This document shows, piece after piece, positions 1 to 64,000 of a stretch of 64,000 bases of DNA (its first letter is position 1; every line of letters starts with the position of its first letter). The notes under the pieces are model-generated. The model had not been told where the DNA came from. It was given only the letters and a program-made list of their open reading frames with translations, and did not search any database. The position numbers were made by a program, and so were the translations under genes. Source of the DNA: Tilletiopsis washingtonensis (taxonomy: Eukaryota > Basidiomycota > Exobasidiomycetes > Entylomatales); the NCBI RefSeq assembly GCF_003144115.1, contig NW_020312003.1, positions 608,267 through 672,266 of the forward strand, in the 5' to 3' direction.

Positions 1-273
1 TTGGAAGAGCCGCCTCTCTGCTTGTGTCTCGGAAGAGCATCGCCGTGCAGCACCTCGGACGCTTTCTCCTCGTGTCCCACGGACTTCCTCTCCCTCTCAC
101 CTGCTCCCGTCTTACCCGACCTCCAACCCCGCTCTTCATTCTCCTGTCTTGGCGTGCGGGTGTGTCTACAGTGACGAGTAACAGTAATCCGATACGCCAC
201 TGCGCCATGAAGCGAGCCTTGAGCGCGCGTGTCGGTCGCTTGGCGCTTGTGTTGCTCTGCCGAGGCACGCGAC

Positions 274-310
<37 letters not shown>

Positions 311-752
311 GCTCACGATCTACACGTGGAGACACGAAGCGCCGCTGTTGTCACGCTGCGAGAAGCGCAAGAGCGCTGGTCGCTGGCAGGGCCGCCTGGC
401 GGCTCAGAGCGCCCTCAAGGCACTAGACTCAGCGGTGGCGCTGCTTCGCGCTGGGGCGGCTGGCGTGTTGTCTGTCCACAGCGGCCTGAGTCGGCCTGCT
501 GCGCTGCGAGACCACGAACCGATCATCTGCCGGTAGTGCGTCCGCGGCCTCATCACCTGACAGCGAACTCGTGCCGCGCATCACACGAGCAGGTGTTTAG
601 AAGCGCGTGGCATGATGATGGGGATCGCGAGGTCACAAAAAGAACAGAGAAGCAAGTACAGTGGGGGGTGGGAGTGTGTGTGCGAGAGATGAGTGTATGG
701 AGGAGTGTGGTGGTGGTGTGCATGGACGCAGTCGTAGCGCAGGCTCCCCTTT
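1..752. other. Left edge, no gene recognised
   Basis: No frame here looks like a real protein. The stretch contains a pyrimidine (CT)n tract at about 273-310 and should include the 3' untranslated region of the eL13 gene, which stops at 753. A gene ending to the left of the window could reach in, but nothing shows it. Confidence 0.5.
273..310. repeat. (CT)n microsatellite
   Basis: A nearly pure CT dinucleotide run of about 38 bases with one short interruption. It opens spurious Leu/Ser-rich frames on the plus strand. Confidence 0.85.
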
Positions 753-1784
753 TTACTTCTTCGAGTCCTTGGCCTCCTCCTCCTTCTTCTTCTGGCGCGC
801 CGCGCGCATGCCCTCGTTGCGGTGCGCGGCACGGGCCGTGCGGAGCGTGCGGAAGGCGGTGGCCTCCTTCTCCTCGGCCGTGATGGCGCGCGGTGCCTCG
901 GCGACCAGGCCGGCCGGGATCGGGAAGGCGGCGGCGACGTCGCGCGTGGAAGAGACGTTGGACAGGTCCGGGGCCTGCAGGGCGCAGTCAGTACATGCGC
1001 TGCCATCGCGAGGCAGCACGCGCCACGCACCTGGCCCTTGTTCTTCTTGTTGCGGCGCGGCAGCACAATGATGCGCTCGCGGTACGCCTTGATGCGGTCG
1101 GCGTTGAGCTTGAGGCTCTCCTCGCTCTTGTTGCGGCGGCGGTGGTCGACGGGGACGCCGATGGCGCGCGCCTCCTTCTTGCGCAGGCCGGCGGCCTTCA
1201 GCTCCTCAAGCGTGAAGCCGCGGCCCTCGCGCAGCTTCGTGTTGTACTTGAGCGTCGGGCAGCGCACAGCCGGGCGCAGCGCCTTGGTGGGGCGCAGGCC
1301 GAGAGCGGCAGCCTTGGCCTGACGGGCGTTGCGGCGCGTCTTCTTCGAGCCAGGCTGGTCGAACCAGACCTTGACCCGGCGCTGCCAGTCCTGTGTCGCG
1401 AACGCCACGCGTCAGTCGTGTGTTCTCACCGATGCTACTCATCGCGACGCCATTCCGCCAGGCTGCCTCTCCCGCCGCCGCCGCCCAGCCTGCTGTCTCG
1501 CACGCTGCCATTGGCGCTGCCTCGCCGCCAGCACGAGCAGCATGCATCCAGCACACTGTCCGCCGTGCTAGCCGAGCGTCACCCAGCGCCTTCCCCATTC
1601 GCCGCTCATCTTTGCCCATCCGCCGTCTCGCCTCCCTGCGCCTCTGGTGTGCGCTGCTCGCTGCGCGCAATGCTAACCTTGCGGAAGTGGTTGTTGTGGA
1701 GAACGTCTGCAGGGCGCAATGTAAGCATGCTGCCGCCACTGTCTCTGTCCGCGCGCGTAACGCACTGTTGTGACGGAAACCCAT
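753..1784 (-). CDS. RPL13: 60S ribosomal protein L13 (eL13)
   Basis: Structural protein of the cytosolic large ribosomal subunit. Four exons join in frame: 1766-1784, 1678-1706, 1031-1390 and 753-974, giving 209 residues, normal for the family. The first two exons are only 19 and 29 nt and encode the conserved start [16 protein letters not shown]. The third opens with [14 protein letters not shown] and contains the basic core ([25 protein letters not shown]). The last exon ends in the lysine-rich tail [13 protein letters not shown]. The start was chosen because the spliced N-terminus matches the family, which a start at the large exon would lose. It is divergent from the mitochondrial ribosomal gene at 2507. 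Identity is secure; the mini-exon borders rest on GT/AG and phase. Confidence 0.95.
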
Positions 1785-2506
1785 TTCGATGGTCTTGCTG
1801 GTGGTAGGAAGCAAAGGCAGGGGCGCGCGTCAGCACTGCTGCTCCAGCCAAGACTCGAGCCACCGCCGCCGTGCCCACGCCGAGCGGACAGCACGAGCAC
1901 GCAGCGCGGTGCAGCGCACGAGAGAGAGCGCAAGCGAGTGCCTCGGCGGGCTGCGGCACGAGCGCTGGCCGGCGCCTGGCTCGCTGCGAGATGCGACGCT
2001 GCGTCGCCTTCTCTCCCTCTCGTGCGCGCCGAAGCAGCACTCGGGCTGCGCTGCGCTGCGCGATGCTGCGTGCTGATGCGCGGCGTAGACGGTGCGGCGG
2101 CGGCGGCGGCGACGGGCGGCGCTGCTCACAGGAGGGACGGGGAGGTGGTGAGTCGGAAGGCTGGCCGGCGGCGGTGCTGTTGCCAGGCGCCGCCCGCCGC
2201 CGTGACTGGCCGGCCGTGGCGCGGCGTGCCGGCTGCCGCCCAGCTGCGGCGCCGCAGCGCAGAAGGCGTCCTCCGCCGCGTGCACGTGATGCGTCGCCCA
2301 CGTGTGCACGACTCCCGCGCGCGCGCCTTGTCCGTTTCGCCCGTCTCCTCGTCCCCGCTCCCACGCTCGAGCGGGCATCAGATTCTTCTCGCGTCTCGGA
2401 CGGCCCTGGGCTGACGCTTCCTGCTGCTGCTCGCCGTCTCGCCGCCGTCTCCGCTCCTTCCCGGCCGCCTCCTCCACCACCGCCCACCCTCGCACCTCTG
2501 TCCAGC
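1785..2506. promoter_or_regulatory. Divergent promoter region eL13 / uS10m
   Basis: A 722-base space between two divergent start codons, very GC-rich with GCG-repeat stretches. It must carry both 5' ends. No TATA box or known ribosomal-protein element was recognised by eye. Confidence 0.5.
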
Positions 2507-3772
2507 ATGGCCGCTCGCAGTGCCGTGCGCCTTGCTGCGCTTGCACGCGCCGCCGGTGCCTCTGCCGCGCGCCCCTCGCTCGCTACTGCTGCGCCTGCCG
2601 TGGCGCAGGCGGCGCACTCGTCGTGAGTCTGCCGCGAAGCTCGCAGGTGGCTGGCTAGGCGACGTTGGTGCGGCAGCTTGGCGTCACTCTGCCCTGCTAT
2701 CGTGCAGCTCGAGCTGCATGGCTGTTACTGAGCTGCTCAGCGCACCGTTCGTCCCCTCGCCATGCCCCTGCCTGCTCATACTTGCGCCTCTCTGGCCCCT
2801 CACTGCCTGTACTGACTTACATGCCACAGCACCTCGGCCGCCGCCTCGTCCTCCTCCCAGCTTCCCGCACACACGCTCAGCCAGACGCCGACGGCCGTGC
2901 CGAGCACGCTGCCATCGCCGTTCGACTTCAGCAAGACGCACGCGCCGACGCACGGGCACCACGTCGCCTCGCTGCACCTGCGCTGCTACGGCGCCGGCGA
3001 CGTGACGCTGCAGAACCTCGACTTCTTCGCCGACTTTGCGCTGCGCGCCGCCTATGCGCTCGGCATGCCCGTGTCGCGCCCCGCCTCGCTGCCGCGCCGC
3101 GTCAGCCTCTGGACCGTGCCCAAGGGCCCCTTTGTGCACAAGAAGGCGCAGGAGAACTTCACGCGCACGACGCACGCGCGCGTCATCAAGGTGTACGACT
3201 CGCACCCGCACGTCGTCGAGCGCTGGCTGTACTTCTGTCGCATCCACGCCATGCCGGGTCTGGGCCAGCGTGCCGAGGTGTACAGGTGAGCATGCAGTGG
3301 AGTGATGAGGTCGGGGCGAAGGCGGGCTCGCTACTGCATGTGCTACTTGACAGCGCTGATTCTGACCCTTGCCTGCAGACACTACCCGCTCTCGCTCGCC
3401 TCGCAGATGGAGGAGTCGGCGCGCGCCCAGCTGCGGCCGCGCGTGGCGCCGCGCGACGGCAGCGCTGCCGTGACGGAGGGCGAGGGCGCGTCGGGCGCCG
3501 GCAGCCAGACGGACGCCATCCTGGTGCTGGCGCGCGGCTTGCGCGTCGAGCTGGACCAGGAGGACGCGGCGGGCGCCCGGGCGCTAGAGAGCGAGCGTGC
3601 TAGTGTGGAGCAGGGCGAGACATCGACGGAGGCACAGGCCGGTGCAGAGGCGCAGCAGGCGGGAGAGGCGGAGCAGGCGGGAGAGGCGGAGCAGGCGGGA
3701 GAGGCGGAGCAGAAGGACGGCGAGGCGGCCGCGGAGCCGGTGCAGGAGGAGAGCTCCGCGGAGAAGCAATAG
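2507..3772 (+). CDS. RSM10: Mitochondrial ribosomal protein S10 (uS10m, Rsm10-like)
   Basis: Small-subunit protein of the mitochondrial ribosome. Exons 2507-2622, 2830-3285 and 3379-3772 join in phase to 321 residues. Residues 1-38 form an Ala/Arg-rich, acid-poor presequence as expected for mitochondrial import. The uS10 fold follows: HVASLHLRCYGAGDVTLQNL, the WTVPKGPFVHKKAQENF signature, THARVIKVYDSHPHVVERWL, then an AMPGLG motif. The C-terminal exon is unusual, with an acidic low-complexity extension containing three exact 18-nt repeats (3659-3712) encoding AGEAEQ units. That tail is not part of the uS10 fold and is likely disordered. The gene is divergent from RPL13. Family assignment is firm. 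Confidence 0.92.
3659..3712 (+). repeat. 18-nt tandem repeat x3 in uS10m tail
   Basis: Three identical 18-base units coding AGEAEQ in the acidic C-terminal extension of the mitochondrial S10 gene. The length is a multiple of three, so copy number can change without a frameshift. Confidence 0.9.
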
Positions 3773-4232
3773 GCACATCTTCAGGACTCAGACGCTTGAT
3801 GCGCGACATGGCAATGACGGCTCCGGTCGCGGATCTCTAGGAACGGATGACGAGGCGTCGGAGAGCAAGAGGTCGAGGAGACCGGAGCAGGTACTGTTCG
3901 CGAATCGATGGCTCGTGCGATCGCACGCACAACGCAGCAACGGTGCAGAGAGGCAGAGGCGCGCGCACAGAGCTGGCAGCTTCCGCACACATGGTGTGAG
4001 GCCTCACACAAAGGCTGGGAGCCGCAGCTGCAGTGCAGCAGGCAGCAGCGCATCGAGGCGATGTGCCGCGCGCTGGCTGCTGCGCAATTGTGGAGGGCAG
4101 CATGCGAGCGCGAAGGGGCGTGCGCCTTCGCATGTAGCACAGCTTCACAGCTTCGCGACCTGTCAAACATCCGCGAGCTCGCTGGTCGACATGCTGTCAT
4201 TGCCCGCACTCCAGACGCATTCTATGCAGCGA
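3773..4232. other. Convergent intergenic, no gene seen
   Basis: 460 bases between the stop codons of uS10m and the tri-snRNP 27K gene. It presumably holds both 3' untranslated regions. No coding pattern or structured RNA was recognised. Confidence 0.5.
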
Positions 4233-5542
4233 TCACTTGATATGGTCGAGCGGCCGGTTGAAGCCTGCAAATGTAGGCGTGAGACATGCGGCGAAGTCTG
4301 AGAGGCGCTGAGGCACTCACCGCCGACGCGGTTCATGTACTGGCGCCAGGTACGCTCCTTGCGGACCTCGGCAAAGCCCTCGGCGTTGCCCTCGACCTTC
4401 TTGTTCTGCGGAGCTCGCATGTCAGCGCTGCCGCTGTGCCGGACCTTCGCGTCAGGCGCCTCACCTTGGTCGTGCCGAAGTTGCCGAAGCCCATCATGGC
4501 CATCATCGCTGCGTCGTCCTCGCCCTGCACCTCTTCCTCTTCCTCCTCCTCCTCCTGCTTCTTCTCCGCCCGTCCCTTGCCAGAGGCGCGCTCTGAGGGT
4601 CCCTCCTCGTCGTGCGCCGCATGCTCTTCGCGGTAATCGTCGCGCTCTCGCCGCGACGGCGCATCGCGCTCCCGCTCCCGCCGCGACGGCGCATCGCGCT
4701 CCCGCTCCCGCACCGAGCGCTCCGGCGAGCGCTCTCGTGCGCGTCCATACGCGTCCTCACGCTCGCGCGCCGGCGGCACGCCGCGCTCGGCGCCGCGGTA
4801 CGGCTCGCGCTCGCGGCCCGGCGGCGGTCCTCGCGGGTCCCTGGCGTAGCTATCGCGCTCTCGCGGCGGCGGAGCGCGGTCGGCGTGCGCATCGCGATCG
4901 CGTGGCGGAGGAGGTGCCCGATCGCCATAGCCGTCACGCTCGCGAGGCGGCGGTGGAGCGGCACGCTCACCGTAGCCGTCGCGCTCTCGCGGTGGTGGCG
5001 GCGGACCTCGGCCGGCTGGCGGGTACGGGTCGGCGCGACCTGAGGCAGAGCGTCAGTAAGGCTGCCACAGAGCGTTTACACATGCTAGCGAGGCATCAGA
5101 GAAGCAGCGCCACGTCTGAGGCATGTCCGAGCTCGGAGCGCCATGCACACGTCGTAATGCGCCCCATGATCTCCGGCACACAGCCTGTCCTGGACTGCTT
5201 GCGCGCCGCGCTCCCAGACCTCGCGCTGCCCTGACCTGCCTCTGCATACTCACCGCCACGCATCCCGCTCAGGGGCCCACGCTGCTCGTATCCTCTCCGC
5301 GGCGGCGGGCTGTTGCTGCGGCGCGGCGGCGGCGGCGGACCTCGCTCGCCCGGCCCCGCACGGTACGGCTCGCGCTCGCCGCCGCGCTCGCGGTACGGCA
5401 GGCCGCGATCGTACGGCGCCGCTCCTCCACCGCCGCCGCCGCCACGGCCGCCGTCGTAGGCACGGTCGCGCTCGCCGTGCGGCGGACTGTCGTAGTCGCG
5501 GTAGCCGCCGCCGGCGCTGCGGTCGTTGTTGCGGTAGGACAT
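4233..5542 (-). CDS. U4/U6.U5 tri-snRNP 27 kDa protein (SNRNP27-like)
   Basis: Spliceosomal protein that joins the U4/U6.U5 tri-snRNP in the nucleus. Exons 5254-5542, 4465-5039, 4321-4405 and 4233-4264 give 326 residues. Identification rests on the conserved C-terminus, which runs across three exons: MMAMMGFGNFGTTK, KKVEGN, RQYMNRVGG and FNRPLDHIK. The same blocks close human SNRNP27. The remainder is an extended disordered region: Gly/Arg/Tyr-rich start, repeated PPPPRERDGYG-like units, then an Arg/Glu-rich stretch with an exact 30-bp duplication, then a poly-Glu run before the conserved part. At 326 residues it is about twice the human protein (155). The last exon codes only 10 residues, and its junction is confirmed by homology. 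Confidence 0.9.
4651..4710 (-). repeat. Exact 30-bp tandem duplication in SNRNP27-like gene
   Basis: Two identical adjacent 30-base units (4651-4680, 4681-4710) encoding two copies of RERERDAPSR in the Arg/Glu-rich region. Perfect identity suggests a recent duplication. Confidence 0.9.
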
Positions 5543-5804
5543 GGCGTGGTGATGGTCGAGAGGAGAGATGCGGCGCAGCAGCCGAGCAATCCAGGCACGG
5601 CACTTTCTAGTGCCGAGTGGAGGCGTAATACAAGCCGAGACGCGCCGTTGTATTCACACGCTGCACGCAGCTCAAGTCGCCCTGCCCCGCACTCGGTGCG
5701 CCTCTCGCATGCTGCCTCACGTCCCTATCTCTCGCCAGCTCTCTACCTGCCGGCGCACCACTGCGCACTACACAGCGCCGCTCCGCACCTCACACACGCC
5801 CGCC
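5543..5804. promoter_or_regulatory. Divergent promoter region SNRNP27-like / FYV10
   Basis: A 262-base spacer between two divergent start codons. It must hold both promoters. No specific site was recognised. Confidence 0.45.
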
Positions 5805-7719
5805 ATGGCGGCGAGCCGGCCGAACCTCGACGGCATCCTGCTGCTCGAGCAGCCGTTTGCACGCACGCCCTTTGACGAGCTGCGCCGCCAGCTGCGCGCC
5901 CAGCAGCGCATCGTCGAGCGCGACCTCGCCTGGTGCGCCACGGCACTCAGCAGCGGCGGCGCCAGTGCGGCGGCGCCCAGCAGCTCGGCGCCCGAGCCGC
6001 GACGCAGCGTCGACGGCATGAGCATCGACGAGACGCACGACGCCGCGCCGCGCTCTGACGCCGAGCGCACCCTGGACGCTGTTCTTGGCCGGCTACGGGG
6101 CATGAAGCGCAAGGTGAGCAGTGACGCAGCGTGCTCGACTGCAAGCCGCGGCGCTGCTCTGCTGCGAGCTCGTGGTGTCTTGCGTGCTGACCCTCTGCAC
6201 AGCTCGCTCCTGTTGGCGATGCCACGGAGCGCTCCCTCGCCTCGGCGGCCGCACGCACGGCGCACCTGCACGAGCTGCACCAGATCGAGTCGACGTCGAG
6301 CGCTGCCTTTGAGGACTGGAGCCGTGTGCGCCTGGACCGCATGCTGTGCGACTACCTCCTGCGCTGCGGCTTCCACGAGAGCGCCGCGACGCTGGCACGC
6401 AGCCGTGGCATTGAGGTGAGCCGCGATGTCGCAGGTGCGAGTGGGCCTCTGTCTGATGGGTGCGCGGCTCCTGCAGAATCTGATCGACGCAGACATCTTC
6501 AGCGAGATCGCACGCATTGAGAGGTCGCTGTTGCCGCCACGAGACAGCACACAGCCGCGTTCCTGCACAATGGCGCTGGCGTGGTGCTCGGAGAACAAGG
6601 CTGCGCTGCGCAAGATCAAGGTGAGTGCGGCATGCGTGCCTCAATGGAGCAAGGTCTGAGCCTCGATGCAGTCGACCCTCGAGTTTGAGCTGCGGCTGCA
6701 AGAGTTCATCGAGCTGTCGCGCACACGAACGCGCGAGTCGATCACCGAGGCGATGAGCTATGCCAGCCGGCATCTGCTGCCGCTCCTCACGTCCGGCCCG
6801 CCGGGCAGCGCCAAGGGCGCAGAGAAGCTCAGCGCCGGCGAGGACGCGGAGGAGAACGAGGCGCATTTGCGCATGTGCGCACAGGTCCGGAGAGCCATGG
6901 GCTTGCTGGCCATGCCGCCTGGCAAGTGGGCATACTCGGTGAGCACAGCGCCGCTGCAGTCGCTCACAGCAGCTCACGCCCATCTGCAGGATCTCTACAG
7001 CGAGGACCGCTGGCACACGCTGAGCCGCTCGTTCCGCGAGTGTGCGCTGCAGATCCACAGCCTGCCGCCGCAGCCGATCCTGCACATTGCGCTCTCGGCC
7101 GGCCTGTCGAGCCTCAAGCTGCCGGCGTGCTACAGCCACGAGACGGCGCGCGGTGCTGCTGGCGCCACGCAGCCGCCGGCGCACCTCGGTGGCCGCACGT
7201 GGGGCGACACAACGTCGGTGCCGCTCGGCGGAGCTCCGTCCGTCACGGCGCCGGCAGTCACGCTCCCTTCGGCCGCGCCGCTGACGTCTGGCGGCCTGCT
7301 GGCATCCTCGCCGCCCTCGTCGGCTGCAGCGCGCAGCTCCTCGGCGCTCGGACATGCACGCGACAGCGAGCTGGGCGACGAGCGCAATGCCAACTGCCCC
7401 GTGTGCGACGCCGACGGCCTTGGCCAGCTGGCAAAGGAGGTGCCGTGGAGCCACCACACCAACTCGACGCTCGTGTGCCGCATCAGCGGGCGCGTGATGG
7501 ACGAGAACGACCCGCCGCTCTGTCTGCCCAACGGCCGCGTGTACTCACGAACGGTGCGTGTGCGCTGTGCCGCGGAGCCGCGGAGGATATGCATCAACTG
7601 ACTGTTCCTCGCAGGCGCTGCAAGAGATGGCCACGGCCAACGCGTATGGACACGTTACATGTCCGCGCACGGGACAGACGTTCCCCTACACGTCCGCGCG
7701 CAAGGTCTTCATCTCGTGA
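5805..7719 (+). CDS. FYV10: GID E3 ubiquitin ligase subunit Fyv10/Gid9 (MAEA)
   Basis: RING-like subunit of the GID/CTLH ubiquitin ligase, which in yeast degrades gluconeogenic enzymes after glucose return. Six exons (5805-6113, 6203-6415, 6477-6620, 6672-6938, 6990-7553, 7615-7719) give 533 residues. Seen in order: a coiled N-terminus, a LisH motif (RMLCDYLLRCGFHESAATLA), the CTLH/CRA part (TLEFELRLQEFIELSR, then AMGLLAMPP), a Ser/Ala-rich linker, and the Gid-type RING with CPVC, CRISGRVMDENDPP, LPNGRVYS and CPRTGQTF. The RING sequence pairs with MAEA/Fyv10 rather than RMND5/Gid2. All splice phases agree and the introns have CTGAC branch sites. It is divergent from the 27K tri-snRNP gene. 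Confidence 0.93.
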
Positions 7720-7897
7720 CCGGCGCCGCCTCTCGCGACTCCTCGCTCCTTACGACTCCACCTGACGCTTCTCTCACGTATCATCATACCCTCGCTGTCG
7801 GCCTCGCCTCGTCCACGCAATCTCAGTCTCGACAACATGCTATGGCTGGTATCGCAGGCGACGGTCGGTGACGTGGCGGTATGTGTGTGTGTCTCGC
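7720..7897. other. Convergent 3' spacer FYV10 / RAD4
   Basis: 178 bases between convergent stop codons, including a TG-rich run near 7880. It presumably holds both 3' untranslated regions. Confidence 0.5.
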
Positions 7898-10800
7898 TCA
7901 GAGCAGGTCGTCGGCGTCGGCGTCGGAGTCGTCGTCGCTGCTGCCCAGAGCCTCCTCGTAGGCGCGCTCGTTGACCTTGCGGGCTGTGCGTCCGCTGCGG
8001 CGCACAGGCGTCGACGATGCCTCGGCGGCCGGAGTGGCGGCGGCGCTTCGGCGCGCGCGCGTGGCCTGCTTCTTCGCCGGCGGCGGAGCAGCAGCGGCCT
8101 GCGAGGTCTCGGTGGCCTGGCTCGGGCTTTCGGGGCGGCGCAGTGTGTGCATCGAGGCCGGCAGACGGATGCGCAGGCGCGACGAGCTGGGCTGGGGCGC
8201 AGCAGGCGCGGCAGGCGCCTCGTCCGCGCTCGAGGAGGGCGAGCGTGCTCTCTTACGCGCTGCAGCACGGCCGCGAGTGGAAGTGGCCTGCTCTTGCTCT
8301 CCGCGCTTGGAGGCTAACGCCGCGAGCGAGACGATCTTGCCGCGCTTTGGCGCCTCGGCTTCCGCCGCGTCGAGGTCCATCGACTCGTCGGCGTCGCTTG
8401 CGCCGACCGACGCGGTGAGGTCGGCGCCACTGGCCTCTTCCATCGCCTGCGTATCCTCCTCGAGTGCGCGCAGCTTGCTGACCTCGTCGGCGACAGCTGG
8501 CTGAGCGGCGCCGCGCTTCGCCTGCTTAGGCGCCGAGGTCGCCTGTGCGTGCTCCGAGTCGGCGCCGTACTGCTCCTTGACGCGCTGAGCGATGCGCAGC
8601 GCATTGAGCATCTTCTTCCAGTTCTTCATCGCGCGCTCCTGGCGCTTGTTGAACTCTTTCTCCGCTGCGGCATGCTCCGACTCCCAGTACGCCTGTGCAG
8701 AGCGTCAGCAGCAGCCGTGACGCGCGAGACACAACGCTCACCTCAGCGACGAGGTCCTCGTACTCCTCGGGCACGACGATGCCCGTCAGGCGCGGCATGC
8801 TGCGGAACTTGCGGAATTCGAAGCCAGTCTGCAGAGAGTCGTGTCAGCCCGAGCTCAAGCAGTCGCTGCACACGACTCACGATCGCCTCGGCATAGCTGA
8901 TGCCCAGCTTCTTGGCCACCTTGCCGGCGCCGTTGTACGGGATGTGCGCAGCGCCGGCGGGCAGCATCGTCGGGACGAAGAGATCGATGTTGCCAAAGGA
9001 GTTCTTGGGCACCTCGCCATCGACGACGGGCGGCGCCTGGTATAGCTCCGTCTGGTTTTCGGCGTAGAGGCCCTCCATGGGCGACTCGCCGCCCTCGGCA
9101 CGCGCCTGCTCCTCGGCGCGCTTGTTGGCGAGCGTGTAGCCGCGGCTCTTGACCCACTTGAGCGCCTCCTGCCCATCGGACACGACGCGGCCCTCGTTGT
9201 ACCACTGGCGCGCGCTGCGGCACGAGACGACGTTGCCGCGCGGGTACACCTTGATGCCCTGGAACGTGCCGATCTGGTGCAGCGGGTGGATGACCTCGTC
9301 GCGCTTGAGGTGCTTCTCGATGGCAAAGACTGGATGGTCCTTGAAGCCGCCGACGCTGGAGGGCATCGGCTCTTTGCCGGCCGCCTCTTCCAGCTCGACG
9401 TCCTCCGCCGCGTCGCGGTCCAGATGCTGCGGACGGTGCAGCGCCGCGATGACCGAGGCCCACCAGGCGTCCTTCTTGGCGCCCTTGCCGATCGGCGGCG
9501 GGCGCATGCGGCTGACGCGCGAGTGCAGCGTCTTTGTGTAGCGCGCCGTGACGTCCCGCGCGAAGCCGTCCTCCTCGAAAGCGACGACATAGACGAGGCG
9601 GTTCGTGCGGTCGCTCGGCGCCGGCTCCATGTGCCGGTTGCCCGCCGGCTCGAGGCGGCCGCGCACCGGGTCGACGGTGAGCCACTTCTGCCACGGCTTC
9701 GAGAAGACCTCGACCCACATCGTCGGCGGCGCCTCGGTGTCGACGACCTCGACGTCCGACACGGCGTCGGCCTCGAGCTCGGTGGCCTTGAGCTTCTTGG
9801 GGCGGGCGCGGCGCAAGCGCGGCACATGCTCGACCTCGATCGGGCCGTTGGCCCAGCGTGCGCGAGGGTCTTCTTCGTCCGCTGCCTGGTCCTTCGCCTT
9901 GCCCTTGCTGGCGTCTCCGGCGACGGACGTCGAGGCGTCGCCATCGGCGCTGCTGAGACTGCTCGAGCGGCTGCGCTGGCCCTTGGCCGCCGAGGTGGCG
10001 GGCTTGCGCGTCTTGCTCGGTTGAGCGGGCGATGCAGCCGCAGAGCCGGCGACGCTGCTGCGCGCGACGGAGCGCTTGCTCTTGACAGAGAGCTCGACGT
10101 CGCTGCGGTGCGCCAGTGACTCGGTGCCGCTCGCGGTGCCTGCGATGCTGGCCGGCCGACTGGCTGTGCCATTCGCAGCCTTGCCCTTGGCTTGGCGGCC
10201 TGTGCGCGCCTTGACTGGCGTGACTGCAGGACTCTTCGCTGAGCCTGCGACGCTGCCGTCTCCGAGCTCCCACTCATCCTCGTCGCTCGTGTACTCTCCC
10301 TCCGGCTTGCGGTTCTCCTGAATCTGCTTGGCCTTTGGCAGCTTCGCCGTGCCCGTCGCGCTGCGCTTGGGCTTCTTCTCGATGGCGCCGGTGGTGGTGG
10401 CGACTTTTGCTGCGCCGATGCTCCACGGCGCCACCTGCACGCTGATGACAAGGCGCGCCGGAATGCCCAAGGCGCGACACATGCTGCAGAAGAGCTGCGC
10501 AGACGTCTCGCGCGAGCCGTTGCGCGCCTCGTGCCGCTCGAGCAGGCTCTCGGGAGAGATAATGAGCTCGAGCGAAGGTGCCAGGTGCAGGTACGTCGGC
10601 GTCACGCTGTTGGCGCCGGGCCCGAAGAGCGTAATGTCTGGGCACGCCTGGCGCGGCGCCTTGGGCGCGGCATCGACGTCGATAGCCTTCTCCTTGCCCT
10701 TGCCACGACTCGCGCCGCCTTCCTTGCTGCGAGCGGCGAGCTCGCGAGCGTGCGCCTGGCGCTGTGCGCGCTCCTGCCGCCAGCGCTCGTCTCGCTCCGC

Positions 10801-11804
10801 TGCACTCTCGACGACCCAGCCGTCGACACGGCCGCCAGGCGGCGGAAACGCGCCGGCGAGCGCGTCGGGGTTCGGCTGGCGCAGTGCTGCCGTGGCGGTC
10901 ATGTTCGGCTCAAGGCGGAAGCGGCGGTGCGCCCACCAGACGACGAGGTCACGCATGAAGGCCTCAAACATGCGCACTCGCTCGCGCACGTTGGCGACGC
11001 GCTTGGGATGGATAAGCTTGAGCTTGGTGCGCAGTGCCTGCGGGACACTGTCGTACAGCGCGTCCTGCCGGCGCGCGTCAGCACTGAGCTACAGCCGCAC
11101 CAAGCCAGTCCTGCACCCACCTTGAGCGGATCGTCGTTCGCCCAGGAGTTGCGCACCTTGGCGTGCGCCAGCATCGCCAGCGTGCCGAGCTTATGGCTCG
11201 CCAGCCGCACGGCGCGGTCACGCGGCGTGAGGCGGTTCTCGTTCTGTGCCCGCTTCGCCTTGCTGCCGCCCGCCGCCGCGCTGCCGCCGCCGAGGTTGAG
11301 CGAGATGACGCCAGCCGCCTGACCCTTGCCATCGTGGAAGATGGCCGGCGTAGCTGCGGCACCATCACCGTTCTCAGGCTGGCGCGCTGCCTCGGCGACC
11401 GCGTACGCCGCCGAGTAGTCGGCCTCGCCCTCGCCGCCGTCCAGCGGCACCTCCTCCATCTCCATCTCCATCTCCTCTTCCTCTGGCTCAGCTACAGCGC
11501 CGCTTGGGCCCGCAGCGCTCACATCCACCTCGTCCATGTCCATCTCCTCGCCATCGGACGCCTCGTCGGCCGAGTCGGAGAGCTCGATGGCCGGCTGCGG
11601 CGGCTTGCGCGAGCGCGGCTTGCGAGCCGAGGTGCTGCCGCCTGCCTTGCCACCGCGCGACTTGACTGCGGCCGCCTTTCCTCGTGCTGGGCGCGCCGGT
11701 GCCGGTGCCTCGGCGACCGAGTCGTCGGAGAGCTCGTGGATGGAGAGCACCTCGTCGGGCGTGGGCGGCGTGGGAAAGCGGCGGGCGCCACGCCGCGGCG
11801 GCAT
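7898..11804 (-). CDS. RAD4: DNA repair protein Rad4/XPC
   Basis: Damage-recognition protein of global nucleotide excision repair in the nucleus. Exons 11121-11804, 8881-11064, 8742-8828 and 7898-8692, all in phase 0, give 1,249 residues, longer than yeast Rad4 (754) or human XPC (940). The first 228 residues are acidic and disordered, ending in a conserved helix (NRLTPRDRAVRLASHKLG). The transglutaminase-like fold starts near 254 (FEAFMRDLVVWWAHRRF), continues at FCSMCRALGIPARLV, is split by a roughly 200-residue Ser/Lys-rich insert, and resumes at WVEVFSKPWQKWLTVDP. Beta-hairpin domains 1-3 follow (GFKDHPVFAIEKHLKRDEVI, GNVVSCRSARQWYNEGR, NIDLFVPTMLPAGAAHIP, RLTGIVVPEEYEDLVAE). The C-terminal exon is low-complexity with a Ser/Asp end. 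Identity is certain; the tail exon is supported by its frame and branch site. Confidence 0.93.
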
Positions 11805-12637
11805 CGCGGCACGCTGGGCCGTCAGGGCTGACAGCTGACGGCGGCGGTGCGCTGCTACGGGAGTGGTGCAGCGTGCGTGCAGCTCGGGATGCGGCCGCGT
11901 GGATGAGTGGTGGACGAGAAGCAAGGACGGCGCGGCGCGCCGGACGCGCTTCAGGTGGAGGGTCGCCGGCGCGCTCTCAGAAAGTGCAGCCGCGGCTCAG
12001 GCTGATGACGCAGCGATCCAAGCGGCCGCCGCGTCGCACGGGATGGCAGCTCGGCGGCGCCGTATGCACCTCATTCGTCGTCTCTCGTGCCTCGGCGACG
12101 CTTCGACTCAGACTTCTGCCGCTCTTCCAAGTGCTGCGCGATCATCATGCGCTGCGACATACTCTTACAGCGCGCTGCGGCACATGATGCATTGGGCATG
12201 AGAGGTGCGGCGCGACAGGCGAGAGGGGAGTGGGAAGGACGGGCCGCCACGCTTGCGTCGCGGCGGACAGGGTGGTGCGGACACGAGAAGCGAGCCGGCT
12301 GCGGCCTCGGACAGCATCCAGCCACTTGCGCGAGCCATGTCGATGACGAGACGAGACGGTACGGTACGATACGAGACGAGACGAGACGAGACGAGACGAG
12401 ACAAGACGAGACGAGACGAGACGAGACGAGACGAGACGAGACGAGACGAGAGAGAGTGAAGCGGTCGGGAGCGGCGGGCTGCTGGTCGGCGGTGGCGACC
12501 TGGGCAATGCCCGCTGCTCAGTGCGCAAGCGGGACGGACCTGGACTGCGAGAGATGGAGTGTGAGCAAGAGATGCACTGCTGGACGACGGCCGCAGCGGA
12601 TCCACGCACCATGTCGAGGTCCGAGCGCTCGAGGCAG
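11805..12637. promoter_or_regulatory. Region upstream of RAD4 with ACGAG microsatellite
   Basis: About 830 bases between the RAD4 start and the stop of the small gene at 12638. It should contain the RAD4 promoter. The only clear structure is a pentanucleotide microsatellite at about 12350-12450. Long Arg/Asp or Ser/Leu/Val frames across it are repeat artefacts. Confidence 0.5.
12350..12450. repeat. (ACGAG)n pentanucleotide microsatellite
   Basis: About twenty copies of a GAGAC/ACGAG pentamer with a few variant units at the left end and one at about 12402. It translates to repetitive DETRR or LVSSR strings in all frames, the mark of a repeat and not a gene. Confidence 0.9.
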
Positions 12638-12982
12638 CTACAGGCGCACGGGAATCTCGTGAGGCTGCGAGGCAGGAAGACAGACGTCAGCCGAGGGCGG
12701 GAGGACAACGCAGCGCGGCCGACGCACCTCGAGGTGCACCAGCATGGGCGCCGCGGTCGCCCAAGCGCTTACATGGTGCGGGACCAGGAGGAAGAGGCCC
12801 TCGCTCGGTCCGACGCCCGCAGGAGCAGCGGCAGGCACCAGAGAGTAGAGCGTCTCGCCCATGAAGGCCCACAGCTGGTGCGGGTCGAGCGAAGACCGAG
12901 GCGGCGGCTGCGCCTTGCCGGCGGGCGCGTGGGTGGGCGTGAACTGCTGCCACTGGCGCGCGTTCGCGTTCCAGAGCTGCAT
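12638..12982 (-). CDS. Hypothetical 93-residue protein
   Basis: Not recognised. Two exons, 12728-12982 and 12664-12638, joined by a 63-base intron with GTGCGT donor, CTGAC branch site and CGCAG acceptor. The intron length is a multiple of three and has no stop, so the unspliced frame also stays open. The start MQLWNANARQWQQFTP is followed by a Pro-rich turn, then an amphipathic stretch (DPHQLWAFMGETLYSLVP), a hydrophobic strand-like block (EGLFLLVPHHVSAW) and the end HLEPHEIPVRL. No signal peptide or membrane segment is clear. It reads like a small folded domain, but no family can be named. An upstream in-frame Met exists; the downstream one is chosen because the upstream sequence is low-complexity. 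Confidence 0.5.
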   Translation of the reverse strand: MQLWNANARQWQQFTPTHAPAGKAQPPPRSSLDPHQLWAFMGETLYSLVPAAAPAGVGPSEGLFLLVPHHVSAWATAAPMLVHLEVRRPRCVVLPPSADVCLPASQPHEIPVRL

Positions 12983-13840
12983 GGTGTGCTGGGGGGTGCT
13001 GAGGTGGAGTGCGGTGAGAGGGGCTGCTGCGAGGGGATGCCACGCAGATGTGGCGAGTGGTGGAGGACGGCAAGGAAGAGCGAGGGCCACGCAGCGCCGC
13101 CTTTTGTAGGCGAGAGAGACGGCCAAGCCCGCCTGCCGTCTCGTGCGCTGCGCCGCACCTCATCAGCAGCAGCAGCATGAGATGCGACAGGCCGGCTGCT
13201 GACGCTGCCGCTGTATCGGGAAGTCAGAGTGGTGAGCTGTGTGCGGCGCTCGAAGTCGCCGCGTCGGGCGCTGAGCTGCCGGCGTCTTCGGCGTGCGGCT
13301 GCGGCGCTCCTCGCAACTTCCCGATTGAGAGCGTGCCGGCAGCCCTCAGGGGCGCAGCCGCGACGCGTGGCGCAGAGCGCGCCTCGCGAAAGACGCGCCG
13401 CGTGCCCTCGCCGCCCTTGCTGCGCCATCTGAGCTGGCTGTCCTCCTGCGGGGACGGCTGCTTGAGCTGCGGCGGGGCGTGCCGATGATGCGGTGCATGG
13501 CCGTGTCGCTGGCGCCGTCGCTAGGCCTCAGCGTGGCGTGGCTGCCGGTGGGCTGCGCGGCGGCGGGAGACTCGCGACTGGAAAGGGAGAGGACTGCCCA
13601 CTAGACTGTGCCCCATGGCACACCTCTCGGCGGCTCGGCCGTACCTGCTGGGCGCTTTTCAGCCTGCTCCTCTGTGCTGTGCCTCGGCGCGCGCGCGCCG
13701 CACTCGCCGCGCCAGCACTCTTACTGCCTGCCCCGCCCATGCCGCTTCAGCGCTGCCTCTCTCCCCCGAGCACGCTGTCCGTCGCCGTCCCGCCCGCGCA
13801 CTCGCACCACCTAGCCCCACTGCAGCTGCCAGACGTCGTC
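12983..13840. promoter_or_regulatory. Divergent spacer between two orphan genes
   Basis: 858 bases between the start of the 93-residue gene and the start at 13841. Nothing coding was recognised. The stretch just upstream of 13841 is C/T-rich, as is common for fungal 5' leaders. Confidence 0.4.
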
Positions 13841-15791
13841 ATGAGCAGCTTCCTCGGCAACCCAGGCAGGAAGATTCTCATCGACCGCCAGACCGACACG
13901 CTCGCTCGCACGCCGCTGAAGCTGCGCGTCGCCGTCGGCGAGCCCGCCGTCGCTCTCGAGGGCCAGCTGCTCGCCGACGCGATCCGCGTGCGCAACGGAG
14001 AGCGCTACATCTCGGGCGCCGATGTGGCGATGCTCAACGACGCCAATCGCCCGCACATCTATCGGCGCGACGGCGTCGGCGAGATCGCGCTCGGCGGCGG
14101 GCGCACTGCAGTCGCCTTTCATCGCATCCACGCACCGCAGCGCCTTCTGCCCAGCCTGAGAATAGCACTGTCACAGGGCCGCAAGCTGCGTGATGCGTGT
14201 CTGGCCGAGCCGGCCGTCAAGCAGGCCATTGCGGAGAAGGAGAAGGTAGAGAAGGCCAAGAGGGAGAAAGCTGAGAAGAGGGTGCAGGCGGAGCAGAGGG
14301 AGGCCGAGAGGAAGAAGGCGAAGGGGGAGAAGGACCGGTGCGCAGCGATGACGCCTCGACCGCCGCCGGACAGTGAGTCGTCGGCGATGGTCACGCTGGC
14401 CGACGACTCGCGGACAGCCGGTGCAAAGACGGCCGACGAGTCCGAGACGGGAACTAGCGCCCGCCAGGATCTGAGCGTCGAGCTGGCCGTATGGAGCGGA
14501 CAAGCGCCAGGCTCCTTCATTGAGTCCACTGCCAGCCGATCGCAGGTGAGTAGGACTTGTGCGCCTGCTGCAAAGCAAAAGACGCCGCGCTCCGGCTGGG
14601 AGCATCTGCTCAGGTGACACGCTGAAGCGCGGCGTCTGCTTGGGCGCGTGGGCTTGGCGAATGCTTGGACTGACCTCGTCCGTATGGCCCAGGCGTCGCG
14701 CGACATGATGCTGTGGGCGAAGAGCTACACGGAGCGCTTCGTCGCTCCGCTGATTCATCAGTACGCACCGGCTGTGGAGAAAGTGAGTCGAGCGTCGTCG
14801 TCGAGCTGGCTCTTGTCGGTCCTGTCGGCGATGCCAGGGCGCCAGTATCGCTCGACGAAGCACACGTCTCGCTTGGCGGAGCACCCGCCATCGTCGCTCA
14901 GCGAAGCGCACGTCTCACGTCGCGGAGCAGGAGCGCCGTCGTCGCTTGACGAAGCGCGTGTCTCTCTCGCCGGGTATGCTGACGCGCTCCTAGGACCTAG
15001 CGTACTCAGCCGGGCGCGTACACGACCACCTGCAGGAGTTCCATCCAGCTTCGGCACCGCTCGTTCATCGTCTGTGGCACTGCCTCAGTCTGGTGATCGG
15101 CCTCACGCCCGGACTGCATGAGGATGCGGCAAACGACGGCTTCTGCATGCTTGTCAACTTCGACGACAGCGTGTACTTCCGCATGCCGGCTCTCGATGTG
15201 GCCATAGGTGAGAGCGGCCCTCGTCCCTGCTCGCGCCTCTCGCTCCTTGCCGCCCCTCGCTCCTCGCCGCTCCTCTTCTTTCGCTCGCACTGACGCACGC
15301 GCGGCCCGACTAGACCTGCAACAGTTCGATCTGCTGCTCTTCCGTGCTCAGGACTGGTACCACGCCACGGGCATGTTCCCCGCGGCCGCGCGTGCGCCGT
15401 CGAGGCCAAGCCTCGAGCCGCTCGACGACGGCAAGGCGCCCCCCATCGGCCGCTGGGCGATGTCTCTCTACACGAGAAGAGCTTTCTTCGACACATGGAA
15501 GAAGCAGGAGATGCAGATGGCAGCGGCAACGACGAGGAAGGCGGTCAAGAAGGCGGCCGCCGCCGTCGGCGCCGACGGCGAGGACGCCGCCGAGGACGAG
15601 GAGATGGACGTCGACGTCGAGAAGCGCGTCGCGCATCTTCAACGCCGTGCGGCGCAGCTTGCGGAAGAGGAGCTGAACCTGCGCGACGCTCGTCCCAGAT
15701 ACAGAACACCAAAGCTGCGAAGAAGCGCCGGCTCAACATCAAGAACAACGAGGAGCAGGACGAGGACAGCGAGCACGGCGACGAGCAGTAA
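13841..15791 (+). CDS. Hypothetical protein, coiled-coil/Lys-Glu region, family unknown
   Basis: Not recognised. Exons 13841-14545, 14693-14782, 14994-15207 and 15314 to about 15791, with CTGAC branch sites in the introns. The first exon codes a compact N-terminal domain (GRKILIDRQTDTLARTPLKL) and then a Lys/Glu coiled coil (residues about 125-170). The middle exons code MLWAKSYTERFVAPLIHQYA and GLTPGLHEDAANDGFCMLV, apparently globular. The last exon codes FDLLLFRAQDWYHATGMFP and an acidic region. The frame of the last exon and the best-looking C-terminus (KAAKKRRLNIKNNEEQDEDS, stop 15791) differ near 15690. Either a weak splice site is used there, the true end is different, or the sequence has a one-base problem. 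The start could also be 13739. Confidence 0.6.
14848..14971 (+). repeat. Intronic minisatellite, about 47-nt unit
   Basis: Units start at 14848, 14894 and 14942 (46, 48 and a partial unit) with shared cores around CGAAGC-CACGTCTC and GGAGCA. They lie inside the second intron (14783-14993) of the orphan gene. Confidence 0.7.
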
Positions 15792-17173
15792 AGCGGCAGC
15801 AGGTGCGCAGAGCAACATCAATGGCCCACCACAGCCCGCTCACCTTCATTCTCGGCCCAGTCTCAGCCACCTGTCCCAATCTCCCTTCCTGGCTCGCTTT
15901 GTACTTGTTCCGCCTCTCCTGTCTTACACGCGATCGATTGGCGCAGGAGCTCGTCACTTCCTCGTCCCATCTCCCTCCTCGGCTCGCACTCGACCTGCCT
16001 CTCGTGTCACCCACATCCCCCGTCGGACACGGGCCTCGTCTTTGTCCTGCACCTTCTCGCCGTCTCGCACAGCATCCGTCGCCCTCGCGGCATACACCCA
16101 CTCAGCCTCTTCCAGCGTCTCACTTCCCTCGCGAGCCGCGCGCCTTGCATCGTGCACGTGCGCTGCGCTTGCCGCAGTCCGTTGACGAGATTACTCGAGC
16201 GAGCGTGTGAGATCGGCAGCGTGAGGAGGCGAAGCACTAGCACTCGAGCGTGCGCGTGGAAGAGGCGGGACTGGGGCGCGAGCACACGCCGCGCGGCGCA
16301 GCGAGGCCGAGTGCGCGAGAATGCTGACCGCCGGCCGACGCGGCATGTCTGGCAGGGTGCTCGAGCAGCCGTGAGTGTCGCACGGCTGTCCCTGTGGACA
16401 TTTCGGCGCCGTCGCAACTCCCAGCCAGCAAGACGGAGCGCAACGTCCGCTGGGACAGAGAATGAGCGGGACGAGGCCGCACCGCAGCGATGCAGCGCTG
16501 GCGGGCGTGGGAAAGAGAGCGGCCGCAGAGCGCGCTACTTCTAGGGCGCGGGCCGCCGCCGCGCCGCGCTCAGCTCGCGCCGTGCCATGACCGGTGCGCT
16601 TCTCTCCTCCACCACACCCCCACTCTATCTGCAGCCTCGCATCGCACCACAGTCAGCAGCACGCCCAGCTGCACACGCATCACCAGGCGCTGCGTGCCAT
16701 ATCTGGCGCGTCAGCGAGCCCGGCTCCTCGGACGCGCCTCGCAACTCCTGCGCGCGGCGCGCACGACGCGAAGCGCGCGCCGTGTGTCGGACGCGCGCTC
16801 GCCTCCACCCACCGACCCCGATCTCCTCGCACCCGCCACCGCTCGATTGCAAGGCCATGGCATTGAGAAGCGCCGCGCCAGCAAGACAAGAGGCAAAGGT
16901 AAGGCGACAGCAGCAGCGCTGGGTATCTCGCCGCCGCACGCAGCACGGACGCGCGCGCGCGTGAGGCGCGGGCACCGCCTCCTCGAGAGAGGAGGAGCGC
17001 GCGCCCGACGCGCGGGCCCGCGAGGCGAGGCGGGTCAGAGGCACGAATGAATAGAGAGAGAAGGGGCACGGGTGGGGCAAGAGCCGAGGCCAGGTAGAAG
17101 AGACAGGGGAAAAAAGGAGAGTGGGGGCACGCGCACGTCGAGGTGCACGGCCAGGTGCCGTCGGACGCGCCGC
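15792..17173. other. 1.4 kb convergent intergenic, no gene supported
   Basis: Between the stop of the plus-strand orphan and the stop of the Tag1-like gene. The left third is pyrimidine-rich and looks like a 3' untranslated region. A lysine/arginine-rich reading near 16850 followed by GTAAGG is the only splice-like signal and is too short to call. Confidence 0.45.
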
Positions 17174-20100
17174 TTACAGCTCGTCGACCGGCATGGGTGC
17201 CGCGCGCCCGCCGAGAGCGTTCGTGACTCCATTGACAGCCCCGGCGACGCCGTTGACAGTGGAAGCCGTCGTGTTGGCCGCACTGCGAGAGGAACAGGGA
17301 CACGTCAGCGACACTCGTCGGCTGCAAGCGCAGGCACGGATACGCACGACTCGACGCCGTTGCCGACGCTCGAAACGGTGTTGTTGACGGCCGACGTCAC
17401 GCCAGAAACGGTCTGCGAGCGGCGAGAGAGTCAGCGACACGCCCCAAGAGGAGGCTCAGCCTCCACGAACCTGATTGACTGCGGAAGTGACACCGGCAAC
17501 CGTCTGGAAGGGGCGAGGGTGTCAGCGTCGGCAGCACGCTTCTGCTGCAGCAAAGAACCCACCTCGTTCAGGACACTCGTCACATTCGATGCGATCGTCG
17601 CAGGCACGGCATTCGAGCAGCCGAGCGCGAGCAGCAGCGTGTTCGACAGGAACGCCAGCGGGCCGCTGTTCTGCGTCAGCGTGCAGACGATGCCCTTGAG
17701 CGGGGCGAGCTGCGGGATCTGCAGCAGCTGGCCGAGCTGTCCTTGGCTCAGCTGCTTCAGGATGTCGCCGAGGGCGCCGAGCAGATCGCCAGTGGCACCC
17801 GCGAGCTTGCCGAGCAGGTCCTCGAGGCCGCTGATGGGCAGCGCCGGCAGTCCGGGTGCCAGTTGCAAACTGTACGTCGTAGTGACGTCTGCGAGCGAAG
17901 GGCAAGCGGTCAGCCACGCTCGCCGGGCGCACTGCAGACGCGGCGCACTCACCGATCTGATTATACATCAGCGAGGGGATCTCGTACGTTCCTGAGCGGC
18001 CATTGACACTGGCCCCGATGGTGTTGTACGCATCGACGTTGTTTCCGATCAGAGTGAGCGAGCCGAAGAGACCGCGCGTGAGCAGAATGCGCGTGATGCG
18101 CTCCGGCGCCGGGGTGCCCCCTGCGGGATTGGGGTTCGATGTGCTTGTCGCCGCGGGCAAGATATAGGCGTTGCGGAAGGTGTAGTCGAAAGTGGCGTAG
18201 TCGCGCCGCCCGGTCTGGCTGTGCGGACCCTCGTTGGTGTTGAAAATCTGCGACTTGACGCTGCGGACTTGCAGCGGCACCGGAAGATCATTCAAAGCGG
18301 TCAGGAGTGCCTCCACGTAGGCAGGCGTGGCCCCCCCGTTCAGTGTCCCAATAAGGCCTTGAAGGAGACTTTCGCCAGTGATAAACACGTCTACTCGCAC
18401 GATGATGCGGCTGCCGATACCGCGGAGCTCCGTGTTTGCGACGACGCGAGAGAGGGCCGGCTCGAGCGCGTCGTAGGGCGACTGCGGCGGGTTTGCGCCG
18501 TTGCGGCCCATGATGGCAAGCGGCGTGACCTGGATGCCGTTGCGCTGGCCCTCCGGCGGCTGCAGGTACTGCTGGAGCACCTTCTCGGCCGTGGGGTTGC
18601 CCGGGTCGCCGCCAGAGATCTGCGGGCCGTAGCGGAACTCCACCGAGAGACGGTTCTCTCCGGGAATGAGCAAGATTGGGTTGATGAAGGCACGTCCGAT
18701 CTCCGTTCCTGTGAATGTCACGGGTAGCAGGAAGCGATCCGAGGATAGTGTTATGTCGCTAGGATTCTGCAGTGTTGCTTCGAGAGGAATCTATGCGTCG
18801 CTCTGGTCAGCTGCGCTCTTCCGATGGCTTGGCGTGCGCGTGGACTGGACAGTACTAACTATGATATACTCTGAAGTGGCGTCAGTAACATCGAGGCGGC
18901 CGATCTCAGCTGTGCGTCCGAAGCTGCGAGGAGAAGTGAGAAGTTAGCAAAGCGGCACGATAGGTGGAGGAGAGGCAAGAGGCGCGACGCGGCGCGACGC
19001 GGCGCGGCGCGGCAGAAGCGCGAGGCGCAGAGGCGCACTCAGGCACGCCGGCTCCCACGCCTGTGGCTTGCCGCTCCCACATTCAGCACAGCCTCATGCA
19101 GGGCCGCCGGCGACCCCGCATCACGTGCGGCGCGCGCCCTGAGCTCGGCTCTCGGAGCCGGCGACCGAGCACTTGCGCCCCGCGGCCCCCGCGGCTCTGC
19201 CTACGTAAGCAGCGCCTAGGCGTGCGCGTGCCAGCACGCGCGCCGCGCACCCAGACTCAGGCTGCTGGCGCGTGCGCATCACACCGGCGCACCCTCCTCC
19301 ACCTTGCGCCCCACCACCACCTCCCACCTCGCGCCCCACCACCACCTCCCACCATGGCCGCTGACCTCGCCGCGCTCCGCGCTCCGCTGAGCGTCGGCGC
19401 CACCGCGCGCCACGCGCCGCAGCCGCAGCACATCTGCTGGCGCCGCAGCCCTTGCGCCGCACACGCCACGGTCAGAAAAGCACGCGCGTACTCACGAGTT
19501 GATGCCGTCCAGCGAGCTGGGCACGTCGAAGGGAATGCCTGTGATCGTCGGGTTGCCGATCTGCGTGATGGCGACGACGTCGGTGCTGCCGCGGAGCTGG
19601 AAGTTGACCGTCTGCTCGTTGGTCGTCGTCGCGAGGAACTGCTGGAAGCGGCCGTGGTCCTCGGGTGCCGAGACAAGCAGCTGGTTGCGGAAGTTGATCT
19701 CCAGCGGCTGGCGGTCGTTGGGGCCGCGCGACGTGCCCGAGCTGACGACGTCGGCCAGCGGCAGGTTGAGGTTCGCCGCAGTGCCGCCGTCGAAGCCGAT
19801 CGCAATCTTCGGGCCGGCCTGCGCGACGGCGAGGCCGAAGCCGAAGGGGTTGGCAAACGTCGCCAGCGTGCGGTTGTTCGACACCGTCGGGCTGTAGCCG
19901 CTGTTGGAGCCCTCGAGGAAGACGGCCGTCAGGTCAGAGAGCGTGATCGAGTAGATGATCTGGTAGATCTTGCCCGGCAGAATGACGTTGGTGCGGAAGC
20001 GGCTGAAGGCGTCGCTGAGCCAGCGGACGGGCTGCCCATTGGACGCAGGGGAAATGACGGACACGCCGCGCGCCTCGAGCGTCGAGTTCTGGCCCGCCAG

Positions 20101-23100
20101 GAACTGCGAGAAGAGAATGCCGATGTTGACGAGGCCCTGGCCCGTCTGGCGCACGATGCGGCCGTCGATGATCGCCACAGTCGTCGCCTTGGAGGCGAGG
20201 AAGAGGTTGCGCGCCGCGATGGGGCCGACGAGCGTGCCCATAAAGTACGCATCGAAGTTGGCCGTGCCGAGCTCGACGCCGAGCGACGCCGGCGAGTAGA
20301 TGGGCGCCTCGATGTTGATGTTGATGAAGCCCGGCCCGTCGCTGGGCGCCTCGAACTTGGTGATGACAATGCCGGGCAGGCCGTTGAATGCGTCCAGCGT
20401 GATGGTCTTGTCGAGGATGACATTCTGGTAGCGGATGCCCAGCGCACGCACGAGCACGCGGTTGCTGTACAGGCGCCACTGGAATTGCGCGTTGTTGAGG
20501 ATGTAGTCGGCAAACTCGGTAAAGGCAGGCTCGTCGAGGATCGTCAGCTGGCCCTGCGAGCGCAGGTTCGGCACGCCGTCCGGCGGGCTCGAGCAGATCG
20601 GCGGCAGCGAGATCTCGGCAATGTCGCGGCCGTTGTAGCCGATGCGGATCGGCTCGGGGAACTCGATGTACGCATCGGCCGGTGCATCCGTCATCAGCGA
20701 GCCGGCGAGCGAGGTGAAGAAGCCCTCGTTCGTCAGGCTCGTGGCGTTGGCCTGCGTCACCGTCAGCGTCGACTGGTTCACGATGAGCTGGATGAGCGGC
20801 GCGCCGGCGGGGCCGAGCAGGTAGAGAGCCGTCTCGTCCGTCTGCGTGGGCACGGGCTGCTGGATGAAGTTGAGGTCCGTCTGGTACTCGTCGATCTTGA
20901 CCGTGGAGCGAATGGGAATCGACGTGGCGAGGCCGCGCAGCGCCTGCAGCACGGCGCCGAGCGTGTCGAACGCACGGCCCGACACACACGGCGGCTGCTG
21001 GTCGTCGGGCACGGGGATGATCGTCGTGCGCGTGTCGGGCAGGTCGAGCACCTGCTGCAGGAACGGCGGCAGCGGGCCGAGGCTGGTGCCCGTGTCGCGC
21101 GCGACGGCAATCACAAAGCGGATGAGCGTCTTCGGGTCGATGTCCAGCGCGATGGGCAGCTGCTGCGACTGCGTCGTGACCTTGCCCGGCGCGCTGATCG
21201 GGTTGCTGCGCAGGTTCTGGTCGATGGTGCCGACGACGATGCCGTCGTACACGGCCTGCGCGTACAGCTGGATGATGTTGATCGACGCCGTAAAGGGGTT
21301 GGCGATGAGCACGCTCGCCTGGGCAATGCCCGTCTGCGCAATGTCGCGCGGCACCTCGAGGAACGCCTGCACGACGATGAGCTTCATCAGCGGCGGAATC
21401 TGCGCCGTGAGCGTGATGCCGGAGAGCGCCTGGATGAGCGACGGAATGGGCGTCGTCTGGCTCGTGCCCTGCACGGTTGCATCCGAGGTGATGTTCTGCA
21501 CGTAGTTCTCAAGCAGCGTCTGGCCGGCGCGCACGTTCTCGGCGCCCTGCGGCGAGTAGAGAATCTGCGTCGGCACGCGGTTCTCGCCAGGCACGAGCAG
21601 GATGTCGTTGATGAGCGCACGGCCGATGACGCGGTTCTGGAAGAGCGTCGCGAACTGCACGTCGCCAGCGCCAATCGTAATGTCCGAAGGATTGAAGAGC
21701 GTCACAGCCACGGTGATGAGCAGGTACGTGGGGAAGCCACGCGCGACGTCGAGGTCCGAGACGATGGCGGGACGCGCGTTGAGGTTCTGCAGACCCAGGA
21801 TGTTCGTGTTGAGGTTAAAGGGAATGTCGCGGATCGTCACGAGGCCGGCTCCGGTCAGTGTGTTCGCCGTGGCCTGGCCATTGAGGTTGAAGGTGACGAT
21901 CTCCTCGCGCGTCACATCGGCGACGAACTGCGAGAAGATGCGGCGCGACTCGCCGTTGTTGTACACGGCAAAGGGCACATTGTTAAACATCAGCGTCAGG
22001 ATGCGTGCCTCGACGTCTGTAAGCGTGTTCGACTCGGGGATGTTGAGCACGGCAAAGTTCTGGCCCTGGTAGTTGGCCGTGAAGGGGCCGGCCGTCGTCT
22101 TGATGTCCACAGGCAGCGTGAAGGGCAGGAAGAAGTTCGCCGTCGTGTTCATCGAGTCCGACTGCGGGTTGTACGCCGTCGGCACCGTGAAGAACAGCGA
22201 GAGCTGGTTGATGGAGATCAGACGGATGACCTCAAAGTCCTGCGACGGCAGCGACACCTCGACGTTGAGCACGCGGATGCCCTCGTTGAGCCACACGACG
22301 TCCTCGGGGCCGGCAAACTCGCCGTGCACGATCAGCGGCGTGTTGACATTGTGCACGAAGTTCGTCAGCACCTCGCCGAGCACCTCGAGGCCGAAGCCCT
22401 GCTGCGGGACGATGCTGCCGACGAGCGGCACCGTAGTGACGGCGAGCGCCTGCAACGTGAACGCGCCCTCGGCCGCGGCAGGGCCGATGAGCGAGTCATT
22501 CCGCGTGATCGTCGTGCCGAAGCGGGACAGCGCCACGCCGACCTGCGCCGGGTTGTTGATCGTGCTGACGGCCGTGAGGTGGATGCCGCCTCCGGGCTCG
22601 TTGTAGGGCACGTCGAACGAGTTGATGATGACCTGGTTGCGGAGCCCATTCAGGCCCGTGAGCTGCACATCCTTGTTGATCGTGATGCCCGGCACGACGA
22701 TGCCGAGCGCCGCGACGGAGATGCCCTGGCCACGGATGTTCCAGATGAACGAGGGGTTGAGGATGACGTACTTGAGGAAGTCCGTGAAGTAGCCCACGTC
22801 CGGGATCTGGCCCTCGAGCTCGATGTTGAGCGACGAGCCGAGGTCGCCGACGAGCGAGATGTTCGGGAATGCAGCCGAGGTGAGCGGGCGGCCCTCCCAG
22901 AAGATGTCGAGGCCCTCGGGGAAGGACACGACGCCGTCGAAGGGGCCGGCATTGGTCAGAGCACCCTGCAGCGAGGCGCGGAACGAGTTGGGGCGAGCCT
23001 CGAGGATCGTCACACGGTCGATGTTGAGGATCGAGCCGTCGACAATCTTCTGCACGATCGGCGCGGCAAGCGTGGGCAGCAGAAGCAGCAGCGTGTCGTC

Positions 23101-25921
23101 GACGCCGAGCGGCACGTTGTTCTGCGAGAACGTGAGCGTCGTGCCGTAGTCGCCAATGACGGCGTCCGAGACGATGACCAGGTCGGCCGTGGCAGTAGAG
23201 AAGGCGTCGAGCACGTAGCTGGCCAGGTTGAAGCCCGTGTACAGGTTGGCACGCTTCTGCACGCCGTCGGCGGGCAGCGGGAGCGCGCGCTTGAGCACGG
23301 CATCCTCGCCGCTAAAGTCGATGCCCTCGTCGTCGCCGAGCTGCTCGCTGATCGCGGCGCCCGTGTTGGCTCCGACGCCCATGAGGACCTGCGCCATCTT
23401 GTCGTCCTCCTCCAGCACGAAAGTCTTCTGCTCGGCGAGGTCGCGCTTGCGCTGCGCCTCGTCGCGCGTCGGCGTGAGCGTAAAGCCGCCGAGCTGCACG
23501 ACACCGTCGATGTACGCCGGATTCAGGCCGCGCTGCATGGCAAAGGCACGCAGAATCGAGAACAGGTCCGGCGGGTACAGGTTGACCGACAGAGGGACAA
23601 TGGGCGACGTCGTGACAGCCTTGCCAGCGGCCGTGAATTCCAGCGGCGTGTTGATGTTGGCGAGGAAGATGCCGTGCGCCGAGGCGTTGGCTGCGATGCG
23701 CGAGATCGCAAGGCTCGAGCTGAACGGGTTCGCAAGGTCGACATGCGAGTTGGCAATGTCGTCGGTGATGCCCGTCGAGGCCAGCACGGTGAGGTTCGCG
23801 GAGCGCACCAGGCTCGTCTTCAGGCCGGGCAGCGTCGCGTTGAGCACGATGCCGCCGAGCGTGGGGTTCAGCGAGGCCACCGGCGACGAGCGATCGAAGC
23901 CCCGGATCTCGAGGTTCGTGTCGAGGCCGCTGATGAAGCGGTTCAGCGTCTCGAGGCCCTTGGGGGAGCGGTTCGGGTCGAAGAACGACGTCGAATTGAC
24001 GTCGTTGCGGCCGATCTTGAGGTTCAGGTTGGGCAGCGTGGCATTGCCGAGCGCCACGCCGTCCTTGACGAGCTCAAAGGTGGCGTCACCCGTCGTGAGG
24101 TTGAGGTTCGAGGGGTTGATCGTCGTCAGCGCAACGCCGAGCGACACGGCGTCGGAGGTGCCGCCCGTCACGTCGACCGAATTGATGATCGTGGGGTACG
24201 TCAGCAGGCCATTGAGGCCGGCGAGACCAGTCGTGACGTCGAATGCGATGCCGTCGAGCAGCACGCGGCCGAGCGGCGTGTCGGTGATGGCCTTGGCCGA
24301 GCCCTTGGCGGCAAAGTTGGCCGACGACGAGTAGGTAAAGGCGTTCTGGAAGGCCACGAGCTGCTTCTGCGCCGCCTCGGTGCCGTTCGGCAGGAAGAGC
24401 TTCGACGGCGGCAGCGTGAGGTTGATCACACCGGCCGTCTGGCCGGCGTTGAGCACCTGAATGTCCGTCGACGAGTTGCCGTACGGGCCGTAGACGCTGC
24501 CGACGGGCGCACCCATGAACTCGATGTTGAGCTGAGTCGCGAGCGACAGGATGTTGAGCGAGAAGCCGAAGGGCAGGGCGAACGTGCCGACGAGCTCGTT
24601 CGAGAACAGCACGGGGTTGAAAGGCTCCTCTTGGTTGTACACGAGCGAGACGTAGTCGATCTGGATGCCCTTGATGGGGTTAATCGGATCGGGACTCTGG
24701 AAGGGAATCTGCGCCACGAGTGCACGAATGCCCTGGCTCAGCCACGAGATCGTCTCGCCGTTGGACTGGCGCGTCGAAAGACCACGCGCCTCGACGGGCG
24801 AGACCTCGCCGTTGATGTAGGCCGTGAAGAGCTCGCCGAGCAGGTCCAGCTCCGTCTGGTTGCCCGCGTGCGGGATCAGGCGGCCGGAGAGCGTCACGAT
24901 GTTGACACCACTGTGTGCAGGGCGTGTCAGCAGAGCAGAGAGCGTGCCATGGCGCCAGCACTGACGTCGTGAGGTTGAGGCCGTCCGTGGACACCGGGCC
25001 AAGGTACATGCCCTTGTAGTACAAGGCCAGGTCCAGCGTGCCCACCTCGACGCTGAAGGCCGACGGGTTGACGAGCTGCGTGGTGGCAATCGTCGTGATG
25101 CCGCCCTGCGGGTCGTCACCCGGCAGCTGCAGTGCCTGTGGGTGCACCCTGGGTCAGCAGACGCTCCTCCCGCCACGGGCTGCGCCACCACGCACCAGGA
25201 TCTTGATGTCGTGGAAGTTGTCGATGCCCTTGAAGACGACATTCTTGATGAAGCGGAACGGCTTGTACGTCGGCAGGAAGCTGAACGCCTCGGCGCGCAC
25301 CTCCTCGCAGCGCAGCTGCCACGTAAACTCGGGCTGCGTGATGAGGTACTCGGAGAACTCGCCGAAGCCGGCCTCGTCGGTGACCTGGAACGTCGTCGCC
25401 TGGCGCACGAGCGCCGAGCCGGCGGCGGCGTTGATGCGCGCGAGCGTCATCTGGCCGAGGTGCAGCTCGCGCATGCCGCCCTCGGACGACGGCGGCGTGT
25501 TCCAGTAGATGTCGACGGGCTTGCGGAAGATGAGGCGGGCGGGGAAGATGCCCGTCTTCTTGACGCGGCCGTCGATGCTGAGCGGGAAGGACGTGTTGCC
25601 GACGTTGGTGATGTTGGCCTGGTAGACGTGCAGCTGCGCCGTGTGCAGCGCGTGGTTCGCCACGGCCCAGAGAACGGGCACGAGCGTAATGACGGCGGTG
25701 ACGAGGATGATGGGCGGCGCGAGGAAGAGACAGCAGAAGCCGAGCTTCTTGGTGAAGTACTTCTTCTCGTACGGCGTGCCGCGGGCGGCGAGGTAGCCGA
25801 GCGGCGTGCCCGGCTGGTACATGGCCTGGCCGCTGCGCGCCGTCTCCTGGCTGCCGGTGCGGCCGCCGCGGCGGTTCACGAGCCCGCCGCGCGAGCCGAG
25901 CGACGCATTGTCGTCGGCCAT
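17174..25921 (-). CDS. Giant Tag1-like vacuolar membrane protein (DUF3712 repeats)
   Basis: Resembles yeast Tag1, a vacuolar membrane protein linked to termination of autophagy. Nine exons in consistent phase: 25196-25921, 24966-25135, 19496-24910, 18860-18923, 17953-18790, 17563-17888, 17471-17503, 17348-17412, 17174-17282. They total 2,581 residues. A cytosolic N-terminus of about 60 residues is followed by one membrane segment (about 61-88, LGFCCLFLAPPIILVTAVIT). The rest should lie in the vacuole lumen and consists of several diverged DUF3712 units, each with phrases like NPSDITI, IGRALINDILLVPGENR and FNGL/INSFDV. The final exons encode 11-residue TVxGVTSAVN repeats. The junction of the 5.4 kb exon with 18923 is confirmed by internal homology: INSFGRTAEIGRLDV aligns with another unit of the same protein. 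Yeast Tag1 is far shorter, so the function is inferred only. Confidence 0.88.
17348..17563 (-). repeat. Mini-exons encoding 11-residue repeats of the Tag1-like protein
   Basis: The 33-nt exon 17471-17503 encodes TVAGVTSAVNQ. The next exon, 17348-17412, starts TVSGVTSAVNN. The preceding exon ends SNVTSVLNE. Each is bounded by a short intron. The pattern looks like duplication of a tiny exon together with its intron. Confidence 0.8.
18924..19495 (-). other. Long (572-nt) intron in the Tag1-like gene
   Basis: Most introns in this window are shorter than about 150 nt. This one has a GTGAGT donor and TCGCAG acceptor and contains GCGCGACGCG-type short repeats (about 18980-19020) and a 25-nt direct duplication of a C/A-rich unit at about 19303-19352. 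The flanking exons align continuously to another repeat of the same protein, so no missing exon is needed. Confidence 0.75.
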
Positions 25922-28401
25922 GGCGCACTGGGCTGGGCGCCCGAGGGGTATGAAGGAGCGGTGCGAGGTGCGCCGGGTGGCGAGGGTGTCCGGAGAGGGT
26001 GAGGGTGCGAAAGAAACGGGCGGCGGCGAGCGCAGCCGGCGAAGTCGAAGCGAGCGGGAGAGAGAGTGCGCGCGGGGTCGCGCTGAAGGCAAGAGAGAGC
26101 GGCGCGCGGGGCGGCCTCTTGCGTGGCCTGCGTGCTGCTGCCGGAGGGGACCGAGACGGGGGGATGGGAGAGCGGAACGCGGAGGGAGCGGCGTGGGGAA
26201 CAGGCGAAGAAGGCGTGCGAGAGCGCGGCGGGTGCAGCGAGGAGGCCGAGCGGCGCCAGGGCCGCAGAGGGGCCGGCCCTCTGACACTCGCACTCTGCGC
26301 GCCGCAAGCCGCAGCAACCAGCAGAGCCTGCGCTCTGGAGCCGCAGCTGCGATGCGCCGCGCCCGCCGCATCGCCGCATCGCCGCACGGCACCTGAGCAG
26401 GAGAGCTGCAGGCGCGGCAAAAGAAGGCGAGGCAGCAAGCGCAGGCGCGGGGGCCGAATGCGAGTGCGGGGCAGGCAGTTCAGCAGCGCAGACGGCGGTG
26501 CGGCCTGACGTGCGGGCGTGACGCCTGCGCTGCGCTCTCGGCGGCAGCAGATGCTGCAGCACGCACGCAGCAGAAGCACCGGCGGCAGTGCTGTCTGTTT
26601 GCGCTCAAGGTGCATTCAGCGCCCTTGCCCAGGCAGCACGCCGCGGCCGCAGGACAGCCGCCGCAGGCACCGGCGCCGTCCGGACGAACCCCTGCGCTGC
26701 CGTTCTGTCGCGGTGAGACCACTCGGTGCCGCCGCACTGGGCCAGTGTCGGAGCCGCGTGCACGCTGCCAGTCTCTTGGCCGCGCCGCATCAGCGTGCAG
26801 CGCAAGGCCGCCGAATGCGGTGCCGATGCCTCGCCGCTCCTCACGCGACGCGCCCTCTTGCGCTCGTCTGCCCCGGCGCCGGAGCATGAAATAGGCACCT
26901 GCGTAGCGCCGAGCCCGCCGAGGCCGCTCGCCTGGTGCCATGCGCCGCTGCTGCTCTTCTGCTGCCGCGCCCTCGAGTGGTAGCCGCAACGCCGCGTTCT
27001 GGCTCCGCCTGCGCTGCGGCCGCTCAGCGGGCGGCAGCGCGCCTCGATGCGGCCGAGCGCTGCTGGGCTGCGCTGCTGGTGGATGACAGCGCGCGTGTCA
27101 GCGCTTGCCGTTTGCAGCCGCGGCGGCAGTGCCTGAGGCAGAGCGCGAGGCCGAGCGGGGATGCGGATGCGGGGCATCGGGTCCGTCGCCGCGCGCGCGG
27201 ACGGCGGGCGCACACACCATGCAGCGATCGCCGTGCAGCGGGCCTGCGCCGTTTTCTAGACCGCCCGCACTCCGCCGTCCGCCGTCTCTTGAGCGCCCTG
27301 CTGAAAGCCGGCGGCGGCCGTCGATGGCGTTGGGCCGGGCGCCGACGAGGGCTGGAGCGCGCTGCAAACAAAGCAGAGCGCGCGCGAGCAGCAGAGGACA
27401 CGTCGCCGCTCCCACAGGCCAATAGGGTGCGACACACGCCCGCCTCGGAGGCCGCCGCTTGTCCCTGCAAACGAGCGTCGGGCCTCGCAGTGCCGGTGCT
27501 GCAGTGGTCCGAGAGAGGAAGTAACGACAAGCACAGTGCGCATGCCACCTGCAGCCTACGCGGCCGCCAAAGCTCGCACCGGCGCTTGGGAGGGCCGGGA
27601 TGTGGGGAAGCGAGGGGCGTGCGGGCGCGCAGCGAGCCCGGGCGAAGCACCTGCCGGAGGCAGCGCCGAGGCGCGGCGGCGGCGGCGGCAGCAGACGGGA
27701 GGGTGACGAGCACGGCCCAGCGCGGGAGCCTGTGCAGATCCCCAATTCATAAATCGACATGAGTGCAAGAGGCCGATTTCTAAACGCTTGTTCCGGCGTG
27801 TCGCGCGCGCGCGGTGCCGAGCCCAGCATGCAGACGGTGCGGCACCGCGCCAGCACCTCATGCGAGCATTGCGCCATGGCGGCCACACCGAGCAGGCTGA
27901 CGCGGCACCTGACGTGCTGCTGCTCCGTCTCACCTTGACTCTGCAGCGACAGGGCGAAGCGGCAGGGCTCACGGCCCTGGGAAGGCAGCGACGGCGTAGT
28001 CTCATCCCCAGAGTCCGCTAATGCACGGCGGCAGCTGCTGAAAGCAAGCGCATGTCGGACGTCTGCAGCGCTGCAGACGATGCAGCGCTGCAGCTGAGCT
28101 GCTCTCTGAGCGCTGACTTTGAGCTGCGTGTCGCCGCTGCAGCGGGTCGCACTTTTGGGCGCAGCACGTCCCCGAGCCGCGCGGCCAAGCCCCGAGCGAG
28201 AGCCGTAGCGCGGGGGCTGCCGCCGACGGATCACATGCTGCGACGATCAGCCCGAGGCCGAGGGCTCGTGCAGCACCCACGGCACAGCAGCAGCGCATCG
28301 CCCACCCTCTGCCACGCTGTACCCCGCATTCCCCGCATCAGAGGATCGACAGACTCCCGCAAATTCATGCCTCTCTGCTCCAGCTCAAGCCTTTCCCATT
28401 C
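25922..28401. other. 2.5 kb gene-free stretch upstream of the Tag1-like gene
   Basis: No reading frame here has believable composition. The frames are Arg/Ala/Pro/Cys-rich products of GC bias. A short AT-richer island lies at about 27740-27790. The right-hand part must include the Tag1-like promoter at 25922 upward and the NAS6 3' end near 28400. No tRNA B-box or other RNA gene was found by eye. Confidence 0.5.
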
Positions 28402-29837
28402 CTAGCCCTCGCGGGGCCCACAGACACTGCGCAGATAGTCGAGCAGCTTGCGCTGCTCCTGTCCACCAACGCCCGGCAGCTCCTCGGGCACGACGCCGTC
28501 GACGTTCTGCCGCTCGCGGTCCGCGCCGCACTCGTCGATGAGCAGCACAGCCGTCGAGCCGTGTCCCGAGTCTGCGCATCGAGACAAGGTCAGCCAGTGG
28601 CAGCCTCATCACGCGAGCCCCACTGACCGAGCGCCAGATGCAACGGCGTGTTGCCGAGCCGATCTGCAGGGCTGCGATCGGGCGGAGAGGTCAGGAGGCT
28701 GTCCGGACGGACGCATTTCTAGCTCGCCACGACGCGCTGCTCACTTGACTCGTGTCTTCTCGTGCTTGCCCTCGACCTTGAGCGCTGGCGGGCTGTACAG
28801 CATGCGGACGAAGGCATCCTTGCCGTTTGAGGCTGCGCGGTGGCTGCAGAGCGTGTCAGCGCAGAGCAGACCGGCATGTACACATGCCGGAGAAGCAGAA
28901 GATCCTGCAGCGCTCTACGGGCGCAGGTAGCGAAGTCATGCGCAGCTGAAGCCGCAGCGAAGCCGTGCATCTCTCCGTACCTTGCGAAGCAGAGCTGTGC
29001 AAGACTCGTGTCCGACAGCAGAGCGCCCTGCACCTCTCGAAGCCACGCGAAGGCTGCCACCGCACCCAGCGCACGGACCCAGCGTCTCACATCTGCTCGT
29101 CCACTTCGGGCACTCACATAGCACACTGCTTCGCCCCATCTCTCGCGTTCACCTCGGCGCCGTGCTCGAGCAGCAGGCGCCCGACGTCGGTGTGGCCCTT
29201 GCTTGCGGCGTAGTGCAGCGGCGTGAGGCCCTTTGGCGTCAAGACGCGCGGCGAGGCGCCGCGGTACAGCAGCTCTGCGACGTTCTCGTCACGTCCTGCC
29301 GAGGCGGCGATGTGGAGAGGTGTCCAGCTGTGAAGAGGTGTCAGATCGCAGTGAAGATGTATGGTGCTCAGTTGCAGTCAGACGAGTGGCGGAGCCGGCT
29401 GCTGCGGCCTCGACATCATCGGCCGCCGGCACCGTCCGGGCGCAAGCCATACCAGCGCGGCGCATCGTCTCGGCTAGTGACTCAGCTGTGCCAGCGCTGT
29501 CTGCTCGTGAAGGCGGCAGCTGCGTGCAGGAGAGCGAGCGCACGCCGCAGCTCCGTCCTGCACCTCCTCGCAACGTGCCACTTCGTTTGCCCACTCACCC
29601 ACTGGCATCCGTCTGCGCCACATCCGCGCCGGCATCGCAGAGCGCGCGCACCACATCGCGATTGCAGAAGCTGGCAGCCCAGTGCAGCGGTGTGCGTCCA
29701 TCGTCGTCGAGGTGCGTGGCGGCGGCGCGGCGTGCATCACCATCGAGCGAGCCCAGCTGGCGCAGCACGAGGTTCGAGTTGCCGTCCATGCAGATGCGCC
29801 CGAGCGGCGCGTCGGCGGCGGAAGAGGATGCGGCCAT
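28402..29837 (-). CDS. NAS6: 26S proteasome assembly chaperone Nas6 / gankyrin (PSMD10)
   Basis: Ankyrin-repeat chaperone that binds the C-domain of ATPase Rpt3 during assembly of the proteasome regulatory particle. Exons 29599-29837, 29118-29327, 28745-28843, 28628-28671 and 28402-28571 give 253 residues, close to yeast Nas6 (228). Consecutive ankyrin units are visible: DDDGRTPLHWAASFCNRDVV, GWTPLHIAASAGRDENVAEL, KGLTPLHYAASKGHTDVGRL, IHRAASNGKDAFVRML and RLGNTPLHLALGDSGHGSTA. The C-terminal line ends RKLLDYLRSVCGP. Short inserts lie between the later repeats. The 44-nt fourth exon is fixed by phase on both sides and by the ankyrin consensus. It is divergent from another ankyrin gene. Confidence 0.9.
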
Positions 29838-30311
29838 GGCTTCTGAGGATTGTGAGGGGCAACGAGCGGTGCTGGGAGATGTGGCTGGAGAGGTGGAGGC
29901 GCTGTGCGGCGTGCTGGAGGCACAGCGCTCAGGTGTCGAGAGCAGAAGGCCGCGCGTCGTCCGGCGCTGTCCCGAGTCCCGCGCACCCGCGCCTCCACGG
30001 TGCTCTGGCCGCCGCTGCCGCTCGCTCCCGCGCCGATCAGCCGCCAACGTGCGGCCGCGACCGGCGCAGCAAGAGAGCGCATCCCGGCCGCATCTGCCTT
30101 GCTCAGGGCTCTTAGAGCGTTGCTGAACAGCAAGCGTCGGAGCGTCGTGCGATGCCGCCGTTCTCGCGCCGCCTGGCGTGAGCGAGGACCGCCGAGGTGC
30201 GGCTTAATGGCGCATAAAGTGCTCACACGCGCTTCATTAAGCCGCATGTGGCGCCTGCGCCGATACGGCGGCCTATCGGCGCTGCTGCTTCTCTCTCCAC
30301 CTCCATCCACC
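29838..30311. promoter_or_regulatory. Shared divergent promoter NAS6 / ankyrin gene
   Basis: 474 bases between divergent start codons, with a 12-bp inverted repeat in the right part. A plus-strand ATG at 30207 is in frame with the downstream gene, so the leader border there is uncertain. Confidence 0.5.
30198..30246. promoter_or_regulatory. 12-bp inverted repeat in promoter
   Basis: Arms TGCGGCTTAATG (30198-30209) and its exact reverse complement (30235-30246), with a 25-nt spacer. The core is relatively AT-rich in a GC-rich region. It could bind a dimeric regulator or form a stem-loop if transcribed. Confidence 0.6.
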
Positions 30312-32227
30312 ATGACGGTCTCGCCGCCGTCGCACCCGCGCAGCGCAGCCGGCGGCAGCGGCGTCCTGTCGTCGGCTTCTGCTCATAGCAGCGGCACGGC
30401 GCCGTGCGGCGGCACGACGCTGGCGCAGCGCTTCCGGCGCGCCGTCATCGAGAGCGACCTCAGCCGCGCCCGGCGGCTGGCGGCGCGGGCGCTCGAGATC
30501 GCACCGGGCCCGCGCCGCCTCGTGTGCGAGCCGAGCGGCATGGAGGATGCGGCGCACGGCGATGTGTTTGGCAGCAGCGATGTCTTCGGCAGCAGTTCGC
30601 GCAGCAGCACCCTCGCCGCGCCCGTCGGCGACCTCTCGGCGTCGCGCGGCAGCATCGCCACGCTCCTCGGGCCGCGCCCCGACGACGGCGCCAGCGCCAC
30701 CTTCGCCGCGCGCTCGCCGCACTCGCCGCCGCGTCGCTACGCACGCCGGCTGCTCGTGGCGCATCCGGCCAGCTCTCTGTCGCCCGAGGCGCGCGCCGTG
30801 GCAGCCCAACGCCGGGCACTGGCGCAGAGCGGCACGCTGCACTTTGACATCCGCAACCTCGACACCTGCCTGCTGCTGGCGCCGGCTGCGACGGGACGCG
30901 CGCCGGCGGCCGCCGCAGAGGCGCCACATCTGGATGGCACGCGCAGCAGCCTGCATCATGCAATTGTGCACGACGGCAGTCGAGAGATGGTCGAGTGGTT
31001 GCTGGCGTGTGGACATGAGAGGCCGGACTTTAGCACCGTGAGTGGCAGGCCGGATGGAGGGGCGATGGGTGGGGCAGTCACCGAACGAGCAAGCGATGCA
31101 CGGAGCAGTACAGACAGCATCAGGCAGTCGAGAGGCCACTGCTGGCGCCCTGTCGCCCCTGCGCCGCCAGCCGAGCTCAGCTCACAACGCGCCCAGGACG
31201 CGCGCAACGCGACAATGGTCCAGCTCGCCTCCTCGCAGAATCGTCCGGATCTGATCGAGGCGATCTGTCTATCGCTCATGGCGCATCTCGCCGACGAGCA
31301 TGCGCGGGGACAGTACGTCTTCCCGCCTGTGCCACCGCGGCGCAGCGCCAGCACGGACGAGGAGGACGAAGAGGAGGACGTGGACGCCGACGAGCCCATT
31401 CCGGCGCCGCTGAGGGAACTGCTGGACTGGCAGGACGACGAGGGGCGTACGGCGCTGCAGGTCGCCAGCGTGCGCGGCTTTGAGGAGTGCGCAAGGGTGA
31501 GTGCAGCGGCGCCGAGCAACGCACGCGTGCTGACACCGCGACAGCTCCTGCTCGACCTCGGTGCAGATCCTGACTTATGCGACGTCGACGGCAACACGCC
31601 GCTGCACCAGTGAGTGCCGGTCGGGCACAGGTGCCTCGCCCAGTATTGCTGACCATTTGCCGCAGCGCCGCGTCGTGGGGACAGCTCATCGTCGTCCAGG
31701 TGAGCCCGCTCGCACTGCCCGCCCTGTCTTCGCGCTGACCCTCAGCAGCTGCTCATCGAGCGCGGCTGTCAGTTCGCCGCCAAGAACACCGACGGCTTCA
31801 CAGCCGCCGACTATGCCTATTCCGAGAGGTGCGCCCCTGCCGTTGCTGCCACTGTGGCACGCTCGCGCTCACGCCCGCACGCAGCTGCAAAGAAGCGCTG
31901 GAAGCCTTCGGCCGCGCACAGTGGGAGGGCCGCCGCATGGCGCGCAAGCGCGGCAACGGCTCCGCCAGCGGCCTCATCTTTCCCGGCATGCACGACGAGG
32001 CGCCACCCCGTACGTCGGGCGTCGGCTCGGCCGTGCCCATGCTCTATGCTGGGCTCGATGACGATGCCGCCGACGGCGCAGGCGGCGATTGGTCGCCGGC
32101 CAAGGTGCGTTGCCGATGCGATGCGGCGACGGCGCGGGTTTGTGCTGATGATGCTCTCGTGCAGAGCTTTGCGCCGCCAAGCCAGGGCATCATCTCGCCG
32201 CGCCTGCGCAGCGCTCGCTCTTCATGA
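30312..32227 (+). CDS. Ankyrin-repeat protein, function unknown
   Basis: Seven exons (30312-31037, 31197-31496, 31545-31609, 31666-31699, 31749-31828, 31885-32104, 32165-32227) give 495 residues. The N-terminal 240 residues are Ser/Ala/Arg-rich with a likely first ankyrin unit (SSLHHAIVHDGSREMVEWLL). More units follow: MVQLASSQNRPDLIEA, DEGRTALQVASVRGFEECAR, DVDGNTPLHHAASWGQLIVV and KNTDGFTAADYAYSE. An acidic loop (DEEDEEEDVDADE) interrupts the array. The tail is basic then Ser/Arg-rich. No membrane segment or catalytic domain is visible, so a scaffold or binding role is inferred. The fifth exon has a CAGCAG tandem acceptor (31746 or 31749). An upstream in-frame ATG at 30207 would add 35 residues. 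Confidence 0.8.
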
Positions 32228-32385
32228 CGCCTCGCCGCACAGCTTCCTACCTCCTCTACCTTTTGCTTCCATCTTCCTGCTCCATATTCCCGCGCTCTAG
32301 ACTTCACGCTATACCCTGCTCCCCGCTCTGCTCGAGTCAAATGCGTATCCCTTGCTTCCACGCTTGCATTGGCTTCGCGCGCTCG

Positions 32386-34935
32386 TCACGCGCCGTTCTG
32401 CGCGCTCTGCTTTACATACTCCTCGTTGCTCCGCCACGCCGCCTCGTCCACCGCCGGCTTGTTGGGGCGCTCGCCCGCGCCCCAGCCGCCCCACGGGGCA
32501 TCGGCGGCGTAGCGCGGCGGCGCCCATCCTGCGGCGGCGCGCGCTGCGAGGGAGAAGTCGGGCGCCGCAGCTGTGGGCGTCGCCGTGCCGTCCTTCGGCG
32601 TTTGCATGCCCGTCTTGGGCGTCTCGGTGCCGCTGACGTGTGTCTCCTCTTGCGTCGCAGGTGCGAAGCGCGCCAGGGCCGCCGCGTACGCGTCATCTAG
32701 ACCTTCGCGGACGATGCAGCGAGAAGGTCCCAGCCAGCGCTCGACACGCGCGACATCCTTGGCGTCGAGCATCGTGCGCGCCTGTGCGGGCGTATGCGTG
32801 CCCGCTGCGATGGCAGCGAGACACTCGCTTTCGTCGTCAAGCACACTGACGTCGCCTGTGCCGTGCAGCGACAGCACGGCCCAGCCAATCAGCATCATGC
32901 CCGGCGGGCGCTGCTCGCCGGAGCGCTCAAGCGCATCGACGATCTCGGCGAGTGTCGAGGCGACCAGTCGCTGATCGGACGACGAGGCGCGCTCCACGAT
33001 AGCGATGGGCGTGTGGGGCGGGAAGGCGGCGCCTGTACGACCACTCGTTGCTGTGCCGCACGTGAGCGCAGAGGAAGTCTCTGCACCGGCGGCCCATCCC
33101 TCGGTGAGCGTAGCGACGACGTCTCGCAGCCGAGCGACGCCCATCAGAATGACGGTGCTGCGCGCGCGCTCGTAGCCCGGCAGCTTGACGAGCTTGCCGC
33201 CGCGCCCGACGCCCGTGCAGAGCGTCAGCGAGTCGGCGGCGCCGCGCTGCGTCACTGGCAGGCCGAGCAGGAGCGGCGCCGCCAGCGAAGAGCTGATGCC
33301 GGGCACCACCGTGCACTCGATGCCTGCCGCGCGGAACGCCAGAACCTCCTCGCCGCCACGCCCATACACGAATGGGTCGCCCTGCTTGAGGCGCACGACC
33401 GTCTTTCCCTCCTCGCGCGCAGCCTTGAGCGCCAGCGCGATGAGCTCCGATTGTGCGCCCTCCGCATTGCCGGGGAATTTGCGCGCAATGATGAGCGGCG
33501 TCGTAGGCGGGATAAGCCGCAGAATGGGCGCGGGCACGAGCTTGTCGGAGAGGATGAGATGCGTGTCGGGCGAGGTGAGGAGCGTGTGTGCCAACAGCGT
33601 GAGCAGACCGGGATGCCCGGGCCCGGAGCCGAGCAGGTAGATGTGTCCTGCGCCCGCGGCACGCTCGGGCGAGGGAGGCATGAGCGCCAGCGAATGCTGC
33701 GACGTGTCGCGCTTGAGGCCCGGTCCACGCGCCGACAGCCGTCCGCGAGGCGAGTCGGCGCTGGCTGGCAGGGCAGCAGGCGGCGCCGGCTCGACGCGCT
33801 GGCCCTCGTCGTACGTGTCGAGCATCTGGCTCATCTGCTCCTCGCGCAGACTGCCGAGATGCTCAATGGGCCAGTATTCGCTCATCTGCGCGACCCAGCG
33901 CATGCGCCGCTTGTTCCGCTCCGCCTCCTCCTCGGCGTCGAGGTCTGCATCGTCGACGGCCAGCGCCTCGGCGCCGAAGAAGGAGCTCGAGGTGCGAGAG
34001 CGTAGTTGAGGGACCGGACTGTTGAGCGGCTGCGAGTCCAAAGCGCCGTCCTCCTCGTCGCGCTCGGCGACGCTGCGGCGCTGCGTGCGGCTGCGGCTGC
34101 GGCTGCGGCTGCGCGCCACGCTCATCGACGCCCGCCTGCGGTCGCCACGCTTGGCCAGCTCGCGCATGCGCCCCACACGCTCGACGGCATCGCCGACGTT
34201 GCGCGGCAGAGCGGCGACGATCTCGCGGCGGATGCGGCCTGCCAAGCGACAGCCGCGGCCGTTCGTCGTGACCGCGACCTGCAGACTCGACGGCGGCGCA
34301 CCCGGCGCGGCAGAGGCAAAGCGATGCGTGGCGGGAAAGCTAAAGTCGCACAGTGCCGGCTGGTCGGCGACGTTGATGGGGATGCGCCGCGTGCGGCAGA
34401 GACGTGCCAGCAGCTGGGCGCGCGCCATGCTGCGCTGCGCCGGCGTCGGCGCCGAGCTCGAGGCGGCGGGCACGAGCGCGGCGTCGCCCAGGTGCAGCGT
34501 GTCGGTGACGCAGACGGCCAGCAGCGCTGGTGCGGAGATGTGTGTGCCGACAGTGGCGCTGCTGCTGCTGCTGGCCGAGCTGTCCCGCCTTGCCGCAGTG
34601 CTGCTGCTGGCGGTGCTCTCCCGTGCCTCACCGCTTTCCTCGCGGTCGAGCTCGTCGAGCAGTGCCGCCCACGCCGCCTCTCCATCCTCCGCCGGCGCAT
34701 CGCGCCACGCCACCTCGCCCTGCGTCACTCTCCACCTGATCTCGTCGCACGCGCCCGCCTGCCCGCGCGCATCGAGGCCGACGACGACGGGCTGTGCGCC
34801 AGCCTCGAGGGCGGCAAAGGCGCGCGACGCGGCCAGGCGGCCCGCGCCGAGGATGAGCACGCGGCGCCCGACGGGGCGGAAGGAGAGGAGCAGCGAGGCG
34901 GTGGCGTGGGCCGGGGCGAAGGGCGGCGCGGCCAT
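32386..34935 (-). CDS. MET1: Uroporphyrinogen-III C-methyltransferase with dehydrogenase-like domain
   Basis: Makes precorrin-2 from uroporphyrinogen III with S-adenosylmethionine, the first step to siroheme, the cofactor of sulfite and nitrite reductase. A single uninterrupted exon of 849 residues, the longest intronless gene in the window. The N-terminus (about 20-260) has a Rossmann fold (RRVLILGAGRLAASRAFAAL) and Met8-like sequence, including INVADQPALCDFSFPA, typical of precorrin-2 dehydrogenase. The C-terminal half is the methyltransferase: IYLLGSGPGHPGLLTLLAH near 428, then VVRLKQGDPFVYGRGGEE, VVPGISSSLAAPLLLGLP and LMGVARL. A Ser/Arg linker joins them. Whether the dehydrogenase half is active cannot be told by eye. 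An E-box lies upstream. Confidence 0.92.
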   Translation of the reverse strand: MAAPPFAPAHATASLLLSFRPVGRRVLILGAGRLAASRAFAALEAGAQPVVVGLDARGQAGACDEIRWRVTQGEVAWRDAPAEDGEAAWAALLDELDREESGEARESTASSSTAARRDSSASSSSSATVGTHISAPALLAVCVTDTLHLGDAALVPAASSSAPTPAQRSMARAQLLARLCRTRRIPINVADQPALCDFSFPATHRFASAAPGAPPSSLQVAVTTNGRGCRLAGRIRREIVAALPRNVGDAVERVGRMRELAKRGDRRRASMSVARSRSRSRSRTQRRSVAERDEEDGALDSQPLNSPVPQLRSRTSSSFFGAEALAVDDADLDAEEEAERNKRRMRWVAQMSEYWPIEHLGSLREEQMSQMLDTYDEGQRVEPAPPAALPASADSPRGRLSARGPGLKRDTSQHSLALMPPSPERAAGAGHIYLLGSGPGHPGLLTLLAHTLLTSPDTHLILSDKLVPAPILRLIPPTTPLIIARKFPGNAEGAQSELIALALKAAREEGKTVVRLKQGDPFVYGRGGEEVLAFRAAGIECTVVPGISSSLAAPLLLGLPVTQRGAADSLTLCTGVGRGGKLVKLPGYERARSTVILMGVARLRDVVATLTEGWAAGAETSSALTCGTATSGRTGAAFPPHTPIAIVERASSSDQRLVASTLAEIVDALERSGEQRPPGMMLIGWAVLSLHGTGDVSVLDDESECLAAIAAGTHTPAQARTMLDAKDVARVERWLGPSRCIVREGLDDAYAAALARFAPATQEETHVSGTETPKTGMQTPKDGTATPTAAAPDFSLAARAAAGWAPPRYAADAPWGGWGAGERPNKPAVDEAAWRSNEEYVKQSAQNGA

Positions 34936-35791
34936 GGTGCGTGATGATGGTGGGAAGGCGGGGTGGGAGTGCGGCGCGAACGCGCGCCTCCTCTCCGGCG
35001 CCGCACCGCCGCGCGCTTATCAATCGCGCGCCTCTCGCTGCACCCTGTGCACGCCTCGCTGGCAAAAGAGAATGCTGTCTGCCCAAGCATATGTAAGAGT
35101 GGACACTGCCGTCCTCGATCAGGCGACTGCAGCGTGAGTAACGGGCATCTCGGCTCTTCCTGCGCCTCCGTTTGTGCCGCGCAGTGGGGGCGTGCCCGCG
35201 CAGGCCCAGATATGGCCAGGGTGCGCTTCGCGAGCACACAACGAGGGTCACGTGTGGCGAGGATGACGGGCATGCCGTGGGATGGCCAGGCCGTGCTTCG
35301 CAAGGGCTGCGACGACTGCGCAGGCGAGCTCGTGGCCGCCCTCTTCCTGCATCTGCAGCGAGCTCGAGGGTCTTGCACATGGCGTCGGCCGAGGAGCAGG
35401 CGCGAAGAAGCTCTCCTCTCGCACGGCTGCGGCTGGGAAGGGTTAGGAAGGCGCAAGGGTGCGCCTGGCTCTCACGCGCGTCTGGCCGCGGACAGCCACA
35501 GCGCAGAGGGGGAGCGAGAAACGCCGGGCGGGCGAGCGATCACAAGCAGCGTCGAGGCGCTGCGCCCGTGCCTGAGGAGGTGTTGCTCTCAGCGGCCTCG
35601 CTTTCGCTCGCGGTGACGCGCTCACGCCAGTACTGTAAGAGTGCAGGCAGGCGGCGAGTGTGCCGCGAGAGAGGGCACGGGCCGTGACGCGCCGCTCCAC
35701 CCGGCCCGAAACTCTTGCGCCTCTCAGCCGCTTGGCGTTTCTGCACACCCTTTCCACCCAGCACTACCACCACCTCGTCCATACCTTCGCC
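34936..35791. promoter_or_regulatory. Divergent promoter region MET1 / orphan gene
   Basis: 856 bases between divergent start codons. It contains a TCACGTG E-box at 35248-35254, about 313 bases upstream of the MET1 start. The rest shows no coding pattern. Confidence 0.5.
35248..35254. promoter_or_regulatory. TCACGTG E-box (candidate Cbf1-type site)
   Basis: The heptamer TCACGTG is the core bound by Cbf1 upstream of sulfur-assimilation (MET) genes in yeasts. Its place upstream of the siroheme gene fits that role. A 7-mer can occur by chance and the target species may use a different factor, so this is suggestive only. Confidence 0.4.
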
Positions 35792-37540
35792 ATGGACGCC
35801 TCCGACTCCGTCGAGCGCACGCGCCTCAACGTGCTTGGTGCGTGCTGCTGCTGGTGCTGGCAGTCGCTTGGAGACGCGCCATGCCTCCACACCGCCCGCC
35901 GCGCACACTCCGCTGTGCCGTGCTCACACGCCGTCTTCCCTCAGAGCTCGCGCGCAACCTCTACTCGCACGACGCCGAGCTGCTCGCGGGCGCCGTCGAC
36001 AAGGCCTTTGCCTCCAACGCCACGTATGCCGGACACGGCCTCAAGGTGCGTGCCGCCTCGGCTGCCCTGCAGGACGCCGTGCTGATGCGTCTCCTGCCCG
36101 CGCAGATCTCAGGCGCAAGCCGCATCAAGCACGCGGCGGCACTCAACAATGCCATCGACGTCGGCTCGGCGCCCGAGCTGAGCGCCGAGGATGTCGAGTG
36201 GGACGAGAGGTGCGTTGAAGGACGGGCGATGGGGTCGAGAGGGGCGGGGCGTGTTCAGAGCGCATCGCTCCACTCTCTCGGCGCCACGCCCTCAGCGCTC
36301 TCGCACCGCACCATGCTCACCCTCGCCTGCAGCTCCAAGACAGCCACGCTCTCGACGGTGCGCTACGTGTCGCCGCGCGGCATGCCGCTCTTCTCCTTTG
36401 CCATTCCCGTGCGCACCGTGCTGCACTTTGGCGGCCCGAGCAAGTCGCTGCAGGTCACGCACATCGCCGAGGAGTGGCCGCTCGATGCGTTCCTGCAGCG
36501 CACGCCCGTCGTTGGCACGCTGTGAGTTTGCTTGCTGCTGCGCATGGCGGCATGTCACTGACACTCGCCACAGCGAACGCACGATTTTCACGCCGCTCGC
36601 CACGCTCGCCTTCGTGCAGCTGGCGGGCATCTACCACGCGCTCTCCTCGCACCTCTCCTCGACGTCGCGCAAGCTCGTCGAGCCCACGGCCGCGGCGGCA
36701 AAGGTGCGCGTGCCCGCCGGCGTCGAGCGCGGCTTTGTGCGCGGCACCGAGGTGGCGCAGGGCTGGGGCTCGGGCCTCGTCGAGCGTGCCGTCAACCTCA
36801 GCGAGGCACCGCTGCGTGCGCTTGAGCGCGCTGCGCAGACCAGCACCAGGTGAGCAGGCGCGGAAGGAGCCTTTGTGCTGCACATTCTGACCCCTCGCAC
36901 TCGCAGCATCCTGAGCCGCGTCTCGCCCATCGAGCTGCCGACGCCCTTCATCTACCAGGCGCCGGAGCGCAAGCGTCCTGCGTCGTCGTCGCAGAGCAAC
37001 GGCAAGAAGGAGGAGAAGTCTGAGTCGAAGGACGACGACGCCAAGAAGGCTGAGAAGCCGGAGCAGGACGAGTCGGCGGCCGCCGAGGAGCAGCCTGCCG
37101 CCGCCACGGTGCAGGTCTCGGCGACGGCCGAGGAGCCGGCCAAGGAGATCAGCATCCCGGCACGCGTCAACAACGAGGCGCCGCAGGCCGAGGCCACGAC
37201 GCAGCTCGAGGAGCCCAAGGCTGCAGACGCACCCAAGGAGACGCTCTTTGACCGCATCGAGGTGCCCGACCTCACGACGGGCCACGCAGCGAGCCAGAAG
37301 CCGCAGGGCCACCTGCTCGCCGTGCCGACGAGCCCCAACGTCGGCGGCGGGCACAGCTCGGGCAGCGAGGAGGAGCACGAGCACGACGACGAGGAGCGCA
37401 AGACGGGCGGCGGCGGCGGCGCGGGCAAGAAGAGCCGCCGGAACAAGAAGAAGAAGAGCAAGAAGGACAAGGACGCCGCTGCGGCGCCTGCGGCCGCGCA
37501 CGAGAAGCCGCCGACGTTCAAGGAGAGCCTGCAGTCGTAA
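35792..37540 (+). CDS. Conserved-looking hypothetical protein with Lys/Glu-rich tail
   Basis: Family not named with confidence. Exons 35792-35837, 35945-36209, 36333-36521, 36574-36849 and 36907-37540 give 469 residues. The N-terminal 250 residues look folded: LYSHDAELLAGAVDKAFASN resembles the opening helix of small NTF2/SnoaL-like domains, followed by STVRYVSPRGMPLFSFAIP, TVLHFGGPSKSLQVTHIAEE and TIFTPLATLAFVQLAGIYHA. The last exon is largely disordered: Lys/Glu/Asp-rich, a poly-Gly run, a basic cluster (KKSRRNKKKKSKKDKD) that could be a nuclear or nucleolar signal, and an Ala-rich end. The splice phases agree throughout. Function unknown; an NTF2-like fold is only an impression. Confidence 0.75.
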
Positions 37541-37996
37541 GGAGCGCACTCGCTGCTTCTCGCACGTCGTCTTGCCCTCGGTCGTACGACATGCTCCCTC
37601 GTCTCTGTCGCGCGACCCACCTTGCTGCCTCGTTCCGCATCACATCCTGTCTCGCCCCATCGTCTCGTACCACCCAGCATGTCCCTCGCTCCCGCGTGTC
37701 ACGACCCTCACGCGCACGACAAAAGCATAGTTGCATCTTGTCCTGTTGCCGTGACTTGTGTCGAGGTGTGTGGAGCGATGCGAATGCGCTCTCATGGTGT
37801 TCGCAGGTGTCGGCGGGGCCGGGAGAAGGTGCCGGAGCCGCGGCGTGACGTGGAGGTGCCGCCGCCGCTGATGCTGTGCCCCTGTGTCAGCGCCGCCGCG
37901 GCGCCGCGGCATGGCGCACAGCCGGAGCGCGGGCGGGCGCGGGCCATGCCTCTTCCCCGCGTTCCACCACCATCCTCCATCCTTCCACCCTCACAC
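37541..37996. other. Intergenic, tandem genes
   Basis: 456 bases between the orphan stop and the CUE1 start. It should hold a 3' untranslated region and the CUE1 promoter. No motif was recognised. Confidence 0.45.
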
Positions 37997-38961
37997 ATGC
38001 AAGACACGCTCGGAGCGCTGCTCGCCGTCGGGCTCGTGTACGTCGTCGTGCGCTTTGCCTTTGGCAGCAGCAGCGGCAGCAGCAGCGCCGGCAGCGGCGG
38101 CGGCGGCGCCGGCGTGCCGGGCGGCGCCAGTGTCGCGCCCCAGGCGGGTGCGCAGAGAGGCGCGGCGCAGAGGAGAAACATGGCGGGCGTCAGTGATGAG
38201 ATGGTGAGTGGGAGCGCACGGCGGTGCGAGAACAGTGCCAGACGGGGCAAGCGCGGCGGCGGCAGCAGCGCCAGCCTGGCTTCGCTCGCTCCCGCAGAGC
38301 GCCGCTGCCACAGCCATCTCGCAAGCCAGCCAACCCAACTGTTGTCCGGCAACTGACCGCGCTTGCCTTCAGGTTCAGGCCGTGACGTCGATGTTCCCGC
38401 ACGTCTCGCCCGAGGCGATCCGCTACGACCTCGCACGCAGCGGCAGTGCCGAGGCCACGGCCGATCGCATCCTCAGCGAGGGCGCGCTGCCGAATGTGAG
38501 TTGCGCTGCTTGCCAGGCTTTGCGAGTGCAGGCGCTGATGTAAAACGCTCGCAGCCGCCAGCAGGTCTCTTTGGGCCTCCGCGTCCCGCACCTCCGCCGC
38601 CGCGAGCGCCCGAGTCAGCGTCTGCTGCCTCGTCCGCATCCGCACGCACCTCGCTCATCAAGTCCTTCAACCTCGAGGCGCGCCTCTCTGCGCCTGCGCC
38701 GTCTGAGGCGGCACCGGCGCCGGCGGCGGCAGAAAAGGGAAAGGAGAAGAGCAAGGCAAACTGGAGCGACGAGCGCGCGACGAGGGAGCGGGAGCTGAGG
38801 GCGCGAAAGGAGGAGATGATCCTTGCGGCTAGGAGGTGAGTGTCGCGTGATAGAGCATGCGGCGAGCGCGCGGACTGCCGCCACAACTCGCTCTTGCGCG
38901 GCCCCCTGAAGCTGACGCCCCCGCCCTCAGACGTCTGCAGGCCAAGCAGAGCGGCGCCTAG
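37997..38961 (+). CDS. CUE1: CUE-domain ER protein, Cue1-like (ERAD E2 recruiter)
   Basis: Cue1 anchors and activates the ubiquitin-conjugating enzyme Ubc7 at the ER membrane for ER-associated degradation. Exons 37997-38203, 38373-38495, 38555-38835 and 38931-38961 give 213 residues, matching yeast Cue1 (203). An N-terminal membrane anchor (LGALLAVGLVYVVVRFAFG, residues about 5-23) is followed by a Gly/Ser linker. The CUE domain is coded by exon 2 (VQAVTSMFPHVSPEAIRYDL, with the MFP motif). A Pro-rich linker leads to a C-terminal charged helix (SLIKSFNLEARL, then RELRARKEEMILAARRRLQA) in the position of the Ubc7-binding region. All phases and branch sites agree. Architecture and length support the call more than sequence identity does. 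Confidence 0.85.
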
Positions 38962-39324
38962 GCGTTCGGAGATGGCTCGCAAGCAGTGCGCTCGCTTGCA
39001 GCACTGCACATGTACGAACACGCTGCTTCGTGTAATCAGGATGCCCGTAACCATCAGTGAGCGCGTGTGTGGTGCCTGACAGCTCAGCCATGGCATGAGC
39101 GCTCTGGCAGCTCATGACAGGCGATCACGCCGACCTCGGGCAAGTCATCGCATTTCTCGCTCGTCTGCACAGCGACGCACGATCTACGCGGCTCGCCACG
39201 GCATAGTAAGGGTGCGTATCCAAAAGATGGGAAGTCGAGCTCGTATACGGTCCAAGTAGCGCGCCAAGTCGGCGGGTCGACGACCCTTGCTGGGTCGCTT
39301 GGGTCGCGGGCGGGGGCGAGGGAG
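38962..39324. other. Convergent 3' spacer
   Basis: 363 bases between the CUE1 and carboxylesterase stop codons, slightly less GC-rich than its surroundings. No gene seen. Confidence 0.45.
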
Positions 39325-41170
39325 TCATTTCGTCTCGTACATCTGCCAGTCGTACTTGATCTTGCTGCCCCACATGCTGCGCGGGGCGCACTGCGCCGCA
39401 TGCTGCACGTCGACGAGGCTGCTGTCGCCGCTCGAGGCGTAGTGGAGCATGTTGAGGCGCGACGCACTGGTGACGCGCGACCACGTCGCGTAGCCGGCGG
39501 CGTTGGGCGAGCCGGTGCGCGCAAAGGCAGTAAGGCGGGATTGCATCTGCGTCGAGGCGGCCTGCTGTGCCGAGGTGGGAGAGGGCGTGGTGCCGAAGAT
39601 GAGGTACTGCATGAGGCAGGTGAGTCAGTGTCGATTCGCAGCACGTGCAACTCGAGCACACCACGCACAATGTCGTCCTCGTGGCAGACGTGGCTGTCCG
39701 ACTTGGTGCAGTAGTCATTGTCGGCGTTGGAGATGTAGCGCGCGCCGACGTCGTGCTGAGCCAGCCAGACGGGCGTGCCAGCGCTGGCGAGGGCACGGGC
39801 GTTGCGCTGGCTCGAGCATCGCCAGAGGCCGTCGGTGCCGCCAAGCTCGAACTGCGAGCGCGTCTCGTCCTCCGTGGTGCCGTTCGTAGCGTACGGCGCC
39901 AGGAGGGAGAGGGCATCTCCTCGACCGGCGTTGAAGATGAGACCGAGAGCGACGGAATAAGGCACCGGGTAGTTGCCTTGCCGCAGCGTGAGGATCGTGG
40001 AGCCGGCGTGGCTGGGAAGGAAGAGAGCGCCGGCGGTGGCGCCGGCCTCGTTGGCGACCGTCGAGATGAGCACCGCCTTGCTCGTCTTGCCGCCCGAGGT
40101 GATGCTGGAAGGGAAGTAGTCGCCGAGCATTGGGCGCCACGGCGTGCCGCCAGACACTGCCGGATTGGCCTGCGGCACGGTGCTGAACACCTCGGTGCTG
40201 GCCGCGAGGATCTCGCTCTTCGTCTTGCCGCGCGCACAGGCGATGTCGGTGCATCCGAGGAGCGCCATGGCGCCGCCGCCGAGCGCATTGTGGTCCGTCT
40301 GCGTCGCCATGCCGTAGTAGGCCGTGTCGGAGACGAGCACGGCGCGTTGGAAGAGCGGCTGTGCCGCCGGCAGCGTCAGCAGCGCACGCACCATCTGTGC
40401 GCCGCTGCTCTGGCCCATGACGGTGACGCTGCCCGCGTCGCCGCCAAACGAAGCGGCGAGCGCACGCAGCTGCGTCAGAGCAGCGACGACGTCGCGCAGC
40501 GCCATGTTGCCCGCCACCTTGTCGCCGCCCGGAGCGCCGCCGGCGGCCTCGTCGAGCGTGGTGTTGGACTGCAGCCAGCCGAAGAGACCGAGACGATACT
40601 GCAGCACCACGACGATGACGTTGTTGCGGCTCGCGAAGCCCGACGCATCAAGACCGGACGCCGTGCTGGAACCTGCGACGCCCGAGCCGCCGTGCACCCA
40701 GACCTGGACAGGGATTAGCGGTGGCGATGACGCTTAGCTTGAGATGGACATACCAGGATCGGAAGCTTGGCGCCCGAGCTGACCGTCGCCGGGCGGTAGA
40801 GCTGGCTGTAGAGGCAGTCCTCCGACGGCTCCTGCACACCGCGCGGGTCGTCGTCGTACTCTGCGAGGAGGCGTGAGCCGCAATGCAAGGGCTAGGCGTC
40901 GTTCTGCTCACGGTAGCATCCGGCGGGCTTGAAGGTGCCGTCGTACGTGCCGCTCGCAGCGAACGCCGTGATGGGCTGCGGGTTCGCGAAGCGCAGTGCA
41001 TCGACCGGCGGCTGGGCGAAAGGAATGGTGAAGCGCTGAGCGCCGTCGGCCGCGGCGCCGGCAATGTCGCCGAGCGGCGTCGAGACCGTGAGGGGCGCAT
41101 CGCGGTGGAGAACCGGACCGGCGTGCGCAAGGAGCGCGGTGAGGAGAAGGAGAAAGGGAGGGAGGAACAT
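39325..41170 (-). CDS. Secreted type-B carboxylesterase/lipase
   Basis: Alpha/beta hydrolase acting on ester substrates outside the cell. Exons 40912-41170, 40754-40860, 39669-40703 and 39325-39606 give 560 residues, typical of the family. A clear signal peptide starts the protein (MFLPPFLLLLTALLAHAGP). Family marks follow: TPLGDIAGAA, SEDCLYSQLYRP (type-B signature 2), the oxyanion loop VWVHGGSGVAGS, NNVIVVVLQYRLGLFGWL, and the nucleophile elbow GQSSGAQM with the catalytic Ser. The catalytic His is likely in CHEDDIYLIFGT, which spans the last splice junction and matches the HG-x-E/D-x-x-Y-x-F pattern of relatives, confirming that junction. The elbow is GQSSG rather than the common GESAG. A TATA-like box lies about 55 bases upstream. 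The substrate cannot be told. Confidence 0.9.
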
Positions 41171-42519
41171 GATTAGGAGTGGCTGGGAGGGTGAGATTAG
41201 AGCGACGGGCGGGAGGAGCGGCGTATTATAGCGAGCGGGAATCTTGACGAGGCGTGCCGGGCTCGGCGTGGCAGCGACTAGGGTCGCAGACAGGCTTGAG
41301 AGAGGCAGGGTTCGGCGAACGGCCCGAGCGCAGCTCAGAGACGAGGGCTTGATGGATGCTCGGCGCTGAAGTAGCGTCGCAGCGAAGGCGTTGACACGCC
41401 CGGGGATCCGAGGGTGCAGCGAGGAAACGGGCAAATCACGCGCAGCGTGGGAGAGAGCAGAGCTGGCTGGCAGCGTGGAAAGTATGTGGAGCGGACGAGC
41501 TACGATGGCTCGGGCGTGTGTCCGGGAAGGTAGCGAAACGACGAGATGAGAGAGCGATGTGGGAGAGGGCTGCGAGGTGAGGCCGACGCGGTGCTTTTGA
41601 CTGCGAGAGGCATGCCTTGTCCCCGAGCGGCCGCTCGACGCTGCCATAGGCTGCTGTCCCGCTCACTCAGACGTCAGAGGGACTTAGGAACGGAGCCGGT
41701 CCGCTCAGGAGCGTATGCCGAGGTGCCTTGTTTGCGACAGAGGAGTGCGCCGCGCGCGTCTAGGGGCGGCGCGAGCGCCACCGCTGCTGGGCGCTTCTCC
41801 TCCGAGCGCCGGCGGGTCTCTCGTCGAGCTCAGCTGCCAGGTCACAGCCTTGTCCACAAGCTCGAGATCGGCATCATGCGCAGGGCTCCAGAGCCGCAGC
41901 AGCGCAGTGGCTGCAGGCTGCAGTGCGGGTGTCCCCGCCCGGCTGAGGAGGCGCTCGGGCCTCGCAGCGCAGCACGCCAGCACAGCGGCGCCGCTCACGG
42001 CAAACTGCCGCCGCTGCGCCTGTCGGCTGCCGGCACCGAGCTGCAGCCACCCGCTGTACGCCTTGCCTTGTCCTCTCTTGTCTCTCCCTATGCGCTCAGG
42101 GGGTGGCGCTGCTGCAGGCGCGCGGCACGGCTCGGCACGCAGCACAAGGGAAACGGCGCGGGTGCGAGGACAAGGGAACGACGCGCCGTCCGGAGGCCTC
42201 CGCGGCGGATGTGGTCAGCGTTCGGCAGACCGGACCCTTCCTGCGTCACACGGCCCGAGCGTCAGACAAGCGCACCGTTCGAGAGCCGACACATCCGAAG
42301 GGCGTCGCATGGCAGCAAACCTTCCGCAGGCCAGGCGGGTGCAGGCGAAGGTGCGGCCTCGGCGCCGGCACCACGCGCAGCACCCACACAACCGCGGCCG
42401 CACGGACATCGGAGGCGGCGGATCACCGCGCCAAGCGAGGGTATCGTGCTCCATTGCAGTGGGTTGGCAGTAGCCAGACGTGTATAAGTGAGAAGCGAGT
42501 CCAGTGTGCGAAGCGGAGG
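41171..42519. other. 1.35 kb region upstream of the carboxylesterase gene
   Basis: Between the esterase start (minus strand) and the stop of the flavin enzyme. It contains the esterase promoter with a TATA-like TATAATA at 41224-41230 (minus strand). No believable coding frame was found in the rest. Confidence 0.5.
41224..41230 (-). promoter_or_regulatory. TATA-like box of carboxylesterase gene
   Basis: TATAATA read on the minus strand, about 54-60 bases before the esterase ATG at 41170, in an otherwise GC-rich region. Position and sequence fit a TATA element of a regulated gene. Confidence 0.45.
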
Positions 42520-44534
42520 TTAGGCAAAGAAACCCTGACGGTCCTCCTTGCGCGCGCGCGACATGTGCGCCAGTGCGAGGTAGAGCTTAAAGAGGCGCGC
42601 TGCCTCTTCGTCCTGCGCGAACGGATAGCTGGCGCCCAGCTGGTACACGGCCGCGAAGCCCGAGACGACGGCTGACTCGTGCATGTTGACGAGTGTCCAT
42701 CCGCCGGCGTAGCTGAAGAGACGCGTGAGACGAGGGACAAGGGTGGGCGGAGAAGAACGGCAGAACATACCGCGTGTGCTGCGTGCCGTTGATGGCCCAC
42801 ATGAGCGCCACCGTGCCGACGAGGTGCTGCCAGCGGTGCGACTGCTGCTTCCACCACTTCTCCATCAGAATCTGCGGGGCAAAGGCGTGAGCTTGGCACA
42901 TGGCATGCCGCGGGAGTGGCGCTTACCTTCTCCTTGTCGATCTCGTCGCGGCTCCACCGGTGGCTGAAGCCGTCCCGGTCGAGGAAGATGGTCTGGTAGA
43001 TGCGCGGCTGCTCGCCCTCTTTGATGTCCTTGAGCGGATGCTCCTTGGTCTTCCACTCATCCTTGCCCACGCGCTCCGTCGGCGGCGCATTCTCGAGCGT
43101 GCGGCGCGCTCCCTTGCCGACGGCCGGGTCGCCGTAGAATTGCGGCTGGTACGTCGTCAGGTCAAAGGACATGGTGATGGAGCCCGGGTCCTTCTCGTCC
43201 TCCTCGATGAGGTAGAGCGGCTGTGGACAACGGTGTCAGCAGGAGACGAGACTTGTGCATTGCACGGCAGACGAGGCTCGAGCATCGCACGCCACACTCA
43301 CCGCCCAGTTCTCCTTGGCCCACTTGAACGACTCCTGCGTCTCCTTGTCCTTGCGGTCGGCGTTCCAGCGGTCCGTGTGGTCGAGCTCGTAGTGCTTCTG
43401 CATGTATGGCTTGTCGTGGTGCTGCGCAGGGACCATCAGCACCGGGCCATCGGGACAAGCCACGTGCTGCTCACCGTGACGCTGATGTCCCAGAAGTACT
43501 TGACGTTGCCGAGGATCTTGTTCTCCTTCCAGCTCGGGCCGGAGCCAGCCTTGAGGATCTTGAGCGCCGAGTCGGCGTCACAGCACAGCACGAGCTCATC
43601 GAACGACTCCTCCTCCTCCTGCTCGCCCGTCGGCTTGCCCTCCTCGTCGGTGGCGCACGAGCGGATCACGACGTTGGCGCCGCCCGCCTTGCGTGCAGCA
43701 GCACCACGCAGCACGGCAGTGACGGCGCGCGAGGTGCGCACCTTGACGTTGCCCGCCTCCTCGACGAGAGTGCGGAAGGCGCCGTACAGCCGTCCGAGCT
43801 CGGGGAACGCCAGCATGGTGGGCAGACTGGCGAGGAAGCTGTCGGGCGAGTAGTCGAAGATGCGCATGCTGGGGTCGAGGAAGACACGCGCCAGGATGGC
43901 ACTCGAGATGTGCCGCGTCTCGTTGCCCGTGCCGAAGAAGAGGGCGACGAGCGGGAAGACGATGCGCTCGCCGAACGCCGGCGGGTAGCGGAAGAGCGGC
44001 AGCAGCTTGGACACGGGCACGAGGGCGAAGATGGGCTCGAAGCGCTTGATCGTCGACAGGGTGCCGCCGAACTGAGGGGGTAGGCGTCTCAGTGACGCTG
44101 CGAACACTGGCACAAGCGCCACACCCGCCGGCGCCATCTCTGCTCCGCCACACCGCCACGCGGCCACTCACACGCTTGATGTTGTCCTTGTGCTCCTCGA
44201 TGAGCTGTGTGGGGAAGATGTTGGTCCAGAAGTTCTCGCCCTTGCCGAAGCTGATCTGCATTTCGATTTCCTTGCTCTGGAAGCCGAGCACGTCGTGGAA
44301 GAGGTTGAAGGTGTTGCGGAACGTCTCGGGCGCGCCCTGCACGCCCTCATTGAGGTACTCGGCGCCGAAGCCGGGCGGGAGCGCGTGCGACGTGGCCGAG
44401 CCGCCGACCTGGGGCGCGCCGTCGTACACGGTGCCCTCGAAGGCGTCGGGCGAGAGGGAGAGGGCGTAGGCGGCCGAGAGGCCGGCACACCCGGCGCCGA
44501 CGATGGCGACGCGCTTCTGCTGTTGCGCGGGCAT
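42520..44534 (-). CDS. FAD-dependent amine-oxidase-like oxidoreductase
   Basis: Flavoprotein of the NAD(P)-binding/amine oxidase superfamily. Exons 44172-44534, 43475-44071, 43302-43421, 42927-43220, 42771-42871 and 42520-42712 give 555 residues with consistent phases. The dinucleotide-binding start (RVAIVGAGCAGLSAAYAL) is followed by the second FAD contact region (VYDGAPQVGGSATSHALPP). The middle includes FDYSPDSFLASLPTMLAFPE and the FDELVLCCDADSALKIL strand typical of flavin-binding beta sheets. The C-terminus has the third FAD motif region with GWTLVNMHESAVVSGFAAVY. No signal peptide is present. The substrate is unknown: amine oxidases, desaturase-like and prenylcysteine-like enzymes share this fold. 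Confidence 0.85.
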
Positions 44535-44779
44535 GGTGAGTGTGGTGAGGGTGAGGGGTGTGGTGGTGTGAGGCCAGGGTCCGGCAGGGTGCGAGCCTTC
44601 ATGTCATGTCATGTCAGGCGAGGCGAGGCAGCGGCCGCGTTGGGTAAGAGGTGGAGGTGCGGCGCCTGAGTCAGCCCAGCGACTTTCCAGGCGCGGCCGG
44701 GACTCGGGCGAGCGCGGCGAGTCTGCAGTCCGCCTCACTCTCGCTGCTTGTCCCTCGACCACCAGCTCCTCCGCCCGCC
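44535..44779. promoter_or_regulatory. Divergent promoter FAD enzyme / COX20
   Basis: 245 bases between divergent start codons. It has a short ATGTC direct repeat near 44600 but no recognised element. Confidence 0.4.
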
Positions 44780-45481
44780 ATGTCCGCAGCACAGACCGAC
44801 GACAACATCTCCTCCATCGCGCCCGGCTCCTCGACGGCCGCGCCGCCGCCCGGCGCGGCAGGTGCGCCGTCGGCGCTCGACTCGCTGCGCACCTTCTCGC
44901 CGCGCGCTGAGGCTGCGCGTCTGAGCGCCGGACGCATGCCATGTGCGCGCAAGAGCCTGCTCTTTGGCATCGGCACGGGCTTGGGCGTGACGGCCGTCGG
45001 CGCTATCGCCGGACGAGGTGAGTGCATCGGGTGATGAGGGAAAGGACCTGCACACAGCACGAGGCCGTAGCGGGGCTCCTCGGCGTCCGCGGGCATCAGC
45101 TGCGCATCGAAGAGCGTTGTCTGTGCAAGCGGGCTCGGGCAGAGCTCGGACCTTCTGGCTGGGGCGGTGCCTGGGAGCAGGGTGCGAGTACGAAGCTTTG
45201 AGAGCTGACGGCCTCTCGTGATGCAGGACTGCGGCCAGCAGCGAATTGGGGCGTAGGTGCCTTCGTGCTGATCAGTCTGACGAGCTGGTGAGTGCGGCCC
45301 TGGCGCGCAAGCCAGCCAGTGCTGACGACCGACCTGTGCCGCGCGAAGGGAGTCATGTAGGAGATCGCTGGCAGCCGAAGCCGAGCGGGTGCGCATCATG
45401 ATCGACAACCACTCTTCGCGGCGGCGTCCGCGCTCGGCGCAGGATGAGGGTCCCGCGACTGCAGCGGGGCCTGGGCAATGA
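44780..45481 (+). CDS. COX20: Cytochrome c oxidase assembly protein Cox20
   Basis: Inner mitochondrial membrane chaperone that stabilises newly made Cox2 during cytochrome oxidase assembly. Exons 44780-45017, 45227-45287 and 45349-45481 give 143 residues. An Ala/Pro/Ser N-terminus is followed by the family signature CARKSLLFGIGTGLGVTAVG (first membrane span), then PAANWGVGAFVLISLTSWESC (second span and following Cys/Arg), then RRSLAAEAERVRIMIDNHSS, the charged helix after the second span. Two closely spaced transmembrane helices in a short protein are diagnostic. The first intron (45018-45226) is long for this window. Convergent with UBA4, with 77 bases between stops. Confidence 0.88.
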
Positions 45482-45558
45482 GAGTCATGCAAACGGCACA
45501 CGGCATCGGCAGAGTGGCCTGTCCGGCGCGCCTCGGCACACAAGAGAGTTGGAAGAGC

Positions 45559-47115
45559 TCAGTAGAGCGGCATGTTTGCATCCATCGCGCTCCATGCCCT
45601 CAGGCCGCCGCGCAGGTCCTGTATCCGCAGCGCATCTCGCCCTTGCTTGGCAGCTTCCTGCTGCAGCAGCGCCGCCGCCGTCACCGAGTCGTTGCCGCGG
45701 CGGCACACGAGATAGACGTCTTGCGCTTCTGCGCCCGCAAGCTCATCGAGCTTGGCTAGCGCATCGCTCGGATTGCGCCGGAGTGTCGTGAAAGGCAGGT
45801 CTGAGGTGAAGTCAGACGCATGCAAGCTGAGAAGTGTGGGCTGCACTGACTGTGAGAGCCGGAGAGATGGGCGATGCCGAACTCGACCTCGGGACGCACG
45901 TCAACGAGCACGGCGTGAGGATCCCTTGCGATCGTGTCTCTCAGCGCCTGCCAGGACAGTCAGCAGACGGCAGGACCGGCAGCGGCACTTTTCTCACCTG
46001 TGCGCTGAGCCGCTCGATGCCTGCATTCCGCGGAGCCCTTGGAGTAAGGCGGCAGAAGCTCACGTAGTCCTCGGACTCCAGCGAGGTGATGACGCTCGGC
46101 CCGCCCGCTGCCTCGCCATCGCCACACGATCGACAGGTTGCCGCGCGTCGTGGCCGCAGCTTGACGCTGCGGTACGGCGGGAATGCCAGCGGGTTGACCA
46201 TCGTCATGGCCGTAGGTGTGACTGCAGGCGGATCAGCGTGAGAAGACTCATGCGCTGGACGCAGCACGTACCGTCGCCGACGCCAGCCAGTAGCCGCACA
46301 GTCTCCAGCGCCTGCATCGTCCCCACAAGCCCAGTGATGGCGCCAAGCACGCCGCCATCTGAGCAGTCCGTGACGTCCTCAGGCGCTGGAGCGACGGGAA
46401 AGAGACAGCGATAGCATGGTCCTCGCTCCTGGCTCTTCTGTTTGCCCTCGCGAGCCGGCAGTAGGCAATCGGCGTCAACGGCTGGCGAATAGCGATGAAG
46501 CACGACGAGCTGGCCTTCGATGCCTTGCGCTGCGCCAGAGACGACCTGCACGTCGGAGAGCACAGCTGCGTCGGAGATCAGGTAGCGAGCCAAGACGTTG
46601 TCGGTGCAGTCGAGCACAATGTCGTGTGCCGAGATGAGCTGCTGAGCATTGGCTGCGCTCAGCGCGGCCACGACTGGCTCGAGCGAGACGTGCGGGTTGA
46701 TGCTTCTCGTTCGTCAGGATAAGGAATAGCGTACAATAGCCTCTGTTGCACTCACGCACGTCCAGCGATACAGGCGGACTCGGCCTTCGGCATGCCGACT
46801 CGACTGTCGGTGTGGAGGATCTGGCGCGCGAGATTCGACGCCTCGACGACGTCGTCGTCCACGATGGTGATGTGACCTGCATGCTGTTCAGCGCCGAGCA
46901 GCGGCGATCGTACCGCGCAGCCGCTCACCCACACCAGCGGCCGCCAAATACTGAATCGCCGGACAGCCGAGCCCGCCGGCGCCCACTACGAGGACGCGCG
47001 CCTCGCACAGGCGCAGCTGCGCCTCGACGCCGAAGCCCGGCAGCACGAGCTGGCGGCCGTAGCGCGCGTACTCGGCGTGCGACAGCGGCAGCGGCGCCGG
47101 CGACACGGTGGACAT
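45559..47115 (-). CDS. UBA4: Adenylyltransferase and sulfurtransferase Uba4/MOCS3
   Basis: E1-like enzyme that adenylates and thiocarboxylates Urm1 for tRNA wobble-uridine thiolation and protein urmylation. Exons 46929-47115, 46756-46876, 46272-46702, 45998-46221, 45851-45947 and 45559-45800 give 433 residues, close to yeast Uba4 (440). The ThiF/E1 domain has [20 protein letters not shown] (ATP loop), [16 protein letters not shown] and [19 protein letters not shown]. Zinc ligands are CYRC and CRSC. The C-terminal rhodanese domain (about 330-433) has [20 protein letters not shown] and the active-site loop VCRRGNDS with the persulfide Cys. A second in-phase donor exists at the exon 2 end; GTGAGT was chosen because it keeps the NPHVSLEP frame. 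Confidence 0.94.
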
Positions 47116-47814
47116 CTTGATGTGCGGCACTGGGCCTCGTTGTGGTCGTAAGACACGGTCCCCAGACGCACTCCACACCAAGGCATTCCGTGACACGTCA
47201 CGTGGAGCTGTTCGTCTTTCTTCCCACGCTGCACGGCGCGGAGCACATCGCGGAGTTGCGACGGAGCCTGGTCAGCCCCGCTGTTGAGATGCTTTGGGGC
47301 GATCGGGATGGAGGAGGTCGGGATCGTGAGTGGGGATGGCTCTGCACAGCTGACGAGGCGCGGGCCCGAGTGTGCGAGCCTGCGACAAGAGCCTCTTGCG
47401 GGCCGTCGAGGGCGCGTGTGGCTCTCGCTCGTGCGACGCAGGTCCGCTACGAAGACTCGACTCTCACTCGCTGCTGGGCCAGGTCGCAGCTGCGGCCTGC
47501 GACAAGTGCCTCATGCTCATGCTACACCTGTCTGCATGCATCGTGCAGACAACGAGAGCTGGCATGCAGCGGCTCGCGCAAAGCCAGATGCGTCTGCGAA
47601 GCAGCGGCGCGTCCATCTCGGCCGCCGGCGCGGACCTGAGGCTGCAGCCGCTGCATCCGCTGCTGCCTTCGCGCTTCTGGCCTTCTGCCACCAAGCACCG
47701 CGCCGTCATGCGAGCTTAGCGCCGTCCGGGAGCAAGCGTCTTGGTAGGCCCGCCAGTGGTGCGCCACACCGCTGCACGCTCGCTGTCAGTTCTGCACGAC
47801 GAATTAGCGATTCT
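47116..47814. other. Spacer upstream of UBA4, no gene seen
   Basis: 699 bases between the UBA4 start and the stop of the Gag-like gene. Frames are Arg/Cys/Ala-rich noise. It should contain the UBA4 promoter. Confidence 0.45.
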
Positions 47815-48592
47815 TTATTGCTCTCCAAAGTCTGCGAGTGGGAAGAGGGTATGAGCGCTGCGAGAGGAGGAAGCCGCGGCTGCTGCTGCGGCAAGCTCGA
47901 CTCACCGGAACAGAGGCGTGCCGCAAAGCCATCCCACGAGCGCAGCCAGTCCGGCGCCTGGGTCGCCTGGCTGCCCACCGCATAGCTGCCCGTCTCGCCG
48001 AGCGCCGCGTGCGCCATGGTGCGCGGCGCGCCGCCCATGTGCGAGAGGGCCCAGGCGATGCGCCGGCCGTCGTCGTCGATGCCGTCGCGCTGGAAGATGA
48101 GCTCGGCCTGGAAGAGCCAGTCGTGCAGCAGGGCGGCGTCGCCGGCCCATGTCTCGCTCGGCGCCGCGGCGGCGGCCTGCTGCTGCATGCGCAGCGTCGC
48201 TGCCAGGTGCTGCAGCGTGTCGAGGAGCATGTCGGCTGACTCTGCGCAGCGGCATGAGCACGAGCGGCTGGTGGGCAGCTGTATGGACGCTCACCAGGCA
48301 TGCTCAGACGCCGCTGTTCTTGCTGATACTGCTGCTCCTGCTGCGCGTACTCCTGCTGGTACATCTGCTGCTGCTGTTGCGGCAGGCCAGCGTCACTCGG
48401 CACGTATGGAGCTGCGTTGCCCATGAGGCCCAGCGCCGCAGCGGCGTGCTGCTGCGCCTGCAATGCCTGCTGCAGCACCTGCTTCTGCGTTGCCTCGTCC
48501 ATCGCCGCGGCTGCTGGCGCGTGCTGCTGTTGCTGTTGCGAGGAGCCGACGGCCTTGGCCTGGGCCGCCTGCGCCTTGGCCTGCGCGAACGC
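47815..48592 (-). CDS. Gag-like capsid-domain gene (LTR-retrotransposon derived)
   Basis: Carries a capsid-type domain of the Ty3/Gypsy Gag family. A Gln-rich, disordered N-terminal part is followed by helices matching the Gag core: ALLHDWLFQAELIFQRDGI, RRIAWALSHMGGAPRTMAH and the closing SWDGFAARL. Introns with ordinary fungal signals interrupt the reading frame (about 47832-47905 and 48242-48294), and the 5' border at 48592 is a splice acceptor. At least one further upstream exon should therefore exist; it was not located. No protease, reverse transcriptase, integrase, zinc knuckle or long terminal repeat was seen nearby. A solitary spliced Gag domain with an intact-looking frame suggests an old, possibly host-adopted relic. 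The alternative is a recent remnant of an element. Confidence 0.65.
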
Positions 48593-50406
48593 CTGGAGGA
48601 GCAGCGATCAGCCAAGCACACACAGAGAAGCGGCATTCCTCCTGCACCACGCACCGCCGAGTCGCGCGTGCGGAACAGGATGGGCGATCGGACACGGCGC
48701 GGGCCGTGCTGCAGGGGCAGCGACGGGCGCGGCGAGGTGGGTTGAGGAGTGGCTCGAGGAGAAGAGGCGCTCGCGGCGCTCGCGGCGGCTGCGGCGTCGG
48801 CCGGCCGACGAAGTGGAGACGCGAGCTAGGTCGAGTCGAGTGTGCGTCGTGGTCAGAGGAAGAGGAGCTGCGGCGGTGCCCGCATGCCGCAGCGAGGAAG
48901 CGTCCGTTGGGCAGAAGTGTGCCGGCAGCGAGAGAAGAGATGAGGAAGTGGGCTCGCAGCGCCGCCAGCACCTCGCAGAAAAGAGCTCGGAGCCGCTTGC
49001 TGGTGGCTGAAGAGAAGAAGCGCCGTGCAGCAGGCTGGCTCGAGCGCAACGGAAGCGTGAGGGGCAGCACTCTCTCCTCTGATGCGGCACGGCGCCAGGC
49101 ACGGCCACTCACTCCGCCGTTCCCCGCTCCACCGCCGCCGCCCAAAGATAGAATGCGGCGAGGATGCAGACGAGCCGCCGCCGTAGCCGCAGCAAGACGA
49201 GGTGCTTGAGGAGGAGGCAGAGCCCACGCCATCTCGCGGGCAGGAGGCATGCTGCGCTGCTGCACCTGCAAGTGGAGTGCACCTCGGCAGCAGCATGACG
49301 CAAATGCGCGGCACACGGGCGTGGCGCCGCCAGCGAGCGCTCCAACGGCAGAGCAGCGCCAGCCGGCGGGCACGCGGACTCCGCGTGTGCCTGCAGGCCG
49401 CATCTCCGAGCGAGCGCTTCGCTGGCGAGGTGCAGTTAAGCCGCAGCTTGCTCTGGGAGGGGGGTGAGGCAGACGAGCAGCTGTGCTGCGGCGTCTACGG
49501 CCGCCCTCCTCTGCCGTCGTGCTGGCGCTCTGTTCGCCCGCACGTCTCGTCTGTCAAGTGACGCGATGCTGCCGCTCCGAGCGCCGAGGCGGCACCGCAC
49601 CGCTGCACGCTGCTGCAAGCCACTCCTCCCGCACTGCAGATGGCGAGGACGCTAGCGCACCTTCGGAGACGCCTGCACTGCTCGGGTTGCGGAAGCGCAC
49701 TTGAGCAGCAGCTAAGCGGCAGCAAGAGACAAGAGAAGCGACTGCGGCACGGCCTCAGCATGGCGCCTGCCGAGCAAGCAGCGTCGCAGACTTCTGACTG
49801 GACATGCGAAGAGCACCTCGAACGCGGCCGCGCTGCGGCATTCAGGAGGTGCTCGCGACTCGCGAGCCGGTGTCCTGCCGCCGGCAGGCGAGCGTCGCAT
49901 CGGGCCAGCATCAGAGGTTGCAGGTGATTGGGGCCAAGCGCTGCCGTCAGCACGGCTCGGTGCCGCGCCTGATGATGATGGTGTGCCAGGTGGCTCGCCG
50001 TCGGGCGACGTCGAGATGCCGACGCCCCACGCGCAAGGCGAGGAGGCAGCAGGTGCGTCGAAGCGTCTGCAGCATGCGCGACATTCGCCACGACGCTTCG
50101 GACGCACCATGCTGCTCGCCGCTGGCTTGGCATGCCGTAGCTCGCCACCCATGCCTCTCTGCGCCCTGACGTCTTGCAGAGGTCATGCTGGCAGGATGTT
50201 GCGTGGAAAAGGTGGGCTGTACCGTGCGCTGTGGGTGCCCTCATGTGCTCCCGACGGCTGCATGCACAGCCGGCGTCCGGACGTGCTTGCGGCCGCGAGG
50301 CAGTCCGGAAGATTTGCGAGGAAGCAGCAAGCGGTCGTGCGAACTCCGACATGCTGCGCCTCCCTGTCTTCACCCGCGCACGGCTCAGGACCAGACGTAG
50401 CACAGC
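48593..50406. other. 1.8 kb with no gene resolved
   Basis: Between the Gag-like gene and the TBCB stop. The left part probably holds the undetected first exon(s) of the Gag-like gene. A sequence ending in a GTGCGT donor near 48655 is a candidate, but the start could not be fixed. The remainder shows only GC-driven frames. Confidence 0.4.
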
Positions 50407-51370
50407 CTACATTTCTTCGTCGTCGTCGAGGCCCAGCTCATCCGCAATGTCGAGCTCGGGATAGTCGCCTACCCGCACGCGCTCCGGCCGCACAAACGAG
50501 GCGTGCTGATTCCGCGCCTTGAAGTACTCGACGCCGGCGACGCTGCGCGAGAAATGATGTGAGCAAGTGCACACGCGTGTGAGGAGCGCAAAGCGCGATC
50601 CGACGGCGGGACCAGCACAGCCCTGGGCGCCATCTCCGGGACCACGCGCACTTGCTGCGTGCCAGACACTCACCTGCCATTGCCCTTGCCGCACGGCTCG
50701 TCATACTCGATGCCGACCCAGTTGCCCTTCGCAAAGCTCGTCGTGCCAGCGAAGCGCACCGTGCCGCGGCTGCCCTCGCCCTCCTTCGCGTCGCCCGCCT
50801 CGCGCAGCACGACGCAGCGCTTGCCGGGCACGATGTCCTCTGGGATCGGTGCGGCTGGCGGAGCAGAGGCGGCTGCTGCCTGCACGGCGGGGTCGAAGCG
50901 GCCCATGCGGTTTGCCTGCTTGTACGCGCGGACAGTGTCTGCGGTGCGAGCGTGAGAGGTGCACACGCCGGCGCCTCGCATTACCACTCACCTCTCCGCT
51001 GCGCATACGTGTCGTCGTCCATCTCCCACTTCTCCACGCTCTCGTCGGCGACGAAGCGCTCGCTGCTGCCTGCTGGCCGAGCATCCAGGACCTGCACGCA
51101 AGCGCCCTCATGTGCGCCGATGGATGCAAGTGTCGGCTCTTCAGCGCCGGGAGCCGCATCATCTGCGCGAGGCAGGTCGGCGAGGCGGATGGCGCGAGCT
51201 CCCGGATCGTCGGTGCGCGCCGAGTGCAGCGAGAGGATCTGCGCCTCGGCGGGGATGCCGCTCAGCGTGTAGATCTTCTGCCGCAGGCCCGAGAGCGGCA
51301 GCGAGCTGGGCAGCCGCAGCTCGGTGGCGATCTGCGCCGAGGGCGAATGAATGTGCAGCGAGAGCGACAT
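50407..51370 (-). CDS. ALF1: Tubulin-folding cofactor B (Alf1/TBCB)
   Basis: Binds alpha-tubulin during folding and release of tubulin dimers in the cytosol. Exons 50992-51370, 50674-50938 and 50407-50542 give 259 residues, normal for the family. A ubiquitin-like N-terminal domain ([19 protein letters not shown], then [20 protein letters not shown]) is followed by a helical linker ([33 protein letters not shown]). The CAP-Gly domain has [20 protein letters not shown] and the groove motif [13 protein letters not shown] split by the last intron. The C-terminus is acidic and ends DDDEEM, matching the EEx-type tail that packs on CAP-Gly domains. Divergent from the HNH gene. Confidence 0.93.
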
Positions 51371-51885
51371 GGTGGCCGTGGGCAGGTGCGTGTGGGTCGC
51401 GGCGGCGGTGGAGCAGGCAGAGGTGTCGCGGTCGCGAAAGAAGGACCAGACCCGCGGCGGCGTGCGGCTGCGCGGCGCGCTAGGCGCCAGCTTTTTCCGG
51501 TGCTCCGTGCGCCGCGTCCGTGGACTTCGCTTCCGCCTCGGCAGGTGCAGCCTCCCCAGCGACAGGAGCAGCTAGCAGTGCTACTGCAATGCTGGTCAAA
51601 ATGCTGGGATGATGAGACGTGTTGAGCTTCTTCAGCCCCTTCCCCTTGCGACCGAGCAGGTGGACGTGCGGCCCGACCTCTGTTGGCCGTCGCGGTGAGG
51701 GACGCGTTGCTGTCGCGTGTCTTTGCGCGCGTGCGTGTTGCTGCTGCCGCCGCTCGCTCACATGCGGCACGGCGCTGGACGAAGCCGCCCGGCACTGCCA
51801 GATCTGGCGCCGCTCCCTTCGAAGGCCGGCCGGCCGTCGCTGGATCCTGCTTCCTTCTCAGCCACCACCTCTCCGCGCCAGCAAC
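51371..51885. promoter_or_regulatory. Divergent promoter region TBCB / HNH gene
   Basis: 515 bases between divergent start codons. A short minus-strand frame (51480-51770) with a hydrophobic stretch overlaps it but has no support. Confidence 0.45.
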
Positions 51886-53821
51886 ATGGCCACAATGCTG
51901 CACACGCTCAAAGTGTGCGTCACCGACGATGCCACGTCTTCGCACCCGCTCGTGCTCGCGGCCCGCCGCCGCCTGCGCCTGCCAGCACCCGGCGAGAAGG
52001 GCGAGCTGCCGGTCATCTGGCGCATGCAGCACCAGTATCTGCTCGATGCAGTTCTGGAAGATAGCAGCGTCTGGGCTGGTGCCTCCGCCGCCTGGTCCGA
52101 GGCGCTCGCTGCAGCGAGGCACGCTCGCTGCAGCGAGGCACGCTCGCGAGCTCGCGGACGAACGGGCCTTCTGGGACAGCGTCAAGACTGGCTCCACGGT
52201 CTCGCATGCCGACGCCTCCGTCTGTGCGGCTGCATCCGCTGCATCGGCCTGGCCTTGTCTCAGCGAAGCGCAACAGGCTTCTCTTGCTGCGCTGCATGGC
52301 GTCCATGCCCACAGCGTCTCGCCGGCCTTCTCCTCGATCTGCGACAAGGACACGTATTTCGCCGCGTCGTCGATCTTCCGCGAGACGCTTCTCGCGCCCG
52401 CTGCGGCCAGCTGGACCATCGCTGATGGCGCGCTCGGTCACGTTGCGCTGCTCCTCGGCGTGGCCGAAGCAGCAGGCGGCGGCGGCAAGGAGCAGCCCCA
52501 GCTGGGTCCAGTGCCGCCGTACGCTGCCAAAGAAGTGCCTCTGAATCTGCCGCGCTGGACAGTCAAGCTGGGCGCGAGCGCACCTCTGTCTCTCGCAGAG
52601 CATGCTCACCTGGCTCGCATGTCGTTCGCCGCCATTGCGCGCATGTCCGACCAGCACGCGCCCGACGCGACTGCTTCGACCTCGACGTGGACCGTCTGCC
52701 TGAGCGAAGAGCAGCTCTGCGCCTTCGAGCTCGCTGCTCGGGAGGACTGGCTGCAACGCCTCCTACCGCGTCTCGTCGAGGGGCCGCACGGCGCACTGGC
52801 CGCGGCCGCCAGCGGACGCCTGCGTTCTGCTCTTTTCAAGAGCTACGAGACGGCGCACGCGAGGCCCGACGTCCACTCTTACTGGACCGCTCGTGCCTGC
52901 ATGGTCTGCGGCCTCGAAGTCGCGTACTGCGATGCCACTCACATCGTCCCGCCCTTCGTCGGCAAGTGGCTGTACGAGAGGGCCATGCAGCCACTTGCGT
53001 GTTCCTCGACACCGGAGCCACGCGTCCGCATCGAACAGCTCAGCCTGCTGGACGCTCGCCTGGGCGCATTTGCACTTCGCGGGGGCGACAGTCGTGAGCC
53101 GACCAGCGAGCGTGACGCCGGGCTCAACGCGCACCGCAACGGCTTCTTCCTGTGCAAGTTCGAGACACCACTCTTCAAGAACTTCTCGATCGTGCTCACG
53201 CCCTCGCTCAACTTTGTCCATGTCACGCGACCTCTGTATCGCCGGCCCCATGCAGACGTGCCTCACGACAGGACTCGACCGGCAGTCGGGTGGCACGAGC
53301 CCGTGCCGAGAAGCGATGCGACTCTGTTCCCGCCTGAGAAGTATCTGATGGAGCAGAAGCTCCCCGCCGTCCATCTCGCGGCGCACGGATCGATGTGCGC
53401 CCTCTACCTCACCGAGGAGTTCTGCAACAACTTGCTCGGACATCCGACGCTTGAGCGCGCGGTGCAGGACGGCCGTCGAGAGACGCGAGAGAAGCATGAA
53501 GATGAGAGCGAAGCAGAGCTGCTGGAGCGTGTCAAGCGCGAGCAGGCTGCCGAGCTCGAACACCAGGAGCGCTGCGCGCTGGCGTACCGCACCGCGCTTG
53601 CGCTCTTCGCCGCCCATCCGCAAGCTCGCGCGTCGCAGGGCAAGGCTGTGGCCGAGCAAGCCATGCAGGAGGCGGCACACGCCGAGGGATCAGACGAATC
53701 AGAGAGCAGCGGAACTGTGACGCCGACGGGAACTGTGACGCCGACGGGCCCAGCGGAAGACCAGAAGGCGGGCCTTGCGGGTCTGGCAATCTTTGCGGCG
53801 TTCGCGGCGGCGCGCCGCTAG
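51886..53821 (+). CDS. HNH-nuclease-domain protein, function unknown
   Basis: Fungal protein with an HNH-type domain (the HNH_2-like kind), intronless or nearly so. The N-terminal part reads MATMLHTLKVCVTDDATSSH and on to about 52120. The main part (about 52140-53821) includes YWTARACMVCGLEVAYCDAT, the His-containing HIVPPFVGKWL, then NAHRNGFFLCKFETPLFKNF and SIVLTPSLNFVHV. These correspond to the Cys/His metal site, the central Asn and the following strand of the HNH fold. Two direct GTVTPT repeats and an Ala-rich hydrophobic tail end the protein. The two parts lie in different frames and switch at an exact 19-bp tandem duplication (52104-52141). This could be a recent duplication, an assembly error or, less likely, an intron with a GTCTGG donor. 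Catalysis is unproven. Confidence 0.75.
52104..52141 (+). repeat. Exact 19-bp tandem duplication in HNH gene
   Basis: Two identical 19-base units, 52104-52122 and 52123-52141, followed by a partial third copy (GCTCGCGAG). The length is not a multiple of three and the frame of the gene changes exactly here. Confidence 0.9.
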
Positions 53822-54125
53822 CGGCCGCGGTCGGGCAGGACGGATGTGAGTGGAGGTGAACTGTAGGAGAGGAGTGGAGCAACCTGTAGCGATACCCCTG
53901 AACTCGATACCATGCTAGCGAGGCTGTGTGTCGAGAGGCAGGCCCGGAAGCAGGTGTGCGGCAAGGACGATACCGTGGGAACAAGGTGGAGGCGCCGCCG
54001 AGTCCGAGTTCCGCGAGCACTTTGGCTGATGAGGGGCACGGGCCGCCGCAGCGACACGCCTGTTTCCCGACCACCACACCTCTGCAAAGCCTGCAGCACA
54101 AGATCAGGGCCGCAGCAGCAGCGCC
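53822..54125. other. Spacer between HNH and WD40 genes
   Basis: 304 bases holding the 3' end of the HNH gene and the promoter of the WD40 gene. No motif was recognised. Confidence 0.45.
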
Positions 54126-56780
54126 ATGTCGAGCGCCTTTGCCGGCCCGTCGGCGTACCCAGGCGCGCTGGGCCAGCTGCGCTCGGCGCCGCGCCTCACC
54201 TATGCCGCCGCCTCGCGCCTGCGCCGCGAGCAGCAGTGGCGCGAGTCGGCCGTGCGTACGCTGGACCGCATCGCCGTGCTCGGCGGGCCCAGCGACGAAC
54301 ACGCAAGCAGTGTTGTAGGCCACGAGGGCTGCGTCAAGTGCGTGCGGAGCCGGCGACGCGGTCCGGCTGCGGCTGACACGCCCTGCAGTGCGCTCGCTTG
54401 GTCCGACGACGGCACGCTGCTGGCGTCCGGCTCGGACGACCGGCGAATTTGTCTCTGGAAGCTAGGCTCGGATGGCGTGCATCAAGTCGATGCTGCTGCG
54501 AGCGGACGTGCTGCGTCTGGGAGAAGCTTCTCGCTCCGCGACGAGGAGCGTGGCTGGCCCGACCCAGGCGTCGGCCTAGCTACAGTCGTCGAGACGGGAC
54601 ATCGCGCGAACAGTGCGTGTCGTGAGATCGAGACGAGACTCGGCGCTGACACTTTTGAGCAGTCTTCTCTGTCAAGTTTGCGCCGCACAGCACGTCGCGC
54701 TTCTTCACCGCTGCTGGCGACTCGCAGATGCGCGTCTTTGACCTGTCGCTCAGCAGCGCGGAGCAGCACTCTCGCATCACGCCGACGGGCAGCTACGACG
54801 TCTTCCCAGAGCGTGGCGGCGCATGCACACGAGTGCTCAAGTGCCACACCGCACGGGTCAAGCGCATCAGCGTCGAGGTGAGTGGGCCGTCGTGCGCCAC
54901 AAGCTCCCGGCTGACGTGCAGCAGGGTCCCGACACCTTTCTCAGTTGGTGGGTAGGGGCGCTGATCCTCATTGCCCTGACTGACATTCTCTGCAGCGCGG
55001 AAGACGGAGAGGTGCGGCAGACAGACTTGCGCGTGAATCACACCTGCAAACGCAGCCGGTCGTACGGCCAAGGATGCCCAGCACCGCTGCTGCGGCACTC
55101 GATGGAGCTGTACTCGCTCTCCGTCTCAAAACAGGAGCCGTGGCTCTTTGTCGTGGCCGGCACAAGCGAGTATGCCTACCTGCACGATCGGCGCATGGTG
55201 CCGCGTCTCATTCAGCAGGAGTGGGGCGTTGTGCCGCGCGGTGACGACGGCGCGCTCACGACGTGCGTGCGTCGCTTTGGCCGGCCAGACGAAGGGTGGG
55301 ACGTGACGGACAAGGCAGGGCGAGACGGCTCCTGCCATATCACTGCAGCCAAGATCGAGGAGACGATGGGCCGCGACGTGAGTCTGACGCATGCAAGCTC
55401 TCGCATATCCACTGATGTCCGCGTGTAGCTGCTGCTGTCGTATTCCGGGGCAGACTCAACAGTCTACCGCTTCAACATCCATGACGAGCCAGGCAGGACA
55501 CATCACGATGTCTCGAAGCACCAGCCAAGCATCGACGAGGTCGCTGCGCTTCACGCACGCATTGGCACGGCTCGAGTCCGCGAAGATGAGGCGGCGAGCC
55601 CAGAAGAGCCTTCGCGGATGGACGTCTTTCGCGCTCGCATCGTCGGCGCGCTCTTTCCACGGCCGTCGGACAGCTGCGATCCGCACAAGGTCGGCTCGGA
55701 CCTGCTCACGCTCGGCATGCTGCGCGAGGTCGTTGAGGCGGACCACGAGGCCGTGGCAGTCTGCCGAGCCCTCGTCCATCTCGCGCCGTGGGCCAGCGGC
55801 CCCGCCGACTTCTCCGCCCTTTCGACCGCGGCGCTATCGGAGCTGGTCATCGAAGACCAGCCGCCTGTTGCGCCTGAGCTCTGCGCGTTCTTGCGCCAGC
55901 TCGCCGAGTCGACCGATGCGCAGGCCACGTACGAGCAGATCTGGAGCGTGGGCGAGGCATACGTGCGCGAGCGCTGGCCGCAGTCGTGGGACAGCGAGCG
56001 CCGTGCACGCGCTGTGACTGTCGACATCCGCGAGCTGCTCGGCGATGACGAGGGCCAGCCGCCGCCGCAAGACATGGGGGCGGATGAATGGACTGACGAG
56101 GACGAGGTCGAGGGCATGAGTGTGGACGACGAGACGGACGAGAGTGAGGAGGAGGCGTCTGAGAGCAACTCGGACTCGGACGACGGCAGCGAGAGCAGCG
56201 AGCACGACAGCGAGCAAGGCAGCGCCAGCGAGACGGGCAACGCGGCGTTCAATGCGCCTCTGACGCATCCGCGCCAGCGATACCAGGGGCACATCAACGT
56301 CGACACCGTCAAGCAGGTCGACTTTGTCGGCGACGGCTTTGGTGAGTGGCCGTGACGAGTCTAGTCTGGGCTGCTGCTGACGTGCCTCACCAGTCGCGTC
56401 CGGCTCCGACTGCGGCCGCCTGTTCGTGTGGAGCAGCGAGACGGGCGAGCTACTCGCAGCCATCCGAGCCGATGGCCAGGTCGTGAATGTCTCGGTGGCC
56501 CATCCGACGCTGCCGCTGCTGGCCGTGTCCGGCATCGACGACGAGATCAAGCTGCTGGGGCCTTCGACGGCGCGCGCAATCTGCCGCGAGGCAGATCCGG
56601 ACGTCGTGGCGCAAGCGAACAGGCGCAATGGCGGGTGAGTGGAAGAGGCCAAGCGTGGGACCCTGCGTTGCTGACTCGCGCCGCAGCATGCGCAACAGCT
56701 TCGGCTACTCGCGAGGCCTGCTCGCCTTGCTGCAGCAGCAGGCGACGATGGGCCCAGAGGCGCAGTGTCCGACACAATGA
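54126..56780 (+). CDS. WD40-repeat protein of the DCAF6/DCAF8/WDTC1 type
   Basis: Members of this group act as substrate receptors for CUL4-DDB1 ubiquitin ligases. Eight exons (54126-54337, 54389-54612, 54663-54877, 54922-54947, 54996-55377, 55429-56341, 56394-56634, 56687-56780) give 768 residues. The order of WD blades is diagnostic: GHEGCVNALAWSDDGTLLAS, GSDDRRICLWKL, TGHRANIFSVKFAP, CHTARVKRISVE and LSCAEDGEVRQTDLR, with the DLR motif that contacts DDB1. After a long insert that is acidic near its end (about residues 600-640, WTDEDEVEG on), the last blades are FVASGSDCGRLFVWSSETGE and VAHPTLPLLAVSGIDDEIKL. The end RRNGGMRNSFGYSRGLL is typical of the group. The 26-nt fourth exon is fixed by phase and homology. 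The ligase role is inferred from relatives. Confidence 0.88.
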
Positions 56781-56784
56781 CATT

Positions 56785-59700
56785 CTATGTGCGCGCCGCA
56801 AGCTGGCGCAGGTGCTCGAGCTCGCCCGACTGCTCGCACAGGGTGCGGAAGTGCCCGTCCTCGCGCTCCAGCAGCGTCGCGGGCGTGTCGAACTCAACAA
56901 TTTCGCCGGCGGCCAGCACCAGGATGCGGTCGCACACCGCCACCGTCGAGAGGCGATGTGCGATTGTGAGGACCGTCGAGTCCTTGAAGCCCTCGCTGAT
57001 CGCCCGCTGGATCGCAGTGTCGGTGTCGAAACTAAGGAGCGCGTGTCAGCGAGATAGCGACGAAGGCGCAGCGCCAAGCGACTCACTCCGTAGCAGAGCT
57101 CGCCTCGTCCATGATGATGACGCGGCCGGCCCGCAGCAGCGCCCGCGCCATGGCGATCAGCTGCCGCTGGCCAGCACTGAGGTTCGTGCCGCCCTCGAGA
57201 ATGACAGTGTCGAGCGACACAGTGGAGCGCTCGTCGTCGTCGCCCTGTAACGAGGCTGGCGCACTGCTCACGCGGCTGGCAATCTGCGACTGCGATGGCG
57301 GTGTGCGCAGGTGGACTCGATGCAAAGCTACAGACGAAGCGTCAGCAGGGAGCTCGCTCTCGCGAGCCTGTCGCGCTCACCTTCCAGCAGCTCCTCATCG
57401 GGATGCTCGTCGAACGGGTCTATGTTGGACCGCACGGTGCCGCTGAAGAGCGTGGGGTCCTGAGGAATGATGGACAGTCTAGAACGGAGGTCTCGCAGGC
57501 CCAGATCTGCGATGCTGATCCCGTCTATGGAGATGGAGCCCGCGTCGAACTCGACGAAGCGGAAGAGGGCAAGTGCGAGGCTGCGGAAGGTCAGCGCTGT
57601 GGCGACGAAGTCTGGCCGGAGCACTCACGTCGACTTGCCGCTGCCGGTCCGGCCCACGATGCCCAGCTTCTCGCCTGGCCGCACCGTAAATGACACATTG
57701 CGCAGCGCCGGCTCGAGGTCCGGCGCGTAGCGGAGCGTCAGGTTCTCGAACTTGATCTCGCCTCGCGCAGGCCACGAGGCCGGCGGCCGGCAACCGGTGA
57801 TCGCGGCAGGCTCTTGCTTGGTGCGCTCCGGGCTGATGAGGTCCTGCAGACGCTCGATGGAGTTGAGGTCCTGATCGAGTGTACTCTGGAAGCGCGACAG
57901 CCAGTACACGGCGCCGACGACTGTCTGCAGCGAGGTGAGGGCGACTGGAGAGGGTGTCAGAGTGCACGGCTGTGTGTCATTCGGTTGTTCACTCACCACC
58001 TGCGAGGCCGGCCGGGATGCCGCCGTTGAGCGCTGCCACGCTTGCCGTGGCTGTGCCGACGGCACCGAGTACGTCTAGCCGCACGAGCGCCCATCGCGAG
58101 CTGAACCAGAAGAGCGCAAAGGAGCTCGACATCTGGTCCAGGTTGACGAGGAACTCTGCGAGCAGGCGGCGCTCTGCAGCGAACGCGCGGACGGTCTCAA
58201 GGCCGGAGAGCAGCTCAGAGAAGCTGCAGTGGACATGTCAGATGCGAAGCCGGCGACACACGCTCGTTCTACACACCGTGCAAAGATCGGCGAGCGGCTC
58301 GTCGACTCGATGCGCCGGAATGAGCGAGCTGTCGCAACGTATCGCCGTGCGACCTGCCAGTTGATGAGCGCCAGGAATGCGACGGGCAGCAGCATCGTTG
58401 GCAGCGTGAGGGTCACGACGACGAGCGACGTGAAAAGGCCGAGAATGTACACGCTCATCGCCTGCAGCGTGTCCGTGCAGCTCTCGTCGACCTGGCTGAC
58501 GTCCTTTGACATTGTGTTGAGCACGCGGCCGCGCCTGTGGAACGGAGTTAGCATGTGGCGCCGATATCTGTTACGCGCGACTCACGGAGTCTGATCGAGC
58601 CAGCGAGACGTCGCAGACATGAGCGAGCCCAGCGCCTGGCCAAAGATGCGCCGAGCAGCGCGTCGTCCGCCGCCTTGCATAATCAAGATCACGCAGAGCA
58701 TGAGCAGGAAGCCGACGGCCTGCAGGCCCACGAAGCCGAGCAGATACAGTAGAGGAGCCTCGTCGCCGCGCATTGCTGAGAGCGCTCCTTCATGAGCGAT
58801 GTGCACCGCATGATGCAGCGCTCCGAGCGCCGGCAGCTCAATGAACGGCAGCAGCAGACTGCGAGCAGAGGCAGTGCCCCACCAGCTGAGGTAGAACTTC
58901 TCGCCGACATCGGTGCTCTGCCGCAGCAGCATGGCGCTAAACGCGAAAGCCAGCGTCGCGTAGCCAAAGGCACGCAGGTACGAGACGTACACCTTGAGCT
59001 TGGTGCCACCGGTGGAGCGGCGCTCCTTGGACACGAGCTGGCCTGCATCGGTCGAGGCCGCGATCTTTGGCGGAGCCGCTGTTGCATCAGCGGGCGTGTT
59101 TTCCTTCTCGCTATCAGTGGCGCTATCGCGCACGGCTGGCGCGAGATGCCCAGAGGCGCGCAGCTCGTCGGGCGAGCCTTGTGCCTCGATGTGCCCGCGG
59201 CTGAGCTTCACCACGTGCGCGCACGGGATGGTCAGCGCAAGGTCGACGTGGTGCGTGACGAGCACGACGGTGCGGTCCTTGAGCAGCGGTCCGGCAAGAA
59301 GGTCCTCGACGATGCGTTTGCCCGTCGTAGCATCAAGCGCACTGAGGACATCGTCGAGTAGGACAGTCTGAGAGGGGGCGTACACTGCTCGTGCCAGAGC
59401 AACTCGCGCGCGCTGCCCGCCGCTCAGCGTCAGGCCGCCCTCGCCGATCTCCGCTGCGTCGCCGCCAGGCAGGATGGCCAAGTCTGGCGCCAGGCAGCAG
59501 GCCACGAGTGTCTGCTCGTAGCGCGTCGCCTCGAATGGCGAGCCAAAGAGAATGTTGTTCCGGATCGTCGCGTTCTGCAGCCACGGCCGCTGGGCGCAGA
59601 AGGAGACGAGACGGTCGCGCGTCTTGGGCAGATACACGGCGCCGTCGTCCTCCATAATCATCTCGCCGAGCAGCGCCGAGAGCAGCGACGACTTGCCGCT

Positions 59701-61910
59701 GGCTGTTGGGCCGACGACGAGCGAGAGCTTGCCCTGTGGGAAGATGACGGACAGGTCGCGCAGGGAAAAGGGCTCCGCGGGCGTGGCTGTGCCAGATGTT
59801 GTCGCTGTTACTGCTACCTTCGGCGTCTCGGGTGCGGGCTTGGAGCGTAGACGCAGCTTGGCAGCCAGGCGCGCGGCAAAGGAGCTCTTCTCGACGGCTG
59901 CGACAGGCACGTCTGCAACTGCAGAGACGGCAGGCCATCTGAACGTGGCGCTCTCGAAGCCCAGACGCCCGTCTGTGACGATCTTGCTGTCGCTCGCCGC
60001 GAGCGTAGACACCCAGGCGGGCACCTCGTCGCTGCGCAGGTAGTCCTCGATGCGCTCAAGCGAGACGCGCGCGTTCAGGATGTTGTTGATGTACATTGGC
60101 AGCACCGAGAGCGCGTTGCGCATCGATGTGATCACGGCGATCGCGGGAAAGGCGACGGAGATCGTGAGGCGATGGCCGCTCAGCGTGTAGGCGAGGAAGG
60201 AGAGCGAGGTGATGCAGGCCGGCGTCGCGCCCCAGAGCACGGAGTTGAGGGCTGAGAGACGCTGCCGCTTGCGCAGGAGCGACAGCTCGTGCTCGCGTGC
60301 CTCGATGATGCGCGCCTTGAACTGCTCCTCCTGCGCAAAGTAGCGGATAGGCCGCAGCGCAGAGAACATCTCTGCGATGAGGCCTGTCCGGCGATCGCGC
60401 GCGGCGCCGAGCTCGCGCGTGATGCGCATCGAGCGGCGCGTGAGGAGCGACTGGAGCGGCGTCGAGATGAGCAGCACCGAGAAGCCCGCCAGCGCGCTCC
60501 AGCCCAGCAAGTTGTAGAGGAACACACCGGCGACGAGGATTTCGATGGGGCTCGAGTAGAGGAAGTAGGCGCCAGCGAGCAGCACCGAGATCTTCTGCGC
60601 GTCGACGGCCATCAGCGAGACGATGGCGCCCAGGTCGCGTGCTCCGGCTGCCGGCTTCTTGGGCGCGCCTGGTGCCGCAGTCTCAGCCTCGCCAGCCTGC
60701 TGATTCGCCCGCGTCCGCAGTGCCTTGTTGTAGATGAGGCTGATCAGCTCGCCGCGCGTGCGAATGCATGCTCTGCGCCCGTGATACAGGTGCTGCAGGT
60801 CAGTCTGCGCCTTGAGCACGCTTGCAGTAAAGGCAGCCAGCGGCAGCAGGTATGCCGAGGACGGGACCTTGCCAGTTGGGCTGCTCGCCGCCTGCGTGAT
60901 CGCCTCGAGGATCCGCTTGAGAAAGAACGGCCCGCTGACGGACAGCGCCGCGGACACGAACGTGAGGGTTGCGTCCGCGAAGACGTCATGGGCGTTGGCG
61001 ATCCACAGCCGCTGGAGGAGCGTGCCGGACAGCGCCTCCATCTTGCGCAGGATGAGCGCGCTTCGGCTGGAAGCAGAGAGGGCAAACACGTCGCCGTCGT
61101 CGAGATCGCGCTTGAAGCCCTCGTTAATGAGCGGCGTGAGCCAGCTAAATGTGACCCACTCGAGCAGCGTCGCGTAGTCCTCGCGCGCTGGAGGCGGCAC
61201 ACCGGGCGCGAGAGGCGGCGCCGGGTACGGCGAGAGCGGCAGCGACGCGGCCAGCAGCACAAGGACCAGCGCTGGCAGACCTGTGAGGACTGGCACCAAG
61301 AGTGGCTGTCTGAGCAGCACTGCGTCGAGCAGCACCAGCAGCGCCGCGACCAAGTGGCACAGCCCGATCAGCAGCGTCGCCCATGGCGGCGTGACGGGCG
61401 GGCTGCGCAGCGTGCGGAACAGCACGTAAAGCTGCAGGCACGTCAGCAAGACGACAACCACGGCGGCCCGCGTCGACTCACCCAGCTGAAGGCGCTTGCA
61501 CCCGCATAGTCCAGTCGCGCCGCCGTCCACGCCAGCTCTGCCGCCGCGATGACCGCCAGACCCGCCGTGACGCTCCTCGACGCACGCAGGCGCGGCTCTG
61601 CGCGCACGCCGTCGCCGAGCAGCGGCGCTTGCTCATCTGCGAGCCCGTCATGCAGCAGCCGGTGCTGCTCCTCGATCTCTGTCGCTTCGGTAAGGCCGTG
61701 CTGCCGCAGCGCAGCGGCGATGCTCTGCCGTTCGACGGCGCGTGCCTCGGCGAGGTCGTCCTCGTCGACAAAGTCGAGCAGCAGCGGGCGCGCCAGGCGA
61801 GGCAGGCGGCGAGACGAGGCAGGCAGCAGTGCCGCGACCAGCGCTGCGCCCGCCACGCCTGCCGGCAGTGCGCCGTCGAGGAGGGAGAGGGCCAGTGCTG
61901 GCACCGGCAT
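56785..61910 (-). CDS. ABC transporter, ABCC/MRP subfamily (full-length)
   Basis: Exports or sequesters conjugated substrates using ATP. Exons 61482-61910, 58586-61431, 58277-58534, 57997-58223, 57629-57944, 57381-57580, 57087-57327 and 56785-57031 give 1,587 residues, normal for fungal MRP-type pumps (Ycf1, Bpt1, Ybt1). An N-terminal TMD0-like region is split over the first two exons. The first transmembrane block has [23 protein letters not shown]1 has [29 protein letters not shown] and [12 protein letters not shown], with Asp where the catalytic Glu would be, as usual in this subfamily. TMD2 includes [22 protein letters not shown]2 has [27 protein letters not shown] and [12 protein letters not shown], then the switch AHRLSTV. 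Membrane (vacuole or plasma) and substrate are unknown. Confidence 0.94.
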
Positions 61911-62191
61911 GATGGGTGTGAGGGGCAAGAGGCAGGCGAGGTGAGGCTGCCGCTGCCCCTGTGGTGCCGCCGCGATAGGGTCCGGTGTGGAGAACAAGCG
62001 CGCAGCAGCGCCGCCGCGCGGCCGCGCACTCTTACTGCCGGCGGCTCGGCAGTCTCGCGCTGACCTCACGGCCGCTAGCGTGCCTGACAGCGTGGGAACG
62101 CTGCCGAGTGCGAGGAACGGCGCGGCGGCAGCCGCGCGCGGATTCTTCTTCCTGCTTCAGCACCACCACGTCCACTGCAAGCCCATCTCGC
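61911..62191. promoter_or_regulatory. Divergent promoter ABCC transporter / UXT
   Basis: 281 bases between divergent start codons. No specific site was recognised. Confidence 0.4.
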
Positions 62192-62780
62192 ATGGTCGAC
62201 CCAACAGCCACAGCGGGGCCCTCGACAGCCGTGTCGCTGCAGCGATCCCGCGAGTTTCTGGCACAGCGTCTCGAGCCGGACCTGCGCGAGGCGTACGCTA
62301 CCGTGGCGCGCCTGCAGCAGGAGCAGCGCGACTGGATCGACGGCGCACGACAGCTGCGGGCGCTGCAAAGAGGGCCACAACGGGCAGAGCTGGGCGAAGG
62401 AGTCAGCATCGACGTCGTCGTGTGAGCGGATACGCTTCAGATGCGCAACTGCGGCGCTGACGTCCTCTCGCAGCGCCGAAAACGGTCCATTGCCGCGTGT
62501 CGATCTCGGCCTGCCCGGCACGGAGATGTACGCTGAGCTGACGCCCGAGGAGGGCTCTGACTTCTGCGATCGGCGAGCTGCGCTTGTGCTGCCGAAGATC
62601 CGGCGAGCTGAGGAGCGCGTCGGCGAGATCGAGGCGCACCTGCATCTGGTGAGCCGCATCTGCCACGTCCCTCCTGTGCGCCGCTCACATCCTCTGCAGG
62701 CGGCACAGAGCATCGCACAGCTCGAGGCGCTGCAGTCTGGCGAGAATCGCTCTGTCATCGATGGGCTCAGTGTACCGTGA
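62192..62780 (+). CDS. Prefoldin-like protein UXT homologue
   Basis: Prefoldin-alpha-type subunit, part of the prefoldin-like/R2TP co-chaperone complex in animals. Exons 62192-62421, 62474-62648 and 62700-62780 give 161 residues, the same size as human UXT (157). Two long helices flank a beta-hairpin region: helix 1 AQRLEPDLREAYATVARLQQ, hairpin LGEGVSIDVVV and VDLGLPGTEMYAELTPEEG, helix 2 DFCDRRAALVLPKIRRAEER and onwards to SIAQLEALQ. The block TEMYAELTPEEGSDFCDRR pairs with the LELTLAEALKFIDRK block of UXT. The donor at 62422 was chosen because it restores the hairpin frame. Another prefoldin-alpha paralogue cannot be fully excluded. Confidence 0.8.
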
Positions 62781-63176
62781 TACGCCGTGAATGCGAGGCA
62801 TGAGCATCGAGGAGGCGAGGCGTGAGCAGCGAGCCTGAAGCTGAGCAAAAGCAGCGCTGAGAGAGAGGCACGGTCATCAAGGCGAGGCGCGATCATCGAG
62901 ACAAGAGCAGCAGCGGCGTGAAGGCGAGGCATGAATTGAGCGAATGCCAGCGTGCCTTGTAAGTGGACAGGGTGAAGAAGTGCGGGTGTGAAGGAGAGTT
63001 GGGGCGAGCGGGTGACGCGGAAGGTATTAGGGGCAGGAGACAAGTGAGACGGATAAGTGAGGGTGCTGACGGGTGTCGAGGGCCAGGAGCCGACGACGAA
63101 GAAGGCGAGGGTTGGCGCGGCGCAGCGACGACGAGGCTGGCTCACCGGCGCGCCGCGTAGGAGACGGTCAGAACGC
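62781..63176. other. Spacer with degenerate short repeats
   Basis: 396 bases between the UXT stop and the 3' end of the Kex2 repeat gene. It contains several copies of a degenerate GGCGAGGC[A/G]TGA-like motif interspersed with ATCGAG/ATCATC words (about 62790-62940). No gene seen. Confidence 0.5.
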
Positions 63177-64000
63177 TTAGGCGAGGTTGAGCGGGCGGCG
63201 CTTGGAGCCCGGGTGGCGGCGCTTCTTGAGCGGCGAGCCGCCGAGGCTGTCGGTGAGCGCCGAGAGGCTGTCCGAGTCGGTGAGCGCTGAGAGGCTGTCG
63301 GTGTCGGTGAGCGCCGAGAGACTGTTCGTGTCGCCGAGCGAGGAGAGGCTGTCGGTGCCGGGCACGGCGCCGAGGCTGTTGAGGCTGCTCGTGTCGGTGG
63401 GCGCGTCGAACGAGGGAAGGTCACGCTTGCCGAATGCGCGGGCCTGCTTTGCGGCCTTGTACTGCTTCTTGGCCTGGCCCTTCTACTTCTGCTGGCTGGC
63501 CTGCTGGCCACCGGTGCTCTGGTCGTACTGAGCAAGCTCATAGTAGACCTCATTGAGGAGCGGCAGCTGCTCGAGCAGCGACTGCGGCGTGCTGCTGCCG
63601 TCGTCCTGGCGCTTGCGCTGGGAGTCGAGGCCGATGGGCGCCTGGCTTCCGAGGTAGATCAGCTCGTTGTAGAACTCGCTGACGTCCGCGTAGGCCGACA
63701 GCGGCGTGGACCCGTCAAGCGACTCGAGCTGGTTGTACAGGGCGTCCAGGAGACCGTATTGCGACAGCACACCATCGTCCTGGCGCTTCTTGAGCTGCGA
63801 GGGCTGAGTGTCCGTCGAGCCAGTGCTCTGGTCGTACGCCTGCAGCTCTACAGCGGTCTCATAGAGCGTCGGCAGCTGCCCGAGAAGGCTGTTGTCGGTA
63901 GAGTCGTCGCGCTTGCGCTGCTCGCCGATGGGGTCCTGCTGGTCGAGGTACGCCTGCGTATGGGGAGGGCATCAGCACCGCCGCAGGCAATGCGAGATCC
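63177..64000 (-). CDS. Kex2-processed secreted repeat protein (repellent-like), 3' part
   Basis: The 5' end lies beyond the window. The last visible exon begins at 63953 (acceptor CGCAG with an upstream GCTGAT branch) and stays open to a TAG at 63483. Its protein is built of repeats separated by dibasic Lys-Arg sites followed by Asp-rich starts: QRKRDDSTD, LKKRQDDG and QRKRQDDG. Each unit has a hydrophobic-acidic phrase such as SLLGQLPTLYETAVELQAYD or SLLEQLPLLNEVYYELAQYD and often ends YDQSTG. This is the layout of secreted proteins cut by Kex2 into peptides, such as the Rep1 repellents of smut fungi. Beyond the TAG the same frame continues for about 100 codons with more KR sites and four SLSALTD units, to a stop at 63177. 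The homology to Rep1 is by architecture, not by sequence. Confidence 0.7.
63236..63360 (-). repeat. 27-nt tandem repeats (9-residue SLSALTD units)
   Basis: Four 27-base units encoding variants of DSLSALTDS (also NSLSALTDT and DSLSSLGDT) downstream of the in-frame stop of the Kex2 repeat gene. Confidence 0.85.

Follow-up and report, generated by a model that had tools for sequence, protein, structure and literature searches.

The closest described systems to the gene reported here are Rep1 and Hum3 of U. maydis and the KEPs. Rep1, as summarized in PMC4617103, holds 10 peptides of 35–53 aa and one of 228 aa, parted by Kex2 sites, and the same summary states that the Rep1 peptides form surface-active amyloid-like fibrils (PMC4617103). 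Mutants in rep1 are described as having much less aerial mycelium (PMC7409079). In Hum3 the repeats are 31–36 aa long, and many of them are parted by putative Kex2 motifs, according to the outline given in PMC4617103. For the KEPs, a survey indicates that yeast-like Basidiomycota favour peptides longer than the 9–24 aa class (PMC6339444). Here we describe a candidate precursor of this general layout whose gene reaches into a window, the whole stretch of DNA analyzed, of 64,000 nt (G000:C6:608267-672266) in an 18.7-Mb genome of 32 contigs; DNA of the same contig past the window edge was also used.

The precursor gene lies on the minus strand and runs past the window edge. Judging splice signals and the open frame by eye, we modelled it with 8 exons encoding 593 aa, and the frame that carries the KR sites starts at an ATG at C6:673950 and crosses 7 modelled GT-AG introns of 52–76 bp with the phase kept in each. 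By this model, exons 1–7 lie outside the window (G000:C6:672280-673950, minus strand), and intron 7, of 60 bp, occupies positions 63954..64000 of the window and reaches 64013 in window numbering, with a GTGCGT donor, a branch-like CTGAT and a CAG acceptor. Exon 8, the last exon to the stop (63483..63953, minus strand), was placed by the gene model and the own-genome match and holds the end of A1, the units B1, A2 and B2 described below, and an in-frame TAG. A search of the genome with the precursor gave 7 matches, each an exon of the precursor gene itself, and the genome has 2 occurrences of a pattern coding for KRQDDG, each inside this gene; the gene is single-copy, one copy having been found in the genome. 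Adjoining it on the minus strand is a long open frame at 58582-61632, which from motifs read by eye we take to be of the ABC-transporter type and which was used as codon training. Upstream of the precursor gene is another minus-strand gene (L002:4850 to about 6750) with an IQ-motif-like start by eye and a TAG end. A plus-strand open frame of 236 codons (window 63291-63998) runs antisense to exon 8 and to part of the open tail that follows it, which we attribute to G+C-rich codons being mirrored on the opposite strand.

The precursor begins in exon 1 with MISRGVLALALASVASA, which by eye and by hydropathy is a signal-peptide-like leader; the most hydrophobic 11-mer of the precursor, residues 5–15, falls within it and scores 2.35, against 1.45 for the best 11-mer starting after residue 25. 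The first-pass annotation had proposed a secreted, Kex2-type precursor and had named upstream exons devoid of a signal peptide as the observation that would speak against it. The leader-like N terminus, as judged above, and the 8 dibasic sites, with KR between the A and B units, both agree with the proposed layout. The leader is followed by a domain of about 250 aa that has 7 N-glycosylation sequons (residues 23–223) and the sole 2 cysteines of the precursor. Searches of Pfam at E values up to 10 returned 0 families for the 593-aa precursor and likewise 0 for the tail searched apart. A search of the PDB by sequence with the precursor only gave 5 matches at E values up to 1, none of them convincing; the best, to a BAG5 chain (E value of 0.011) over the repeat part, was judged to be due to chance.

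From residue 270 on, the precursor carries 8 dibasic sites, with KR ending at residues 330, 358, 395, 452, 494 and 552 and RR at 270 and 318. The 6 KR sites within residues 259–593 compare with a mean of 0.67 in shuffles (P of 5e-5), and when the residues of exon 8 were shuffled at least three KR occurred in 0.01% of 20,000 trials. On the minus strand the sites of exon 8 lie at 63914-63909, where the dibasic-site scan places the boundary between A1 and B1, and at 63788-63783 and 63614-63609, in keeping with the three KR sites that had been claimed within 63550-63930. Cutting at all 8 sites would yield 8 fragments, here called p1 to p4, A1, B1, A2 and B2, of 12–58 residues including their basic ends, with 6 of the 8 at 37–58 residues. 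As for the protease, the sole P_proprotein match returned for the genome (102.5 bits; contig 10, G000:C10:700995-701255) lies inside a kexin-like ORF, in which HGTRCAGEIAA and GGTSAAAP are presumably the subtilase active-site motifs. The genome also has 2 hydrophobin-family matches over the Pfam cut-off (G000:C1:144525-144695 and G000:C16:143788-143874), one of which has a stop inside it.

The last 4 fragments alternate as A-B-A-B, with A1 at residues 396–452, B1 at 453–494, A2 at 495–552 and B2 at 553–593. As delimited by the dibasic sites and the unit alignment, B1 (DDSTDN...SQLKKR, with its KKR site) is encoded at 63783..63908, A2 (QDDGVL...SQRKR, with its RKR site) at 63609..63782, and B2 (QDDGSS...SQQK, up to the TAG) at 63486..63608, all on the minus strand. 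The alignment of A1 with A2 stands 17.0 SD above shuffles and that of B1 with B2 11.7 SD, with 0 of 500 shuffles reaching either; p3 and p4 align at 5.3 SD, and the other 18 of the 21 pairs among 7 fragments (the 12-residue p2 left out) range from -0.8 to 3.9 SD. The two-unit A-B block has thus undergone duplication. For these two pairs dN is about 0.54 and dS 0.73–0.75, so that the event probably dates far back, and the dN/dS values of about 0.72 and 0.74 are mild at best. The phrase LLxQLPxLYExxxEL reported in the first-pass annotation is real, forming the common core of B1 and B2 (LLGQLPTLYETAVEL and LLEQLPLLNEVYYEL), but it is looser than was written, the Y not being common to both. Clear copies before the stop thus number two of A and two of B, and the four 9-residue units are present only after it.

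After trimming, the predicted peptides are Cys-free and 25–55 residues long, p2 excepted. Five of the 7 longer peptides are acidic, with net charges of -5 to -12 for p3, A1, B1, A2 and B2, 0 for p1 and +2 for p4, and Gln is the first residue in 4 of the 8 fragments. With p2 left out, the helical moment stood above shuffles in one peptide of seven, p3 (8 of 400 shuffles), and did not set apart the other 6 (65–265 of 400 shuffles), and the strand moment set 0 of the 7 apart from shuffles. An AlphaFold model of exon 8 consists of helices at very low confidence (mean pLDDT of 43.3). We propose that the signal peptide would be removed from the precursor, that the kexin would cut at the 8 KR/RR sites, and that an N-glycosylatable domain of ~250 residues would be released along with a series of peptides lacking Cys, which closes with A-B-A-B. 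Most likely the peptides would form a coat on the hyphal wall and have their effect at surfaces, in the manner of the U. maydis repellents, and this is the weakest step, because the helical moment beats shuffles in a single peptide of the seven. A competing view that concerns the peptides and not the stop, and that we hold to be possible if clearly the less probable, is that they may be signals or cyclised RiPP cores rather than surface-active. It draws on Kex2-processed repeat proteins being of largely unknown function, with some pheromone-like or cyclised (PMC7329392, PMC6339444, PMC9769878); against it, the A and B units, at 41–58 residues and in few copies, are unlike the 9–24 aa pheromone class as that class is outlined in PMC6339444. 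A search for the UstYa family also returned no match in the genome, but none was returned in the control genomes either, so absence is not implied. We infer both cleavage and function when we say that the precursor probably gives rise, by cutting, to several peptides that serve at surfaces or as signals.

The in-frame TAG (63483..63485, minus strand), located by the gene model and the alignment of B1 with B2, is aligned to the KKR site of B1, so the last peptide, B2, is complete without the tail. Its C terminus would resemble that of B1 once the end lysines were trimmed, if the Kex2 and Kex1 steps outlined in PMC9769878 apply. Beyond the TAG the same frame stays open for 101 codons (63180..63482, minus strand), in agreement with the extension of about 100 codons first reported, with coding-like codon usage and with GKR, KKRR and SKRR sites, and is closed by a TAA (63177..63179, minus strand). 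Its translation includes four tandem 9-residue units, DSLSSLGDT, NSLSALTDT, DSLSALTDS and DSLSALTDS (63246..63353, minus strand). The tail has 3 KR against a shuffle mean of 0.54 (P of about 0.01). On its own, the openness of the frame says little, because at this composition it often arises by chance, 101 codons staying open in 73% of random sequences with the composition of the tail and in 18% of those with that of 62001-63176.

Codon usage was scored with a table trained on exons 1–7, the ABC-transporter-like ORF and one neighbour exon, against a background table that includes the window end itself. The tail and exon 8 each score 0.52 bits per codon, and exon 7, which is in the training set, scores 0.59; the other 5 frames of the tail are all negative (-0.3 to -1.3). 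Of 2376 stretch-frames taken from two regions presumed to be noncoding (mean of -0.43), none reached the score of the tail; the stretches overlap heavily and amount to far fewer independent ones. Its first 32 codons, which are non-repeat, score 0.58, a value reached by 0 of 3204 short noncoding stretch-frames, and on synonymous choice alone 14 of the 3204 reach this non-repeat part. Because its codon usage matches that of the coding exons, the tail appears to be translated in the frame of the TAG, or to have been so until recently. Over the 6 pairs of 9-residue units there are 10 synonymous and 13 nonsynonymous differences in frame, against 7 and 16, and 0 and 22, in the other forward frames, counts too few to establish selection. 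A likeness of the tail to p4 is no more than suggestive, as high a score being found in 3 of 500 shuffles, and it is the best among 8 comparisons.

That the tail is a gene of its own, begun by an ATG, was ruled out, as the tail has no Met, and TAG as a sense codon genome-wide was ruled out as well; because the neighbouring gene, read by eye, ends in TAG, we treat TAG as an ordinary stop here. Searching the genome with the tail recovered the tail itself and one match on contig 2 (E value of 0.118), in a frame of 147 codons that is KAPAKK-rich in part, which was dropped as chance. In a search for relatives by pattern, no match was obtained in viral contigs, and 33 stretches with the pattern were obtained in prokaryote genome contigs, none of them a relative.

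We interpret the locus as encoding a repellent-like precursor, processed by Kex2, in which an in-frame stop of recent date costs the tail alone, and give this reading a probability of about 0.5, a figure in which we infer both the age and the reality of the stop. The TAG at 63483 would most likely be a nonsense mutation that arose fairly recently in the gene of this strain; because it sits where the last B unit ends, the earlier units would still be made and the acidic repeat tail alone would be lost. Of the explanations first put forward for the TAG, the nonsense variant fits best, whereas an intron is without support and read-through is without sequence support. The undiminished coding signature of the tail, as would be expected were it still translated, is also consistent with an assembly base error or a change confined to the sequenced culture, the species itself making the long precursor with its tail, and no second copy of the gene was found in the genome for comparison. 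Nothing in the data points to a base error, however, and good assemblies seldom contain errors of a single base; we consider a sequence error less likely than a recent in-frame stop, and this account as a whole doubtful. That the TAG is instead an old, normal end, with an untranslated tail that is coding-like by chance, seems very unlikely to us: the repeat units before the TAG are all complete, a 101-codon open frame is not rare at this composition and the synonymous-choice control leaves those few stretch-frames that match the non-repeat part, but no presumed noncoding stretch-frame reaches the full codon score of the tail, and in-frame KR sites and 9-residue units lie within it.

Two further accounts have the tail joined to the precursor at present. 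In regulated read-through, most ribosomes would stop after B2 and a few would add the tail, which kexin would then cut off as a further peptide. A tail that is in frame and coding-like and has its own TAA and KR sites is compatible with this, as is a stop that divides complete units from an extra one. In U. maydis, though, efficient read-through centres on UGA CU and is lowered when UAG takes the place of UGA (PMC4207609). The context here is UAG followed by A, and the folding of the 110 nt past the stop is no more stable than that of shuffles (z of +0.82, 161 of 200 at least as stable), so that we regard read-through as unlikely, and as quite unlikely the stronger proposal that the TAG is a functional switch by which read-through would dose an acidic Ser/Asp-rich tail peptide, with the A and B peptides always complete. 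Alternative splicing that excises the TAG, thereby linking tail and precursor, would likewise draw on the tail being coding-like and in the same frame. Yet an intron over the stop, which the first-pass annotation had named as a finding that would count against its own reading, was not convincing in any of the 108 GT-AG pairs (40–250 bp, donors in exon 8) that span the TAG, the best reaching 8.2 bits against 16.5–18.7 in the modelled introns, with matrices that were built from those same 7 introns and hence favour them. To bypass exon 8, an intron several times the length of those modelled (52–76 bp) would be required, and we find splicing scarcely credible.

A mild recent truncation is most likely what the stop represents, and its place suggests that modular precursors can shed terminal modules with the rest unharmed. 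The locus would add to a class of largely unknown function a repellent-like secreted precursor with a Pfam-less N-terminal domain and an alternating A-B layout. It is a further example of a gene type already known, though its stop is unexplained, and the finding would matter more if the tail were still translated.

Set beside the known systems, the precursor is like Rep1 (652 aa) in having Kex2 sites between repeats and peptides of similar length, a comparison made by layout alone, and the large fragment, at 228 aa in the Rep1 summary, is about 250 in the precursor. Rep1 has twelve repeats, whereas the precursor has 2 unit types in two copies each, and the repellent peptides are described as amphipathic; here p3 alone of 7 beats shuffles by helical moment. 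Kinship with the smut repellents would be a likeness of layout only. Hum3 (828 aa) is similar in that repeats with putative Kex2 motifs and a folded domain are combined in one protein (PMC4617103), although in the account of Hum3 given there the hydrophobin domain comes after the repeats, and in our precursor the Pfam-less domain comes before them. With the KEPs, as characterized in the survey (PMC6339444), the precursor has in common the leader, the internal repeats and the Kex2 sites between them. The published KEP pipeline, as outlined in that survey, asks for at least 3 repetitions (PMC6339444), and the precursor has 2 clear copies per unit; subject to this repeat-number criterion, its sequence qualifies it as a putative Kex2-processed repeat precursor. 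It also has predicted peptides with an N-terminal Gln, as do the KEPs of Coprinopsis cinerea, in which this residue is found partly as pyroglutamate (PMC9769878).
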